A stretch of 64,000 bases of DNA. It comes from Alteromonas sp. V450 (GTDB lineage Bacteria > Pseudomonadota > Gammaproteobacteria > Enterobacterales > Alteromonadaceae). Numbering within the stretch: position 1 is the stretch's first letter; the number at the start of each line of letters is the position of its first letter. The DNA lies in NCBI RefSeq assembly GCF_001885075.1, contig NZ_MODU01000004.1:1922001-1986000 (forward strand), read 5' to 3'. Shown one piece after another: positions 1 to 64,000 of this stretch. The position numbers and the translations under genes were made by a program. The notes below the pieces were generated by a model that ran no database searches, had not been told where the DNA came from, and worked only from the letters and a program-made list of their open reading frames with translations.

Positions 1-1
1 C

Positions 2-382
2 TGGGAGTGCGATCACGATTTTTACCTGCGCACGTTAGATAACGCGACCACCGTACTTTTCAACCCAGCTTTTATTGCTAAACATCTGATACCAGATACA
101 CAAAAGAAAGAGAACATGACAACAATGGTAAGCATGCTAGAAAAGCGTCTTTACCAAGTTACTGTATTTGAAAAATGCACGCTATTGTTGAATAACCCAG
201 CACTCAAAGCGTATAGCCAGAAACGCCTTGCTTATACCTTTCAGCACATTACAAATGAACTAGTGCTAACCAAACGTACCAAGGAAGCCGCTGTTTATGC
301 CCGAAAAGCACTTGCCTGCCGTTTCACTATTCGCTGGCAGGTTTTCTGCTATTGGCTTCAATTAAAAGCGCTTTTTAGCTAA
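2..382 (+). CDS. Glycosyltransferase family 2, C-terminal part (truncated by window start)
   Basis: The frame is open from the first bases of the window and ends in TAA at 380-382, so this is the last 126 residues of a longer protein and not a short gene starting at 116. The visible start WECDHDFYLR resembles the acidic motif (E/D-x-D-x-x-x-R) near the end of a GT-A catalytic domain, where the catalytic base of family 2 glycosyltransferases lies. The rest is an alpha-helical tail with repeated aromatic and basic residues, common in such enzymes. The next gene begins within about 10 bp, so the two are probably co-transcribed. Sugar donor and acceptor cannot be told. Confidence 0.6.
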   Translation, partial: WECDHDFYLRTLDNATTVLFNPAFIAKHLIPDTQKKENMTTMVSMLEKRLYQVTVFEKCTLLLNNPALKAYSQKRLAYTFQHITNELVLTKRTKEAAVYARKALACRFTIRWQVFCYWLQLKALFS

Positions 383-391
383 GTGAACCTC

Positions 392-1360
392 ATGAAACTA
401 ATTATTCAAATTCCCTGCTATAACGAAGAACATACGCTACCGCAAACCGTGAAAGATTTGCCTACGCATATTGACGGCATCGACACGATTGAATACATGA
501 TTATTGACGACGGTTCAAAAGATAAAACCGTTGAAGTAGCCAAATCGTTAGGCGTGCACCATATAGTTAGAAACAAGAACAACCGAGGGCTTGCCCGCAC
601 GTTTAGAAAAGGCATAGACGAATGCTTGAAACGTGGCGCTGATATTATTGTAAACACTGACGGTGATAATCAGTATGCGGGTTGGGATGTTGCAAAATTA
701 GTAGTTCCCATTTTAGACGGAACCGCTGATGTTGTTGTAGGCGACAGAAAAACCCAAGATATTGAACACTTTTCGCCGTTAAAAAAGCTGCTTCAGAAAG
801 TAGGCAGTTACGTGGTAAAAAAGGTTTCGGGCGTGCAAGTACCCGACGCAGTCAGCGGCTTTCGAGCGTACAGCCGAGAGGCAGCATTACAGCTAAATAT
901 TATCAGCCCTTTCAGCTATACCATAGAAGCGCTCATTCAGTCGGGCAAAAAGCATATGGCTGTAGCCCATGTACCGGTTGAAACCAACGCCAAAACCCGT
1001 GAATCACGTTTATTCACCAGCATTCCTAAATTCATAGAACGCCAGTTAACCACTATAGTGCGCATGTATACCATGTATCAGCCATTGCGCGTTTTTGTTC
1101 TTATTGGGGCAATAATTACGTTAGTGGGCCTTATACCCATTGTACGCTTCCTTATTTTTTACATGATGGGTGACGGAAACGGGCATCTTCAGTCTTTGAT
1201 ACTTGGTGGCGTGTTAACGGTACTGGGCATTATCACGTTTCTTATAGCCATACTTGCCGACCTAATAAACTTCAATCGCCAACTTATAGAGCAAACGCTA
1301 GAGAAAGTGCGCAGAATGGAACTGCAGATGCTTGATGAACAAAAAAGTGACAACGAATAA
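392..1360 (+). CDS. Family 2 glycosyltransferase with C-terminal membrane hairpin (DPM1/GtrB-like)
   Basis: About 322 residues from the ATG at 392; an in-frame GTG at 383 would add three. The N-terminal GT-A domain starts IIQIPCYNEEHTLP, followed by the nucleotide-sugar acidic motif NTDGDNQY near residue 85. Two hydrophobic segments near residues 230-250 and 265-290 form a membrane hairpin, as in polyprenyl-phosphate sugar transferases of the DPM1/GtrB type. It probably transfers a sugar to a lipid carrier or glycan on the cytoplasmic face of the inner membrane. The stop overlaps the next ATG in a TAATG arrangement, implying translational coupling. Specificity is unknown. Confidence 0.8.
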   Translation: MKLIIQIPCYNEEHTLPQTVKDLPTHIDGIDTIEYMIIDDGSKDKTVEVAKSLGVHHIVRNKNNRGLARTFRKGIDECLKRGADIIVNTDGDNQYAGWDVAKLVVPILDGTADVVVGDRKTQDIEHFSPLKKLLQKVGSYVVKKVSGVQVPDAVSGFRAYSREAALQLNIISPFSYTIEALIQSGKKHMAVAHVPVETNAKTRESRLFTSIPKFIERQLTTIVRMYTMYQPLRVFVLIGAIITLVGLIPIVRFLIFYMMGDGNGHLQSLILGGVLTVLGIITFLIAILADLINFNRQLIEQTLEKVRRMELQMLDEQKSDNE

Positions 1361-2490
1361 TGAATCCGTTGTTTTGGGGAACATTTGATTTAGGAAAGCC
1401 TCGCGTACGAATTCTACTACAAGGTTTAAAGAAAAATGACATTATCCCTATAATTATTCATAAGGATATTTGGGACGATGTAGAAGATAAGAGTCAAGTA
1501 AAAAGTAACAGAGCTAAATTGGTAAAAATACTACGCTTTCTAATGGCCTATCCAATTCTAATCATGCGCTATCTTTTTGCTCCTAAACACGATGTAGTTG
1601 TAGTTAGCTACCTTGGTCATTTTGATATATTGCTGGTATGGTTTTTTGCTAAATTAAGACGTAAAAAAATAGTATGGGACGCCTTCCTATCCCTCTACAA
1701 CACGGTCGTTGAAGACCGTAAATTGGTATCTAAAAACAGTTTAACTGCGAAAGCGCTGTATGCTCTGGAGTGGCTCGCGTGTAGAGCAGCTGATACCATT
1801 ATCTTAGACACACATGCTCATGGCGAATATTTCGCTACCACGTATAGCCTCCCTAGAGAAAAAGTTCGAACTGTATTCGTGGGGGCTGAATTAGAAAAAT
1901 TCCCGAGTATAAAACATAAACGCGACGGTCAAAAAAAACAACTCGATGTACTCTTTTATGGCCAGTTTATCCCATTGCACGGCATATCAGTAATTCATGA
2001 AGCAGCACTCCTTTTAAAGGATGAGGATATTAACTGGACAATAATTGGCGAAGGACAAATGGCTGATTCATTTGCCAATGCATTAGAGGTAAAGCCTCTA
2101 AACAAGCTTAATTGGATAAGATGGGTGCAATACGAAGAGCTAGTAGCGCAAATTCATAATGCAGATATTTGTTTAGGAATTTTTGGCGATACAGAGAAGG
2201 CTTCTCGTGTTATCCCTAACAAGGTTTTCCAAATTTTAAGCGCTGGCGCCCCTCTCGTTACTATGGACTCTCCTGCAATAAGAGAAATATTCACTAAACC
2301 ATGTTCAGGAGTAAAATTATGTGAAGCTGGAAACGCAGAGGACTTAGCTGACAAAATATTGCAAATGAAAGCTGAATTAGCTTCGTTGTCGCTTCCGGCG
2401 CATGCAGCATTAAGAAATGTAATATCGCCTTCGTCGATTGGAAAAGCGATGGAGCGCATCTGTATGGATACTATTCATGGAAAACAATAA
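1360..2490 (+). CDS. Family 4 (GT-B) glycosyltransferase
   Basis: 376 residues. The N-terminal half is a weakly conserved acceptor-binding Rossmann domain. The C-terminal half has the GT4 pattern: LDVLFYGQFIPLHGI near residue 200, then IGEGQ near 230, then a nucleotide-sugar-binding block VIPNKVFQILSAGAPLV near 285. It should transfer a sugar from a nucleotide donor to a growing lipid-linked glycan in the cytoplasm. The gene overlaps its upstream neighbour by one base and its downstream neighbour by 14 bases, so it sits in an operon of glycosyltransferases. Donor and linkage cannot be inferred. Confidence 0.78.
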   Translation: MNPLFWGTFDLGKPRVRILLQGLKKNDIIPIIIHKDIWDDVEDKSQVKSNRAKLVKILRFLMAYPILIMRYLFAPKHDVVVVSYLGHFDILLVWFFAKLRRKKIVWDAFLSLYNTVVEDRKLVSKNSLTAKALYALEWLACRAADTIILDTHAHGEYFATTYSLPREKVRTVFVGAELEKFPSIKHKRDGQKKQLDVLFYGQFIPLHGISVIHEAALLLKDEDINWTIIGEGQMADSFANALEVKPLNKLNWIRWVQYEELVAQIHNADICLGIFGDTEKASRVIPNKVFQILSAGAPLVTMDSPAIREIFTKPCSGVKLCEAGNAEDLADKILQMKAELASLSLPAHAALRNVISPSSIGKAMERICMDTIHGKQ

Positions 2491-3694
2491 GCCAAAAGTT
2501 TTGGTCGTGTCTCCGACCTTTCCACTGCCTTTAGTTGCCGGTGGAAAAATTCGTATATTCAATATATTGAAGGAGCTTAGTAAAAACTACGATATTACGC
2601 TGTTGTCATTATTCGAAATTGGAGTAGATTCAAGGTCTTATTTGAGTCAACTAGAATTTCTTTCTCGAATAGAGCTAATTCCAGTTTCACAATCTAAAAC
2701 AGCGCAAATAAAGCGGCTGTTAAGATATTCTTTTCACTGGCTCTTGGGTACACCAGCAGAGGTACTTATTAAAAAGTCACCCGCACTTGCGGCTAAATTA
2801 AATGAACTGATAAAGCGTGAAGCATTTTCGCTTGTACAGTTCGAATACATACAAACCGCACAATATTTAACCAAAGAAATACGTAATAATTGCCGCACTG
2901 CGCTAGTAGCGCATGATATTTCGTATATATCACAAGAGCGCAAGGCCCATATTGCGAGAGGGTTAGCGAAACTCTTCTGGGCAAGAGAAGCTAAGTTGAT
3001 GAAGCAATACGAACGCGATAACTGGGCTAAGTTTAACAGTATTTACACTATGTCTGAGGTGGATATTGACTATATGAACTCGCCCGATACTGAGCGTTTC
3101 ACAGCGGTTATACCCAATGGTGTAGATACAAAAAACCTTAAATACCAGTTACGTAGCGGTAATAGAACGATTGTTTTTGTTGGGTGGATGCGACATTTAC
3201 CAAACAGAGACGCAATAAGCTGGTTTATAGATGAGATTTGGCCGATTATAAGAGAGTCGGCGAAACCAGTTACCTTGAAAATTGTTGGAAAAGGCCTTCC
3301 TTCTGATATTATCCAAAAGGTAAATGCTGATAGCGCAATACACTACCTTGGGTACGTCGACGACATCTATGAGGTTGTCCAAGACTCAACATTGTCTATC
3401 GTACCCATTCGAATTGGTTCAGGTTCTCGCCTAAAAATTCTAGAGTCGATGGCACTTGGAACTCCTGTTGTTTCTACAACTATAGGCTGTGAAGGAATAC
3501 AAGCATCAAGTGACGAAGTCAGACTAGTAGACGACCCCAACACATTTGCTGCTGAGGTGTTAGCGTTATTAGACAACGAAGAAGAACGACAAAAACTTAG
3601 TGTTAATGCAAGAGCGCTCGTAGAACGACGTTATGGATGGGAATCGATAGGAAGAAGCGCAAGTGAGCTCATACAACAAACAATCGAGCGTTAG
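2477..3694 (+). CDS. Family 4 (GT-B) glycosyltransferase, resembles XrtA-associated type
   Basis: 405 residues from the ATG at 2477, which lies inside the end of the preceding gene; a longer upstream reading to 2438 would add 13 residues unlike the family start. The N terminus KVLVVSPTFPLPLVAGGKIR is a typical GT4 start. Later blocks are IPNGVDTKN near 210, FVGWMRHLPN near 230 and the donor site SRLKILESMALGTPVV near 325. Its order of motifs resembles the XrtA-operon glycosyltransferase at 24905-26128, so the two may be distant paralogues. The next gene starts two bases after its stop. Substrate is unknown. Confidence 0.78.
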   Translation: MENNKPKVLVVSPTFPLPLVAGGKIRIFNILKELSKNYDITLLSLFEIGVDSRSYLSQLEFLSRIELIPVSQSKTAQIKRLLRYSFHWLLGTPAEVLIKKSPALAAKLNELIKREAFSLVQFEYIQTAQYLTKEIRNNCRTALVAHDISYISQERKAHIARGLAKLFWAREAKLMKQYERDNWAKFNSIYTMSEVDIDYMNSPDTERFTAVIPNGVDTKNLKYQLRSGNRTIVFVGWMRHLPNRDAISWFIDEIWPIIRESAKPVTLKIVGKGLPSDIIQKVNADSAIHYLGYVDDIYEVVQDSTLSIVPIRIGSGSRLKILESMALGTPVVSTTIGCEGIQASSDEVRLVDDPNTFAAEVLALLDNEEERQKLSVNARALVERRYGWESIGRSASELIQQTIER

Positions 3695-3695
3695 T

Positions 3696-4589
3696 ATGGC
3701 GACGACAATTTGGGTTGTTATTGTTAATTATCATAGCCAGCATTTAGTCATTAAATGTATCGACTCGTTCAAAAAATTCGCATCAATCAATCTCAACTAT
3801 GTAGTAATTGACAATAGTGAGCAACCAGATACGAGTGAACTTACTACTATTCATAAAGATGTTGTTACTAAGCGCCCAGTGAGCAATGGTGGGTTTGCTG
3901 CAGGGTGTAATTTAGGTATACAGCACGCATTAGCCCAAAATGCAGAGTATATTTTACTCATTAATCCTGACACTTACGTTACAGAAGATGTAATAACGCC
4001 GCTAATTAAAACATTGAGCGAAAGCGAAGAAATTGGCATGGCTTCCCCTACCATTTATTGTAGCGAACCTAAAGATAAAATATGGATGGCAGGTTCAAGT
4101 TGCAATTGGTGGACTGGTGGTCCCAAACACGTATATTCATCTAGGTTGATTGAACAAAAAAGTGCGGTAGAAGTGCCTTTCGTATCCGGCTGTGCAATGA
4201 TGATAAAAAAAGCTGTTTTTGAGACTGCTGGGTTAATGGACGAGCGCTACTTCCTGTATTTTGAAGACGCTGACTACTGTGAAAGGATAAAAGCTAAAGG
4301 ATGGCGGATTGTATTTTTACCAAATACCTCTTTATATCACGCAGTTTCGAGCACCACTGGTTTCCAAAGTAAAAATTACGTTTATTATTTTTCTAGGAAC
4401 CGACTATGGTTTTTAAAGCGATGGGCTCCGCGCTTAGCTTACATTTACTACTTACTGTTTACTATAGTGATCAAATTGCCCGGTGCTTTTGTTATCTTTG
4501 CGTTAATACGCCGAAAACCCTCATTATGTAAGGCTTTTTTTAGAGGCTTTATAGACGCATTTAGAAAAGCTCCGAGGCACGCGCAATGA
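3696..4589 (+). CDS. Family 2 glycosyltransferase, rhamnosyltransferase-like
   Basis: 297 residues from ATG 3696, chosen over an in-frame GTG at 3663 because the family N terminus (TIWVVIVNYHSQHLVIKCID) begins there and the gene then sits two bases after the upstream stop. Motifs run in the order expected of dTDP-rhamnosyl transferases of the WbbL type: NGGFAAGCNLGI near residue 70, LLINPDTYV near 92 in place of a strict DxD, and YFEDADYCERIKAKGW near 190. A hydrophobic segment near the C terminus suggests membrane association. No rhamnose synthesis genes are in the window, so the donor is an inference. Confidence 0.75.
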   Translation: MATTIWVVIVNYHSQHLVIKCIDSFKKFASINLNYVVIDNSEQPDTSELTTIHKDVVTKRPVSNGGFAAGCNLGIQHALAQNAEYILLINPDTYVTEDVITPLIKTLSESEEIGMASPTIYCSEPKDKIWMAGSSCNWWTGGPKHVYSSRLIEQKSAVEVPFVSGCAMMIKKAVFETAGLMDERYFLYFEDADYCERIKAKGWRIVFLPNTSLYHAVSSTTGFQSKNYVYYFSRNRLWFLKRWAPRLAYIYYLLFTIVIKLPGAFVIFALIRRKPSLCKAFFRGFIDAFRKAPRHAQ

Positions 4590-5479
4590 CAAATGTGTCG
4601 ATTGTTCTTCCAACCTACAATAGGGCCGCTACGATAGGCCGCGCTATAGAGAGCGTACTAAACCAAACGTACCCCGATTTTGAATTGCTAATTGTAGACG
4701 ATGGCTCTACTGACAATACTGAAATAGTCGTGGCACAGTACCTTAAAGATCCTAGGGTTAAGTATTATAAAAGAAAAAACCAAGGTGCGTCTGCAGCACG
4801 CAATTTTGGAATAAGTGTAGGAACTGGTGATTATGTAGCATTTCAAGACAGCGATGATGAGTGGCTTGAAAACAAACTAGCGCTACAAATTAGCTCATTT
4901 GCCGAATGTGCAGATAGTGTATGCATGGTTTATGGCGATTTACTTAGAGTTAATAATGCTGGTATTGAAGAAATAAGACAATCTCCAGATGTTATAGGCG
5001 ATGAACTCTTTAACCCTGAGACTAAAGAGTTTAATGTATTTGGTATTGGTATCCAGACATGCTTGATTAAGCGAAGTGCATTGAACAAGGCTGGAAATTT
5101 CGATACTGAACTGCCAAGGTTCATCGATTTAGAACTTTTCATTCGGTTGTCGAGAGTTGGCGTTTTTTTAAGGCTGGCATATCCAATAGTTAGATATTAC
5201 GAGATGCCTGGGATTTCAACAAATCCACTCAACGCAGCAATTGCCAGGTTAAAAATCATTGAAAAGTACAGCACAGAAGCAAATCAGCGACCAAAAGAGC
5301 TAGCATTTCAATACTTGCAAGTTGCTGGTTGTTATTGGAAAACGCCGTACCACGACGAAAAGAAAAGATATGCGCGAAAGGTTCTATTTTCGAAACAAGC
5401 AGATCTTTCTTTAAAGCTACAAGCATTTTTACTTTTGTGCATTCCTCGAGCTTTAGGAAAAAGACTTTTGGGACGCTAA
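4586..5479 (+). CDS. Family 2 glycosyltransferase
   Basis: 297 residues. A textbook GT-A start, VSIVLPTYNRAATIGRAIES, is followed by LLIVDDGSTDNTE and the metal-binding FQDSDDEW near residue 90, the DxD region that binds the nucleotide sugar. The C-terminal 80 residues are helical and basic. It starts in an ATGA overlap with the previous gene, so translation is coupled. It should add one sugar to a lipid-linked repeat unit in the cytoplasm. Donor and acceptor are not predictable from sequence. Confidence 0.8.
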   Translation: MTNVSIVLPTYNRAATIGRAIESVLNQTYPDFELLIVDDGSTDNTEIVVAQYLKDPRVKYYKRKNQGASAARNFGISVGTGDYVAFQDSDDEWLENKLALQISSFAECADSVCMVYGDLLRVNNAGIEEIRQSPDVIGDELFNPETKEFNVFGIGIQTCLIKRSALNKAGNFDTELPRFIDLELFIRLSRVGVFLRLAYPIVRYYEMPGISTNPLNAAIARLKIIEKYSTEANQRPKELAFQYLQVAGCYWKTPYHDEKKRYARKVLFSKQADLSLKLQAFLLLCIPRALGKRLLGR

Positions 5480-5501
5480 ACCGCATTATTTTAAAACGCT
5501 T

Positions 5502-6278
5502 ATGAATATACTGTCAGATATTAAATATGCAAAACGCTTGTTGATAGACAAGCCGTTGAATAAAAAAATTTGTTACGTGCATATACCCAAATGTGGTGGT
5601 ACTGCGCTGCAAAAGGCAATCGTAGCTAGCTATGGTATAAAGAACTATCTAAATCAAAGTGCTCGCTTTGTGCTAGATGCGGGCGCATCGAAACGGGCCA
5701 CCGAAATAAAAGGCGGAGATTTAGTAGAACAGCGTTTTACATTGTTACATTATGCACTGAATTCACGTGCAAAGTTCGTCAGCGGTCACTTTAGCATCAA
5801 TGAGGATGTTTTAAACAAGTATGGTAATGAATGGCATTTTGTAACCCTCATGCGCGATCCCGTGGAAAAATGGATTTCCAACTTTTTCTTCAATAAATAC
5901 AATACTGATAATGCGCATGCATGGAAAATTGATGAAGATATAGAAGACTACCTAAAGACCGAGCGAGCAAAAAAAGACGGATGTGATTATGCAACTCAGA
6001 TTCTTGGTATGTCGCACAATGAAATAAATATGTCTGAAGAAGCGATTAACAAAGCGGTTTCACTTTTTAAACGTTTCAGCGTAATCGGCTTTGTTGACGA
6101 AATGAACGAATTTGAGCACCAATTTCAGCGCTGTTTCGGTGTACCACTGGCCCTTAAGAGTGAAAACGCTAGCCCAGTGCGAGCAGACAAAAAGGTTTTA
6201 TCTGAAGATATCTTGAGAGAGATTAAGGCGCTGTGCGAACCAAATATAGCGATATACAACGCAGTAAAGCACGGATAA
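5502..6278 (+). CDS. Sulfotransferase (Sulfotransfer_2-like)
   Basis: 258 residues. The 5'-phosphosulfate loop of PAPS-dependent sulfotransferases is visible as YVHIPKCGGTAL at residues 25-36. The 3'-phosphate-binding region is VTLMRDPVEKWISNF near 115, with the Arg and Ser spaced as in carbohydrate sulfotransferases related to heparan sulfate 2-O-sulfotransferase. It would move sulfate from PAPS to a sugar hydroxyl. It lies 22 bp after a glycosyltransferase gene and 70 bp before another, so the likely acceptor is the glycan made here. It is the first of three sulfotransferase-like genes in the first 18 kb. Confidence 0.75.
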   Translation: MNILSDIKYAKRLLIDKPLNKKICYVHIPKCGGTALQKAIVASYGIKNYLNQSARFVLDAGASKRATEIKGGDLVEQRFTLLHYALNSRAKFVSGHFSINEDVLNKYGNEWHFVTLMRDPVEKWISNFFFNKYNTDNAHAWKIDEDIEDYLKTERAKKDGCDYATQILGMSHNEINMSEEAINKAVSLFKRFSVIGFVDEMNEFEHQFQRCFGVPLALKSENASPVRADKKVLSEDILREIKALCEPNIAIYNAVKHG

Positions 6279-6347
6279 AAGTTTTTGTAGGAAATTTTAT
6301 ATATATTGAATAAAACTGCAGACCATTTCTTTAGAGAGTAGCCTAAA

Positions 6348-7241
6348 TTGAAAGCTAAAGTATGTGTTGTCATTCCTCACTATAACGACGAAGAACGACT
6401 TTCGAAATGTTTAAATGCGCTTGAACAGCAAAATTTCGCAAAAGATGATTTCATTGTTGTAGTTGTTGATAACGGTAGCACTAGAGTACCCAAAATTTCT
6501 AAGACACTAACGATTAAAACTTTACTGCTTGTCGAGCCCAAACCGGGCTCCTATAGTGCTAGAAACAAAGGTTTAGCCGCTGTGGAATGTGAAATATACG
6601 CATTCACTGATTCAGATTGCGTTCCTTGCGAAAATTGGCTGTCCTCAGCGGTCAAATTTCTAGAGCAAAATAAACAGGCTGCTGTCTGTGGTCCAATATC
6701 TCTTTTTCCGAGAAATATTCATTCACCAAACGTTATTGAATTGGTAGAACTTACATTCGGGTTTCCGCAACTGCGCTACCTACAGAACAACAAATTTGCC
6801 CCGACAGCCAATTTAATAGTTAAATCTACCACATTTGAGATAATCGGCCCCTTTAATGAAAGCCTACTTTCAGGTGGAGATGCAGATTGGGGCCATAGGT
6901 TATACTGTAAAGAAATGGAAATTGGTTACGAACCTAAAGCTGCTGTTTTGCACCCCGCTCGCCATTCACTAAAGCAATATTTAACAAAGACAAGGCGTGT
7001 GACTCATGGGAAGTGGAAAAAGTATAAGGACTACAATATAGGAAATTTATCTTTCCTAAAAACATGCAAGTACCTTATTCCACCGAAGCAAGATATCAAA
7101 ACATTATTCTTGAATAATAACGAAACCCCCGTTCACAAAAAAGTACTCGCCTCATTCTTTTTATATTTAAATAGTTTATATATATTCTATGTCATTACAA
7201 AAGCTAGATTATCAAAAAGCACAGATATGGAACGTGAGTAA
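6348..7241 (+). CDS. Family 2 glycosyltransferase
   Basis: 297 residues from a TTG start at 6348, preceded by the purine-rich stretch AGAGAG about 11 bases upstream; no in-frame ATG occurs before the conserved domain. The N terminus is VCVVIPHYNDEERLSKCL, with FTDSDCVP near residue 85 as the DxD-type motif and GGDADWGHRLYCK near 175 carrying the probable catalytic acidic residues. The C terminus has a hydrophobic helix near 265-285. It probably extends a cell-surface glycan. TTG starts recur in this region (6348, 10923). Confidence 0.75.
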   Translation: MKAKVCVVIPHYNDEERLSKCLNALEQQNFAKDDFIVVVVDNGSTRVPKISKTLTIKTLLLVEPKPGSYSARNKGLAAVECEIYAFTDSDCVPCENWLSSAVKFLEQNKQAAVCGPISLFPRNIHSPNVIELVELTFGFPQLRYLQNNKFAPTANLIVKSTTFEIIGPFNESLLSGGDADWGHRLYCKEMEIGYEPKAAVLHPARHSLKQYLTKTRRVTHGKWKKYKDYNIGNLSFLKTCKYLIPPKQDIKTLFLNNNETPVHKKVLASFFLYLNSLYIFYVITKARLSKSTDMERE

Positions 7242-7375
7242 CTATAATGAAAGACGTCCAGCAGTTTATTCGCTCAGTTTTCGTAAAATAAGAAAGTATA
7301 AACAGAATTGACTATATAAAAATTTGGCTTGGTTAAGACGACTAAAAAACGGAATATGAAGGAGTTCAAGGATAG

Positions 7376-8196
7376 ATGAATAATCGTTTATGGCTTTTTT
7401 GGAACAACCCTAATAACAGAAAGGAGCCCGCCTACGTTACGTTGTGCAAGTGGGCAGTGCTTCATAATTGGAGTGATTCAAACCCAATTTTTCTAAATGA
7501 AGGCAATATTGAAGATTATTTACCTGGTATTCGCAGTAAAGTAGAAGGCATACAAGTCAATGTGAAAGGTAGGTTAGATCGACTAAGTCGGAAATTTAAA
7601 CACAACCCATTGAATGAGGCTGTAAAATGTGACGTTTATAGGGCTAATATACTTAAAAAATTGGTGGTATATATTGTGATGTAACGATTATTCCGTTGAG
7701 GCCTATATCTGACCTCTTTAACTTCATGACAACACAACGACCATTTTTGATTACGCAGCGCAATAGCCATAACAAAAACCATTACCCTGTAAGTTTCTAC
7801 GGTTGTCGTGAAAACACTAAAATCATTAATCAATACTGCAATGCTATTGATTACAACCTAGCATTGAAAAATGAATTTCACTACACTGAACTAGACTCTT
7901 GTTCACTAACGCCGATTGTTAATAGCAATAAGCCAGATGCCATCGTTTTACCTGAAAAAACAGTGATACCAATACCGTTTGAAGAAGCCACAGAGAGATA
8001 TGTGAGTCATGCGCCTATAGCACCTTTGATAACCAATAAAGATATATTTGCGGTTAAGCTCTTTAACGGCCTATTCAAAGGGTACTTCTACGATTATGAT
8101 ATAGAGCAACTTTACTTTGATGACAGTCTTTTAGGCGAGCTATTTCGATTTTCAGTGCCAAAAGAAGTGTACGAAAAGAATATGAATTGTTCGTAA
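7376..8196 (+). pseudogene. Frameshifted capsular polysaccharide synthesis/GT32-type glycosyltransferase
   Basis: Two adjacent open frames, 7376-7684 and 7696-8196, form one gene broken by a -1 shift. The first begins at an ATG with a good AAGGAG site 11 bases upstream and runs to NEAVKCDVYRANILKK at the A6 run 7655-7660. Reading on in the other frame gives GGIYCDVTIIPLRPISDL, so together they rebuild the motif D-x-Y-R-x-x-x-L-x-x-x-GG-I-Y-x-D of DXD glycosyltransferases (family 32/capsule synthesis). One more A in the run restores a single frame of about 273 codons. Possible causes are a true loss-of-function indel, a sequencing error in the homopolymer, or slippage at the A6 run. Confidence 0.8.
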
Positions 8197-8198
8197 AA

Positions 8199-8218
8199 GA
8201 GCTTTAGATTTAAAGCTC
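8199..8218 (+). terminator. Hairpin just after the frameshifted gene
   Basis: Perfect inverted repeat GAGCTTTA, four-base loop, TAAAGCTC, starting three bases after the stop of the broken glycosyltransferase. No uridine tract follows directly, but T-rich sequence lies about 25 bases on. It could end transcription of the plus-strand glycosyltransferase operon. Confidence 0.4.
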
Positions 8219-8426
8219 AAGAAGCTCTATCAGCAAACCTTTTATTTTTTTAAAACACTTTGTTTTCGCTTCGTTTATAAAATTATTTTGCACTAAGTTT
8301 AAACAAAACATCATAGTAACCGCACAAATTCGAATAGGAGTTCAGCACCTCTTACCTTTCGCCTAGCTATCAACCCCTCTTAGAACGTTTAAGCTAGGTT
8401 TAAAAACAACTCGCAGTGTGTCGCTT

Positions 8427-10271
8427 TTAATGGTTCCATATTTCTGTTAACAAAAATTCGGCGCCCTCTTGGGTTAGGTGGCCGTAATCAAACTGAATTG
8501 GAGTATTGTCAACGTAGTGATTACATTTATCTCTGTCACTACACATTTTATAGATAATGGGGTAAAACCTAGCACCTGTCGATTCTACGACGGCTTGCAG
8601 CTTAGTATTAACTTCAGCCTGCCTGTTAAACTTCGAGAAGTATTTAACATCCTCCTCGGGATACTTAGCTAAAAGCCAAGGCAATGAGTATTTATATTCG
8701 ACAACAGGCCCCATTACAGTAACACGGTCGGTAAATGGTTTAATTTGCTCTATGAAAGGCTTCACAATTGAAGTATCTTTTAGTTTCCATCTACTAGCCA
8801 TGATAACTTCATTAAAATGCCCTTTTGGAATAACGTCATTAATTGCCCAATGCAATAGCTTTGTACAACGACCCGCGCCTTTCAATGGCAATACGGTTTT
8901 ACAACCGCTTGCGGTTATTTGCGATATCGTATAATTATCAGGCGCCTGTTTTGCAAGCGCTGCATACCAGTGCCCAGCGTGGCTATCACCTATGAGTAAT
9001 ATGTTATAGCTATTTTCTTTATAAGCAAGGCACTGTTTCTCGTCAAAAAATGAAACATCGTTAAATCTACTAGATAAAAAACAAATTCCATGTCGATAAT
9101 CATTCATGGGCGTATTTAAAATGCCTTCCAAATACACGGTTTTTTTCGGGAAAGGCGCATTTTGAATTGGTATTGATAAAAGTATAAAGAAAGCGAGTAT
9201 CGCGGATATCAAGGCAGAGCCCGCTAAATAACGTTTTTGATAATTTGAAATGTTTACCTTTCGAAATGGCACTTCTATAAAATAGTAAGTAGCAATGGCT
9301 AGTACCAGTGATACTGTGAACACAACCGTCATATCCGTATACGTATAATGGTCTAAAAATTGAAGTTTGAAAAAAACAATGACAGGCCAGTGCCACAAAT
9401 ACAGCGAATAAGAAATATTACCAATAAATTGGCAAACTCTATTGGCTAACACAGCATGGAGAAATCCGGCTTTTACGTGCGCATAAATTATCCCTACGGT
9501 TGCTAGCGTAATAGGCAGCGCATTAATTCCGGGGAAGAGCGTATATTTGTTATAGCTTACAAAGCATATTGCCATACAAGCGAGAGACAAGCTCACTATC
9601 AAATTTGCTTTCCATGTTGAGTAACACTTAACGCCAGTTATTGCTAACAGGCCTCCGGCTATAAATTGCCAAAAGCGTGTTGGTGACGCGAAAAAACTCA
9701 GTGCGCTATCTTTATAAAGAAGCCATTCGCTTAGCAAAAATGAAGCTACGCCTAACAGTATTAATGATGCAATAATTGCTGCAATTCGCAGATTCATTTT
9801 GGTAAGTAGCATTAAAAAAATAGGAAATACTACATAAAACTGCTCTTCTACAGAAAGTGACCAAGTATGTAACAGTGGAGCAAACTCGAGTGCCGAACTA
9901 AAGTACCCAGATTGCGAATAAAACCAAAAATTTGAAGAATAGAGTAAAGATGCTACAAGGCTGTATGAGTAGTTAGCGTACTCGCCAGGCAATAGGTATA
10001 TATATGAAAGTATAGAAGTTACTGCAGCAACAACTATATAAGCAGGAAGTAAACGCTTAAAGCGACTGCTGTAGAATGCGCTGAAAGAGAAAGAATTCCT
10101 GCTAAGCGCTCGCCATAGCTGACCAATAATCAGGTAACCCGATATAACGAAGAAGATGTCTACACCTAAATATCCACCTGGTAATGCTTTTGGTTGTATA
10201 TGGAAGATTACAACACTCAGAACAGCAATCGCACGAAGCCCTTGAATATCAAGCCTTAAAAGTTCCTTCAT
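8427..10271 (-). CDS. O-acyltransferase, OafA/YrhL type with C-terminal SGNH domain
   Basis: 614 residues. The N-terminal acyltransferase-3 domain (about 1-340) starts RLDIQGLRAIAVLSVVIFHI, with the active-site His in VIFHI, and continues with FFVISGYLI and HTWSLSVEEQFY near 135-146; about ten membrane helices can be picked out. The C-terminal periplasmic SGNH domain (about 385-614) has the nucleophile block LLIGDSHAGHW near 428 and the D-x-x-H block FDYGHLT near 600. Such fused enzymes move an acyl group, usually acetyl, across the inner membrane onto periplasmic glycan intermediates. It is a single minus-strand gene, convergent with the operon upstream in the window. The glycan acceptor is inferred from context. 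Confidence 0.88.
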   Translation of the reverse strand: MKELLRLDIQGLRAIAVLSVVIFHIQPKALPGGYLGVDIFFVISGYLIIGQLWRALSRNSFSFSAFYSSRFKRLLPAYIVVAAVTSILSYIYLLPGEYANYSYSLVASLLYSSNFWFYSQSGYFSSALEFAPLLHTWSLSVEEQFYVVFPIFLMLLTKMNLRIAAIIASLILLGVASFLLSEWLLYKDSALSFFASPTRFWQFIAGGLLAITGVKCYSTWKANLIVSLSLACMAICFVSYNKYTLFPGINALPITLATVGIIYAHVKAGFLHAVLANRVCQFIGNISYSLYLWHWPVIVFFKLQFLDHYTYTDMTVVFTVSLVLAIATYYFIEVPFRKVNISNYQKRYLAGSALISAILAFFILLSIPIQNAPFPKKTVYLEGILNTPMNDYRHGICFLSSRFNDVSFFDEKQCLAYKENSYNILLIGDSHAGHWYAALAKQAPDNYTISQITASGCKTVLPLKGAGRCTKLLHWAINDVIPKGHFNEVIMASRWKLKDTSIVKPFIEQIKPFTDRVTVMGPVVEYKYSLPWLLAKYPEEDVKYFSKFNRQAEVNTKLQAVVESTGARFYPIIYKMCSDRDKCNHYVDNTPIQFDYGHLTQEGAEFLLTEIWNH

Positions 10272-10922
10272 AATTATATGCTTCCTACGATTTAATGAGG
10301 CTAATTACAGCAAAAAAATTCAGAAATGAAAAATCACACAGCGTTACCAAAATACCACAAGACGACCAATTCGTGGCATAAAATTCACAGTGCCACTCTG
10401 AACCGTTGTGCTTTGAATATTTCAAGTGATTTTTCTCAACACTGATGGAATCCAATTCGAACGTCAAAACATTATAATTAACAGCACTTTTTTACGATTT
10501 ATGGCGCTAACTACTACAATTTCAGCATAATGAACGCTAATTATGAACGATTTTCTTCTAGCACTTAGCGCAATAGTAACTTTATGCGTTAGCGAAAATT
10601 TTCCAACTATGCTAATCAATAAGCTATCGCTTAAACACGATGTTATCTGTTATCGTTGTATCTCGGACCAACACCTAAGGCCAGTGATAACATTTCGCTT
10701 TTTTCGACAACTAAGCCGCATCAGAAACAGGTAGCCGATATATTCTAACGTTTTAATATAAGGCATATTTACATCTCAATTTAAGGTAGTATTACTAACT
10801 GCGCTAAGCTTTGTAGAAACTAGTAGCGATATCAAAAAGAGGCTGTCTTACTCACTGCTGGTGTTAAAGCAAATATAATCAGAGAATCTATACGTTTATA
10901 GAAATACCTACAGGTTAGAAAA
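10272..10922. other. Gene-free spacer of about 650 bp between divergent genes
   Basis: A+T-rich sequence separating the acyltransferase (minus) from the sulfotransferase (plus). It must contain both promoters. One open frame of about 60 codons (10543-10734) has no ribosome-binding site or family likeness, and I do not call it a gene. I see no repeat ends or tRNA. It is unusually long for a bacterial spacer. Confidence 0.6.
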
Positions 10923-11960
10923 TTGAAAAAACTGATATTGCACATTGGTTTACACAAAACTGGAAGCACCTTGATTCAAAGGACCCTGGAAGAGAATAGA
11001 GCTAGCCTCGAAGCGGATGGATGGCACTTATTTTCGCAAACTGCTCAGGGTCGTGTCAGCTCGATAGGAAATGCTAATTCTTGGGTCGAATTTAAAGGTA
11101 CGGCCGCATCATTTGACGCATCTTTAAACCCCAAAATCTATAAACAATTGGAAAAAATAGATTCTAATGTAATCCTTTCCGCTGAAGAGCTCGCGTGGGT
11201 TAATAACGAGACTGAAGTGAAACGTATTTCGTCCGAATTGTCTTCAATTTTTGACGAGATCAAAATTATTGTTTACCTGAGACGCCAAGATAAGCAGCTT
11301 TTGTCTCATTATCATCAGGGTTTTAAAAACCCTCACTCAACAGCACGTAGGTTTTATGGGAGTCGTTTAAGTGTATACCCTAAGTTCAAGTCATATTACA
11401 ATGACTACCTTGACTACTATAAAAAATTGAGCATTTGGAAAAATTGTTTTGAAAATCATGAACTAATTGTTAGGTTTTTTGAAAAAAACCTATTAGTAAA
11501 TCATGACCCTGTTTCAGATTTCAAAAGTGCGCTCGACTATGAAATGAAGATTGATATTCAAAAAAACCTGAAGGTAAATCAGTCTTTTAATATAGTTCAA
11601 AGTATTATTTCTAATAGCATTTTCAATGTAAGAAAGGAATTATGGTTTGAGTTGGGTCAACCTCGATTTATTAACTTACCTTTTTTTAATGACAGTAAAA
11701 AACCCAAGATAGACGAAAGCGTTTCTAAAAATATATTAACTCACTTTTATACAAGCAATTTAAATTTGGAAAAACTTGGTGTAAAAGTCCCAAACAGTTG
11801 GCTAATTGTAGATAACAATCCCAACCATGAAGAAAGCCTTATAGAAATACCACCCGAACAATATGAAAAAGCCATCGAAGCACTAGTTTTCTTTATAGAC
11901 AATTTAAAATTGATAGACTTCATCAAGTTAAAAATAAAAAAGCATCTAAAAGTAAAATAA
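10923..11960 (+). CDS. Sulfotransferase-like protein
   Basis: 345 residues from a TTG start at 10923; no ATG precedes the conserved domain. The PAPS 5'-phosphosulfate loop is LHIGLHKTGSTLIQ at about residues 6-19. The likely 3'-phosphate-binding region is IIVYLRRQDKQLLSHYHQ near 115-132. The remainder is rich in Lys, Asn and Phe and has no recognisable domain. It probably sulfates a sugar of the surface glycan. It stands alone, with a long spacer upstream and a strong hairpin downstream shared with the convergent gene. It is distinct in sequence from the sulfotransferases at 5502 and 17551. Confidence 0.7.
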   Translation: MKKLILHIGLHKTGSTLIQRTLEENRASLEADGWHLFSQTAQGRVSSIGNANSWVEFKGTAASFDASLNPKIYKQLEKIDSNVILSAEELAWVNNETEVKRISSELSSIFDEIKIIVYLRRQDKQLLSHYHQGFKNPHSTARRFYGSRLSVYPKFKSYYNDYLDYYKKLSIWKNCFENHELIVRFFEKNLLVNHDPVSDFKSALDYEMKIDIQKNLKVNQSFNIVQSIISNSIFNVRKELWFELGQPRFINLPFFNDSKKPKIDESVSKNILTHFYTSNLNLEKLGVKVPNSWLIVDNNPNHEESLIEIPPEQYEKAIEALVFFIDNLKLIDFIKLKIKKHLKVK

Positions 11961-11967
11961 ACCATCA

Positions 11968-12010
11968 AACCTTAAAAAATTAGAACTATTTTTAGTTATT
12001 TTTTAAGGTT
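11968..12010. terminator. Bidirectional intrinsic terminator between convergent genes
   Basis: A perfect 13-bp inverted repeat, AACCTTAAAAAAT at 11968-11980 and ATTTTTTAAGGTT at 11998-12010, encloses a second small hairpin AACTA-TTTT-TAGTT at 11984-11997. A/T runs within the stem would give U-tracts in both directions. The right arm includes the stop codon and the final codons of the minus-strand gene at 11996, so coding and termination signals overlap. Confidence 0.75.
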
Positions 12011-13120
12011 CGCACTTAGAGCTTTTAAAGCCGATATTTTTGATAGGTATTGACCTTTATTATTTAAGATATCATTTATAGCCTGTGCAGAAAATATTGA
12101 AGTCTTACCTATAAAATTAAATGGTTTTCGCCACCATTTATACATGAAGATAGAATATCCAATATTGAGTGTTACAGCCCGCTGTGCATTATAAAATTGG
12201 TCTGCAATAGCAGGAATGCAGATAGGTAATGCTTGATATTTGATACAGTTAAATATATGGGAAGTCCCACCATGACCGATAACATAGTGAGCCCAAGTAA
12301 ACTCTTCGCTATAACTCCCCCATTTTTCAATTGTTACTTCCAAATTATTTAGTGATGCCAGTGTGAGATTGTGAAACTCCTCGGTGCCAGTTAGTATTTT
12401 AATCTCAATATTTGGGTTAACTAGCTTTATTTTTCGAACTGCTGCAATCAACTGCTTTACAGTTACCGCTGGCATCGAGTTTCCATAGGTCACCAATAGA
12501 TTTTTTATATTATCTAAGTTATTCGTTATACAATTGTTAGGCAATTTATTTTGTGATTCGTACCAGATTTCAGGAAGAAAGTGTATTGCATTTTTCCTAG
12601 AATAAACCCAGTGACTAAAATTAAATTCTCTTAAAGGTAGGTTGAAATAGCTAGAAGCCATAGCTAAGTCGTTATTTTTCTTTTTACAGGGAAGAAGAAT
12701 TTTCTTTCCAAACGCGAAACTTTTTTTGTATCCCCAATGAATACCAGCAGTTCCTACTGCATGATAGGTGGACACATTACTAATCTCCATTGAAACCTGA
12801 GCATAGGAGCAAATTCTGTCAATGTAAATTTCATCGTAATGCCCTATTGAGATTATTTCATTGAGCCACTGAATGCTTTCAACAACTTTATTAGAGAATT
12901 TGTAATTTCCACTTAAGTAAACTTTCTTCATACTGTTTAAAAAATTAAATGGAAGTTCTTCTTTCTTTAAAACATTCCCCCTATCTGTTGGCTTTTCAGA
13001 AACAATCAGATCAACTACACTACCGCAACTTAATTCTTTTTTCAGTAAGTCAAAATAGCCATCACCACCAAAGTCGAGATGTGCCGGAGAGTCGTAAACT
13101 ATAGCCAATACCTTCTTCAT
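11996..13120 (-). CDS. GT-B glycosyltransferase, UDP-glycosyltransferase-like C terminus
   Basis: 374 residues. The N-terminal half has no clear motif beyond the start KKVLAIVYDSPAHLDFGGDG. The C-terminal half carries WAHYVIGHGGTSHIFNCIKY near residue 275, then ALPICIPAIADQFYNA. This matches the pattern H-G-G-x-x-x-x ... P-x-x-x-D-Q-x-x-N-A, the nucleotide-sugar site of the GT1/GT28 (MurG/UGT-like) group. It likely transfers a sugar in the cytoplasm. It lies 26 bp downstream of the flippase gene on the same strand, so the two are probably an operon. Substrate is unknown. Confidence 0.65.
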   Translation of the reverse strand: MKKVLAIVYDSPAHLDFGGDGYFDLLKKELSCGSVVDLIVSEKPTDRGNVLKKEELPFNFLNSMKKVYLSGNYKFSNKVVESIQWLNEIISIGHYDEIYIDRICSYAQVSMEISNVSTYHAVGTAGIHWGYKKSFAFGKKILLPCKKKNNDLAMASSYFNLPLREFNFSHWVYSRKNAIHFLPEIWYESQNKLPNNCITNNLDNIKNLLVTYGNSMPAVTVKQLIAAVRKIKLVNPNIEIKILTGTEEFHNLTLASLNNLEVTIEKWGSYSEEFTWAHYVIGHGGTSHIFNCIKYQALPICIPAIADQFYNAQRAVTLNIGYSIFMYKWWRKPFNFIGKTSIFSAQAINDILNNKGQYLSKISALKALSANLKK

Positions 13121-13146
13121 TTTTTGTTTTTCTCTTTTTTTTAATT

Positions 13147-14622
13147 TTATCTATTCTTAAATAACCTTTGCACAACGATAGCCTTCATATTTTTATATGC
13201 TATTGGCGTAAATATTATATTTAGAGAAATATAGAAGAAACTTCCATTTAAAATAGATAGAACCAGCCTATAAGTATCAGAAAAGTTTGAAAATAAAATC
13301 TTATCCATTAATAAAGTGAAAAAAGCCATTACAAAGGATATTAACATTGTAGGTAAGATTGCTTTTATTACGTCATTAACACTCCTATTCAACAAGCGCA
13401 TGGCAACTGACCACGTTAATAGAACGGATATAACGAATGATAGAAAGTAACCTGCCATTAGCCCTTTCATACCAAACATTACACCGATTGATAAGCAAAC
13501 TAGTTTTAATGGTTGAGTAAACAAATTCACTTTTAACTGCAAATCTGGCCGGCCTAACCCCAGGTATACTGCGCCTGTTACTGTCACAATGGAGAGCAAA
13601 AGGCCTAGAATGCAGAAAAATTGTAAATAAATAGTCATACCCAACCATTGTGATCCGAATATTACTTCTATGAGGAGAGGTGCAACAACTGCTGTCCCCA
13701 TCAATATAGGAAATGTTAAAAGCGATATACATCCTATGCATTTTAAATATATAGCCCCCACACGCTCAGGGTCTGATTGAATTTTGCTAAAAGTAGGGAA
13801 CATAACATTCGTGACAACTCGAGAAATGTTTTGAATCGGGAACAGCATTAAGCTGTAAGCCTTCGAGTAAAGACCTAATGTTGTTGAATCGATATATTTC
13901 CCCACTAGAAGTTTATCTAATTGGGATGTTCCCTCACGAATCAATTTAGTGACAAACACTGTCACGGAAAAAGATAAAAGTTGTTTTAGCTCGCGATAAC
14001 CAAACAAGAATACGAGCGAAATTTTACTTACATAAAAAAGCAAAAATAGTCTTAATAGGTTCAACACTAATAGTTGAATCACTAAACTCCAATAAGAAAG
14101 GCCTTTGAACGCGCAGACTAATGCCGCGACGCCCGCGGTTAAATTTGAGACTAATTCTATTATGCCAACGCGTTTATGATTTAGGCTTCGTAAAAGTTTG
14201 GCTTTAGGTACGCTAGTTGCCGAAATTAATAAGAAAAGAATCGATAACGACTGACTGATTTGAGTTAACTCGGGTCTTTCATAAAACCTAGCGACCCAAT
14301 CGCTAGCCGCAAACATAAGTAGACTCAATAGCAAGCCAATTGCAACATTTAACCAAAAGCAGCTTATGTAGTGAATTTGGTTAACTTTTTCTTTTTGAAT
14401 CAACGCTGAAGCAAATCCGAGGTCTGCGAAGAGATGCGAAAATGAAACAAAAACTAGTACCATGGCTACCAAGCCGAAGTCATCTGGAGTTAAGAGTCGA
14501 GCTATGAACACTCCGATTGTAAAGTTCAAAACTTGAGAAGAGGACTGCAAAAGTACTGACCAGCTCACTGCATTGATAGTGCTATCTTTCAAACTCACTT
14601 GTCTTTGATTCACACAATCCAC
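13147..14622 (-). CDS. Polysaccharide flippase (Wzx/WzxC type, MOP superfamily)
   Basis: 491 residues, almost wholly hydrophobic with 12-14 predicted membrane helices. The N terminus TINAVSWSVLLQSSSQVLNF, followed by IARLLTPDDFGLVAMVLVF, is typical of the PST/Polysacc_synt_3 branch. These proteins flip undecaprenyl-diphosphate-linked oligosaccharides from the inner to the outer face of the cytoplasmic membrane. This is one of two flippases in the window (the other is at 18353), which suggests two separate glycan pathways. It is the first gene of a two-gene minus-strand unit. Confidence 0.87.
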   Translation of the reverse strand: MDCVNQRQVSLKDSTINAVSWSVLLQSSSQVLNFTIGVFIARLLTPDDFGLVAMVLVFVSFSHLFADLGFASALIQKEKVNQIHYISCFWLNVAIGLLLSLLMFAASDWVARFYERPELTQISQSLSILFLLISATSVPKAKLLRSLNHKRVGIIELVSNLTAGVAALVCAFKGLSYWSLVIQLLVLNLLRLFLLFYVSKISLVFLFGYRELKQLLSFSVTVFVTKLIREGTSQLDKLLVGKYIDSTTLGLYSKAYSLMLFPIQNISRVVTNVMFPTFSKIQSDPERVGAIYLKCIGCISLLTFPILMGTAVVAPLLIEVIFGSQWLGMTIYLQFFCILGLLLSIVTVTGAVYLGLGRPDLQLKVNLFTQPLKLVCLSIGVMFGMKGLMAGYFLSFVISVLLTWSVAMRLLNRSVNDVIKAILPTMLISFVMAFFTLLMDKILFSNFSDTYRLVLSILNGSFFYISLNIIFTPIAYKNMKAIVVQRLFKNR

Positions 14623-15388
14623 CTGTGTATAGAAAATTTAGTATAAAAAATGCTTACTACAAATCTGAAAATTCAATGACGAGCGTGCATATTTTTAATT
14701 TAATCTCACTAAAAAAGCCTGCTTTAAGCGCCTTGACTTGCTTTATGGCAGATTGCTTTTTACAAGTACTTTGAAATGTACATAGAATTGATAAAAGCTT
14801 TTCATGTCATTAGGCAACATTCTCTAATTTAAATTCGTCCGAACAACGGGATAGAATTTAGCGCTCGTTTAACAATTCCTACGGCTACGCAGAACACCAA
14901 CGAAATTCAGCCACTCCAACTAAATACTCAGTAATATCCAGTGGTGTCGCGCCGAGGCCAGATCTTAATGTGACGTATCAATAATGGCCAAGTGTACCGT
15001 TTATTCTTTCGTTCAGTCCACATTCACGACGAATACTTTTCCATAGACCGATGAAAATAATTTTCAATCGAACATAAAGAGCATTTTTATATCGGCGATA
15101 CCGTCGCATTTTCCTCTCACTTCAGTAGCTGTAATAAGTATGTCCACATCAAACGAATGCTTGAATTACAAAAGCTTTTAACATAGGAACAAATGTGGTG
15201 TATTCTTTTAACTTAATAGCTGCACAGCAATTGCTGCCCCAAAGAGCGCCTAATCTACGAGTAAATTTACGGATGAATAACGAAGACATGAGCAGGGTAA
15301 AATGACCTCGTGTGGATTGAATGAAATAGCTTGCCCGCTTATCTCAAAACTACATTAAATAGCAACAAACCAAGTTTACCTTAGAGAA
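14623..15388. other. Gene-free spacer of about 770 bp
   Basis: A region between the divergent flippase (minus) and membrane glycosyltransferase (plus). I find no open frame with a ribosome-binding site, no tRNA-like fold and no clear inverted repeat. It presumably holds both promoters but is much longer than needed. It may be the decayed remains of a lost gene. Confidence 0.55.
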
Positions 15389-15409
15389 TTGCGCTTTTAC
15401 GATTTAGAA

Positions 15410-17332
15410 ATGGAAAACATTATGCTTCGCTTCACTACAAGAGATATTGCGCTCTTAATTCCCGCTTTTTTTCTAATAGTAGGAGGCGTCATCGTTAGCG
15501 AAGGCGGGCTGTATCTCACCCCACTTCCTGTTTATGCAGCTATCCATAAATATGTTCTGTTGGGGTGCGCCATTGGGGCTTCTCTAATTATCATTACAAG
15601 CTTGGTACATTGGCGAGGTATAGCGTCACTATTTGGAAGTGAAAAAACTGTAAGTAAAACACTAATTTTATCAAGTTTATTTTTTAGTTTTGGCTTGTGG
15701 CACAGCTATGGGTTTAAAGGGTGGCAAGGTTGGATGCTCTACCCTTCTATAGGTATTTTCTTTTCAACGCTGGGCATTTCTACCCTCGCATACATTTTAG
15801 TATTACGTTGTTGCTTCCATAACCTAGTGTTCAAACTCTCTGAAGAAAAACTATTCAGGTACAGTGTTGGTATTTTCTTCTGCATGTCGTGCGTAATGGC
15901 TTGGTGGGCATACGAAGGCATTCCACACTTCGGAGATGCGGCTATTTACGCAGCAGAAGCAAACCTTATCCTATCTGGTGATATTGCATCGAACTCACAG
16001 GGTGCGAGTTTATTGGTTTATCCACCGCCCATTAACGAAGGGCCTAATGGTATATTCGGAAAGTACCCTTATGGTTGGCCTTTGTTTTTAGCGCTCTTTG
16101 TAAATTTCAATATTGGCTGGCTAGCAAACCCTTTACTTGTGATTCTTCTAGCATTTATGCTGAGAAAAGTAGTAAGTTCACTTTATAAAAATGAACCACT
16201 TGCTAACGTTAGTGCGGTTGTATTTTTGTTGTCTGGTTTTTCGGTAATCGCCAGCACTGAATGGCTCTCTCACCTTACGGTCTGTTTAGCACTAATGATA
16301 TTTTATTACTTCTATGACAAATCAATTATTGGTGGTCAAAACAATAAATTACAATCACTTATAAATTCGACATTCGCAGGCATGGCGCTTTTTTATGCCA
16401 TACACACCAGACAACTAGATTCATTTGTATTCACATTGCCAATAGTTGCGTATTCAATTTATGCGCTCTTATCAAGATTTTCAAAAGTAGTTCTTCCTCT
16501 TATTAATATTGGAATATGGGGCATTGCAGCAGTAGCGCTTCACTTCAGAATTAATCAATACTTACGCGGAGATGCGCTAGAATCACCGTATGGCGGGAAC
16601 TATGCGCAACAGGTTGCCGGTCAAGCATCAACCGCAAAAAGCGAACTTCTTGATTATGTTTTGTGGGCACACCAATCTATAGTAGATATTGGTTATTTTT
16701 GGTTCGCAGGGGCTGCTTGGGCGATAGGATTTATTGTAGTTGGCATTCGATATGGCAACTTGATAAAAAAAAGGACTTCACTATTTTTTGCGTGTTGGGG
16801 AGCGATATTTTTATCTTATGGCGCTATTAGCTTCTATGGTCTTGGCTGGTTTGGGCCTAGATGGTACTACCCTCTTTTACCTGTAGCATCGCTGTGTATT
16901 GCAGGCGCAATTTTATATTTTAAGGGTAAAATTGCAGATGCAAAGGCCCCTCCTCTGCTTGCTAAATTCTCGATAAATTATCTTACGATCGCTTGCCTTG
17001 TGTCGCTTACCATTGCATTACCTAATTGGGCAGTTCGCTTAAAGTTTGACGCCCCTTTTTCTGTAAATACCCAGCTAATGCAAGAAATTGAAAAACAAAA
17101 TATTCAGCACGCTGTAGTTGGCGTTTTCAATCATGAAAAAAATTTAGAGGGAAAGTTGTTTCGTAACGTTATTTCCCAACAGACCTTTCCGTTAGAAACA
17201 AGCGAAGTCATCTTTGTTATTATGCGCGATGGATGGGCAGAAACAGCGTGTAATGTTTGGCCAGATAGGAATATTTATGCGCTATCTGAAACTACCGGCT
17301 TTGATATGAAGCGCATTGTTTGTGCACCGTAA
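15410..17332 (+). CDS. GT-C-like multi-pass membrane glycosyltransferase (GT39/PMT-like)
   Basis: About 640 residues from ATG 15410; an in-frame TTG at 15389 and ATG at 15422 are alternatives, and none has a clear ribosome-binding site. It has roughly 12 membrane helices. After the first group comes a periplasmic loop GIPHFGDAAIYAAEA near residue 175, with the acidic residue placed as in polyprenyl-phosphate-sugar-dependent GT-C enzymes (ArnT/PMT family). A soluble tail of about 90 residues follows the last helix. It would add a sugar in the periplasm from a lipid-phosphate donor. The assignment rests on topology and this loop, so a polymerase-like role is not excluded. Confidence 0.6.
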   Translation: MENIMLRFTTRDIALLIPAFFLIVGGVIVSEGGLYLTPLPVYAAIHKYVLLGCAIGASLIIITSLVHWRGIASLFGSEKTVSKTLILSSLFFSFGLWHSYGFKGWQGWMLYPSIGIFFSTLGISTLAYILVLRCCFHNLVFKLSEEKLFRYSVGIFFCMSCVMAWWAYEGIPHFGDAAIYAAEANLILSGDIASNSQGASLLVYPPPINEGPNGIFGKYPYGWPLFLALFVNFNIGWLANPLLVILLAFMLRKVVSSLYKNEPLANVSAVVFLLSGFSVIASTEWLSHLTVCLALMIFYYFYDKSIIGGQNNKLQSLINSTFAGMALFYAIHTRQLDSFVFTLPIVAYSIYALLSRFSKVVLPLINIGIWGIAAVALHFRINQYLRGDALESPYGGNYAQQVAGQASTAKSELLDYVLWAHQSIVDIGYFWFAGAAWAIGFIVVGIRYGNLIKKRTSLFFACWGAIFLSYGAISFYGLGWFGPRWYYPLLPVASLCIAGAILYFKGKIADAKAPPLLAKFSINYLTIACLVSLTIALPNWAVRLKFDAPFSVNTQLMQEIEKQNIQHAVVGVFNHEKNLEGKLFRNVISQQTFPLETSEVIFVIMRDGWAETACNVWPDRNIYALSETTGFDMKRIVCAP

Positions 17333-17550
17333 TTACACTGCACAAGAGGCATAGAAAATACAAGAAATGGGTTACCTTTCGGGCATGTTTGTGTGGATTT
17401 TGATAACCCGATAAGTATGGGAAGCCAGTAAAGAATTTGCTACAAGGTAGCGCCCAAAAAATCGATAGCGCGATTAAGAAAACGAGTTTGCTGACATGAA
17501 AAATTCAATTGAACGAAACGTTGCTTACTTTAAATGGACAGCATTATAAA

Positions 17551-18327
17551 ATGTCATACATGCAGACAATAAAATCACTGGCAAAAAATCCATCACTGCT
17601 CAACGGAAAAAAACATCTTTTCTTGCTAAGTCATATGCGTGCCAACACAAGCCTAATGGGGCACTTGCTCGGAAGCCATCCTGAGATAAATGGCTATTAT
17701 GAAATGCACATAGGTTACTACAGTAGCAAGAGTTTACTGCGGCAAAAAGCCTTGTATTGCGAAGCACATTCATTAAAAGCTAAAAGCACATATATGTTCG
17801 ATAAAGTACTGCATAACGAACATGAAGTTACTGACGCCATGCTAACTAACTCACGTTGTCATTTTTTAATAAGTATTCGCGCGCCAGAATATGCAGTACC
17901 AAGTATTGTTTCGCTTTACAGAAAAGCACACCCTAAACACGAATTTATCGAACCTAAAAGCGCCGCACACTACTATTGCCAAAGGTTAGAAGCGCTTGCC
18001 TCTATGGTTAAAAGGTGCGCGTTTGACTATCTCTATCTTGATGCAGACGTTATAAAAGTTAATCCGAGTGAAACGCTTGAGCGCCTTACAAGCTATCTGG
18101 CGCTTAGTTCACCGTTAACATCGCGATATGAAAAAATGCATAATACCGGAAAAGCAAAAGCGGGGGATTCGTCGAGTTCGCTGATGTCAGGTGAGATTAT
18201 TCAGTCGTCTCTGCCTAGCGTTAGCCTTGAATATGAACAAGAAGATTTTTTTAAACGATGTCACGAAACTTATCTAATTACTAGAGAAACGCTCGCTAGC
18301 TATACACAAAAACGCATCATGCTGTAG
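17551..18327 (+). CDS. Sulfotransferase-like protein
   Basis: About 258 residues from ATG 17551; an in-frame TTG at 17509 would add 14. The motif FLLSHMRANTSLMGHLLGS followed by HPEI is the 5'-phosphosulfate loop pattern of PAPS sulfotransferases, although the usual small Gly/Ser at the centre is replaced by Ala-Asn. FLISIRAPEYAVPSIVSLYR near residue 105 fits the 3'-phosphate site. A DADVI motif and a Ser-rich stretch (GDSSSSLMS) lie further on. It is the third sulfotransferase-like gene in the region, convergent with the second flippase. The loop substitution means activity should not be assumed. Confidence 0.6.
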   Translation: MSYMQTIKSLAKNPSLLNGKKHLFLLSHMRANTSLMGHLLGSHPEINGYYEMHIGYYSSKSLLRQKALYCEAHSLKAKSTYMFDKVLHNEHEVTDAMLTNSRCHFLISIRAPEYAVPSIVSLYRKAHPKHEFIEPKSAAHYYCQRLEALASMVKRCAFDYLYLDADVIKVNPSETLERLTSYLALSSPLTSRYEKMHNTGKAKAGDSSSSLMSGEIIQSSLPSVSLEYEQEDFFKRCHETYLITRETLASYTQKRIML

Positions 18328-18352
18328 TCGTTTTAAACGCCAAGTTTTGCTA

Positions 18353-19843
18353 TTAGCTACCTTTTGATTTTAGTCGATAAAGCAAGTGCGCCAGTACAGA
18401 AGAAGAGGTTTGCTTTAATTTACTGTGCCAAAAAGCCCATGTAGGATCTATTTTTGCCATTATCGGCAAAACCACAATCAGCGCAGCGCCATAACTCAAG
18501 CCGCCAATAACAACGTTAATAAGCAGCCCTATCAAGCTTATTTCAATACTGTGATAACCATAAGTTAAACAGAACCACATAAATAGGGATGCCACTAGAG
18601 GCACGCCCAATACACTTACCATCTTCGAAATAGAAAGGCCGATAGTAGCCCTCACAAAAACTAAAATGGCTGCAAAAGCAACAATACCAACCAACGACCT
18701 TACCCAAGCAAAATATGTTACATCGCTAAAATCTAAAAGCTTAAATGCAGCCAGCAACATCACGATGCCAATACAGTCGCTAAACAAACTAAACTGGGTT
18801 TTATTTAAATAATCAAACAAATTATTGGTGATCGCAGTAAGTGGGAACGGAAGCATTAGCATGGCTAGCACGCTCATGATAGAAGCGGTATCACTCCATT
18901 TTGGCCCTAAAATAACCGTACAAAATTGCGGAGCAACAAACCACATCCCTACGATACAAGGCATAACAAAACCATAAACTAAAGCAAAGTACTTGTACGT
19001 TTTATCAAACAACTCTTGCTTATCGTTTCGAAACTGCGCTAATGCTGGAAACATTGCCGTAGAGGCTGGTGTTATTACTTCAGTTAACGGAAGTATGGCA
19101 AATTCTTGACCAATGTTATATTTTCCAACTGCGCTCTTGTCAAAGAGATTGCCCACTAAAAAAACGTCGAGTTTACTTCTGGTGTAACCTAAAACTGCTC
19201 TAGCCATTATTTTTCCAGAAAAAGACAACTGTCCCTTTTCCAGCGCAAAACTAATTTTTGGCCTGTAAGTTGTAATAAAGTAAGAGCCTACACAATAAAC
19301 TAAAGTACTGCATATTCCACCTGCAACCAATGCCCAATAGTTTTGAAAATAAAAAGCAAGGGAGAGTGTAACAGCGGCTGAAACAAGCTTAGCAGTGAGC
19401 AATAATGTACTTATGCGTTTGTACTCGAGCGCTTTTTCTAACCGCACTAAACCAATATTAGTGAGCGCTGAAAATATGCTGGAGAAAGCTAATACTATAA
19501 TAATCAACTGTATTTCTGGCTCATCCATAAAATCCGCTAGAAATTCAGATAAACAAATTAAGATAAAGATGAGCAAAACCTTCATGACAAGCGCAAGTGT
19601 CCAACTTGTGTTCATTGCTTTGCTATCCAACTCTGTTTGCGAAATTAAATAGCGATTAATTCCAATATCAGTAAGGGTTTCAAAGAATCCAATACATATA
19701 GTGGCAAGTGCAACCACTCCAAACGCCGAAGGGTCCAGCAACCGCGCCAATATAAGCGTACTGCCAATACCAATTAATCGTACGCCCCATTTGCCAAACA
19801 AATTCCAGAAGTACGCAACCGTTAATTTACGCTGAATACTCAT
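18353..19843 (-). CDS. Polysaccharide flippase (Wzx type), last gene of the XrtA operon
   Basis: 496 residues with 12-14 membrane helices; the N terminus RKLTVAYFWNLFGKWGVRLI, then ILARLLDPSAFGVVALATI, is typical of the PST-type flippases. It would move the completed lipid-linked repeat across the inner membrane. Its ATG overlaps the stop of the ligase/polymerase-like gene upstream by four bases, placing it firmly in the XrtA exopolysaccharide operon. It is not a close copy of the flippase at 13147. Confidence 0.87.
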   Translation of the reverse strand: MSIQRKLTVAYFWNLFGKWGVRLIGIGSTLILARLLDPSAFGVVALATICIGFFETLTDIGINRYLISQTELDSKAMNTSWTLALVMKVLLIFILICLSEFLADFMDEPEIQLIIIVLAFSSIFSALTNIGLVRLEKALEYKRISTLLLTAKLVSAAVTLSLAFYFQNYWALVAGGICSTLVYCVGSYFITTYRPKISFALEKGQLSFSGKIMARAVLGYTRSKLDVFLVGNLFDKSAVGKYNIGQEFAILPLTEVITPASTAMFPALAQFRNDKQELFDKTYKYFALVYGFVMPCIVGMWFVAPQFCTVILGPKWSDTASIMSVLAMLMLPFPLTAITNNLFDYLNKTQFSLFSDCIGIVMLLAAFKLLDFSDVTYFAWVRSLVGIVAFAAILVFVRATIGLSISKMVSVLGVPLVASLFMWFCLTYGYHSIEISLIGLLINVVIGGLSYGAALIVVLPIMAKIDPTWAFWHSKLKQTSSSVLAHLLYRLKSKGS

Positions 19844-21174
19844 GTCGAAATACCAGCACGCCTTCTCATAGCGTCTTCTCTCAGCTTTTCTTTTTCTTTT
19901 ATTTGATTCTCGACAACGGCGGATAGCGCCGCGGTCATTCCCACGATAGCGAAAATTAAATCATTATATGCTGAGCTTAATGCTGCCCCAGCGCTTAAAA
20001 ACGCAAATAACGATAGTCTAAGCATTTCTGCTAAGTTAACCTGCCAAAACTCTTGAGCAGTTTTAGCTACACGGTTCAATGTTCTGAGCGTGATAAAAAA
20101 CAGCAAACCATACCAGAGAAAACCCAAAAAACCGTGGTCGGCCAACACCTGAAAATAGATACTGTGGGCCACAAAAATGGGGTCGCCTATATTAAGCGTG
20201 TCACTTGGGATCCACGATAAAGAGTCCCAGTCTAATAGCAGACTGTGAGCATTGCCGATGTTGATGAACGTTGCGTCAAAACCGCCGCCGAAAAACGGAT
20301 GCCGCATAGCCATGAGGATTGCCAACTTCCAAGACTTTAATCGCCCTTGAAACGATGAATCTTCATCCGCACTTCCAATGGTTTCCATGCGGTTAAACCA
20401 TTCATCGGATAAAATTAACAATGCAACAACTCCACCGACACTCATGAAAAAGCCGTCTCTGAATTTGCTCTTCGATTTCAACCAATAAGCAATGCAAAAG
20501 ATTACGAGCCCGAGGAAGGCGCCTCTCGAATTGGAGCCTAATACGAACATAACGTTGAAAAATGCGACTGCATAAAGTCCGTTTCGAAAATAAAAATTAT
20601 GTTGATATTGACGTGCTAGAAAAATAACAATAGGAATACACATTAACGCTGCTAGTGCAGATAAATTGTTATCGTTAAACGCTGGAGTGATGCCATAAAT
20701 GTTGTGACCGCCTGCCGAGGCAATGAATTTTGCACCATCTATCATTGCTAGCGTAGCAAACGACAGGGTAACGCCCCACGCCATAGCTTCGAAATGTATT
20801 TTTTTACGCAGTACAATCGCAACAAAGAAAAACAACAACAATGTACGCCAGAACGTGTCGTATCTCATCATGACAATGGGATGATTATCGGTATTCAAGA
20901 ATGAACTTATGGTTGCATGAACGAAAAATATAACCGCCAACACGAAAATTGCGGAGTCAGGTGGTTTCTTATTTATTTTGTTAATTGCAAAGCTAGCGAG
21001 CGTAACAACGGCAAATAAAAAATTCCATCTTACAGAGGTCGAAATTCCACCGAATGCCCACAAATAAGGAGGAACGAGCGCCGACCAAATCCAAAAAGAA
21101 AGAGATAAATATGGCCTTCGCATTGCTGCATAAAGTAGTAAAGGCAGCACAAGGATTAGCAAATAGTCACGCAT
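19840..21174 (-). CDS. O-antigen ligase/polymerase-like protein, exosortase A system-associated
   Basis: 444 residues, about 10-12 membrane helices. The N terminus (MRDYLLILVLPLLLYAAMRR then PYLSLSFWIWSALVPPY) is characteristic of the family named putative O-glycosylation ligase, exosortase A system-associated. A large periplasmic loop near residues 270-330 contains GRLKSWKLAILMAMRHPFFG, the Wzy_C/WaaL-type region with catalytic Arg and His candidates. It either polymerises the repeat unit or ligates glycan to an acceptor. A gap of 180 bp separates it from the upstream glycosyltransferase, the largest inside this operon, so an internal promoter is possible. Confidence 0.8.
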   Translation of the reverse strand: MRDYLLILVLPLLLYAAMRRPYLSLSFWIWSALVPPYLWAFGGISTSVRWNFLFAVVTLASFAINKINKKPPDSAIFVLAVIFFVHATISSFLNTDNHPIVMMRYDTFWRTLLLFFFVAIVLRKKIHFEAMAWGVTLSFATLAMIDGAKFIASAGGHNIYGITPAFNDNNLSALAALMCIPIVIFLARQYQHNFYFRNGLYAVAFFNVMFVLGSNSRGAFLGLVIFCIAYWLKSKSKFRDGFFMSVGGVVALLILSDEWFNRMETIGSADEDSSFQGRLKSWKLAILMAMRHPFFGGGFDATFINIGNAHSLLLDWDSLSWIPSDTLNIGDPIFVAHSIYFQVLADHGFLGFLWYGLLFFITLRTLNRVAKTAQEFWQVNLAEMLRLSLFAFLSAGAALSSAYNDLIFAIVGMTAALSAVVENQIKEKEKLREDAMRRRAGIST

Positions 21175-21354
21175 GTTTAATCATTATCCTTGTCATCATT
21201 CTTCAAAGCATAAATAGTTAAGCAAACTATCAGGCATATCTCGAACAAAAACACTGCATTATCAATCATCCTAGCCAACCAAACGAAGTATTAGTAGCAG
21301 CTACAGCATTGAAACGCTTTTTATTTCTAAGTTCTTTAAACTTGTTAAACAGTC

Positions 21355-22506
21355 TCATTGGTTAAATGCTTCCATATGACCTTCGAAAAGCGTGATAATT
21401 CTCTGTGCATTATTTCTCCACTCCAGTCCTTTATCAAAAATCAACGCTTTGGCGTTTGCCGATAATGTTTGAACTAAAACGGGGTTGTCTACCATCTGTA
21501 TCAAGCTTTCGGTCATGGCGTTTATATCACCAGAAGGAAACAACAGCGCGTCTTGATTGTGAGTAAGTAGTTCTTTTATGTTGGGGCTATCATCAGCAAG
21601 TATCGCCTTACCCATGGCCAAATACTCTATCATTTTTAGTGGCGACGCCCACGGCGTAACGGCGGGCTGAAGCGCGATATCGATTTGGCTTAACCAATAA
21701 GGCAAATTTTCTCGTTTTACTAAACCTGTCGAAATGAACTGCTTCTCAAATTTAAGCTCAATGGCTAACTGCTTAAGCTCCTCAAGCACAGGCCCATCGC
21801 CCACTAGCAAAAAGATGATGTCGTCGCGCTGTTGTGAAGCCAACGACCGCATTACTTTATCTAAATGATGCCATTCTCGACAAAAACCGACGAAGCCTAC
21901 CACGCACTTACCCTCTAATTCGGGTTTGCGTTCATTGAACAGCGCAGGGTTAAATCGCGAAAGCTCAACACCATTTGGGATGACCTCTATTTTACTATCG
22001 GGCACGCCCGCTTTTTTAATATAATTTGCAAGCACATGAGTAACAGGCAATACGGTATCGGCATTTCTCCAGGCGTAATATTCTGTCCACCTGGCAAACC
22101 GTTTTAACGCTATGCCGCCATATTTGTCTCTTTCCTCGAACAACGGCGAGTTTACTTCTAACAACACTGGAATATTGCACAATTTGGCGGCCCATATACC
22201 GCCAAGAAAGAACAGGTTGTAACGTTCATACATGACATCGGGCTTTGTTTTCAATATGGTGTAAACCACTTTGAAAAAAGCAACAAAGCTATAAAGAAAT
22301 TCCAGTACTTCATATACTGCCTTAGGTAGTCGCTGCTTTAATTTGCTAACTAACCCACTATCGCTTCCAAAGCTAGCGTCATCAGACAACGTTGGCGCCA
22401 CCATAACAATGTCATGACCTAACGATGCAATAGCCTTGTTGATTTCTTCTATGTGTACGTATTGCCCGTCTCTTGAGGCAACCCTATGATGGTATAAAAT
22501 TTTCAT
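21355..22506 (-). CDS. Family 4 (GT-B) glycosyltransferase
   Basis: 383 residues. N terminus MKILYHHRVASRDGQYVHIE includes the flexible Gly loop of GT4 enzymes. Further blocks are VIPNGVELSRFNP near 180, VGFVGFCREWHHLDKVMRSL near 205 and the donor-binding stretch SPLKMIEYLAMGKAIL near 300. It acts in the cytoplasm on lipid-linked glycan. The start overlaps the beta-helix gene by four bases. Donor sugar is unknown. Confidence 0.8.
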   Translation of the reverse strand: MKILYHHRVASRDGQYVHIEEINKAIASLGHDIVMVAPTLSDDASFGSDSGLVSKLKQRLPKAVYEVLEFLYSFVAFFKVVYTILKTKPDVMYERYNLFFLGGIWAAKLCNIPVLLEVNSPLFEERDKYGGIALKRFARWTEYYAWRNADTVLPVTHVLANYIKKAGVPDSKIEVIPNGVELSRFNPALFNERKPELEGKCVVGFVGFCREWHHLDKVMRSLASQQRDDIIFLLVGDGPVLEELKQLAIELKFEKQFISTGLVKRENLPYWLSQIDIALQPAVTPWASPLKMIEYLAMGKAILADDSPNIKELLTHNQDALLFPSGDINAMTESLIQMVDNPVLVQTLSANAKALIFDKGLEWRNNAQRIITLFEGHMEAFNQ

Positions 22507-23705
22507 TCGCTTTTACTTTTTATTACACATTGTGCTGTGTCTCTGCACCACTGCTGCGGAAGAAATGGGTAAGATGGAAAATTAACCTCATCTCTGGCAT
22601 CGTAAATGATGTTAGAAGTATCCATTTCCGGAAGCTGAGCTTCACCAATCAGTAAGTTTCTTGAGTATTGCTGCTGAACATCACTTTTATCAATAGCAAG
22701 CATATTATCAAAACCAATTCGGTCGAATAAAAATAAGCTGTCTTTGATTTCAATTGCATTACTACTGTGTTTTCTGCCTTCTAGCCCATACCCAATCGCT
22801 TGGCTATTAGCCGAAAATCCACCTTGGTGTAACAATGAATTGCTTATAACCAACTTACCGCCGTTAGGCACATCAATTAGACGACTGTCGACTGACGACA
22901 ACGAGGTAATGATACTGCCATGAATTTCAGTAACAGCGCCCCTGCTTTTGATTTCATGCCCTTCACCTTTTGCGGCGATAAAAAGACTGTCATAAATGTA
23001 AAGCTGTGCGGTATTGGTATATATTCCGTGAGCTCGTCCCGCTCGCCCTAGCTGCTCAAATCGACTGTCATATACATAAATCTTACTGGGCAGAGTGGTA
23101 GCCTCTAATATGCCATTCTCACTATTGCGAAAATACACATGTTCTAGGGTTAAATTAGCGCCCTCTTGCCTTATACACGCACCGTTTTTATCCCTTACAG
23201 AAATATACCTACACTCTATATTTTTTATAGTTACGTCGTTGGCTTTGTTAATAATGTAGCCTTTACCTTTGGCCGCCGCTTTTTCGAATACAACATGACC
23301 TCTACCTATTAGGGTAATGCCGTCAACAGTGATTTCAAAAGGCGAACGATAAACGCCCTCGGCTATTTCTAGAATGTCACCTGGCTTTAATCGACTAAGC
23401 GCGTCTTTAAGTGAATTAACAGGCTCACCATTTAACAAATGGGCTGTAGACGGTGGGTACGCGGCAAGCGGCATCCACTTTTCGAAAACCGCATCTATTT
23501 CTTCTTTAACGGTAGGAAATGCGCGTAGCGTTTCACGCTCAGCTTGCTTAGCTGACGCATAATATTTACCCACCAATTTATCAGTCACTTTGAAGAACAG
23601 CTGAGGGTTAAGAACAACTAAGCCCACTAATGCAATATGCCCTAATACACCGGTAATCAGAAAGTATCGCTTAATGAATGTGCCCATTGCCGCTTTAAGT
23701 TTCAT
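22503..23705 (-). CDS. Membrane-anchored right-handed parallel beta-helix protein
   Basis: 400 residues. One hydrophobic segment near residues 13-33 is an uncleaved anchor or signal. Residues 95-360 show the pectate-lyase-like repeat pattern: LKDALSRLKPGDILEIAEGV starts the first coil, then repeated short strands with N/D-x-T/I-I/V, such as VTIKNIECRYISV, LTLEHVYFRNSENGIL and KIYVYDSRFEQLG. This fold is used by polysaccharide lyases, epimerases and glycan-binding proteins. It sits between two glycosyltransferases with four-base overlaps at both ends, so it likely acts on the exopolysaccharide in the periplasm. I cannot identify catalytic residues, so enzyme class is open. Confidence 0.7.
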   Translation of the reverse strand: MKLKAAMGTFIKRYFLITGVLGHIALVGLVVLNPQLFFKVTDKLVGKYYASAKQAERETLRAFPTVKEEIDAVFEKWMPLAAYPPSTAHLLNGEPVNSLKDALSRLKPGDILEIAEGVYRSPFEITVDGITLIGRGHVVFEKAAAKGKGYIINKANDVTIKNIECRYISVRDKNGACIRQEGANLTLEHVYFRNSENGILEATTLPSKIYVYDSRFEQLGRAGRAHGIYTNTAQLYIYDSLFIAAKGEGHEIKSRGAVTEIHGSIITSLSSVDSRLIDVPNGGKLVISNSLLHQGGFSANSQAIGYGLEGRKHSSNAIEIKDSLFLFDRIGFDNMLAIDKSDVQQQYSRNLLIGEAQLPEMDTSNIIYDARDEVNFPSYPFLPQQWCRDTAQCVIKSKSE

Positions 23706-24895
23706 TTTGGTATCTCCGTTTTACCTACAATACCTGAGAATATGTCATGCAGTCCCTTACACGTTTCTTCCCAAGAAAACTGTTCTGCATAGCGCCGAGT
23801 TTCACTTCTGGTTTTATCTTTTTCCAAAATAGCTTTAATGCCGTTTGCGATATCTTGAGGATTGCGCTCTACAAGTACACCGGCACTTGGGGTTTGCACC
23901 ACTTCGGGTGTTCCCCAAACGCGTGTGGCCACCACTGGCGTACCAGAAGCCATTGATTCCAATAGCACATTCGCCCACCCTTCGCGACTTGATGCTAATA
24001 CTGATACATCAGACGCTTGAAACCACGCGTTTAGTTCTATTTGTGAGAGTGCGCCTAAAAACAGTACGCGGTTCGCTACGCTCATTTCTTCGGCTTGTTG
24101 GCGAAGCTTCTCAAGATCAGGGCCGCTGCCGGCAATGGCAAGTGTCACATCGGGCAGCATTTGTAACGCTTCAATAATTAAGTGGTGCCCCTTGCGCTCA
24201 ATTAGCCAACCTACCGAAATAGCAAGGTATTGTGTGGTTAGCTTATGGCTTTGTTTAAGTGCGATTTGCTCTTCGTTAGTACTCGGTGAAAACAGTGCTA
24301 AGTCAACGCCGTTGCGCATGACAGAAACTCGCTCACTTGGCACGCCCAATTGCGTCATTTCATCTTTTAACGCCTGGCAAACGCTCATCATATGCGCCGC
24401 CCCCTGAAAAACGCGGTGCAACATCTTACGGGCTTTGGGGTACGATGGAATAAGATTAATATCTGTGCCTCGTGCCGTGCAGGTAAATGGTAAGGCTAAT
24501 GCCTCAGCCGTTCGCTGTATTGCAATGCCATCTGGAAAAAAATAGTGTCCGTCAATCACATCAACGGCAAACGTTTTTTGCACCTGCTTTACCGCTTTTT
24601 TGATAGCTAGTTGCAGAAAATAAGGCGTGATATACATGCCGACTTTAGGAACTACAATGTAGCGAGGGTGATAGACTTCTATGCCGTCAATCACCTCTTT
24701 TTGGGGCACATTTGCATACTTGCTATATTCGCCAAATACCTTGTTTGAAAAGGGAAACCAAGGCACAGGTGCTATAACTTTGGCACTGATATCTGGGTAG
24801 CGACTCAGTAAGTGTTTTAGTCGTGTATGAACAAAAATACCATGTTTGGGATCATTACTGTTCGGATATAGGGTGCTAACGGTAAGTATATTCAT
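23702..24895 (-). CDS. Family 4 (GT-B) glycosyltransferase of the XrtA operon
   Basis: 397 residues. N terminus NILTVSTLYPNSNDPKHGIF is a typical GT4 start with the Gly-rich loop. A mid-protein motif TARGTDINLIPSYP near 145 and VMRNGVDLALFSP near 205 lead to a C-terminal donor domain with ISVGWLIERKGHHLIIEAL and the E-x7-E type motif SREGWANVLLESMASGTPVV near 305-325. It should add a hexose or deoxyhexose to the lipid-linked repeat. Nine bases separate it from the upstream gene. Confidence 0.82.
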   Translation of the reverse strand: MNILTVSTLYPNSNDPKHGIFVHTRLKHLLSRYPDISAKVIAPVPWFPFSNKVFGEYSKYANVPQKEVIDGIEVYHPRYIVVPKVGMYITPYFLQLAIKKAVKQVQKTFAVDVIDGHYFFPDGIAIQRTAEALALPFTCTARGTDINLIPSYPKARKMLHRVFQGAAHMMSVCQALKDEMTQLGVPSERVSVMRNGVDLALFSPSTNEEQIALKQSHKLTTQYLAISVGWLIERKGHHLIIEALQMLPDVTLAIAGSGPDLEKLRQQAEEMSVANRVLFLGALSQIELNAWFQASDVSVLASSREGWANVLLESMASGTPVVATRVWGTPEVVQTPSAGVLVERNPQDIANGIKAILEKDKTRSETRRYAEQFSWEETCKGLHDIFSGIVGKTEIPK

Positions 24896-24904
24896 GCTTT
24901 ATTT

Positions 24905-26128
24905 TCACAACGTGTCGCTAGGAAAAATAGTGTCTAGCGGCTTAAGCGCCCCATCCCAACTATAGTGCGTTTCAATCCACCCTCGGTTTTCCTTGCCCAC
25001 GCTGTAGGCTAGCTCAGGCGATTCAAGCAGCTGTTTTATTGCGCTAAGCACAGCCGATGGCGTGTCTTGAACAAAAGATTGTTGTGACAATGGAAGTGCT
25101 ATGCCCTCTTGCGCCATGCTTGTCATAACGACAGGCTTATTCATTGCCATTGCCTCCAGCACCTTATTTTGTACGCCTCGGGCAATGCGCAATGTTGCAA
25201 CACAAACGGTTGCATGCGCAATAAACGGCCTTACGTCAACTACCCTGCCGGTAACAATCACGTTTTCAAGGTTGGCAATATCCTTCACTCGCTCACTGGG
25301 GTTTCCGCCCACTATATAAAACGTTAAGTTAGGGCATGCCTTACTCAGCTCTGGCCACACATGTTCGGCAAACCACACCACAGCATCTTCATTTGCCCAA
25401 TAATCCATTGCACCGGTAAAACAAACAGACGGCCCATCACATTGTGGTTGGTCAGTATAGTCATACTCGGCGTCAGGTGAGAAATAGGCAATATCAACGC
25501 CATTACTCAGCGTTGATATTTTTTCTGAATAAGACTGAGGGGATAATTTACGAAATAGCTCACGCTCCTCATCAGTAACAAGCGTTATGCCGTCTAACTC
25601 GCGAAGCAAAAATTGCTCGTAATCACTTAGCAAACGGTATTCTCGACCGTAAATTAACTTCGAATGCAGCGGCTTATTCTCGCAGTACTGTCGCCACTTG
25701 TCTGAATCAACATCGCACATATCAAGCACGCGCTTTTTGTTAGCAAATCTGGCTGGCGTAATAAACTGCGCAACGCTAGAGCAATAGGCGAACAGGTAAT
25801 CGATGTCGTTCGCTGCTACTACATGGTCAACCCATTTTTGTAGGCTAGCGCTTTTGTAATGTTCTACTGACACTGGTGTTCTGGCTACTAGTGAGCGAAT
25901 GCCGCTAACTATGTAGCGCTTACTAGAAATATCAATAAAACACGTTTCTTTGCAGTACTTAGCTACTTCGTCTTTGTACTGAAAATCAAACTCGTCATCA
26001 ATGAAGCAACCTAAATACAAATCAAATCGCTTACTTAAATATTTCATTAAGTTAAACGTTGCTATTTTGTCGCCTTTGTTAGGAGGAAAAGGCATTCTAT
26101 GGCAAAGAAAAAGAAGCGGGGTTTTCAT
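24905..26128 (-). CDS. XrtA/PEP-CTERM-associated glycosyltransferase (TIGR03087-like)
   Basis: 407 residues. The start LLFLCHRMPFPPNKGDKIAT is the signature of the sugar transferase family linked to exosortase A/EpsH1 loci. Further along are RVLDMCDVDSDKWRQY near 150, VDIAYFSPD near 215, and GVQNKVLEAMAMNKPVV near 325 as the donor-binding block. It acts in the cytoplasm on the exopolysaccharide repeat. Its first base overlaps the last base of the amidotransferase stop, so the two are translationally coupled. Confidence 0.87.
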   Translation of the reverse strand: MKTPLLFLCHRMPFPPNKGDKIATFNLMKYLSKRFDLYLGCFIDDEFDFQYKDEVAKYCKETCFIDISSKRYIVSGIRSLVARTPVSVEHYKSASLQKWVDHVVAANDIDYLFAYCSSVAQFITPARFANKKRVLDMCDVDSDKWRQYCENKPLHSKLIYGREYRLLSDYEQFLLRELDGITLVTDEERELFRKLSPQSYSEKISTLSNGVDIAYFSPDAEYDYTDQPQCDGPSVCFTGAMDYWANEDAVVWFAEHVWPELSKACPNLTFYIVGGNPSERVKDIANLENVIVTGRVVDVRPFIAHATVCVATLRIARGVQNKVLEAMAMNKPVVMTSMAQEGIALPLSQQSFVQDTPSAVLSAIKQLLESPELAYSVGKENRGWIETHYSWDGALKPLDTIFPSDTL

Positions 26129-28038
26129 TACTTACTCGCTTCTTCTTTCACTAGAAATTGGCAAAGCATCATTATTGTCCATAGCGACGCTGAATGGTCG
26201 TAACGCCCGCTTATATGTTCTTGCGCTTTTTTCATTAACACATTGTGCTCGAAAATATTGTGCTTTTTTACTGCTTCAGATGACAATAGCGATAGCATTT
26301 TGTCTTGTAGCGGCCCTCTCAGCCATTCAGCAAGCGGTACACTGAAACCCATTTTTTTTCTGTACAGCGTGTCATCCGGTAAAAACGGTTCCAGTGCTTT
26401 CTTAAACGAATACTTACCTTCGCCGTTTTTCAGATTGACGCTTGATGGTAGCCTAAATGCCCATTCCACGAACTTGTGGTCGAACAAAGGTACACGTACC
26501 TCAAGTCCGTGAGCCATGCTCGCTCTATCAACTTTGGTGTGAATATCGCCTGTTACCCATGTTTTAAAGTCTAAATACTGTGCTTCTTTTAATTTATCCT
26601 TAAATACCTTTCCATCTAGAACATCTTCAAACACTTCGCCAGCATCATAGCCGTTTAGCGTTGTTTTAAATTGTTCTTTGTACAGGGCATTTCGCTCGTC
26701 TTTGCGCAGTTTACTCATACTGTTCAAATACGCCTGTGACGATGACATCGACAACGACTGAAAGGTGGTTTTCGCTCTTAAAAATTGTGGCGCCCAATCA
26801 AGCTTTGGGTAGTACTTTCCAAGAAATCCAAAAATGTGCTTTCTGATCCAAAGTGGAATTGCATCGCGAACCTTTTGCTCGTTCAGATGCAGCCTGTAAC
26901 GTCGATAACCAGCAAACAACTCATCACCACCATCTCCAGAAAGCGCCACAGTTACATGCTTTCTTGCGAGTTCGCACACTTTATAGGTCGGTAGCGATGA
27001 CGAATCAGCATAGGGCTCGTCATACAGCTGCGTCATTTTATCAACAAGTTCAAAGTCTTCGTGATTAACCACTTCACAATGATGTAACGTTTTGTACTTA
27101 TCTGAGACTATACGAGCAAACTCCGACTCATTGTACTGAGGCACATCAAAACCAATAGAACACGTTGTAACAGGTGTTGATTGCAGCCCAGCCATCATGG
27201 CAACCACGGCACTAGAATCAACGCCGCCTGACAAAAAGGCGCCTAGGGGCACTTCAGATTCAAGCCGTATATCTACCGAATCTCTGAATTGACTGATTAA
27301 CTTGGCTTCCTCTGCATCTTCGTGATTCGGTGCGTCCCAAGGCAGGTCCCAGTATTGAACAGGGGTGGGCAATGTTGCTGCACCGGCTTCACCTTTACAT
27401 TGTTGAAATAACAGATAATGCCCCGCTTGAAGCTTTTTTACATTGCGGTAAATACTCTTTGGATCAGGCACATAGCCAAAAGTGAGGTAATCTTCAACGG
27501 CGGTATAATCAAGCGAACGGTCAAAATCTGGATGGGCTTTAAGCACTTTAATCTCTGAGCCAAATAGTACCGTACCATTATTGAGTAAAGCGTAGTGAAG
27601 TGGCTTTACTCCTAGGCGATCACGGGCAACAAAGAGCTGTTTTAGTTTTTCATCCCAAATTAAAAAGGCAAACATGCCGCGGAGTTTGTGCAAGCATTCT
27701 ACTCCCCACTCACGCCATGCATGTAGAATGGTTTCTGTGTCGCTGTGCGTTTGATAATGATACCCCTTTGCCTTCAGCTCATCGGCAATTTGCGAATGAT
27801 TAAAGATTTCACCATTGAAAACAATAACGGCGTTTTTATCTTCACTAACTATGGGCTGGCCCCCGCCAGAAACGTCAATGATAGACAGTCTGCGATGGCC
27901 AAGCGCAACACCATCACCAAAAAAATATCCTTCTGCATCGGGACCACGATGCGATTGAGCGGTATTCATACTCTTTAAATGCTCTTGAGAGATAGGCGCC
28001 GTCTCGCTAAAGTTAAATATACCGCTTATTCCACACAT
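26128..28038 (-). CDS. Asparagine synthase-like amidotransferase, XrtA/PEP-CTERM system
   Basis: 636 residues. Cys2 of MCGISGIFNF is the glutaminase nucleophile of class II amidotransferases. The second domain has the ATP pyrophosphatase loop AFLSGGVDSSAVVAMM near residue 265 and the downstream ALSGDGGDELFAGYRRY. Family members in exosortase A loci are thought to amidate a sugar carboxylate or similar group of the exopolysaccharide, with glutamine as donor and ATP used for activation. It lies in the core operon between two XrtA-linked glycosyltransferases, nine bases after the upstream one. Free asparagine synthesis is the alternative, but context argues against it. Confidence 0.88.
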   Translation of the reverse strand: MCGISGIFNFSETAPISQEHLKSMNTAQSHRGPDAEGYFFGDGVALGHRRLSIIDVSGGGQPIVSEDKNAVIVFNGEIFNHSQIADELKAKGYHYQTHSDTETILHAWREWGVECLHKLRGMFAFLIWDEKLKQLFVARDRLGVKPLHYALLNNGTVLFGSEIKVLKAHPDFDRSLDYTAVEDYLTFGYVPDPKSIYRNVKKLQAGHYLLFQQCKGEAGAATLPTPVQYWDLPWDAPNHEDAEEAKLISQFRDSVDIRLESEVPLGAFLSGGVDSSAVVAMMAGLQSTPVTTCSIGFDVPQYNESEFARIVSDKYKTLHHCEVVNHEDFELVDKMTQLYDEPYADSSSLPTYKVCELARKHVTVALSGDGGDELFAGYRRYRLHLNEQKVRDAIPLWIRKHIFGFLGKYYPKLDWAPQFLRAKTTFQSLSMSSSQAYLNSMSKLRKDERNALYKEQFKTTLNGYDAGEVFEDVLDGKVFKDKLKEAQYLDFKTWVTGDIHTKVDRASMAHGLEVRVPLFDHKFVEWAFRLPSSVNLKNGEGKYSFKKALEPFLPDDTLYRKKMGFSVPLAEWLRGPLQDKMLSLLSSEAVKKHNIFEHNVLMKKAQEHISGRYDHSASLWTIMMLCQFLVKEEASK

Positions 28039-28047
28039 GCCTTTTTC

Positions 28048-29130
28048 TCACTGGTTATATAAAGCCAAATAGTCAGCAACCATTTTGGCTTCGTCAAATT
28101 GCGATATTACTTTGGCTCTTGCCGCTATCGACATTTGTTGCGTTTCCATGTTGTTGGTAAACATCTGTAAAAACGCCTTTGCCATAGCGTTTACATCTTC
28201 AGAGGGCACAACAACCCCTTCGTCATTACTGATCACTTCAGGCATTCCACCTACATTGGTGACTACCGCAGGAGTACCGCATGCCATGGCTTCAAGAAGT
28301 GTCATAGGAATGCCTTCTCCTAATGATGACATAGCGAAAACTGTAAACCCTTGATAGACCGCTGGCATATCCGACCGCATGCCCAGCAGCTCTATAGATG
28401 CTTTATTAGCGCCCTGTTCTACGCGCGCCTCGAGTACCGAGCGCGACTCACCGTCGCCTACAATTTGCAGCCTACTGCTCATTGCAAACGCTTCACTCAA
28501 TGAACACGCCAAGTTAAACGCATCCACTAATAACACTTGATTTTTAATTGGGCTAAGTCGCCCAACGTGACCAATGGTAAAGCCCTTCGGCTTATCCGTA
28601 GCGGGAACATAAAGCTCCGTATCTACCCCATTTCTTATAAGTCGCGTTTTTCTTTTAGGAATCTTTACCGTATCAATAAGCCACTCAAATAATTCACCTG
28701 ACACGGTTACCCACGTATGCACGAAAGGAGAGACAAACCGCCTTAGCCACCAATATTTTTTGTTCAGCCCTTTGGGGTCATAAATGTCGCGCCCATGCTC
28801 TGCATGGATCCTAACCGGTACCCGCATGCATGCTGCAACCACCTGCATTTCTAATGTTGCCAAATTATACGTATGCACAACATCGGGCTTAACGGAACGC
28901 AAAAGCGCAGCCCATTTCTTGAAAATTGACCAGTCTTGCCCCGCTTTTTTTCCTAACGATTTAACCTTTACCGAAGCGGGCAATAAGCGAGCAAAGTCAT
29001 CGGAATATTCTGTTAAACACACCACGGTATGTTGAAAATCTACTGGCATTCTGCAGATCGTATTTACTAAAACACGTTCTAGGCCCCCAATATGCAAACT
29101 GTAAACAACATGGACGACTTTTTTAGTCAT
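28048..29130 (-). CDS. XrtA/PEP-CTERM-associated glycosyltransferase (TIGR03088-like)
   Basis: 360 residues. The N terminus VVHVVYSLHIGGLERVLVNT is the signature of this exosortase A-linked GT4 family. The donor domain has LIRNGVDTELYVP near 180, IGHVGRLSPIKNQVLLVDAF near 205 and EGIPMTLLEAMACGTPAVV near 290, with the E-x7-E acidic pair. It overlaps the 3' end of xrtA by eight bases. Its role is transfer of one sugar in repeat-unit assembly. Confidence 0.87.
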   Translation of the reverse strand: MTKKVVHVVYSLHIGGLERVLVNTICRMPVDFQHTVVCLTEYSDDFARLLPASVKVKSLGKKAGQDWSIFKKWAALLRSVKPDVVHTYNLATLEMQVVAACMRVPVRIHAEHGRDIYDPKGLNKKYWWLRRFVSPFVHTWVTVSGELFEWLIDTVKIPKRKTRLIRNGVDTELYVPATDKPKGFTIGHVGRLSPIKNQVLLVDAFNLACSLSEAFAMSSRLQIVGDGESRSVLEARVEQGANKASIELLGMRSDMPAVYQGFTVFAMSSLGEGIPMTLLEAMACGTPAVVTNVGGMPEVISNDEGVVVPSEDVNAMAKAFLQMFTNNMETQQMSIAARAKVISQFDEAKMVADYLALYNQ

Positions 29131-30586
29131 TATATTTTGCCTTGCCAGTTTCAGTATTGTTAGGGGGTAACGTCAAGCGTGACAGCGTTTTTACCACGCT
29201 TTGTTCAGTGCTACCGGTCGACACCTCAGCCACAACATAAAAACCGTCTGCACGTTTGCCTGCCAGCTTCGCAAGCAACTGATTCCACTTAATGCGCAGG
29301 GGTGAAGCATCAAGTAATGTCTCAAGTTTATAAAAAACTACTAGCGTTCGGGTATTGCCAGACACGTTTTGAATGGTTAGTTTGCGATAAGCATAATCAC
29401 TAAACGACCGATGTTCAGGCCCCTCAACTAAACTAAAATTATCTTCGTTAAATGCACGATGAAGTGAACTCACTAGTTCATCATCACTGGAGTCTGTTCG
29501 ATACGTTATGCTAACCGGAATACCCTCAATACGGCCTGTCCACGAGGGCTGCACATTGGCATCATCACCCACACCCCACGCTAATTCTTGTGTGTTAAGC
29601 GTTGAAAATATTTGAGTTAAATGCTGTTCTAGAGGCTGCGAAACGTGCTTTACCTCTTTACTTAAACTAAACAACACCAGTGAAGAAGAGAGCAATAATA
29701 CAAACACAGAAACAAGAGGAAGCCATTTCATGTTAACGCGAAGCGAACCTGCACTATTTTTGCGCGAAGGCGATGGCTCTGCCCCAATGTTTCCAAGAAA
29801 AAATAGCAAAGCCAACACAAACAAAAAGAAAAACCAACCGTACACCAAGTGATCAGCGCCTACAGCGTGCTTCATGTCTGATAAATAGCCAATAACCATA
29901 ATCCCAAAGGCGCGAATGCCGTTAGCAATAACCGGCACCAGTGCACAGATAAAGATAAATAAAGCGCGTTTCCAAAGCGTTTGGTAGTTTAAGTACGCAA
30001 GAAGCACACCTAAAGAAAATGTACCAATTAAAAAGCGAATTCCCGCGCAGGCTTCCGCCACGTGAAAAGTGCCATTAGGCAAGTACAAATAAAGCCCTTC
30101 GCGATAAACGGGAATATTCACTACGTTTAGTAACGCAGTACTTATATCGGCAGTAATAATTTGTAACTGGGGTACAAATTCTTCACCAAAGGGCACACAG
30201 AAATACAAATAAAATAAGGGAAAAAGCACAACGCGAAATGCGCTGTGCCCGATAACAGTCCAAACTATAAGTATAAAACTACTGACTGCACAAAAATGAG
30301 TTACAAGGCCAATAGAAAGCTGATCACCAAGAACGTATAGCGTCTGCACGCCCAGAAGTGGCAACAGCATAAGCCAAACAGGTTCATAATGAAGGCGACT
30401 GAGCAGATGCTTTTTTTCATATAAGATATACAGAGAGATGGGAACAATAAAAAAGCAATGCTTATAGGTTTCAGAGTTACTCCATACTGTTAGCATGTGC
30501 TCGAGAGTACTGAAATAAACGCCAAACCATGCCAAGAAAAGCAGGGTTGAAACCACTATGTATTGATGAGTTGCCTTGTTTTTCAC
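29123..30586 (-). CDS. xrtA: Exosortase A with fused EpsI domain
   Basis: 487 residues from a GTG start with AGGGA about 11 bases upstream. Residues 1-270 form the eight-helix exosortase domain. The catalytic triad of the family is present: Cys180 in EACAGIR, Arg225 in ANGIRAFGIM and His246 in ADHLVYGW. Residues about 290-480 are the periplasmic EpsI (DUF3485-like) domain, fused as usual for the XrtA type. By analogy with sortases it cleaves PEP-CTERM tails of exported proteins and passes them to a new attachment. It lies in the core of the exopolysaccharide operon. No PEP-CTERM substrate is encoded within this window. Confidence 0.93.
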   Translation of the reverse strand: MKNKATHQYIVVSTLLFLAWFGVYFSTLEHMLTVWSNSETYKHCFFIVPISLYILYEKKHLLSRLHYEPVWLMLLPLLGVQTLYVLGDQLSIGLVTHFCAVSSFILIVWTVIGHSAFRVVLFPLFYLYFCVPFGEEFVPQLQIITADISTALLNVVNIPVYREGLYLYLPNGTFHVAEACAGIRFLIGTFSLGVLLAYLNYQTLWKRALFIFICALVPVIANGIRAFGIMVIGYLSDMKHAVGADHLVYGWFFFLFVLALLFFLGNIGAEPSPSRKNSAGSLRVNMKWLPLVSVFVLLLSSSLVLFSLSKEVKHVSQPLEQHLTQIFSTLNTQELAWGVGDDANVQPSWTGRIEGIPVSITYRTDSSDDELVSSLHRAFNEDNFSLVEGPEHRSFSDYAYRKLTIQNVSGNTRTLVVFYKLETLLDASPLRIKWNQLLAKLAGKRADGFYVVAEVSTGSTEQSVVKTLSRLTLPPNNTETGKAKYND

Positions 30587-30625
30587 TTGCGCACATTCCC
30601 TTACATGTATTGCTTACACACCATG

Positions 30626-31669
30626 CTATCCCAAGTATTTGCTTAAAAACGGGCCAAGTCGCTCTGTTACAAACAAAGGCAGCTTTTGCCATGCGCTAAT
30701 AAACATTTTGTATTTAGGGTTATCTGGGCTCAAATTAGGCAGCGAATCAGCATTGATTAATTGGCAATAGTAATACAATGGGCGAGGTTGAATACCCCAT
30801 GTTTTCTTATAATTACCCGAGCCAGAGCCGTTTTTACTGCGTCCGAAATCAAATGTAGTACACCCTTTTTGCAGTTTACTTCGGCACATTAAGTCGTAGT
30901 ACATGAAGTCATTACTTCTGCATTGCCGTGCACTCGGCGTTCCGCCACCATAATACGGCAAGACCGTATCTTTGAAATAAAATGATAAAACCGCCGACAC
31001 CGCTTCGTCATCTTTTTTGATTAATAAGCACTCTACTTGCTCACCAAATTCTTCTTGTAGCGCTTTAAAATATTTCTTGGGAAAAACCGGTGTCCCCAGA
31101 TTTCTCACGCTTTCTGAATAAATTCGGTGTACAGCATCAACATCAGTGGTTGTTTCAGCAACTAAATTGTTCTTCAAAGACTGCCGAACATTTGCCCGTT
31201 GTTTTTTCTTGATAGACTGAAGTATGGCTTGCTCGTCGTCTGCTAACGCCATTAAAAAAGTAGAATGGTTGCAGTTCAAGGTTAGGTTAGGATTATTTTC
31301 TCGCGGCTTTGTGTAGCGCAATTCAAGGTAATCAACACCCAATTGCTTACCTAAGTCAGCAGCGGCTTCTTCCAATGCTAACAGGGTATTTTCGCTGTCT
31401 GCTATCGCGCCGCCATAGACACAGAAAGGGGTAGAGATAAGCGTATGGCCAAACAATTTACTTTTTTGTTCTACAAGCGGAAGCAACCCACAAATCACGC
31501 CATTAGCTTCCATGTATAGATAATGGCACTTGTGGCGATATACACGCTCTATTACATTGCGCCAACCCGACAGATGGAAAAAGCTGCCTTCGCTGTGACC
31601 CTCAACATATGCGTCCCAGCGAGCCTGTTCCGCCGACGCCGAAGTTAACTTACAAACTCTTTGCGACAT
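30626..31669 (-). CDS. FemAB-related protein, XrtA/PEP-CTERM system-associated
   Basis: 347 residues with the double GNAT fold of FemAB-type acyl/aminoacyl transferases. The C-terminal GNAT half has AVSAVLSFYFKDTVLPYYGG near 225 and CTTFDFGRSKNGSGSGNYKK near 290, the hallmark of the exosortase A-linked family. FemX-type enzymes move amino acids from aminoacyl-tRNA to an amino group, so this protein may attach an amino acid to an amino sugar of the glycan, perhaps one exposed by the adjacent deacetylase. Its start overlaps the deacetylase gene by 25 bases. Substrate is inferred only. Confidence 0.88.
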   Translation of the reverse strand: MSQRVCKLTSASAEQARWDAYVEGHSEGSFFHLSGWRNVIERVYRHKCHYLYMEANGVICGLLPLVEQKSKLFGHTLISTPFCVYGGAIADSENTLLALEEAAADLGKQLGVDYLELRYTKPRENNPNLTLNCNHSTFLMALADDEQAILQSIKKKQRANVRQSLKNNLVAETTTDVDAVHRIYSESVRNLGTPVFPKKYFKALQEEFGEQVECLLIKKDDEAVSAVLSFYFKDTVLPYYGGGTPSARQCRSNDFMYYDLMCRSKLQKGCTTFDFGRSKNGSGSGNYKKTWGIQPRPLYYYCQLINADSLPNLSPDNPKYKMFISAWQKLPLFVTERLGPFLSKYLG

Positions 31670-32517
31670 TGGTCTTCCTTTATACCGTAAACATCAGCCA
31701 TTGTTCCCCAAGAAAAATCTGATAAAAGGCGATGTAGCTTACTTTCCATACGGCCTAAGTTTACATAATGGCGAAAGCGAGACTTAAGAGAAAGACCAGC
31801 AACTCTTGGCTGATCTACGTCTATTTCCCACGGGTGGAAATAAAAGTTGTATGGTTCATTTTCTGTCTGTAAGAAACGGCTGATACGTCGATTAGACAGC
31901 CAGTAAGGAAATAGGCGGAAATATCCTCCGCCACCAATGCCTTTGTTTGCAGCTTTCGCCTTTAGCGTTGGAATAGGTATTTCAACAATGCCTTCAGGGC
32001 GCTGATATTTGAACCTTGGCCAGTCGGGTACCCCATAAAGGTCATGTACTATAGGGTAAGTGCTTGACGAATAAACAAACCCTAAATCGACCAAGGTTTC
32101 ATAAACCCACTGTGTTTTTTCGTTTACCGAAAAACTTGGTGCCCTATAACCGAGTATTTGTACGCCACCTATATCTTCCAAAATGGTTTTGCTTTTCGTA
32201 ACGTCTTCGACAAACCCTGGTTTATCAAGATTATTCAATCTTGTGTGATCGTATCCGTGGCTCGCAAGTTCATGGCCCTCTTTCACAATCCTTTGAATAA
32301 CAGACGGACACTTTTCAGCAACCCACCCTAAACAGAAAAATGTCGACTTCACATTATGCTCTGCAAAGATATCTAGAAGTCTGTTTGTGTTGTCTCCCAC
32401 CCTCATTGGAAGCTTTGCCCATTCATTTTGGGTAATCGATTTTTCGAATGCCGAAACTTGAAAATAATCTTCGACATCGACTGTCATTGCATTCTTCACT
32501 AGAGGTATCTCACACAA
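31645..32517 (-). CDS. Polysaccharide deacetylase, XrtA/PEP-CTERM system
   Basis: 290 residues with a NodB homology domain. MTVDVEDYFQVSAFE at about 11-25 supplies the catalytic Asp and metal-binding Asp, GHELASHGYDH near 86-96 the H-x3-H metal ligands, and GYRAPSFSV near 125 the conserved Arg-Ala-Pro. The C-terminal FHPWEID motif completes the carbohydrate esterase 4 active site. It probably removes N-acetyl groups from the exopolysaccharide. No signal peptide is apparent, so it may act on cytoplasmic lipid-linked intermediates. It begins six bases after the initiating transferase. Confidence 0.9.
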   Translation of the reverse strand: MCEIPLVKNAMTVDVEDYFQVSAFEKSITQNEWAKLPMRVGDNTNRLLDIFAEHNVKSTFFCLGWVAEKCPSVIQRIVKEGHELASHGYDHTRLNNLDKPGFVEDVTKSKTILEDIGGVQILGYRAPSFSVNEKTQWVYETLVDLGFVYSSSTYPIVHDLYGVPDWPRFKYQRPEGIVEIPIPTLKAKAANKGIGGGGYFRLFPYWLSNRRISRFLQTENEPYNFYFHPWEIDVDQPRVAGLSLKSRFRHYVNLGRMESKLHRLLSDFSWGTMADVYGIKEDQCRKEFVS

Positions 32518-32523
32518 ATATAT

Positions 32524-33948
32524 TTATCTACCGCGCCCGAAGAGCACAATCTCGGTTGTCCTTACCAAAATAAGTAGGTCTAACAGTAAGCTTTGATGCT
32601 TAACATAATACAAATCGAATTTTAGCTTCTCCATTGAATCCGCTACAGAAGACCCATACGGATAATTCAACTGCGCCCAACCCGCTAAACCGGGTTTAAC
32701 GTTATGTCGTTGATTATAATATGGGATTTCACGAACCAACTGTTCTACAAATTCAGGTCTTTCTGGTCTTGGGCCTATAAAAGCCATTTCGCCTTTAAAC
32801 ACATTGATAAGTTGTGGCAACTCGTCAATGCGATATTTTCTTATAAAGTGCCCAATTCTGGTAACCCTGTCATCATTTTTACTTGCCCACTTAGCCCCAT
32901 CTTTTTCGGCGTCGGGTCGCATGCTTCGAAATTTGATAATTTGAAATAGTTTACCGTTTAAGCCAACTCTTTCTTGCTTGTAAAAAACGGAAGTTCCTGT
33001 TTTAAAACCATCATCCAAAAAGATAATGGCCGCGGTTAACAACATAAAGGGCCAAGTAAACAGGAACACAAAAAAGGCAAGAAAAGCGTTAACAGCGTAG
33101 TCTAGTGAGTCGCGTAAATAATTTTGCGTGGTGAAGCCATTTGAATAAATTACCCAAGACGGATACATGAGGTTGACGACAATTTGCCCGGTTTCCCTTT
33201 CCATGAAATCAAGCAACTCGGTAACTTCAATGCCTCTTAATTTACATTCAAATAATGCATCTAGCGGTAGCGTACCTCTACGCTGATCACAGGCGATGAT
33301 GACTTCCTCGATGTCATTATCGAAAATAAACTGACGAAGACCCTCATCGAGCTTGATATGCACTATCTTTTCGTTTCTTATGCCTTCCTCTCTGTTGTCG
33401 CCAGGCACTGGAATAAAACCAATTAATTCAAAACCAATTCTGTCTACGTCTCTACGCATTCTTTTTTCAATAATCGATGCGCGCTCACCCGCGCCAAGGA
33501 TCAGTGTTCTTGTTTTACCTAACCCTAAAAGACCAAGGCGTGTAGTAAAATAACGAAACACTACAAGCGTGACGATAGACGCGCATGATGCAGCAGGTAG
33601 AAAATAGGAGTGAATAGAAAACAAATCAGGCAACAGCGAAGACGCTATCGCTACACAAAAATAAGCAAGACCAACGCTTACGAATATTCGCCTAATTATT
33701 CCCCTGAAGGTTTCACGTAATTTACTCTCGTAAAGCCCCACCGACAGCATACAAACCACTACTATCAGGGCGAACGCTCCAATAGTGACAATGACAGAAC
33801 GAACATTTTCTGGCGCCACACTCGACAAAGACGGGTAGTAAGCGCGCAGGATCACCAATATCAAATACGAAATATAGCTTATAAGAACTAAATCACTGAG
33901 CACCAGCAGATTTGACCGCTTATTATGCCTTTTATTATTCGCTGCCAT
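32524..33948 (-). CDS. Initiating undecaprenyl-phosphate sugar transferase, XrtA system (TIGR03013-like)
   Basis: 474 residues, first gene of the long minus-strand operon. Four N-terminal membrane helices (about 15-120) precede a Rossmann-like domain (LGLLGLGKTRTLILGAGERA near 138-157). A fifth membrane helix near 280 leads to the bacterial sugar transferase domain, with VFYKQERVGLNGKLFQIIKF near 322 and FRSMRPDAEKDG, then RKYRIDELPQLINVFKGEMA and FIGPRPERPEF. These polyprenyl-phosphate phosphoglycosyl transferases start repeat-unit synthesis by moving a sugar-1-phosphate from a nucleotide sugar to undecaprenyl phosphate. Confidence 0.92.
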   Translation of the reverse strand: MAANNKRHNKRSNLLVLSDLVLISYISYLILVILRAYYPSLSSVAPENVRSVIVTIGAFALIVVVCMLSVGLYESKLRETFRGIIRRIFVSVGLAYFCVAIASSLLPDLFSIHSYFLPAASCASIVTLVVFRYFTTRLGLLGLGKTRTLILGAGERASIIEKRMRRDVDRIGFELIGFIPVPGDNREEGIRNEKIVHIKLDEGLRQFIFDNDIEEVIIACDQRRGTLPLDALFECKLRGIEVTELLDFMERETGQIVVNLMYPSWVIYSNGFTTQNYLRDSLDYAVNAFLAFFVFLFTWPFMLLTAAIIFLDDGFKTGTSVFYKQERVGLNGKLFQIIKFRSMRPDAEKDGAKWASKNDDRVTRIGHFIRKYRIDELPQLINVFKGEMAFIGPRPERPEFVEQLVREIPYYNQRHNVKPGLAGWAQLNYPYGSSVADSMEKLKFDLYYVKHQSLLLDLLILVRTTEIVLFGRGR

Positions 33949-34189
33949 TAATAGCTCTTCCCTAGCGAAGAAGTAAATTGAATCATAGTATGGAAATATT
34001 ACATCAAATCAATGGAACAAAACACGCATATATGACGTGCTTGCACTTAAAAATGTGCGAGGGCTCGATATTAGACACATTAGCTATCTAATATCTTGCC
34101 TTAAGAGACAAATAAGTTAACAATACTTTTTGCGTTTGTCTTGTATAAACCGTCGGATGAAGACAGGGAACAAAATTAAAGGTGCTATG
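33949..34189. promoter_or_regulatory. Divergent control region of the XrtA exopolysaccharide operons
   Basis: 241 bp separating the minus-strand assembly operon from the plus-strand export operon, and so holding both promoters. The most striking element is a perfect 9-bp inverted repeat, GATATTAGA at 34067-34075 and TCTAATATC at 34087-34095, with 11 bases between. The centre-to-centre spacing of 20 bp suits a dimeric regulator on one DNA face. A weaker dyad, GCAC...GTGC, lies at 34043-34058. I could not place -35/-10 boxes with confidence. Confidence 0.55.
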
Positions 34190-34825
34190 ATGAACTTAAA
34201 TACGTCTGCGTTGAAGTTGCTAGCTACATTATTACTATCGGTTTTGCTTTGGGGGTGCTCTTCAAATGCAAAGCTTCCCGAAGCAACGGTTCACCCATCG
34301 CTGACCAGCGATATCAACGACTATCGCTATCTGATTGGCCCAGGAGATGCTGTCAACATTTTTGTCTGGAGAAACCCTGAGCTATCGGGAACATTTTCAG
34401 TTCGACCAGACGGAATGATTACCACTCGACTTATAGAAGACATTGAAGTAACGGGTAGAACCCCCACTCAGCTGGCAAGAGAACTTGAAGAAAAGCTGAG
34501 TGTCTATATCAACAACCCCAGAGTTTCGGTTACGATAGGCGGTTACGTAGGGCCATTTAGTGAGCAAGTACGCGTTATCGGCGAAGCAACCAACCCGCGA
34601 GCAGTAAATTACAAAGAAAACATGACGTTACTCGACCTCATGATTGCCGTAGGTGGCATTACTGAATTTGCTGACGGCAACAGCACGCAACTTATTCGCA
34701 CCGTGGATGGAAAACAAAAAGCATATCGCATATATATCGACGACCTCATCAGAGATGGCGACATTTCCAAAAACGTAGACATTCTACCTGGCGACATTAT
34801 CATTGTGCCCGAAGCCTGGTTCTAG
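34190..34825 (+). CDS. Exopolysaccharide export outer-membrane lipoprotein, XrtA system (Wza-like)
   Basis: 211 residues from ATG 34190, chosen because AAAGGTG at 34178-34184 is well placed and because a clean lipoprotein signal follows: hydrophobic core then lipobox LLWGC. In-frame starts further upstream (TTG 34130, ATG 34157, ATG 34187) would extend the signal region. The mature protein has a Poly_export domain starting YRYLIGPGDAVNIFVWRNPE and a SLBB-type domain with VRVIGEATNPRAVNYKENMT. It forms the outer-membrane channel component. The chain-length gene follows 12 bp on. Confidence 0.9.
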   Translation: MNLNTSALKLLATLLLSVLLWGCSSNAKLPEATVHPSLTSDINDYRYLIGPGDAVNIFVWRNPELSGTFSVRPDGMITTRLIEDIEVTGRTPTQLARELEEKLSVYINNPRVSVTIGGYVGPFSEQVRVIGEATNPRAVNYKENMTLLDLMIAVGGITEFADGNSTQLIRTVDGKQKAYRIYIDDLIRDGDISKNVDILPGDIIIVPEAWF

Positions 34826-34837
34826 GAAGAACATTTA

Positions 34838-36391
34838 ATGTTAGATTTGCAGCAGTTATATGCCCAAGTATTGGACTACATAAAGGGCATATGGATAAAA
34901 AAGAGATATATACTTCTCACTTCTTGGATAATCTGCCCACTAGGGTTTGCTTATGTGTTAACGCTACCAGATACGTACTCTAGTTCAGCGCGCGTGCACG
35001 TTGATACACGCTCTATGCTTGCGCCTCTTTTACGAGGGCTGGTTATAAATCCAAACCAATCTCAAGAAATAAGCCTTATAGCGCGAACATTAAAAAGCCG
35101 TGAAAACTTAGAGCGCATTGCAAGAGAAACTGACCTAGACATTACCGTTATCGGGCCAGGCGCGTTTGACGAGCTTATCAGTGAACTCAATAGCAACATA
35201 AAAATAAGCCCAGGGGGGCGTTCAAACATTTTTAATATTTCGTTTAAACACGAAAACCCTAACGTAGCTAAAAATGTTGTACAAGAAACCCTGAATTTGC
35301 TTATCGAAACAAGTTTGGGCAAAAGCAGAGTTGAGTCAGACTCAGCTTACCAGTTTCTGCAACAACAAATTGATGAATACGAGCAACGGCTTATTGAAGC
35401 CGAAATGCGCGTTGCCGACTTCAAAAGAAAATACTCAGATATCCTTCCAGAAACCGGTTCGTATTACTCGCAGTTAAAATCTGCTGAAGCAAATTTAAAC
35501 GAGACGAAAAGGACAATTAGAGAAACCGAAAGCAGAATAGCATCGTTAAAGCGTAATCTAGAGCTTATGAGTCAAGCGGGTGATTCTGAGTCTGCAGGTA
35601 GCTTAGTCCCCACACGTTATGACTCCCGAATTCAAGCGCTTGAGAACAAGCTAGACGAATTAAAGCTTAGATTCACCGACGAACACCCCGATGTTATTGA
35701 AGCAAAAAGCTTATTGGCCCGTTTAAATACGCTAAGAGACAAAGAAGTTAAGTCCTACATTGATAGCCTTGAAAACGCAACGAGTATGTCTGCCGATAAT
35801 CCGTTATCCATTGATATTAGTCAGCTAGAAAGCCAGCTTGCATCGTTAAATATTCGCAAAGAGGATTTTGAGTCAAAGATATTAGAACTTGAGACCAAAA
35901 TTGACTTTGTGCCTCAACTTGAGCTTGAGCAGAAAGCGCTGAACAGAAACTATGGCATTATAAAGGCCAAATACGAAGAGCTACTTTCACGCCAAGACTC
36001 TGCTGAGTTAGGTAAAAAAGCGGATATTTCTGACGATGATCTTAAGTTTAGGGTGATATCACCCCCTAGCCTTCCTAGACAGCCATCGGGGCCAAATAGA
36101 ATATTGTTCTATACTGGTATTTTGATATTCGGTTTTGCGGGCGGCTTAGCCATTGCTTTTGTTCTGTCACAGTTTTCTCCTGTTCTGATGAGAGCGCAGC
36201 AGTTGTCTTCGCTTGTTAACGTGCCGGTTTATGGCACCGTTGCAAATTTACACGCAAAAGAAATTAAGAAGCGTAATACTCGAAACCTGTTCATCTTTTT
36301 AACGTCATCTGCCATATTGGTTATGATTTACGGTTCGTTGGTATTAGCCTCTCTGTTGAACATCAACATTTATCAGCGGTTTATAGCATGA
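34838..36391 (+). CDS. Polysaccharide chain-length determinant, XrtA system (Wzz-like)
   Basis: 517 residues. Membrane helix near 22-42, a large periplasmic part with long coiled-coil stretches (about 165-260 and 290-390, many Glu/Lys/Leu heptads), then two C-terminal helices near 430-452 and 488-512. PSLPRQPSGPNRIL before the penultimate helix is the Pro-rich motif of polysaccharide co-polymerases. It sets chain length and links the inner-membrane polymerase to the export channel. AGGAAG lies about 10 bases before the ATG. It overlaps the autokinase gene by four bases. Confidence 0.92.
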   Translation: MLDLQQLYAQVLDYIKGIWIKKRYILLTSWIICPLGFAYVLTLPDTYSSSARVHVDTRSMLAPLLRGLVINPNQSQEISLIARTLKSRENLERIARETDLDITVIGPGAFDELISELNSNIKISPGGRSNIFNISFKHENPNVAKNVVQETLNLLIETSLGKSRVESDSAYQFLQQQIDEYEQRLIEAEMRVADFKRKYSDILPETGSYYSQLKSAEANLNETKRTIRETESRIASLKRNLELMSQAGDSESAGSLVPTRYDSRIQALENKLDELKLRFTDEHPDVIEAKSLLARLNTLRDKEVKSYIDSLENATSMSADNPLSIDISQLESQLASLNIRKEDFESKILELETKIDFVPQLELEQKALNRNYGIIKAKYEELLSRQDSAELGKKADISDDDLKFRVISPPSLPRQPSGPNRILFYTGILIFGFAGGLAIAFVLSQFSPVLMRAQQLSSLVNVPVYGTVANLHAKEIKKRNTRNLFIFLTSSAILVMIYGSLVLASLLNINIYQRFIA

Positions 36392-37311
36392 GTACAATTG
36401 AAAAAGCGTTGGCGAAAAACAAAGCTGGTCAGTCGTCAAACAACGCAAATTCCGAGCAAGTAAGCGATGAGGCTCAGATTGCCGCTGATTCTGCAGCGTC
36501 GACTCAACAGAATAATGACGCTACAGTGGCTTCTAGTGACAGCACTGCAGCGCCTTCTGACGGCCAAGGTATGCCGCACATTAATTTGGATATGAACTAC
36601 CTAAGCGAAAAAGGCATGGTAGACCATAGCGCAGAAAGGCGCATAATTAACGAAGAATACCGAGCAATAAAACGCAAGATAATTTCAAATGCATTTGGTC
36701 CACTTTCGAAAACACTCGACCACAGCAACGTGATTATGGTGACAAGTTCGAAGCCCGGCGAAGGAAAAACTTTTACCGCAGTAAACTTGGCATTAAGCAT
36801 TGCTTCTGAGCAAGATAAAACCGTTTTGTTGGTTGATGCTGATGTGTTGCGTCCTAATGTTATGAAGACGCTAGGGCACAGTAATCAGGAAGGCTTGATT
36901 GAATACCTACTAGGAGAGAAGGGCTCGGTGTCTGACATTATGCGGGCCACCAACATTCCTAATTTAAAAATTATCGCCGCAGGCAAGCCACACCGATTGT
37001 CAAACGAATTGCTCGCCTCTGAAATAATGAGACAAACCGTTGATGAGTTTTCCACGCGCTATAAAGACAGGATTGTTATTATTGATACTCCGCCTTTGTT
37101 GGGCATTAATGAAACGTCAGTACTCACCAACTTAGCGGGGCAAGCACTCGTTGTTTGTGAAGAAGGTAAAAGCAAATTACACGATATAAAAAGTGCAGTG
37201 GCCCATTTAAACCCAGATATGGCTATCGGCTTTGTCGTTAACAAAGTGCTTAATAACGACCAAGGCCCGGGCTACTACGGATACTATTACGGTACAAACG
37301 AGACTGGATAA
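36388..37311 (+). CDS. XrtA-associated tyrosine autokinase (BY-kinase)
   Basis: 307 residues. Residues 1-80 are low-complexity, rich in Ala, Ser, Asn and Gln, and probably disordered. The kinase domain has Walker A TSSKPGEGKTFTA at about 117-129, Walker A' LLVDADVLRPNV near 148, and Walker B IVIIDTPPLL near 230. The C-terminal Tyr cluster GYYGYYYG is the likely autophosphorylation site. Together with the co-polymerase encoded just upstream, cycles of phosphorylation would control polymer length and export. It abuts the next gene directly: the ATG follows the stop without a gap. Confidence 0.92.
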   Translation: MSTIEKALAKNKAGQSSNNANSEQVSDEAQIAADSAASTQQNNDATVASSDSTAAPSDGQGMPHINLDMNYLSEKGMVDHSAERRIINEEYRAIKRKIISNAFGPLSKTLDHSNVIMVTSSKPGEGKTFTAVNLALSIASEQDKTVLLVDADVLRPNVMKTLGHSNQEGLIEYLLGEKGSVSDIMRATNIPNLKIIAAGKPHRLSNELLASEIMRQTVDEFSTRYKDRIVIIDTPPLLGINETSVLTNLAGQALVVCEEGKSKLHDIKSAVAHLNPDMAIGFVVNKVLNNDQGPGYYGYYYGTNETG

Positions 37312-39000
37312 ATGAAAAAAAAAGGACTTTACGCTTCACATATTGTATTACTCAGTATTATTGCGACACCGTCGATCCGTGCAGCAGAGTTAGCTTTTTT
37401 TCCTAGTGTTCGTACCACCGCAGCCCATACAGAAAGTAGCCCAAATGGCCCTTTAGATACCAGCTATGTAGAAGTCACCCCAAGTTTTGCTCTGTCTTAT
37501 CAAAGTGCAAAGCTGACGACTTATGCTTCTATATCTAACCGATATTTTTATAGAGATGTAGAAGATGACACCAGCTCAGAGAACTTCCTAACCGGCAATT
37601 ACAATGCGCGATATGAGTTGATAGACGCTAGCTTGTACCTTCTTGGCTACGGGTCACAGTCCTACAACTCTATCAACGGCTCAACACTACTTATCGATGA
37701 CCTGGCAACAACGCCGCAAAATCAGACAAAAACCAAAAGCAATAGTGCAGGTTTCGAAGCTACCAATATAGAAAACAGCTGGTTCGCACTCTCTGGAAGA
37801 GCCATTGTAAGTAAATTTGAAAGCGACAATACCTCTGACGCTCTCGATAGTGATCAAGTATCAATAGACAATACAAATTATACGTCGCGGTTGAGCATAC
37901 GAAGCGGTAAACGCTTCTCACGCTTAAACTGGATAGTTAATGACAACTATAGAAAGACAGAACGCGATGACGGGGAAGATTCATCCAGGCACGCCTTAAA
38001 TGGCAATATTCGCTATGAGTTTGTTGATAATTGGCAAGCCATTGTTCGATACAATGAGTCTGTTCAACGCTTTGACAACATTGACGATGAAGACGACACA
38101 TTTCGCTCGTACGGTGCAGGTTTACGATATGATGTTAACAACAACTTTATAGACCTGGTGTACAACAAAGTTGCTGAACAAAGTAATTTCTCAGATACAG
38201 ACAACGATGAATTCTTTTCTTTTAGATTTAACTTTCGGTTAAGTCCAAGAACACAATTGAGCGGGAGTAGAGATCAAGATTTCTATGGCGACACTGAATC
38301 ACTTAGGTTCACCTTTGCAAATCGAAAGTTTCGCCTCTCTACACAATACAGTGAAGAAGTTACCGCAACGTCAACGGCATTTGGTGAAGATTCAACGGGT
38401 GTTTTTGTATGCCCTGCAGATTACCTAACGGTTGACGACTGTTTCATTCCTGATTCATTAACCTACACGCTTCAGCCTGGTGAAACATTTCAAGACTTGT
38501 CAACGTTTCAAGACAGTTTAAATGACGATGAAAGAGTAAGGAAAAGCCTTACCATAAACACAGGATACCGGTTTAATAGGCTAACGGTCGCTGTTCAAGG
38601 CCGAAGAACACGGGTGAATTTTTTAGGCTCGAACGAGACTACGCTGCAACATACAGCGTCGGGCAGCGCGATACTGCGTATAGGGGTTAAAACGTCGCTT
38701 AGAGGTCGTGCAGCCATGGTGATTTCTGAGCCGGATGACTCGGAATTTGATAACAAAAGCTATTTAGGTTCACTGGGTCTTTATTATCAGCTGAACAATG
38801 ACATCAACTTTTTTGTTGAAGGTCAGTACAGAGTATTGGAGTCTGACGTACCGCTGGCCGAATACCAAGAGCGCCGCATTCTGTTTAACATGAGCTACAC
38901 GCCTGGTAGGCAGCGCGCAAGGCAGTTACGACAAAACTCACGAGCCAGCACCACCAATAACGACAACGGCAACAACATAAATAATTTCAATAACTTTTAA
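37312..39000 (+). CDS. XrtA/PEP-CTERM system outer-membrane beta-barrel protein (TIGR03016-like)
   Basis: 562 residues. A signal peptide (about 1-26, ending SIRAA) precedes many alternating amphipathic strands with aromatic ends, such as TTYASISNRYFYRDV and LIDASLYLLGYGSQSY, consistent with a large barrel. A short Cys-containing insert (VCPADYLTVDDCFIPDS, near 363) may form a disulfide loop. The last 20 residues are Asn-rich and end in Phe. Family members occur next to the autokinase in exosortase A loci and probably serve glycan export or anchoring. It is the last gene of the plus-strand operon. Confidence 0.87.
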   Translation: MKKKGLYASHIVLLSIIATPSIRAAELAFFPSVRTTAAHTESSPNGPLDTSYVEVTPSFALSYQSAKLTTYASISNRYFYRDVEDDTSSENFLTGNYNARYELIDASLYLLGYGSQSYNSINGSTLLIDDLATTPQNQTKTKSNSAGFEATNIENSWFALSGRAIVSKFESDNTSDALDSDQVSIDNTNYTSRLSIRSGKRFSRLNWIVNDNYRKTERDDGEDSSRHALNGNIRYEFVDNWQAIVRYNESVQRFDNIDDEDDTFRSYGAGLRYDVNNNFIDLVYNKVAEQSNFSDTDNDEFFSFRFNFRLSPRTQLSGSRDQDFYGDTESLRFTFANRKFRLSTQYSEEVTATSTAFGEDSTGVFVCPADYLTVDDCFIPDSLTYTLQPGETFQDLSTFQDSLNDDERVRKSLTINTGYRFNRLTVAVQGRRTRVNFLGSNETTLQHTASGSAILRIGVKTSLRGRAAMVISEPDDSEFDNKSYLGSLGLYYQLNNDINFFVEGQYRVLESDVPLAEYQERRILFNMSYTPGRQRARQLRQNSRASTTNNDNGNNINNFNNF

Positions 39001-39102
39001 GCGTTCATAGAAGCGGCGTATGACGTTAAAAAGCAAAGAACACCGCCACACCAAACAAGCCGCTTGAAACCACTCATATACCAACGCATTTTTAAAAGTG
39101 AG

Positions 39103-40170
39103 CTATTTGGGCTGTTGATCGTCGCTTTTAAGCCTAACGTAGGTTTTAAACTTTTTCTTCATGAGTTTATCGACATATTGAGTCATCTTAACTTTTTGAG
39201 ATATAGCATCATCTAGCGCGTCGACTAAATCAGCAAGCATATCTAAATAGTATTTGGTGTCTCGAACGACATTACCTTGAGGCGTCATAATGGTTTTGCT
39301 TTGAGGACTGTCAGCAAAACCCATGTTCTCTGTTACTTCAGCGTTGTTTTTTTCTGGCTCGAACATTTCCGCTTTAACTTCTTCAATCACCTCGTTCACT
39401 GCGTCGGCATTAAAGCTTTCGAGCTCCTCTAAAAAACCGTACAGCATTATACGATCCATAAGGGTATTTATTTTACGAGGGATCCCGCGAGAGAACATGT
39501 GGATCCGCTCATATGCTGCCTCTTCAAACAACGCAGCACCACTCCACCCCGCATGCTGTAGTCGATACTCAATATATTCTTTACACTCATCTAGCGTTAA
39601 CGGCGCTAAGTGGCAAGACGCCACAATTCGCTGACGGAACTGCTCCATATTGGGCGCCCGTAAAATGGGCTGCAGTTCATCTTGGCCAAGAAGAAAACTT
39701 TGGATTAGGGGTTTGCCGTTATATTGAAAATTACTTAACATGCGCAGCTCTTCAATCGTCTCAAGAGGCAGATTTTGTGCCTCATCAACAAGCAGTAATG
39801 CGCGTCGGCCCGCTTTGTTTAAGTCAAACAGAAAAATTTCTAACGCTTTTAAAATATCGGCCTTGGAACGTCCCTCGGTGGGTATATCAAACTTAGCAGC
39901 CACCATTTTAACAAGTTCATCGGGTGAGAGTTTTGGCGTTACTATTTGGGCAGCAGCGATATCGTCTTCAATCTCTTGCAGCAGGCTGTTGGCAACGGTA
40001 GTTTTGCCCGTACCTATCCCTCCGGTAATCACAATAAAGCCTTCCGCTTGAGAGAGACCATACTGTAAGTACGACATTGCCCGCTTATGCCATTTACTAG
40101 CGAAAAAAAAGTCTGGGTCTGGTGTTAATTGAAACGGCTTCGAGTTAAGTCCGTAATAACTTTCATACAT
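39103..40170 (-). CDS. XrtA/PEP-CTERM system-associated ATPase (ExeA-like)
   Basis: 355 residues. The N terminus YESYYGLNSKPFQLTPDPDF is the signature of ExeA/GspA-like AAA ATPases of exosortase loci. Walker A is GGIGTGKTT near 50-58, Walker B ALLLVDEAQNL near 124-134, and the sensor region has RQRIVASCHLAPL near 185. The C-terminal 90 residues are charged and possibly coiled. It probably energises assembly or export of the polysaccharide or PEP-CTERM proteins. It is encoded opposite the export operon, convergent with it. Confidence 0.88.
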   Translation of the reverse strand: MYESYYGLNSKPFQLTPDPDFFFASKWHKRAMSYLQYGLSQAEGFIVITGGIGTGKTTVANSLLQEIEDDIAAAQIVTPKLSPDELVKMVAAKFDIPTEGRSKADILKALEIFLFDLNKAGRRALLLVDEAQNLPLETIEELRMLSNFQYNGKPLIQSFLLGQDELQPILRAPNMEQFRQRIVASCHLAPLTLDECKEYIEYRLQHAGWSGAALFEEAAYERIHMFSRGIPRKINTLMDRIMLYGFLEELESFNADAVNEVIEEVKAEMFEPEKNNAEVTENMGFADSPQSKTIMTPQGNVVRDTKYYLDMLADLVDALDDAISQKVKMTQYVDKLMKKKFKTYVRLKSDDQQPK

Positions 40171-40284
40171 GCAGTTTACCGTTAAAGTTAAACATTAAAA
40201 AATAGGTTGCGTGAGTGACTCAAAGCCAAAACCGTACACCTTTGAGTTAGACATCAATGAATAAACGCCATAAAACAGCCCTGC

Positions 40285-41715
40285 TCACCTTAGCTTATTT
40301 TGGGTTATACGCTCTATTATTCCCGTGGTCGACACGCCGTCTTCGAAGGTAAGTACTTTTACATCACCTCCATTTTCCAACACTTCTTTCCCCCCTGCGA
40401 TTTCATCAACTGTGTAATCGCCACCTTTCACAAGCACGTCAGGCAGAAGCCTGGCAATGATGCGTTGAGGAGTGTCTTCTTCAAATGGCACAACCCAATC
40501 CACAGCGCTCAAGCCTGCCAATACAGCCATTCTTCTATCAACGTTATTCACTGGGCGCCCTGGACCTTTAAGTGCGGTAACAGACGCGTCGGTATTAACC
40601 GCCACAATAAGTCTATCGCCTAACTGAGCGGCTTCTTCTAGGTAGGCAACATGACCAGAGTGCAGAATGTCAAAACAACCATTTGTCATAACAATTCGTT
40701 CACCGCGCGCTTTCGAGGCCTTTAACGCCAACGCTAGCTGATCTTCCGTCATCACACCGCCGTCCAAATGCACTGACTGCTCTCCAATAGCTAAAGCTAG
40801 CTCAGTATTCGTAACGGTTGACGTACCTAACTTGCCGACAACTACACTTGCCGCGAGGTTAGCTAATACACATGCAGCTTGTAACGGCAGATTGCACGCT
40901 ATCGCAACAGCAAGTGTAGACACCACCGTATCGCCTGCACCCGTTACATCGTACACCTCTTTCGCTTTAGCGGGTAAGTGAAACTCACCGCTACCTTGTT
41001 CAAACAGAGTCATCCCCTTTTCAGAGCGCGTAACTAAAAGCGCGTCTAATTGCAGCGTGCTTTTTAACTCACGTGCTTTTTGTACCAACTCATCTTCTGA
41101 GCCGACAGCGCCAACTATCGCGCACAGTTCATCCATATTTGGAGTGATAAGCGTTGCACCGGCGTACTTTGCAAAATCGCTGCCCTTCGGATCGACAACT
41201 ACCCGCTTACCCTTGGCGCGAGCTTGTTGAATTAACTTCTCGGGATGACTCAAACATCCTTTTGCATAATCGCTCAAGATAACAACATCCGCATCATCCA
41301 GCGCGTCATCAAACCTCGCTTCTAGGCTTGTTTTATCTGCATTTGCGAAGCTTTTTTCAAAATCTAAGCGCAATAACTGTTGATTTCTACTCATTACTCT
41401 GAGTTTCGTAATGGTGTCAAAGCCGTCTACTGTGAAGAAATCACATTTTACATTGTAGGACTCTAGTTTTTCGCGAAGGATGGTGGCATTTTCATCATTG
41501 CCACACATACCTAACAAGGTCACGTCTGCGCCAAGTGTAGCTACGTTTACAGCAACATTGGCAGCGCCACCCGCTCTATCTTCTGCGCTATTGACATTAA
41601 CAACGGGAACAGGCGCCTCTGGCGAAATACGCCCCGTACCGCCACTCCAGTAGCGGTCTAACATAAGGTCGCCAACAATAAGCACTTTGGCTTTGCTAAA
41701 ATCTGGTAATATCAT
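40285..41715 (-). CDS. hldE: Bifunctional heptose-7-phosphate kinase/heptose-1-phosphate adenylyltransferase
   Basis: 476 residues, matching the usual 477 of HldE. The N-terminal ribokinase-type kinase domain (1-320) has [15 protein letters not shown] near 10-24 and [15 protein letters not shown] near 245 with the catalytic Asp. The C-terminal nucleotidyltransferase domain has [20 protein letters not shown] near 345 with its H-x-G-H motif. It makes ADP-D-glycero-beta-D-manno-heptose precursors in the cytoplasm for the LPS inner core. It stands beside the exopolysaccharide locus but is not part of it. Confidence 0.96.
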
Positions 41716-41745
41716 GCTGTTATTAAATTAGAAGAACTGAGAACA

Positions 41746-42102
41746 TTGGCAAAGAGTATAACAGCCAAGGGCGGCAATACCCACCAGCGAAATACAAATA
41801 ACCACTGGTATCTCTATCTTGTAGAAAACAAGTTAGGCCAGATTTACACCGGAATTACAACTGACCCACTCAGGCGTATTGCTCAACACCGCGGTGAACT
41901 TGCAGGTGGCGCCAAGGCCTTAAAAGGTAAAGCGCCGCTGTCGTATCGGGCCATATTTGAGGTAGAAAACAAGTCTCAAGCGGCAAAACTTGAATGCGCC
42001 GTGAAACGGCTAAGTCGGCAACAAAAAAACGCCATTATAAGCAAAGGAAAACTGGGCGAACGGCATTGCATTAAAACGCAGTTCCAAAGTAAAACCGCAT
42101 AA
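41746..42102 (+). CDS. GIY-YIG nuclease family protein (UPF0213/YhbQ-like)
   Basis: 118 residues from TTG 41746; no ATG lies in this frame. The GIY-YIG fold is seen as WYLYLVENKLGQIYTGITTD near 21-40, then LRRIAQHRGELAGGAKALKG with the catalytic Arg and His, and a Glu in KLECAVKRLSRQQKN near 86. Small family members act on structured or damaged DNA. It is divergent from hldE with only 30 bp between starts, and convergent with the DUF350 gene. The first 20 residues are not conserved and the true start could be later. Confidence 0.8.
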   Translation: MAKSITAKGGNTHQRNTNNHWYLYLVENKLGQIYTGITTDPLRRIAQHRGELAGGAKALKGKAPLSYRAIFEVENKSQAAKLECAVKRLSRQQKNAIISKGKLGERHCIKTQFQSKTA

Positions 42103-42126
42103 GTAATGCGCGAAAACCAATCGCCT

Positions 42127-43032
42127 TTAGCCACCGAGTATGGCATTTATTATCATTGCATTGCCGATACTTAATGTGAAACCCAGTGCAGCCACTCCCA
42201 CGTTGTGTTGTTGGTCAACCTCTTGTCGGAAGTTCATGCCAAAAAGAATAATCTTTTTACTGATTAGCACCAAAATATGCAATGCCACTGCCATACATAC
42301 GCTTACAATCAGCCACCCAGTAACATTACTCACATAACCAGACGGGTTATAAATGATAATGTTTTTTGCAGCAGACACGATCATTGACGTACCCAACAGG
42401 TTACCTGAGTGCTCGATTGCAAGTGCAAGCTGACCTTTTTCCAGTGCCCCTTGAAAAGAATCGTTTTGATTGTCTTTTGCATATCTGAATTCAAGAATGC
42501 GGGTCATTACCAATAGCATTGTGAGCACGACCAAAAAGCCTGTAACAATGGCAATTAGGGCGTTCATATCGCTTCCGTCAACCCACAACATGATGTTGTG
42601 CAAAACAATTGCACTTGCAACAAGGCTTGCCGCATCAACCAGTGCAACACTTACACTGCGCTCTGCAATCATTTCATGTGTATCAATCTTGTTGAGCACA
42701 AGTTTGTCGTGCGCAAAACGGCCGAGTTTTACCAGAAAGATCCCCACTATGCCAAACGACACCATACCAATAGCTGCCTGCTCGTAGCCCTGCCCGACGT
42801 GACGACCTACCACTGAACTGAGAACGATGCAAAGCGCTAACATTCCCCCGGCAATACTGATCCCAAACGCAAAATTGTCTTTTACGCCTAACTCTTCTGT
42901 TACCGAGTACTTTCGAAAAGCACCGGTGAGCCACTTCATTACCATAAGCAGCACAAGCGCTATACCGATATCCATCGCGAGATAAATTAACAAATCTTGC
43001 GTTAACGGTACTAGTTTTACTAAGGCTTCCAC
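42127..43032 (-). CDS. DUF350 membrane protein with two tandem domains
   Basis: 301 residues with about eight membrane helices, arranged as two copies of the four-helix DUF350 unit. The first covers about 12-150 and the second 155-300. Repeated features are a helix rich in Gly and Ala followed by a polar turn and a long hydrophobic helix (for example FAFGISIAGGMLALCIVLSS and QLALAIEHSGNLLGTSMIVS). YjfL of E. coli has a single unit of about 130 residues. Function is unknown; DUF350 proteins are inner-membrane. It is divergent from glnE. Confidence 0.75.
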   Translation of the reverse strand: MEALVKLVPLTQDLLIYLAMDIGIALVLLMVMKWLTGAFRKYSVTEELGVKDNFAFGISIAGGMLALCIVLSSVVGRHVGQGYEQAAIGMVSFGIVGIFLVKLGRFAHDKLVLNKIDTHEMIAERSVSVALVDAASLVASAIVLHNIMLWVDGSDMNALIAIVTGFLVVLTMLLVMTRILEFRYAKDNQNDSFQGALEKGQLALAIEHSGNLLGTSMIVSAAKNIIIYNPSGYVSNVTGWLIVSVCMAVALHILVLISKKIILFGMNFRQEVDQQHNVGVAALGFTLSIGNAMIINAILGG

Positions 43033-43218
43033 GTTATCTTTCCCTTAAAGAGTTTAGCGATATTTCACCGATTATTTATTTCTAGTAACAACACCACCAC
43101 GTTCTTTTTATTGCCGCTGCCATAAAAAAATGTGGAACGATATACGTTTATTTTGCGTGTAACATGAAGACCGGTTGAATGATGAAATACATGTATTAAC
43201 AGAGACTAAGCGAATATT

Positions 43219-46107
43219 ATGCCAGTAGACAGCGAAAATATCATGACAAACGAAGAGCAGGCCGAGAAGGTTTGGAACAAAGTGCGCTCTACGTGGGTTA
43301 ACGACGGCGAAGATGATGTTTTCATAACATCACATCAAAGCGCTTTTTTACTTGCTTTTCGCCGTTCTGCTTTTGTTGCAAAAATTGTTGAGAACAAGCC
43401 TTCAATCGCGAAAGTAATCGTAACAGCGCCGCCAATACAAGAGCATTTACCTACTTATCAATCACTGCTTGAGAACGCGCTTTTAAATGTGAAGACGGAA
43501 GACGACTTGATGCGTGTGCTTCGGCAACTGCGAAATCAGGAAATGGCTCGAATTGCTTTTCACGATGTATTGAACAACCAAAGTATTAAAACGTCACTTC
43601 TACAGGTATCTACTCTCGCTGACGCACTTATTACGCACGCATATCATTGGCTTTATTCACACCTCTGTGAGCGCTACGGGCACCCGCGTAACGATAGTGG
43701 TGATATGCATATGTATATTTTAGGAATGGGAAAGCTAGGCGGACGCGAGCTTAATTTCTCATCAGATATCGACCTGATTTTCGCCTATCCTGAAAAAGGC
43801 GAAACGCAAGGAGGCCGTAAACGAATTGAAAACCAACAGTTTTTTACAAAACTTGCTCAGAAGCTGATACAAGCACTCAATAAAATCACCAATGACGGAC
43901 AGGTATATCGGGTTGATATGCGGCTGCGTCCTTTTGGAGAGTCAGGCCCACTGGTTTTACATTTTGCCGCGCTAGAAGACTATTATCAGGAACAGGGACG
44001 CCATTGGGAACGTTTCGCCATGATTAAAGCGAGGGTTATCAACGACGATAATTCTTCAAATGTGCAATGGTTGAAGGGTATTCTTCATCCTTTTACATTC
44101 AGGCGTTATTTAGATTTCACTACGTTGGACGCCTTGCGCAATATGAAAAAGCTTATTGCCACGGAGATCCGTAGACGGCAACTAAAAAATAACATCAAGC
44201 TTGGTGCTGGGGGTATACGTGAGGTCGAGTTTTTTGCTCAAAGCTTTCAGCTTATACACGGAGGACGCGAACCTAAATTACAAAGCAAGTCATTGCTTAA
44301 CACGCTGGACAGCCTTGCTAATCTCGGCATTGTTGAATTATCAGTAACGGACGAGCTCACCAACGACTATCTCTTCCTTCGTAAGGTTGAACATTCTCTT
44401 CAACAGTACGATGATGAGCAGACACAAACACTGCCAGAAAAAACCTCTCAGCAACAAGCGCTTGTTGATATTTTAGGGTTGCCAGACTATGCCACTTTTC
44501 TTGCCGAATTGAGTAACGCAATGGAGAGAATTCACGGTTATTTTAATGAACTTGTTGAAGAATCTCACGAAACACATACAGAAGAAGACGCACTATTCAC
44601 GGCTTGTTCAGACGCATGGAGACTTCAGCTTGAGCACGCTGAATTCGCTCAACTTTTTACTGACTTTTTGTCAAAAAGAGAAATTGAGGGAGCATTTTCA
44701 AAGCTAGAAGACTTCAAAAGTAAACAGCGGCATTATCGTATCGGCCAAAAAGGTGAAGACACGTTAAACAAGCTTTTGCCAGAAATTTTGTATGTATTAA
44801 TTATTCAGCACCCAAATAACACAGTACAGGTACTTTCACGGTTATTAGGGGTAATTGAAGCAATCACAGGTCGCACTACCTATTTAGATTTACTGCTCGA
44901 AAATCCTGAAGTACTTAAGCAGCTTGTTCGATTGTGCGAGCGCAGCGATTGGATAGCACAGGAAATTAGACGTTTTCCTCTGTTACTAGACGAACTTCTT
45001 ACTCCACTATACCTCGGCCAGCAGAACACTGATATTGCAACGTCGAAGCGTGAGTACGAAGAAGAATTAAGGGAAAACATGCTGCGCATAGAGCACGACG
45101 ACGTTGAGATGCTCATGGATGCGTGGCGTCAGTTCAAACTTTGTCAACAGCTTCGAATAGCAGCCAGCGATATCAGTAATTCTCTACCTATCAATAATGT
45201 AAGTGACAAACTAACCGTTTTAGCAGAAGTGCTCTTAGAAGCCGTCATCAACGCTGCTTGGGGACAAATGCAAATGCGCTTTGGCGTTCCCTCACATCTA
45301 GAAGGTAACGACAAGGGTTTTGCCGTAATTGGGTATGGCAAGCTTGGGGGGTTCGAACTGGGTTACGGCTCCGATCTAGACCTGGTATTTATTCACAACG
45401 CCCCTCGCGGTATTAGTACAGATGGAAAGAAGTCGATTGAAGCACAGCAGTTCTACATTAAATTAGCGCAACGCGTTATGCACCTGCTCAATACAAAAAC
45501 AATTTTTGGCCAGCTGTATGAAACTGATTTGCGCCTTCGTCCATCAGGCAACGCTGGTTTACTTTGTTGCCATATTGATGGTTTTGAAAAGTATCAACGC
45601 GAAGAAGCATGGACATGGGAACATCAAGCGTTAGTCCGGGCGCGCGGTATTTGTGGCGATAGCGCTCTGCTCGATAGTTTTAAACGTGTTCGACACGATA
45701 TACTTTGCCTGCCTAGGGATAAGTCACAGCTTGCTACCGAAGTGTGCAAGATGCGAGCAAAAATGCGTGAACATTTATTATCCAATTCAACAGAAAAAAT
45801 TGACTTGAAACAGTGTGCTGGCGGAATTACAGATATCGAGTTTATGGCACAGTACTGGGTGCTAGCGTTTGCACACGATAATGAAAAGATGACGCAATTC
45901 CCCGACAATCTGCGCATTTTCGATATCGCCGCCCAAGAAAACATTATCGATAAGACAACGGCTTCTAAACTTCAAGCCGCCTATCTAGCCCTTAGAGAAC
46001 AATATCACCACCTCACGCTTGCCGACACAAAATACGCTGACGCAAGTGAAGCGCTAGAGGCTATACGTGAAAAAGTTAAAGCGCATTGGAACGCACTTTT
46101 TAACTAA
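43219..46107 (+). CDS. glnE: Bifunctional glutamine synthetase adenylyltransferase/adenylyl-removing enzyme
   Basis: 962 residues, close to the 946 of E. coli GlnE. Two nucleotidyltransferase domains are visible: the removing domain with GMGKLGGRELNFSSDIDLIF near 172-191, and the transferase domain with GYGKLGGFELGYGSDLDLVF near 705-724; both keep the G-S/x-D-x-D metal site. Helical GlnD-UR-type regions lie between and after. The enzyme adenylylates glutamine synthetase when nitrogen is plentiful and reverses this when it is scarce, under PII control. An alternative ATG at 43243 would remove eight residues. It is a single gene with a divergent neighbour. Confidence 0.96.
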   Translation: MPVDSENIMTNEEQAEKVWNKVRSTWVNDGEDDVFITSHQSAFLLAFRRSAFVAKIVENKPSIAKVIVTAPPIQEHLPTYQSLLENALLNVKTEDDLMRVLRQLRNQEMARIAFHDVLNNQSIKTSLLQVSTLADALITHAYHWLYSHLCERYGHPRNDSGDMHMYILGMGKLGGRELNFSSDIDLIFAYPEKGETQGGRKRIENQQFFTKLAQKLIQALNKITNDGQVYRVDMRLRPFGESGPLVLHFAALEDYYQEQGRHWERFAMIKARVINDDNSSNVQWLKGILHPFTFRRYLDFTTLDALRNMKKLIATEIRRRQLKNNIKLGAGGIREVEFFAQSFQLIHGGREPKLQSKSLLNTLDSLANLGIVELSVTDELTNDYLFLRKVEHSLQQYDDEQTQTLPEKTSQQQALVDILGLPDYATFLAELSNAMERIHGYFNELVEESHETHTEEDALFTACSDAWRLQLEHAEFAQLFTDFLSKREIEGAFSKLEDFKSKQRHYRIGQKGEDTLNKLLPEILYVLIIQHPNNTVQVLSRLLGVIEAITGRTTYLDLLLENPEVLKQLVRLCERSDWIAQEIRRFPLLLDELLTPLYLGQQNTDIATSKREYEEELRENMLRIEHDDVEMLMDAWRQFKLCQQLRIAASDISNSLPINNVSDKLTVLAEVLLEAVINAAWGQMQMRFGVPSHLEGNDKGFAVIGYGKLGGFELGYGSDLDLVFIHNAPRGISTDGKKSIEAQQFYIKLAQRVMHLLNTKTIFGQLYETDLRLRPSGNAGLLCCHIDGFEKYQREEAWTWEHQALVRARGICGDSALLDSFKRVRHDILCLPRDKSQLATEVCKMRAKMREHLLSNSTEKIDLKQCAGGITDIEFMAQYWVLAFAHDNEKMTQFPDNLRIFDIAAQENIIDKTTASKLQAAYLALREQYHHLTLADTKYADASEALEAIREKVKAHWNALFN

Positions 46108-46119
46108 ACATTTATTGCG

Positions 46120-46737
46120 TTAGCCCCCGAGCCGTTTGCAGTTGCTGGCAAGAAAATCAGTTTCTCGCTCTGTCACTACTAGCGAGCGTTGCTCGGCACA
46201 AAGGTACGTTTTTATGGGCCTTTCGAAGTTACTATCGATGGCACGAGCAATTTGGGTTAACGAACCGGCAACCGTATTTTCAAGTTGAAATTGGTACTTG
46301 ATAACAAAGTCTTGTTCAAGATTCCAAATAACCTGCATTCCTTCAGCTTGTGCATATTGCGAAATTGCACCGCGCAATGTATTTCCTTCAGAAAAGGTTC
46401 TGTATTTATGCTCTCCCGACCAGTTTTTATCTACCGGCCTAGTTCGACTCGACATTTGAGAAAGTGTTTGGTCGAGATTGGGGTCGACACCAGCTACGTC
46501 TAGAACAAAGTCACTTTGTTCATCTTCAAGAGGATCGGTAGAAGACTGTCTAAAGTCACGATAAAACTCACTTAATCCACGCGATACTGACTTTTCAGTC
46601 TTCTGAGACTCGGCTACTGGACTATCTTCTCGTATTTGCAGTATATAGATTAATACGCCTGCCGCAATAATGATGACAACCGCAATAGCAATTTGCTTTG
46701 CCCAAAAAGAAGTACTTGAATAACTCGTTTGACCCAT
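46120..46737 (-). CDS. Single-pass membrane protein with TcpQ-like C-terminal domain
   Basis: 205 residues. A membrane helix at about 12-33 (IAIAVVIIIAAGVLIYILQI) is followed by a polar linker. The C-terminal 100 residues have GNTLRGAISQYAQAEGMQVI then WNLEQDFVIKYQFQL, which fits the TcpQ/PilL C-terminal domain found in pilus-linked and secretin-linked proteins. Two Cys residues near the end (YLCAEQRSL and SNCKRLGG) could form a disulfide in the periplasm. No pilus genes are nearby, so its partner is unknown. It is convergent with glnE, 12 bp apart. Confidence 0.7.
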   Translation of the reverse strand: MGQTSYSSTSFWAKQIAIAVVIIIAAGVLIYILQIREDSPVAESQKTEKSVSRGLSEFYRDFRQSSTDPLEDEQSDFVLDVAGVDPNLDQTLSQMSSRTRPVDKNWSGEHKYRTFSEGNTLRGAISQYAQAEGMQVIWNLEQDFVIKYQFQLENTVAGSLTQIARAIDSNFERPIKTYLCAEQRSLVVTERETDFLASNCKRLGG

Positions 46738-46862
46738 ACTTATAAAAACCTAATGCTGATTTATCTACTTCAATATGTCCATTGCCCTACCCCTATTGTA
46801 GACGAAACCACCAACTGCGCGCATAAGCAAAGGTTGGCGCTAAACCTACAAGTTTAGACGTG

Positions 46863-47792
46863 CTAATTATATAGCGAGGCTGGGTTTTCTTTAGGCCTTG
46901 TTTTAAAACGTTTGTGCATCCAAAGATAACTTTCAGGCTGCTCTTTTACTGCCGCATCAATATGCTGATTTAGCGTAGTTAACGCAGCTGCATCTTCCAT
47001 TTCTCCTAACCCTATTAAAGGTGGGAAGATCTTAATTTTATAGCCGCTTTTTGTATACTGCGACGTAATAAGCATCGGTCTAGCTTGGCTTCGTCTTATA
47101 AACATAAGTGTCGCCGTAGTGGTAGCCGTGTCTTTAACCCCCCCAAATGGCACAAAAATACTCTGTTTGGGCCCATAATCTTGGTCGGGGAGATATAAAC
47201 AGAGCTCGTTATCATCTAAAGCGGCCAATAGCGCTTTGGCATTTCGTTTATCAATCATGTACTTGTTCGAACGATTTCGACCATGGTACTGCAGATAATC
47301 AACAAGCGGGTTGTTGTGCTTTCTATAAAATGCAATGCTCGGGTGGAAAAAGCCGATACCGCGGCACGCAAACTCAAGGTTCATATTGTGCAGTGCCATA
47401 CCAAATACACCAGTACCTCGCGCTAGTGCTTCTTCAACGTGTTCTGTACCTTCTATCACAATAGCGCGCTTCACACGCCAGCTAGGCCACCACCAGCCCA
47501 TAGCCGTTTCAAATAAAGCCATGCCCGTACGGCGAATGTTTTCTCGATAAAGCGTTTCTACTTCTTCATCAGAAAGTGTGGGGTTCCACAGCTGCAGGTT
47601 TTTTTTGGCCACTTTTGCGCGCTTAGGAACAATAAGCGCAATCAGCTTACCTGCACCCGCACCAAGCAAGCGGATCACGGGTAGTGGTAACCATGTTATA
47701 AGATAAAGAATGAAGACACCCAGCCATACAGGCCAATACTTGGGGCCTAAGAAGGCAAGTTTGAATGCTGGAGCTTTTATTACCGCTGCCAA
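46863..47792 (-). CDS. lpxL: Lipid A late acyltransferase, LpxL/HtrB-like
   Basis: 309 residues, as usual for the family. A membrane anchor near 15-40 precedes the acyltransferase core. The catalytic H-x4-E motif is HNMNLE near 147, followed by FYRKHNNPLVDYLQYHGRNR near 170 and CLYLPDQDYGPKQSIFVPFG near 205, typical of LpxL/LpxP/LpxM. It adds a secondary acyl chain to Kdo2-lipid IVA on the cytoplasmic face of the inner membrane. LpxL, LpxP and LpxM cannot be separated with certainty here; LpxL is favoured by overall motif similarity. Confidence 0.82.
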   Translation of the reverse strand: MAAVIKAPAFKLAFLGPKYWPVWLGVFILYLITWLPLPVIRLLGAGAGKLIALIVPKRAKVAKKNLQLWNPTLSDEEVETLYRENIRRTGMALFETAMGWWWPSWRVKRAIVIEGTEHVEEALARGTGVFGMALHNMNLEFACRGIGFFHPSIAFYRKHNNPLVDYLQYHGRNRSNKYMIDKRNAKALLAALDDNELCLYLPDQDYGPKQSIFVPFGGVKDTATTTATLMFIRRSQARPMLITSQYTKSGYKIKIFPPLIGLGEMEDAAALTTLNQHIDAAVKEQPESYLWMHKRFKTRPKENPASLYN

Positions 47793-47861
47793 TGTATTTT
47801 CCTCTATTTACAATGCCATATAGTGTACCAGAAGAGGAATAGAGTGGCTACGAAGACGCGC

Positions 47862-47886
47862 TAAGCATGCATGTGCAGCATGCTTA
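47862..47886. terminator. Strong hairpin downstream of the DUF3081-like gene
   Basis: Perfect 9-bp inverted repeat TAAGCATGC / GCATGCTTA with a seven-base loop, 13 bases past the stop of the gene ending at 47900. No U-tract follows on either strand, so it may be an mRNA-stabilising hairpin, not a classic terminator. Confidence 0.4.
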
Positions 47887-47899
47887 TGGTGGGCGCCGA

Positions 47900-48157
47900 T
47901 TAATGGGATTTGTCGATTGACTTAAGCTTTTTCTCAAACGCTTGGTATTGCTCGTTGTTGTCATAATCAAAATGGTATTGATTATGAAAACCGAACTGCA
48001 ATTTTACGTTCGCATCTTCGATATAAAGTGTATAACCGTCATGGTCCGTAAAAGCAGTAATACCATTAAGTTTATACTGCTCGTTTTCTTTCGCACCAAA
48101 CTGCCTAATTTTATCGAAAACCCGTAATAGAAACTTGCTGTCTAACTCGTTTTTCAT
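47900..48157 (-). CDS. Small conserved protein, DUF3081-like
   Basis: 85 residues. From memory, the sequence order resembles the DUF3081 family of Alteromonadales and Vibrionales: MKNELDSKFLLRVFDKIRQF, then GITAFTDHDGYTLYIEDANV and FGFHNQYHFDYDNNEQYQAF. It is soluble and acidic, with no signal or membrane segment. Function is unknown. It is separated by 72 bp from the envelope operon upstream and has a hairpin after its stop. Confidence 0.62.
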   Translation of the reverse strand: MKNELDSKFLLRVFDKIRQFGAKENEQYKLNGITAFTDHDGYTLYIEDANVKLQFGFHNQYHFDYDNNEQYQAFEKKLKSIDKSH

Positions 48158-48229
48158 AGTTAAAACCTCTTTTCAGTCTTTACACTACATACTGTTAAAC
48201 AGCCGCTTTGGATTTTATCTGTACTCGCC

Positions 48230-48760
48230 TTATTTGAAGTTATACCTAAAGCCTATGCTAAAAGTATGTGCAGAAAAGTTGTCTTCACCACCAAAAAACA
48301 CGTATTCCATACGTACCATTGACGAATGTGTTACGTAGTAGTCAAAACCCAGTCCAGCAAGCCCTGCAGCAATGCTATCATCGTAAGCACAGGTCAATGG
48401 CGTTTCAGCGCTTCCACATTGAACATCAGATGATATATCAACTTTCGCCACGCCAAGTTTGTAAAACAACTCGCCAGAGGCATTTGACGCTTTGCCAAGT
48501 AGTGCTGCATAGAGTGCGTCTCCAGATGCATCGGCAACATCGTTGGAATAGTCAAACAAACGGTAGTAGCCACCTTCAGCATACCATTGTTCATGTATTT
48601 GTCTGCCGTACGCTAAGCTGAAGGATATTTCACCTTCACTGTCATTAGCAAAGTCAGCATCACTGTAACCTATCGTTGCGAGACCATAATTAGCTTGCGC
48701 AGCGCAGCTGCCTGACACGCCCATTACCCAAATTACCGCTATCCATAAAAGCTGCTTCAT
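48230..48760 (-). CDS. Small outer-membrane beta-barrel protein (OmpA/OmpW-like)
   Basis: 176 residues from ATG 48760, chosen because GAGGG lies about six bases upstream and a signal peptide follows (hydrophobic core, then SGSCAAQ). An open extension to 48841 overlaps the preceding gene and is unlikely. The mature part has about eight amphipathic strands (NYGLATIGYSDADF, QWYAEGGYYRLFDYS, MVRMEYVFFGGEDNF) and ends TFSIGFRYNFK, a typical barrel end with aromatic residues. Cys residues in VQCGSAETPLTCAYD may form an external loop disulfide. It is the last gene of a four-gene envelope operon. Confidence 0.7.
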   Translation of the reverse strand: MKQLLWIAVIWVMGVSGSCAAQANYGLATIGYSDADFANDSEGEISFSLAYGRQIHEQWYAEGGYYRLFDYSNDVADASGDALYAALLGKASNASGELFYKLGVAKVDISSDVQCGSAETPLTCAYDDSIAAGLAGLGFDYYVTHSSMVRMEYVFFGGEDNFSAHTFSIGFRYNFK

Positions 48761-48767
48761 TCTACCC

Positions 48768-49949
48768 TCAAAAAAAGTATTCCAATGTAAATTGTAAGTG
48801 ATCATCTCGACGTAAAAAGAAATAAGTATCTTGTTCGTCATCAGATGAAAAAAAATAGCTGTCTAGTTTCCATCTCCATTGCGAGGAAATTCGACTAGAG
48901 GCCTCGATAAACCCAGAATAAGTACTCGCTTCGTCCAAGTCTTGAACCATGCCGACAAGTATCTGCGTGCCATCTAAATCATTTAGATTTAATCTAACAC
49001 CAAACATAACGTCATTTTGACCCACCGCGAAAAAGTTGTTTTTTCGCTCATCGAACTGGTATTCGAGTAAAAGCCCAAGTTCATAACCCGTTCCTAATAC
49101 GTCGGGCTGAGTGTACTCAAAACCGGCGACCAGAGCACTAAAATCATCAGATTGTCCCTGCCTATATATCGCTTCAAGTTTCAAAAGCCACGCACCGTAA
49201 ACGCTTAGCGCGTCTATGCCTACCTGCTCAATTTGAGCATAATAAGATACTATTTCAATATTCCCAATGGAATTCAACTTATTAAGTAATTCTGGTTCTC
49301 TCGAAGTACCGTCGAAGTAAGATACCCCCAGTTCCCAATTCCCAAGAGAAGACTGCCATCGTATGGCATAATCGACATGCTGATTTTCCTCTGACGATTC
49401 ATACTCTGCATTACTTATAGGGATAGGAGGTCTAAAACGTCCTTCTGCCCCTTGAAAAGTGCGTTCGCGAAAGTAAGGCAAAACATAAAATGACAGCGCT
49501 CCAGCGTTAGAAAAGTATGCATAATTTAGCATAGCTTGACCAAGTTTAATCTCACCATCAATAGACTCTACGGCATCGGTCTGATTGATGATATCAACTA
49601 AATGCAGCGATTCTGTTTGCCCCCAAAATACTTTACCAATACCGGCTTTAACTTCCCAAGAGTCACCGTATCGTGTCCACATTAGTTCTCGAATATCGGC
49701 ATGCGTGCGCTCGCTGTCGTGTTCATCGATACGTAGGAAAGGCTTAAAAACAAGCGTGTCGTTTCCACTTATTTCGCTGAAAAATTCTGGAGAAAGAAAC
49801 AACGACGTGTAGGCTCGCTCTTGTTGCATATACAATGCATCTTGTAGAAAATATCGTTGTTCTATACCGGCAGAGCCCGAATACTCGATTTCCGCTTGTA
49901 AGGAGCAACAGTAGATCCATAAACCCAGCGTTAACAGTCGCGGCTTCAT
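48768..49949 (-). CDS. Outer-membrane porin-like protein (DUF1302-like)
   Basis: 393 residues with a signal peptide (about 1-19, ending CSLQA). The mature part shows long amphipathic strands. The stretch VKAGIGKVFWGQTESLHLVD then IINQTDAVESIDGEIKLGQA near 100-135 is typical of DUF1302-like outer-membrane proteins found with MMPL-type pumps. It ends QFTLEYFF with a C-terminal Phe, the barrel-assembly signal. It overlaps the LolA-like gene by four bases. It is likely the outer-membrane exit or entry channel of the system encoded by this operon. Confidence 0.68.
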   Translation of the reverse strand: MKPRLLTLGLWIYCCSLQAEIEYSGSAGIEQRYFLQDALYMQQERAYTSLFLSPEFFSEISGNDTLVFKPFLRIDEHDSERTHADIRELMWTRYGDSWEVKAGIGKVFWGQTESLHLVDIINQTDAVESIDGEIKLGQAMLNYAYFSNAGALSFYVLPYFRERTFQGAEGRFRPPIPISNAEYESSEENQHVDYAIRWQSSLGNWELGVSYFDGTSREPELLNKLNSIGNIEIVSYYAQIEQVGIDALSVYGAWLLKLEAIYRQGQSDDFSALVAGFEYTQPDVLGTGYELGLLLEYQFDERKNNFFAVGQNDVMFGVRLNLNDLDGTQILVGMVQDLDEASTYSGFIEASSRISSQWRWKLDSYFFSSDDEQDTYFFLRRDDHLQFTLEYFF

Positions 49950-50740
49950 CGCGCTCTCTTCAAACTATTTTTATTAAAATCTTTGCTAGTAAGGTCAGTA
50001 TCAAACGTGATGCTCTGTGTAATTAAATAGGTCGCTTTTCCCGTTTGTGCGTTTTTCACTTCAGTTCTAAGTGGTCGCCAAAACTTACCTTCATAAAGCG
50101 TGTACTCTTTCGCAACAAGGGTTTTCAGCAGCGCTTCTTTTTTGTCGTAAAACTCAATTTTTTGAACCCGAAAATGCGCTTTATCAATCCATACTTTTTG
50201 GAAGGAGTAGCCGGAGAATTCGTAAACTGGTGTTTGTTTTAAAACGTAACAGTCCTCTCCATTCACATTGTCTTCACCTAAAAGCGTGTAAGAAAATTTC
50301 TCTACTTCATAAGAGGTCATATCTTCGAAAGCGAATTCACTTCCAACGAAAGGACCGCTCTTGTTTTTCGATGAAATCCTTTTAACCCGTTTCAATGCTG
50401 GTAGATAAATCCATTGTTCATCGGCAGTAGCTATGTGAGAAAAGCTTAAAAAAGCGGTGCCAGCAACGTCTCTTGGCGAGTTAAATACGGTTAATGCCTT
50501 GTCGCCATCATTCGTTACCTCTAATGATTTTATACTCAGCTCTCGTGTTGCTTCCTGACCTTGTGCATTTTTCAAAAGCATAGAAACTTCAGCCTCTGAC
50601 GCATGCCACCCTGTATCTCTGACTTTGCGCTCTTTAGCGATTGCTAACGCCTCGTCGTCAGCAGCTACCGAAACATGAGCGTTAAGTAACGTACAAAATA
50701 CAAAACTCAAAATAAACGTCGTTTGGATTATGGCTTTCAT
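49946..50740 (-). CDS. Periplasmic LolA-like outer-membrane lipoprotein-sorting protein
   Basis: 264 residues from ATG 50740, chosen for its AAAGGA site and the signal peptide that follows (about 1-26, ending HVSVA). The mature protein matches the COG2834 pattern: LTVFNSPRDVAGTAFLSFSH near 85, DEQWIYLPALKRVKRISSKN near 110, GSEFAFEDMTSYEVEKFSYT near 140 and CYVLKQTPVYE near 170. The LolA fold binds lipid acyl chains. The gene lies one base after the RND transporter stop, a pairing seen often, and probably shuttles the pumped lipid-like substrate across the periplasm. Confidence 0.8.
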   Translation of the reverse strand: MKAIIQTTFILSFVFCTLLNAHVSVAADDEALAIAKERKVRDTGWHASEAEVSMLLKNAQGQEATRELSIKSLEVTNDGDKALTVFNSPRDVAGTAFLSFSHIATADEQWIYLPALKRVKRISSKNKSGPFVGSEFAFEDMTSYEVEKFSYTLLGEDNVNGEDCYVLKQTPVYEFSGYSFQKVWIDKAHFRVQKIEFYDKKEALLKTLVAKEYTLYEGKFWRPLRTEVKNAQTGKATYLITQSITFDTDLTSKDFNKNSLKRAR

Positions 50741-50741
50741 A

Positions 50742-53039
50742 TTAAGATTCCTTTTGCAGTTTCGCTTTGGTTCCCATCCACAGCAGAAGCGAAGGTAAAA
50801 AGACAAAGTCTACAAGTAGTGCTGCAATAATTATTATAATCGTCATTAAGCCCATGTGCGCATTAAGCATGAAACTAGAAGATGCTAACGCGCTAAAACC
50901 AATCACTAACACCGCTGTCGTTGTCGTTAAAGCCATTCCCACAGACTCAAACGCAAACAAAATACTCTGTTCAACGCCTTTCCCCACTTTTTCTGCCATT
51001 TGATATTTAGACAAAAAATGCACGGTATCATCAACAATGATCCCCATGGTCATACTGATAACCACAGAAAGTGCCATGTTTATCTCGCCCGATACCAATC
51101 CCCATATTCCAAAGCCCACTGCCGCAGGAAGCAGATTTGTCACTAAGCTTATTACGCCTAAACGAAACGACTTTAAGGCGAAAAGAATTAAAACCGATAT
51201 CAGCACAAGGGCAATTACACTTCCCCACACCATGCTCTTCATATTCCTCTCGCCGATGTGCGCAAACATCAGTGGGGGGCTTGCTGCTTCTATACGATAA
51301 TCATTTCCTAAGCTTTGAAAATAGTGTTTTGCCTGTTGCTCTAAGCGAGTGAAGTCGTTGCTACCTAGATTTTTTGTTACCGCAATAACGCGCAAAGCAG
51401 ATTTATCGATATCTATTTGATTGCCAAGGTCAAGCCCAAATGGCAACGACATTTCGTATAGCAATAAGTATTGAGAGGCTAACTCTGCTGTCTCAGGAAT
51501 GGTAAAGTATTCATCGGCATCATTATTCAAATTTTTATTAAGTCGCTTAAGCGTATCGGTAAACGTAAGAACGTGATTAACCGACTCTTGTTGATTTAAC
51601 CAGGCAGCGAAATTTTCGATATCTCTCAAAAAGGCGGGCGACGTTATACCATACGGTTCATCGGTATAGATAACGAAGTCGATGTTAGACATTCCCCCTA
51701 GTTTTTTTTCATTCACATCAACGGCTTGTCTAAATTCGCTTCTGTCATCAAAATATTCAACGGCAACATCATTTAAATGGTTTTTAAAGGAAAATGCGCT
51801 AATCACAATGACGGCGAAAAAACTGATAGGAAGTATTAACCGATAATGTGCTGAAACGGCATTACCCCATCGAGCAAAAATCAGGCTCTGACGAGCGTTC
51901 TTTATAGAAAGTGGCGTAAATGTTAAAAAAGAAGGAAGAACCGTCAAAGACAGAAGGCACGCAAGCATCACGCCGAAGGCGGTCATGTTACCAAGATGAG
52001 CCAAGACCGGAACCGCTGAAAAGTTTAGCATCATAAAACCAATTGCAGTGGTAACACTGGTAATAAAGATAGGCTTCTTGTTCGTACTTATACTTTTTAC
52101 AATCGCCTCTTTCCTTGCAAACCCTTTGCTCAGAAAATATTTTACCCCCACGATGATATGGATGCAGTCAGCGACAGCAAGTGTCGTAATCATAGTGGGT
52201 GCGTTAACCGTGGCGGTACTTAAATAAATACCATACCACCCAGAAAGGCCTACTGTTATGCCTACAGACGTAAACACAACCACCATTGTCCATACCGCGG
52301 CCCAAAAAGAAAAAAGAATAATTGCAACCGACACAAAAATAAGAAGGAACATAAGTGGGACAAGCGTTTCTGCATCTTGTTGCGCCGATTCAGCAAAGGC
52401 ATTGTTCATAATGACCATGCCGGTTAAATAAATCTGATGGTCTTGGTATTTATTCTCTAACTCGTGTTTCAGTGCTTTGGCAGCATTGGCAATAGCGATC
52501 ACTTGCTGGGTCTGATCACCATCTGAAAGCTGGATCGTGGTATCAATTACGGCAACATCATGCTTAGACGAGACCAACCGGCCGATGATTTCCGGTGTAT
52601 TTTTAACTACTCGCTTAATACGTTCAGCATCCGACTGCGACGCAGGGAGTACACCAAGCAAATCCTCCACTACCAAATCGTTATCCTCATCAAACGTATG
52701 CTGGAAATTTGCAATCGACTCAACTCTGGTTGACAAAGGAAGCTGCCAAGCGGCATCGGTTAATTCAGTAATGAGGGTTAGCGTTTTGGGTTTATAGACG
52801 TTACCGTCTTTAGGTATCACCATAAAGGCAACGTTTTCACTTTTATTGAAAACGTTTTGCATCTCTTCAAACGCAAGACGCTGCGGGTTAGTCGGTTCGA
52901 AAAAAACCTTGTAGTCACCTCTGAAGTATAAGTTTTTTGCTCCGATGAGTGATAAAGCGGTAACAATTACAAGCAATATGATCGTGCTCGCGGGATACCT
53001 AACTGCTGTCGGCGTTTCTTCAAGTATTCTGCTCATCAC
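50742..53039 (-). CDS. RND/MMPL-family transporter
   Basis: 765 residues, two repeats of one membrane helix, a large periplasmic loop and five helices. First helix near 17-37; loop starts YFRGDYKVFFEPTNPQRLAF, a motif common to COG1033 exporters; helices between 225 and 385; second half from about 395, with IVDDTVHFLSKYQM near 670 in the last cluster, the Asp being the likely proton relay. The pattern is that of MMPL/HpnN-like lipid exporters rather than AcrB drug pumps. It is the first gene of the envelope operon and divergent from fadE. Confidence 0.85.
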   Translation of the reverse strand: MMSRILEETPTAVRYPASTIILLVIVTALSLIGAKNLYFRGDYKVFFEPTNPQRLAFEEMQNVFNKSENVAFMVIPKDGNVYKPKTLTLITELTDAAWQLPLSTRVESIANFQHTFDEDNDLVVEDLLGVLPASQSDAERIKRVVKNTPEIIGRLVSSKHDVAVIDTTIQLSDGDQTQQVIAIANAAKALKHELENKYQDHQIYLTGMVIMNNAFAESAQQDAETLVPLMFLLIFVSVAIILFSFWAAVWTMVVVFTSVGITVGLSGWYGIYLSTATVNAPTMITTLAVADCIHIIVGVKYFLSKGFARKEAIVKSISTNKKPIFITSVTTAIGFMMLNFSAVPVLAHLGNMTAFGVMLACLLSLTVLPSFLTFTPLSIKNARQSLIFARWGNAVSAHYRLILPISFFAVIVISAFSFKNHLNDVAVEYFDDRSEFRQAVDVNEKKLGGMSNIDFVIYTDEPYGITSPAFLRDIENFAAWLNQQESVNHVLTFTDTLKRLNKNLNNDADEYFTIPETAELASQYLLLYEMSLPFGLDLGNQIDIDKSALRVIAVTKNLGSNDFTRLEQQAKHYFQSLGNDYRIEAASPPLMFAHIGERNMKSMVWGSVIALVLISVLILFALKSFRLGVISLVTNLLPAAVGFGIWGLVSGEINMALSVVISMTMGIIVDDTVHFLSKYQMAEKVGKGVEQSILFAFESVGMALTTTTAVLVIGFSALASSSFMLNAHMGLMTIIIIIAALLVDFVFLPSLLLWMGTKAKLQKES

Positions 53040-53293
53040 AACATCCCATGTCTAAAGTCACTTAACTATTACATGTAATTTAAAAATTAACACGTTGTAA
53101 ATCAAATAACGTACTTACACCGTAGCAATTATATATAAATTCGGTGGATCGCAATATTCACCACAACACCTAAGGCACTGATAAACAAAAACATTAACAC
53201 GATTTAATTCTATAGAACGCAATTTTTTTTGATCTTTTGCAAATTTGTTGTAGTATTAATATCACAACTGGTCAGATGAGCGGATGAGTTACT
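53040..53293. promoter_or_regulatory. Divergent promoter region of fadE and the RND operon
   Basis: 254 bp, A+T-rich. AACTGGTCAGATGAG at 53266-53280 matches the left half (ACTGGTC) of FadR-type operators, while the right half is poor. It lies just before the fadE ribosome-binding site (GGA, 53282-53284). A repressor there could block fadE expression. No PsrA-type palindrome was seen. Confidence 0.35.
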
Positions 53294-55543
53294 ATGAGTA
53301 TCAGAACTAGCTTAAAAAAAGTGTTACCCCCTATTTCAGTCACAGAACAGGAAGCCCTAGATGCGGGTGATGTTTGGATTGAATCTTCAATTTATCAGGG
53401 CAAGCCTGACATGCAGGCGCTTCGAGATATCCCTCAGGCAAAACTGAGCGCTGAAGAGCAAGCATTCATGGACGGTCCAGTAACTGAGTTACTGAACATG
53501 GTCGATGATTTTGAATTAGGTAACGGCAAGCATATTCCACAAGAAATTTTAGATTTCTTGGGCAAAAACCGTTTCTTCTCGATGATCATTCCAAAGAAAT
53601 TTGGCGGTCTTGAGTTTAGCCCTTACGCAAACTCTACAATTGTTGCAACCATTGCAGCGAAAAGTGGTGCAATCGCGGTTACCGTTATGGTACCTAACTC
53701 GTTAGGTCCAGGCGAACTTCTTATGCACTACGGTACTACGGACCAACAAGACTATTGGCTACCTCGCCTTGCAGATGGTCGCGATATCCCTTGTTTCGCG
53801 TTAACCAGCCCAGAAGCGGGTTCAGACGCAGGCGCTATTCCAGACGCGGCTATTGTAACTAAAGGCGAATACAACGGCGAAGAAGTACTTGGCCTTCGCG
53901 TTAGCTGGGACAAGCGATACATTACGCTTGCACCCATTGCGACAGTACTAGGTCTTGCGTTTAAAGTATTCGACCCAGACCAACTTCTTGGTGACAAGCT
54001 AGAGCTAGGTATCACCTGTGCTCTTTTACCTAAGTCACACCCAGGAGTTGAGCTTGGTAACCGTCACGACCCAATGGGCGTACGTTTCTACAACGGTACT
54101 ACTCGTGGCCAAGATGTGTTCATCCCAATGGACTTCATCATTGGTGGTCAGAAGAATATCGGTCGCGGCTGGCAGATGTTGGTTAGCTGTCTGGGTGCAG
54201 GTCGTGGTATTTCACTTCCAGCAATGGGCGTAGCTACCGCACAATCTGCTTTCAAAGGCACGGTTGAATATTCATTTGTGCGTGAACAGTTTGGTCTTCC
54301 AATTGGTCGCTTTGAAGGTATTCAAGAGAAAATGGCAGACATCGCAGGTAAGACTTTCTTACTTGAAGCGATGCGTGTACTTACCACTGAAGGCCTAGGC
54401 CTAGGTGTTAAGCCATCAGTAGTAACCGCTATTGCTAAGTATCACATGACTGAATTAGGTCGTGATGTAATGAATTCTGCTATGGATATTCAAGCGGGTA
54501 AAGCGATTCAACGCGGCCCACAGAATACGTTAGCGGGCGGCTATGCAGCGCTTCCAATCGCGATTACGGTTGAAGGTGCAAACATTCTTACACGAAACCT
54601 AATGATTTTCGGTCAAGGTGCAATGCGTTGTCACCCTTACCTTAAAGACATGGTTGACCTTATTCACAGCAACGAAAGTTCAGCGGATGCAGAGTTCAAT
54701 AAAGTTCTTCGTAAGACGGTCGGTTTCAGCGTTAAGAATGCGTTCCGCAGCTTAGGTAAAGGCTATCTTCCTTTCCTACGTGAAAGCGAGTCGGCATTGC
54801 CAGAAGTTCGCAAGTACGAGAAGCGTGTAAACAGCATCTCGGCAAAACTAGCGCCACTTGCTGATTTATCGCTTGCGGTACTAGGCGGCGACCTTAAGAA
54901 AGCGGAGCTTTTATCTGCACGTCTTGGTGACGTAATGAGCTACCTATATGGTGCAATGGCAGCGATTCGTTTCTACGAGCAGCGCATTGAAGACAGAAAG
55001 CTAGCTCTACCGTATTTCGAATACGCAATGCAGTGGTCTTTACAGCAAGCTGATCAGGCAATTGTTAACTTTATCAACAATTTCCCGAACACGGCGACAC
55101 GTGGTCTAATGCGTCTTCTTACCAACACTTATACCAATAGTGTTGCGGGTATTAGCGACGACCTAGTGCGTGAACTGTCAATTGCATCTATGCAAGACAA
55201 CAGCGTTAAAGACCAGCTTACACACCTAGTACGTGTTAGCCCTGGTGATGGCAACGACATCAATGAACAAGCGTTTAAAGCGAAGCACGCGGTAGCGCAT
55301 CTTCTTGGTAAAGTGCAAAAAGCGCTTCGCAAAGAGCCTGTAGTGCCGTTCATTTCTTTTGAGCACGCACTTAACAAGCTTCAAGAAAAAGGCGTAATTA
55401 CGGCGGATGAAGCAGCTAAACTTCACGACTACAACGAGAAGCGTAAGCTTGCTGTTCGTGTCGACGAATACACGTTTGACCTAGAGCTCCTTCCTGCATC
55501 TCAAACGCTTAAGGCGGTTGATGGCGGTCAAAACGCAGCATAA
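53294..55543 (+). CDS. fadE: Acyl-CoA dehydrogenase FadE
   Basis: 749 residues. Strong likeness to E. coli FadE is visible in FFSMIIPKKFGGLEFSPYA, VPNSLGPGELLMHYGT, PCFALTSPEAGSDAGAIPD and KRYITLAPIATVLGLAFKV. It oxidises acyl-CoA to trans-2-enoyl-CoA with FAD, the first step of beta-oxidation. It lacks the N-terminal membrane segment of about 70 residues present in E. coli FadE (814 residues). Codons look strongly biased (CGT, GGT, CTT) compared with neighbours, suggesting high expression. It is a single gene ending at a clear terminator. Confidence 0.95.
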   Translation: MSIRTSLKKVLPPISVTEQEALDAGDVWIESSIYQGKPDMQALRDIPQAKLSAEEQAFMDGPVTELLNMVDDFELGNGKHIPQEILDFLGKNRFFSMIIPKKFGGLEFSPYANSTIVATIAAKSGAIAVTVMVPNSLGPGELLMHYGTTDQQDYWLPRLADGRDIPCFALTSPEAGSDAGAIPDAAIVTKGEYNGEEVLGLRVSWDKRYITLAPIATVLGLAFKVFDPDQLLGDKLELGITCALLPKSHPGVELGNRHDPMGVRFYNGTTRGQDVFIPMDFIIGGQKNIGRGWQMLVSCLGAGRGISLPAMGVATAQSAFKGTVEYSFVREQFGLPIGRFEGIQEKMADIAGKTFLLEAMRVLTTEGLGLGVKPSVVTAIAKYHMTELGRDVMNSAMDIQAGKAIQRGPQNTLAGGYAALPIAITVEGANILTRNLMIFGQGAMRCHPYLKDMVDLIHSNESSADAEFNKVLRKTVGFSVKNAFRSLGKGYLPFLRESESALPEVRKYEKRVNSISAKLAPLADLSLAVLGGDLKKAELLSARLGDVMSYLYGAMAAIRFYEQRIEDRKLALPYFEYAMQWSLQQADQAIVNFINNFPNTATRGLMRLLTNTYTNSVAGISDDLVRELSIASMQDNSVKDQLTHLVRVSPGDGNDINEQAFKAKHAVAHLLGKVQKALRKEPVVPFISFEHALNKLQEKGVITADEAAKLHDYNEKRKLAVRVDEYTFDLELLPASQTLKAVDGGQNAA

Positions 55544-55560
55544 ATAAAATGTCACAGCCA

Positions 55561-55590
55561 AAAAGCCTCGGTTTCCGAGGCTTTTTTTTT
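55561..55590 (+). terminator. Intrinsic terminator of fadE
   Basis: Stem AAAAGCCTCGG / CCGAGGCTTTT with a TTT loop, followed by T residues, 18 bases after the fadE stop. A run of seven G follows directly. Confidence 0.93.
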
Positions 55591-55734
55591 GGGGGGGAGT
55601 GAAAAACGCACTAAATAACAGAGTCTGGAAGGTTTAATACCCATAAGTAATTATCTGTGTGAACTGGTTATTATTTGGCTATGCTTTAGCTAATGAATAG
55701 TTAAGCTAAAACATAACGCGTTTCACTCAATATT

Positions 55735-56436
55735 ATGGCCAAGATATCAATTTTAGAACGGCGTTTTCTGGCTTTCTGCCATGTGTTTATCTTATTAAGT
55801 TTTGCTGTATTCATCGGACATGCCTACGCGGATCACGACGACGAGCATTTTATAATTGGTTATGTCAATCATCCTCGCGTTGTAAATCATTACAAGCCGC
55901 TGATAGAAAAGGCATATCAAGAAATTGGTATAAACGCGACATTTGAAGTCGTGGGGGGCGAAAGAGGGCTGAGACTGTTAAATCAAGAGATGACAGATGC
56001 TGATGTTATTCGTTATGAAATAGTGGCAACCTTGGATAACAACCTTATTGTCGTTGAACCTGCCCTCGCTTATGGCGCTTCACTTCTACTTTGCGCGCGC
56101 GGTATGTTGTGCAGCAAAAGTGTATTACACGACCCTGATACCGCAATCGCTGTAACTACACGGTTCTTTTATAACATAGACTCTGATCCTTCCAGTCTGC
56201 AAGCCAACATTTCCGAATTTGAAGATTTTAACCAAGTTATTACGTTGTTACGCAGCGGGCGATTTAACTACGCTATCTTGCCTAGCGATTTTTCTGAAAA
56301 TGAAATATTTGAAAAGGCTGGTATAGAATACCTCCCTTTGGTTACACATAAACTTGTTCATGTTATTAATAAGAAACATGTTGCACTAAAGACCCCCCTG
56401 TCGCGAGCTATTGCAAATCAGCTAAAAAACCAATAG
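55735..56436 (+). CDS. Periplasmic solute-binding-like protein (SBP family 3 fold)
   Basis: 233 residues. A signal peptide of about 37 residues ends GHAYA. The mature part resembles small periplasmic binding proteins of the amino-acid type: FIIGYVNHPRVVNHYKPLIE, then AYQEIGINATFEVVGGERGL, ADVIRYEIV and SGRFNYAILPSDFSEN near 175. No transporter genes lie nearby. Such orphan proteins in marine gammaproteobacteria may act as sensors or have lost transport roles. Two Cys (CARGMLC) near 118 may form a disulfide. Ligand is unknown. Confidence 0.65.
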   Translation: MAKISILERRFLAFCHVFILLSFAVFIGHAYADHDDEHFIIGYVNHPRVVNHYKPLIEKAYQEIGINATFEVVGGERGLRLLNQEMTDADVIRYEIVATLDNNLIVVEPALAYGASLLLCARGMLCSKSVLHDPDTAIAVTTRFFYNIDSDPSSLQANISEFEDFNQVITLLRSGRFNYAILPSDFSENEIFEKAGIEYLPLVTHKLVHVINKKHVALKTPLSRAIANQLKNQ

Positions 56437-56463
56437 CTATATTGTCGTTTTAGCACAAACAAA

Positions 56464-56485
56464 AACACCCGCCGAAGCGGGTGTT
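56464..56485 (-). terminator. Intrinsic terminator of the TonB receptor gene
   Basis: Stem AACACCCGC / GCGGGTGTT with a four-base loop, between convergent genes. On the minus strand the loop reads TTCG and is followed by TTTTGTTTG, so it best serves the receptor gene; it may also stop the plus-strand gene. Confidence 0.82.
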
Positions 56486-56509
56486 AAATTTAATGGTAAG
56501 GCTACCTTG

Positions 56510-59017
56510 TTATTCAAACATATACTTAAGTGAAAGCACTGTAGTTCTGCCGTTTAAAGGTCGTGCTCGCACATAGCTACCTACTGCCGCACTTCCCTCT
56601 TCTGACTCAGTAATAACAAATTCGTCAGTAGCGTTGTTCATGTTAAGTGATACAGAGAACTGGTCATTCACCCAATAAGTAGCGAACAAGTTAACAAGCG
56701 TATAGCCCTCTTGCTTGAGATCGTTGTTATCTTGTACGTAGTATTCGGTTGACCCCTGTAGCGATGCCCCTACTGACCATGAATCGGTAACGTATTCTGG
56801 CGTAATTGTCCAAATCCAATCGGCCTGGCGACGTGGTGTGTTACCTTCAAGGGCAGCGTTATTCACATCTTTGCTGATTTCGGCATCTGTCCAGGTTAAG
56901 TTACCCGACATGACAAAATTATCAGTAGCATTCCAACGACCTTCAAGTTCTAGACCTGTTGCTTCGTACTCACGCATAAAGGTTAAACCGCTGGTAACTT
57001 CAGCTTGCGTGTCTTCTGTGACAGTGTCAAACAACGTCGCGTTAACCATCAGGTCTTTAGTACCGTACTTATAACCAATTTCGAACTGTTTAGTCGTGTC
57101 ATACCCAGACGTTGTGCTCGTCAAGCTGCCGTCGGCATTCAGCGTACCGCCTATTTGCAATAAACGGTCTGCAATAGCTCGGCCACCTTTTGAGTAGCGA
57201 GCAAAGAACGTTTGGCTATCACTAAGCAAGTATGAACCACCTAACGAGTACGAAGTATTATTTGCTGAATAATCAACAATTTGTGACGACGCTCCTGCGC
57301 GGTTTAAATTAATTACACCACCGCGAATAAAACCACTGTTTGTAGCCGATGCATCCTCGATTTGTTCAATAACGCCGTTACCATTCAAATCAAAGTCAGC
57401 GTTGCCACCACAGCATGAACTAATTAGCTCACCAGACGCCTCAGTTGTATCGTGGCGAACAGACGCGTCAATCAAGATATTGTCCGACAGTTCGAAACCA
57501 ATGTTCATATACGGCGCTTTGGTTACGTAATTTAAGTCCCATTCCCATGATAGGAAGCTTGCCGAAAGCAAACCATTCGATACTAGCTCCACACCATCAC
57601 CATTGGTAATAGTAAGAAGCTGCGAGTTATCACCGTCAAGTGTCTGAATAAATGTCTGCCAGCTAGACCAGCTTGTCGCAATATCTTGGTTTGAGTAATA
57701 GTAACCAACCGTAAGGTCTACGCCATTATCAAATTCTTTTCGCAGACTAAAATCGTTGATCATGTTGCCAAGATCATTGATACGTGTATCAAATTGCAAG
57801 TTTGTGAATGCTTGACCAGTGTAAGTGTCACCAGCGTTTGGACCATTCGCTAAAACAACGCTAGTAGTATCGCAATTGAGCGCATTACCGTCGCCATCAG
57901 TCGCCCCTGAGCATAGCGCATCAGCAAAATTAGATACGTCGCCAGGTCCTGCTGGGAATCCATCAGTAAATGGCGCTATAAATCCACCAGAGATATCGGC
58001 AATTCGGAATTTATTCAATAAGAATAGATTTTCTGCAACTTCTAAATCAACCTCAACACCAAATGCACTTACCTTTGATTCAATGCCATCTCGAACATCT
58101 CTGTTCTCTGGGTTGCCAAAGCTGTCAAACGTAGAAATATTTGTGTTATAAGCAGAGTTTAGCGCTTGCGAGCTGGCATCGTACCCTGGAACCGGGCCGT
58201 ATTCACCATCGCCTTTAACAAGTACTGGAGAAGGAAGATAAGTCGAAACTTTGTCATTCAGGTTTTTGTAATGAAAGCGAATGTGGCCGTTATCCAGCAT
58301 CTTAGTAATGTTGAATTTGACCTGGCCACCTTGGTCTCCATTATAACCCGTCTCACGCGGCCCTTCACCACCACGTGCAAAGCCTGCAATGTGATAGTAC
58401 ATATCATCGGTCAATTCGCCACCGTAGCGGAAGTCTAGCCTAAACTCTTCATAGTCAACACCAAACGATGTACCAATAGCACCACCACCAACTTCCCCGG
58501 TGTTGCTTATTAAGTTGATAACGCCACCAGGTGAGTTGCTCGCAAACGTTGATGCAGAACCACCGCGTATCGCTTCTACGTTTGCTACCGACCAATCGTA
58601 ACGCAAGAAGTTGTCGGCATTACCAAAGTTTATATCACCGTATTCTAATACCGGTAGGCCGTCTTCATGAAGTTGTAGAAATTTTGAACCACCCGTGGCC
58701 AATGGAATACCACGGATTGTTATGTTTGCGTTACCACCACCACCAGACGACTCGGCTCTTATACCTGGCAAGGCTCTGAACACTTCCGCCGTTGAACGCG
58801 GCGCCAATTTAATGATGTCTTGTTCGTCAAATGCGCTTACAGAAACGCTCGCTTCCTGCATCGTTGCGCCGCCGGGCGTTGCTGTAACAACAATTTGCTC
58901 GAATTTTTCTTTGTTTTGCGACTCTTTTTCAGTTGTCGCTTCTTGTGCTATTGCGCTTGCAGACAAAGCGGTACAAACAGCAATCGCTAAGGTGTTCAGT
59001 GTGTGTTGTGTTTTCAT
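56510..59017 (-). CDS. TonB-dependent outer-membrane receptor
   Basis: 835 residues from ATG 59017, which has GGAGA about seven bases upstream and starts a good signal peptide (ending SASAIAQ); an extension to 59044 is unlikely. A TonB box FEQIVVTATPGG lies near residue 40. The plug follows (SVSVSAFDEQDIIKLAPRST, ALPGIRAESSGGGGNANITI), then a 22-strand barrel ending TTVLSLKYMFE. It imports a substrate with energy from TonB-ExbBD. LacI-type palindromes upstream suggest a sugar or glycan ligand. No polysaccharide-degrading enzyme is beside it. Confidence 0.92.
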   Translation of the reverse strand: MKTQHTLNTLAIAVCTALSASAIAQEATTEKESQNKEKFEQIVVTATPGGATMQEASVSVSAFDEQDIIKLAPRSTAEVFRALPGIRAESSGGGGNANITIRGIPLATGGSKFLQLHEDGLPVLEYGDINFGNADNFLRYDWSVANVEAIRGGSASTFASNSPGGVINLISNTGEVGGGAIGTSFGVDYEEFRLDFRYGGELTDDMYYHIAGFARGGEGPRETGYNGDQGGQVKFNITKMLDNGHIRFHYKNLNDKVSTYLPSPVLVKGDGEYGPVPGYDASSQALNSAYNTNISTFDSFGNPENRDVRDGIESKVSAFGVEVDLEVAENLFLLNKFRIADISGGFIAPFTDGFPAGPGDVSNFADALCSGATDGDGNALNCDTTSVVLANGPNAGDTYTGQAFTNLQFDTRINDLGNMINDFSLRKEFDNGVDLTVGYYYSNQDIATSWSSWQTFIQTLDGDNSQLLTITNGDGVELVSNGLLSASFLSWEWDLNYVTKAPYMNIGFELSDNILIDASVRHDTTEASGELISSCCGGNADFDLNGNGVIEQIEDASATNSGFIRGGVINLNRAGASSQIVDYSANNTSYSLGGSYLLSDSQTFFARYSKGGRAIADRLLQIGGTLNADGSLTSTTSGYDTTKQFEIGYKYGTKDLMVNATLFDTVTEDTQAEVTSGLTFMREYEATGLELEGRWNATDNFVMSGNLTWTDAEISKDVNNAALEGNTPRRQADWIWTITPEYVTDSWSVGASLQGSTEYYVQDNNDLKQEGYTLVNLFATYWVNDQFSVSLNMNNATDEFVITESEEGSAAVGSYVRARPLNGRTTVLSLKYMFE

Positions 59018-59104
59018 TGTTTCTCCGATGATGTGTAGGAGCATTCAAATCCAAGGCAGTATCGAGACGACCAAAAGCAACATCCGATAAGATTACCCCT
59101 TAAA

Positions 59105-59118
59105 CTTAATCGATTAAG
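59105..59118. promoter_or_regulatory. LacI-type operator 1 upstream of TonB receptor
   Basis: Perfect 14-bp palindrome CTTAATCGATTAAG with central CG, 88 bp before the receptor start codon, where it would overlap or flank the promoter. The core TTAAnCGnTTAA is shared with the site before the LacI-family gene at 63405. Confidence 0.7.
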
Positions 59119-59255
59119 AATTTATAACATCAAATTAACTTTGTAAACATGCTGTGAATAAAATTATTCGTAAATTTTAGACAAAAACATGCATATTATT
59201 GAATTAATGAGTATTTTTAAAATTAATTAATCAATTTTTAATAATACCAAAAATA

Positions 59256-59268
59256 AAAATCGATTAAG
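59256..59268. promoter_or_regulatory. LacI-type operator 2 upstream of TonB receptor
   Basis: AAAATCGATTAAG, with the core AATCGATT perfect and only the left outer arm degenerate. Its centre is 150 bp from operator 1, a distance that would allow looping by a tetrameric repressor. Confidence 0.5.
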
Positions 59269-59624
59269 TTAACTGGAAAAAACATAGAACTACGCTACAT
59301 TTCTGGTTCAGCTTCGTTTACGCATATTTGCTCTCATTAAAAAGAAAATAAGCGATGAACGCGCAAATTCGTCGTTTAACTTAGCATCATCATCATGTTG
59401 TGTAGCAAAAACCATTCTGTGCCATTTATGTATAGTTCAAAAAAAAGAAAATGTTGAACTTAAGTTCGATATACAAAGCGGCCAGCACATGAGTAAGATA
59501 AAGTTTATATATTTCACTTGCTCTGCTACTGTTCATAAGTCAACAGCGGACGCTGTATGGAAATTACCAAGCGTGCCTATGGAAAAGTCCTTGATACGCA
59601 CATTAGCTGTAGGTGTTAGATATA

Positions 59625-61634
59625 ATGGAAAATTTAATATCAAAAGCTGAAATTGAGAGAGATACAGCGGAAATGCTCATTGGCAACACTTTCGTTGGCC
59701 TGCTCATGACGGTATTCGCATTCTCTGGTTTGGTGTTCTTTTTTGAAAGTACAACTCCCGCTATTCAAACCCAAAAAACCTACGTTTGGGGTTTTGTTCT
59801 TGTCGTAGTACTTGCCCGTTTGACAGACGCGCTCTATTGGCGTTTCAAATTACACGGTACACAGTACAACCCTACTTTTCCATTATTTAGGTTTTCAATT
59901 GGACTCTATGTTACTGGCAGCTTATGGGCGCTTTACAGCGTTTTATTTTATGCCCATATGACAACCATAGAGCTTGCTGCAACAATGGTTGTGTTATCAG
60001 CTATGGCAGGAGGAGCCGGCACCGTTTTATCGCCCAAAAAACCCCTCGTCACGTTTTATTCCACGGCACTTCTGATGCCAATGTCATTATGCGCTATATT
60101 TCATCAACAAGGCGACTTTTACATTCTTGGCGTATTGGGAATAATCTTTTGGTTTGGTATTTTCTCAAGTGCATTTCGCTATCATCGTTTTTTTATAAAC
60201 ACACTTCATTTAAAAGCGAGCAACAACCGACTAATGGAACAAATGGAAGTTGAGCGTACGGAAACACAAAAAATTAACCGGTTGCTTGTTAGTACCAACG
60301 AAAAATTAGACTCCGCAAACGCAAACTTAGAATCCGAAGTAGAAAGGCGCACTGCAGAACTCTTTCGTTTGTCAAACAAAGATCCTCTCACAAACTTGCT
60401 TAATCGTAACGGCTTCTTAAAGCTACTCAACCAACAAATTCAACGCACTTCGACCTCAGACAATTCACTCGCGCTGTTGTTCATAGATTTGGATGGCTTC
60501 AAACAGGTCAATGATAGCCTTGGACATAAAGTGGGAGATATTGTTTTAAAAGAAGTTGCTCGTCGACTATGTGCTTACTGCGAAGAGGACCATTTAGGAC
60601 GTTGGGGAGGAGACGAGTTTGTTGCCACTATTCCTTACGCAACAGTAGAGACGGCGAAAACAATCGCATGTGCCATCAGAAACGGCATAACGGTTCCCAT
60701 TACGGCGGAAGATAATCATCTTTCGCTTGACGCTACCATTGGCATCGCAATATGCCCAGAACACGCCAATAATGCTTTAGACTTAATACAGCAAGCTGAC
60801 CTAACCATGTACGACCGAAAGAGAAAGCAACACGGTACAGTCGGCGTTTTCAACGAAGCCCTTCATGACGAAATTAAGCGACAGCAATGGTTAAGTGAAA
60901 GCTTAAAAACCGCAGTCACAAACGGCGAGCTTTGTGTTTTTTATCAACCAATCATCAACGTATCAACCAATCAGATATCGAGTGTTGAAGCACTTCTGCG
61001 CTGGAAGTGTGGTGATCAATTTATCTCTCCGGCCACGTTTATTCCACTAGCCGAGCGCGGAGGCCTGATGCCTGAGTTAGGCAGCTGGGTACTGAACCGT
61101 GCACTGATTGACCTCTCCCATTGGCAGTTTGACAGTAAATTATGCATTTCAGTTAATGTTTCGGTTGCACAGTTACTGGACGATAGTTTTTTCAAGATAT
61201 TAGATACCGCTTTAGAGACAACCAAAATTGCCCCTGAACGCCTGTTTCTGGAGATTACAGAGAGTGTTTTCGCAAGCGATACTCAATTAGTCGTAAAACA
61301 AGTGCAGGCATTGGTAGCGCGTGGCGTTAAAATTTCAATTGACGATTTTGGCACAGGCTATTCGTCACTACACAGACTGCAGTCAATGCCATTTAACTTT
61401 ATCAAAATAGATCGTTCTTTTGTGCAGAATACGTCGGAAGAGAGTGATACCATAATAAGAGCAACAATATTGATGGCAAAAGAATTTGGCTGTCAGACCG
61501 TTGCAGAAGGCATTGAAACTGAGCAGCAAAGGCAACACCTATCTGCTTTAGGCACTGATTTTCTTCAAGGCTTCTACTTCGCTAAGCCTATGCCGGCGTC
61601 ACACTTATCAACTTGGTATAACGAAAACAAATAA
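59625..61634 (+). CDS. Membrane GGDEF/EAL cyclic-di-GMP protein
   Basis: 669 residues from ATG 59625 with AGGTG nine bases upstream; an in-frame GTG at 59613 is less likely. Five to six membrane helices occupy about 18-190 (MASE-like). A coiled coil (195-250) links to the GGDEF domain with [11 protein letters not shown] near 330; the RxxD inhibitory site is absent (CEED instead). The EAL domain has EALLRWK near 450, ITESVF near 540, [11 protein letters not shown] near 572 and AEGIET near 625, so catalytic residues for c-di-GMP hydrolysis are kept. It may switch between synthesis and breakdown. tdk begins four bases after its stop. Confidence 0.92.
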
Positions 61635-61638
61635 ACCC

Positions 61639-62217
61639 ATGGCTCAACTATATTTTTATTATTCTGCGATGAACGCGGGAAAGTCCACCTCTCTGTTGCA
61701 ATCGGCGTATAACTACCGTGAACGTGGCATGCACTCAATTATCTATACCGCAGCGTTAGACGATAGATATGGTGTGGGGAAAGTTACCTCCCGCATTGGT
61801 CTTCAGGCCGATGCAAAACTGTATGCAAACGGCGATAACTTATTTGAATCAATAAAAGAAGATCACTCATCTCGGAAGCTCGACTGTGTTTTTATCGACG
61901 AAGCACAGTTTCTAACTAAAGCACAAGTTAGACAGCTTGTTGACGTTGTAGATGAACTAAAGATCCCCGTTTTAGCTTATGGCCTTCGCACTGACTTTTT
62001 GGGTGAAACGTTTGAAGGTAGTCATTATTTGCTAGCGTGGGCAGATAAATTGTCGGAACTAAAAACGGTATGTCATTGTGGTAGAAAAGCAAGTTTCGTC
62101 GTGCGTCTAGACGAAAGCGGAAACGCCGTTACCAACGGTGACCAAGTGCAGATTGGTGGAAACGACACATATGAGTCTATGTGTAGAAAGCACTTCAAAG
62201 CATTAGTGTGGAATTAA
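61639..62217 (+). CDS. tdk: Thymidine kinase (class II)
   Basis: 192 residues, as usual. P-loop SAMNAGKS at 9-16, DEAQ at 87-90 with the catalytic Glu, and a zinc site from Cys145, Cys147, Cys182 and His185. It phosphorylates thymidine with ATP in the salvage pathway. It follows the GGDEF/EAL gene by four bases, so the two may share an mRNA. Confidence 0.95.
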
Positions 62218-62237
62218 ACTTTTTTCGCGCTTTGAAT

Positions 62238-62271
62238 GAGAGGAAGGCGCCACTTCGTCTACCTTCCTCTC
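62238..62271. terminator. Hairpin between convergent tdk and LacI-family genes
   Basis: Perfect 10-bp inverted repeat GAGAGGAAGG / CCTTCCTCTC with a 14-base loop. U-tracts are not well placed on either strand, but its position between two convergent stops fits a bidirectional terminator. Confidence 0.5.
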
Positions 62272-62286
62272 CACATTATTTGGGGT

Positions 62287-63312
62287 CTATACAGTTTCTC
62301 TGATATTCAATTCGAAGGGTAAAATACGCTTATCTTCAACACCATTGAGCAATGCCTTAGCAGCTTCAGCCCCTTTTGTATCACTGGCTTGACACACGGT
62401 GGTGAGTCTAGGTCTTGATCTGTCGGCTTCGTCTATACCATCAAACCCTGTAATACGCAGCTCTTCAGGTACTTTAATACCTAAATCGGTCGCTTGTTGA
62501 AGTAACTCCAACGCAATGACATCACTCATGCAAAGCACCACATCTGGTCTCGGTACACTACCGAGTACTTCTTTTGCCGCTTGGCGTGCGAAATGTCGGT
62601 CACTTTCGGGCAAGTGCCAAATTTTTTCGTTGCTAATATCAATACCTTTTTCTTGTGCCGCTCGAATATAACCGTCTAGACGTCGATGTGAAATTGAACT
62701 CTCGACATCTAATAGTGGATTATCATAAATGCGGCATGTCGAAGGGGAGTCGATTAGACGAAGACCGAATATAGCCACATTATCACCAGTTTTCAGTGCA
62801 TGAGAGGCCACCTCATACGCGCCCTTTTCATTATCAATGTTGATAGCAGGTTTGCCTTCAATATCGAAATCAACTGTCACCACCGGCTTTGAAGAAGTAG
62901 AAAGTTCGCTAATTAAATGCGTATTGCGCGGAGCACCATAGCAAATAAAACCATCTACAAAATCTACAACATCTAAGATTGTTTCGGAGTCTCCTGCGTA
63001 CAAAAGCAAGTGTTTGCCATGTTTTTGCAGTTTTTCGGAAACACCTTGAATAAACTTACTTGCTACAGGGTCGCGAACCATATAAGAAATGCTATCTGCT
63101 AGCACTAATGCCACAATGTTTGATGTGCCTTTGCGTAGAATTTGAGCTGCTTTGTTAGGCCCGGTGTACCCTATTTTCTGACACTGTGAGAGTATTTCTT
63201 CTCGTTTTGCTTTCGAGAGCTGGTCGGGACGATTAAACGCGTTTGAAATCGTCGCTGTAGACACACCTAGCTGTAAGGCTACGTCTTTTAATGTTAGCTT
63301 TGTTTTTTTCAT
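62287..63312 (-). CDS. LacI-family transcriptional regulator
   Basis: 341 residues from ATG 63312; an in-frame TTG at 63333 would add seven. The N-terminal helix-turn-helix LTLKDVALQLGVSTATISNA and the hinge AAQILRKGTSNIVAL are typical. The ligand domain follows: DFVDGFICYGAPRN near 118, DFDIEGKPAINIDNEKGAYE near 150, DVVLCMSDVIALELLQQA near 255, and LRITGFDGIDEADRSRPRLT near 287. Such regulators usually sense sugars. A palindrome matching those upstream of the TonB receptor lies before its own gene (63405-63416), suggesting autoregulation and joint control of the receptor. Confidence 0.92.
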   Translation of the reverse strand: MKKTKLTLKDVALQLGVSTATISNAFNRPDQLSKAKREEILSQCQKIGYTGPNKAAQILRKGTSNIVALVLADSISYMVRDPVASKFIQGVSEKLQKHGKHLLLYAGDSETILDVVDFVDGFICYGAPRNTHLISELSTSSKPVVTVDFDIEGKPAINIDNEKGAYEVASHALKTGDNVAIFGLRLIDSPSTCRIYDNPLLDVESSISHRRLDGYIRAAQEKGIDISNEKIWHLPESDRHFARQAAKEVLGSVPRPDVVLCMSDVIALELLQQATDLGIKVPEELRITGFDGIDEADRSRPRLTTVCQASDTKGAEAAKALLNGVEDKRILPFELNIRETV

Positions 63313-63404
63313 CAATAATCGCTTTCTAGGCAATGCGCTTGCAACGTTAGCTTAGTGAGTACGGTAAACGCATGAGTAGTTTTACGCCATAATAGCACTA
63401 TTTC

Positions 63405-63416
63405 TTAAACGTTTAA
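63405..63416. promoter_or_regulatory. LacI-type operator before the LacI-family gene
   Basis: Perfect 12-bp palindrome TTAAACGTTTAA, about 93 bp before the regulator start codon. It fits the same TTAAWCGWTTAA pattern as the site at 59105-59118. Confidence 0.6.
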
Positions 63417-63468
63417 CCCAATATTGATAATACGTTAACATTCAACGCTTAAAAAATAAGAAAAACAA

Positions 63469-63481
63469 CTTAATTATTAAG
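63469..63481 (-). terminator. Weak terminator after upp
   Basis: On the minus strand, CTTAAT-A-ATTAAG is followed by TTGTTTTTCTTATTTTTT. The stem is A+T-only and the loop one base, so it is weak, but the U-rich tail and position eight bases past the upp stop are apt. Confidence 0.4.
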
Positions 63482-63489
63482 CTAAATAA

Positions 63490-64000
63490 CTAGCGCGTGC
63501 CGAAAATTTTGTCTCCTGCGTCACCTAACCCCGGAAGAATGTACCCCTTGTCGTCGAGCTTATCATCAATGGCCGCTGTAAGTATTTCTACATCAGGGTG
63601 AGCATCTACAACCGCACGGATCCCTTCTGGTGCAGCTACAAGAAAAAGCCCCATAATTTTTCTGCACCCTTTTTTCTTTAAGAGGTCGATTGTGGCTATC
63701 AGTGTGCCGCCTGTCGCAAGCATGGGATCGACAATTAGCGCAGTACGCTCATCTATGTTTTTTACTACTTTGTCAAAATAAGCAACCGGCTCGAGTGTTT
63801 CTTCATCTCTGTAAAGCCCAACAACGCTGATTTTCGCATTGGGAATAAGTTCAAGCACTCCTTCTAGCATCCCCAACCCTGCGCGTAAGATTGGAACAAC
63901 GGTTATCTTTTTCCCTTTAATTTGACGAACTTCTACTTCATCACCAGACCAGCTTTTAATTTTTGCTTTTTCAGTAGGTAAAGTTCGCGTTGCCTCGTAG
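63490..64000 (-). CDS. upp: Uracil phosphoribosyltransferase, N terminus beyond window
   Basis: 170 residues are visible; the frame stays open to the window end, so the Met at 63876 is internal. The stretch [20 protein letters not shown] precedes it, as in all Upp proteins. The PRPP-binding loop is [12 protein letters not shown], and the C terminus has [17 protein letters not shown]. It converts uracil and PRPP to UMP in pyrimidine salvage. About 40 residues are missing. Confidence 0.96.

Follow-up and report, generated by a model that had tools for sequence, protein, structure and literature searches.

A pump of the MMPL type, a LolA-like periplasmic carrier and an outer-membrane barrel are encoded by a conserved unit of three genes in Alteromonas sp. 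V450. Because these genes co-occur across many marine bacteria, their products most likely form one machine. We estimate a probability of roughly 0.6 that the pump, carrier and barrel function as a three-part exporter, whose cargo is probably a hydrophobic compound of the acyl type, a fatty acid being plausible.

Pump, carrier and barrel genes form a conserved unit

Four genes lie in a run on the minus strand (48230-53039) of the window, the whole stretch of 64,000 nucleotides that was analysed. The pump gene (50742-53039, minus strand, 765 aa) was given the start GTG at 53039, an ATG at 53036 being equally possible. It is followed by the carrier gene (49946-50740, minus strand, 264 aa), for which the ATG at 50740 was used instead of an upstream TTG at 50806 in the list of open reading frames that overlaps the pump gene, and by the barrel gene (48768-49949, minus strand, 393 aa). 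The last gene encodes a small 8-stranded barrel (48230-48760, minus strand, 176 aa), for which the list places the start farther upstream, at an ATG (48841) within the barrel gene, but the ATG at 48760 was used. These choices give gaps of 1, −4 and 7 bases; fadE is divergent, and coordinates, strands and gaps all agree with the initial annotation. Between the four genes, no promoter-like or terminator-like sites were detected, a weak test in which regional promoter matches were fewer than in shuffles. A lipid A acyltransferase gene is located downstream of the unit in the window and in several relatives.

The pump, carrier and barrel were all found in 71 of 147 genomes of the same family (71/71/71), and at the cut-offs chosen no genome held a partial set (Fisher p 9e-44 for pump versus barrel, kinship ignored). 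These cut-offs, an E-value of at most 1e-120 for MMPL, 1e-60 for the barrel and 4.8e-40 for the carrier, were placed post hoc at wide gaps in the lists. Genome G030, with a barrel fragment containing two stops (4.5e-28), was excluded from the 71; G107, with a two-piece pump, and G110, with a carrier truncated by the contig end, were scored as present. The barrel is present in 44 of 59 genomes of the genus, and a class-wide sample of 368 genomes gave its family in 124. A gene-order search, which the initial annotation had proposed as a check, recovered the order pump, carrier, barrel in 38 of 41 loci of the first set, which includes the window itself and a non-orthologous locus (L078); in most loci the three are neighbours with short gaps. 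The association of the three genes exceeds chance. The locus sets contain duplicates (e.g. L045/L126 and L073/L171), and L128 and L130 are near-identical.

The three genes are also retained when they are not adjacent. The pump gene lies elsewhere in G011, G123, G094, G060 and G053, while carrier, barrel, small barrel and a DUF3081 gene stay beside fadE; in G044 the barrel is on a separate contig, yet all three core genes are kept. Retention of the full set in split genomes argues for a shared function beyond mere adjacency. The view that the three parts cross inner membrane, periplasm and outer membrane as a unit is thus borne out by the distribution across the 147 genomes, as it is by the MMPL-LolA fusions described below.

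Family assignment of the pump and carrier

The pump matched PF03176 in two stretches (9.2e-35, 120.6 bits), above the curated cut-off of 20.5, which places it in the MMPL family. Against the HAE3 model TIGR00921 it scored 168.9 bits, below the cut-off of 351.9, and it is a relative outside the curated membership; the HpnN model gave 80.3 bits, far below its curated cut-off of 751.85. Its solved relatives by sequence are MmpL4/5, HpnN, Dispatched and AcrB. The cargo of HpnN and the MmpL proteins, which are RND/MMPL relatives, is lipid in known cases. Residues D291, H294, D670, D671 and H674 are invariant among 18 aligned sequences, and by analogy with MmpL3 and HpnN we take D291, D670 and D671 to be the presumed proton relay.

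The carrier matched PF17131 (LolA_like; 2.5e-62, 210.2 bits, curated cut-off 30), with a weaker match to DUF1329 (1.8e-8). Residues 29-262, almost the whole mature protein, matched the solved structure 3bk5 (E 1.5e-85; 2e-128 with the family profile). The carrier is not LolA proper, scoring 15.6 bits against NCBIfam LolA1_Flavo (cut-off 100) and 14.2 against LolA3_fam (cut-off 83).

An OprD/AlgE-like barrel model

None of 18 members of the barrel family had a Pfam match, and a sequence search of solved chains returned no match for the barrel. Its structure model (pLDDT 92.8), in which about 18 strands were counted, aligned with both Occ/OprD and AlgE folds at Z about 23, with 6-12% identity in those rows, and the modelled fold agrees equally well with Occ/OprD channels and with the AlgE exporter. 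FadL is absent from the fold matches listed for the barrel, an absence that excludes nothing. In profile-profile comparison the barrel scored 39.7 against DUF1302; 20 column shuffles gave no more than 25.6, and the reversed profile 23.1. A conserved segment, WG-x-T...HLVDxINQTD, resembles a segment of DUF1302 barrels, and 5 of the 6 barrels inspected from the divergent cassettes described next have a similar one; DUF1302 itself was matched by 3 of 5 such barrels scanned. These similarities suggest that the barrel, the DUF1302 barrels and the divergent-cassette barrels probably belong to one superfamily.

Divergent relatives in biosynthetic loci

Seven divergent loci (L235-L237 and L239-L242), chosen partly for a nearby carrier match, contain cassettes that are only about 22-35% identical to the window proteins. 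MMPL and LolA parts are fused in one protein in two of them (L235 and L236), pump and carrier are neighbouring genes in four, and no carrier match was found in L242. The cassette in L241 has an NRPS gene 42 bases upstream, that in L239 is beside a PKS-type protein, and in L240 a 4HBT thioesterase overlaps the pump gene; other neighbours are SDR and GST genes (L236) and hydrolases (L235, L237). By analogy, these contexts would fit the export of hydrophobic compounds that are made or processed by the neighbouring enzymes.

Predicted regulatory sequences at the pump locus

A TetR gene precedes the pump in 16 of the 41 first-set loci and in 58 of 121 rows of the pump tree; TetR_N was identified by Pfam in one representative. 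The palindrome TGACG-N3-CGTCA, found upstream of TetR and pump, had 135 matches in 136 loci (2.13 Mb), the nearest gene start being TetR or pump for 127 of them. Of the 60 loci that have both TetR and pump, 56 contain the palindrome, against 0 of 16 fadE-type loci and 2 of 46 others; it is the predicted operator of the local TetR. A wider TetR regulon was rejected, since 17 of 21 exact TGACGANTCGTCA sites in 17 genomes fall at the pump locus itself (assigned by hand from locus coordinates); one of the four sites elsewhere is in the window's genome.

The TetR query had no match in the window's genome, and the window lineage lacks TGACG-N3-CGTCA too. Among 20 genomes, mostly of the fadE type, the query had two matches, one strong (G144, 1.5e-67) and one weak (G123, 9.6e-13). 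The pump tree, which omitted L126 and pumps outside 700-900 aa, places fadE-type pumps among TetR-type pumps; 5 label changes are needed, at least 2 of them forced by supported branches. The simplest reading is that TetR and its operator were lost at about the time when the unit became a neighbour of fadE.

The window's fadE (53294-55543, plus strand) encodes an acyl-CoA dehydrogenase (NCBIfam PRK13026.1, 1100.5 bits; ACDH_C, 1.5e-73) and is separated from the divergent pump gene by 254 bases (53040-53293, unstranded). This promoter region has no TGACG-N3-CGTCA operator and carries, beside fadE, the box AACTGGTCAGATGAGC, which we take to resemble a FadR site from its consensus. A true FadR gene is present in the genome (372.7 bits, cut-off 249.2), and the box has its only exact match there at this site. 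A search for a FadR regulon with the box at ≤3 mismatches gave 23 matches versus 27 for a reversed-pattern control, with no regulon discernible, and no palindrome common to fadE-type pump promoters was found beyond one pair of duplicate loci. The full box occurs in 19 of 22 fadE-containing loci; one more is clipped at the stretch end and two have none. Its place opposite the unit makes control of the pump by FadR and fatty-acid status possible. The case for fadE as a functional partner, whose divergent position the initial annotation had taken as a pointer to the route, is weakened: only 15 of 121 pump rows, from a single region of the tree, have it adjacent, and in G100, where a fadE locus without the pump was read, fadE still has the box.

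Comparison with known systems

The nearest described kind is AmeABCD of Castellaniella defragrans, though parts and regulator are not the same as in the window unit. AmeABCD is described as a DUF1302 protein, a DUF1329 protein, a YCF48-type protein and an HAE3 pump, and its deletion lowered monoterpene tolerance and raised Nile Red accumulation (PMC6394551). Both combine an HAE3-like pump, a LolA-superfamily periplasmic protein and an outer-membrane barrel in a single cassette, and the carrier family of AmeABCD is a distant relative of that of the window unit, as its barrel family probably is. Measured against the four AmeABCD components, the window unit has no YCF48-type gene, its pump gene comes first, its carrier is a PF17131 and not a DUF1329 protein, and its barrel of 393 aa has no DUF1302 Pfam match. 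A separate, full Ame-type cassette is present in the window's genome (C4:1120369-1127271).

In Thalassolituus oleivorans, TOL_3187 was up 42-fold on n-C28 and TOL_3188 was detected only there, and the authors interpret the two as an aid to uptake (PMC6304351). As in the window unit, two MMPL domains and a LolA-like domain are present and a porin gene comes directly after them; unlike there, pump and carrier are reported in one protein, nearer to the fusions in L235 and L236. By this published description TOL_3187/TOL_3188 is a probable fused cousin of the window unit.

HpnN, to whose model the window pump is only distantly similar, is reported to function without periplasmic or outer-membrane partners (PMC6394551). 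The carrier shares the LolA_like fold family with the LolA/LolB pathway, but its partner is an MMPL pump and not LolCDE. The unit has an RND motor and spans the envelope, as do HAE1 systems such as AcrAB-TolC, but it encodes neither an adaptor nor a TolC-type channel. A literature search, which reached few subscription papers, found no paper on the PF17131 cassette or the TGACG-N3-CGTCA operator.

Proposed function and alternatives

In the proposed mechanism, the proton-driven RND pump would draw a hydrophobic or amphiphilic molecule out of the inner membrane and pass it, at the periplasmic face, to the soluble LolA-fold carrier. The latter would shuttle the cargo across the periplasm to the roughly 18-stranded barrel, which would release it outside the cell or into the outer membrane. 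The carrier would thereby substitute for the missing adaptor and TolC. In many lineages the local TetR and predicted operator in front of the unit would control it; in the window lineage their place may be taken by the FadR-like box opposite. We infer export from analogy and from the divergent relatives in NRPS and PKS loci; the order of hand-over and the fatty-acid-like or other acyl cargo are also inferred.

The all-or-none set, the MMPL-LolA fusions, the invariant acidic residues, the 3bk5 match, the OprD/AlgE-like barrel model, the biosynthetic neighbours and the AmeABCD and TOL_3187/TOL_3188 data argue for an exporter. The uptake reading by the TOL_3187/TOL_3188 authors, the ambiguous barrel fold, the low identity of the divergent relatives and the pump score below the HAE3 cut-off argue against it. 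A broader and more speculative picture is of a widespread and uncharacterised envelope route that would need no adaptor or TolC, with an RND motor, a LolA-fold shuttle and an OprD/AlgE-like outlet. Its own TetR would induce it by way of TGACG-N3-CGTCA, and in Alteromonas it would have been rewired from this repressor to fatty-acid (FadR) status as an acyl overflow valve. Routes for hydrophobic molecules across the periplasm other than tripartite pumps are poorly known; here the strict co-occurrence in 147 genomes, the 3bk5 match and the predicted repressor and operator of many relatives make partners, inducer and cargo directly testable.

The same machine might instead maintain the envelope, moving an endogenous lipid out of the inner membrane and into the outer one in the manner of HpnN or MmpL3, with no release from the cell. 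The LolA fold, the kinship of the pump to HpnN (80.3 bits, far below the cut-off) and the downstream lipid A acyltransferase gene are in keeping with such a role. We consider it unlikely, since the patchy spread (71 of the 147 genomes in the family, 44 of 59 in the genus) speaks against housekeeping, and many loci carry a TetR of their own, a hint at an inducible response.

The initial annotation had left the direction open, as a fatty-acid or lipid export/import route; a lipid-like cargo stays plausible, with import less likely than export. In an uptake route, barrel and carrier would import long-chain fatty acids or alkanes for fadE and beta-oxidation, as the divergent fadE of 15 of 121 pump rows, the OprD-type fold of the barrel and the authors' model for TOL_3188 (PMC6304351) would allow. 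Most loci, however, have no fadE; unrelated genes, for instance those for phenylalanyl- and glycyl-tRNA synthetases, flank the unit there, and the pumpless G100 retains fadE. The divergent relatives in NRPS and PKS loci fit export, and to our knowledge all RND/MMPL pumps with known direction are exporters. We regard uptake as improbable.

Neighbours outside the core

The small barrel had only sub-cut-off Pfam matches (OMP_b-brl 1.1e-4), and its 8-stranded model (pLDDT 79.2) is OmpA/OmpX/NspA-like. Its gene was found in 36 of the 147 genomes, 29 with the core and 7 without. In all 30 genus loci read (from 44 genomes with a match) it is the next gene after the barrel gene, which makes co-transcription with the core likely in the window. 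That position, the 7-base gap in the window and an odds ratio of 6.8 for co-occurrence with the pump notwithstanding, a true four-part system with the small barrel as an essential subunit is very improbable, as 42 of 71 pump genomes lack the small barrel, the pump is missing from 7 of the 36 genomes that have the small barrel, and the small barrel lies 2.5-4.1 kb from the barrel gene in L040, L051 and L054. The same counts led us to reject the four-gene system of the initial annotation as a conserved unit; the small barrel is a separate neighbour, and it and fadE are mostly bystanders to the core. In G100, of the same genus, the small barrel lies 355 bases after fadE with no pump genes there, and the genome had no match for pump, carrier or barrel. 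In 20 of 30 small-barrel loci a DUF3081 gene is in the vicinity, as it is in the window (47900-48157, minus strand; PF11280, 1.3e-30).

L144, L149 and L183 have a distinct HAE1 set after the unit, and L140 has one that lacks the channel gene. A single HAE1 linkage was rejected: one Oceanospirillales group does show a real link, and the HAE1 pump that lies close to MMPL in the split Alteromonas-type genomes is another one (about 33% identical).

One of the same-family genomes searched with the proteins of the pump unit (G030) lacks the unit and carries a barrel remnant with two stop codons (C1:590100-590582), which suggests that the unit was recently lost from this genome. At several loci around relatives of the pump gene (L046, L057, L058, L061, L062, L065 and L072), the barrel ORFs span 545-844 amino acids versus the usual 400.

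Among the divergent relatives, the MMPL and LolA_like parts are fused in a single protein of about 1060-1080 amino acids at L235 (5186-8359) and L236 (5174-8425), and a barrel gene adjoins the fused gene at both loci. At L241 (1239-14001), an NRPS gene is separated by 42 bases from a downstream MMPL gene, followed by the carrier, three other genes (one encoding an ABC-2 membrane protein) and the barrel. In other relatives, the pump unit is followed by genes for a TolC-type channel, an adaptor-size protein and an HAE1-size RND protein (L144, L149 and L183), or by the latter two without the channel gene (L140).

Downstream of the unit in the window lie a lipid A acyltransferase-family gene and a TcpQ-domain gene (46120-47792); several relatives keep the gene order of these two together with the small barrel and the DUF3081 gene. 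On the other side, fadE is adjoined by a plus-strand gene for a 233-amino acid protein (55735-56436) that had no match in a Pfam scan.

The V450 genome also contains, at a separate locus, a full cassette resembling AmeABCD of Castellaniella defragrans, with DUF1302, DUF1329, YCF48-type and MMPL genes (C4:1120369-1127271, equivalent to L078:2370-9272). An NAD-glutamate dehydrogenase gene comes after this cassette.
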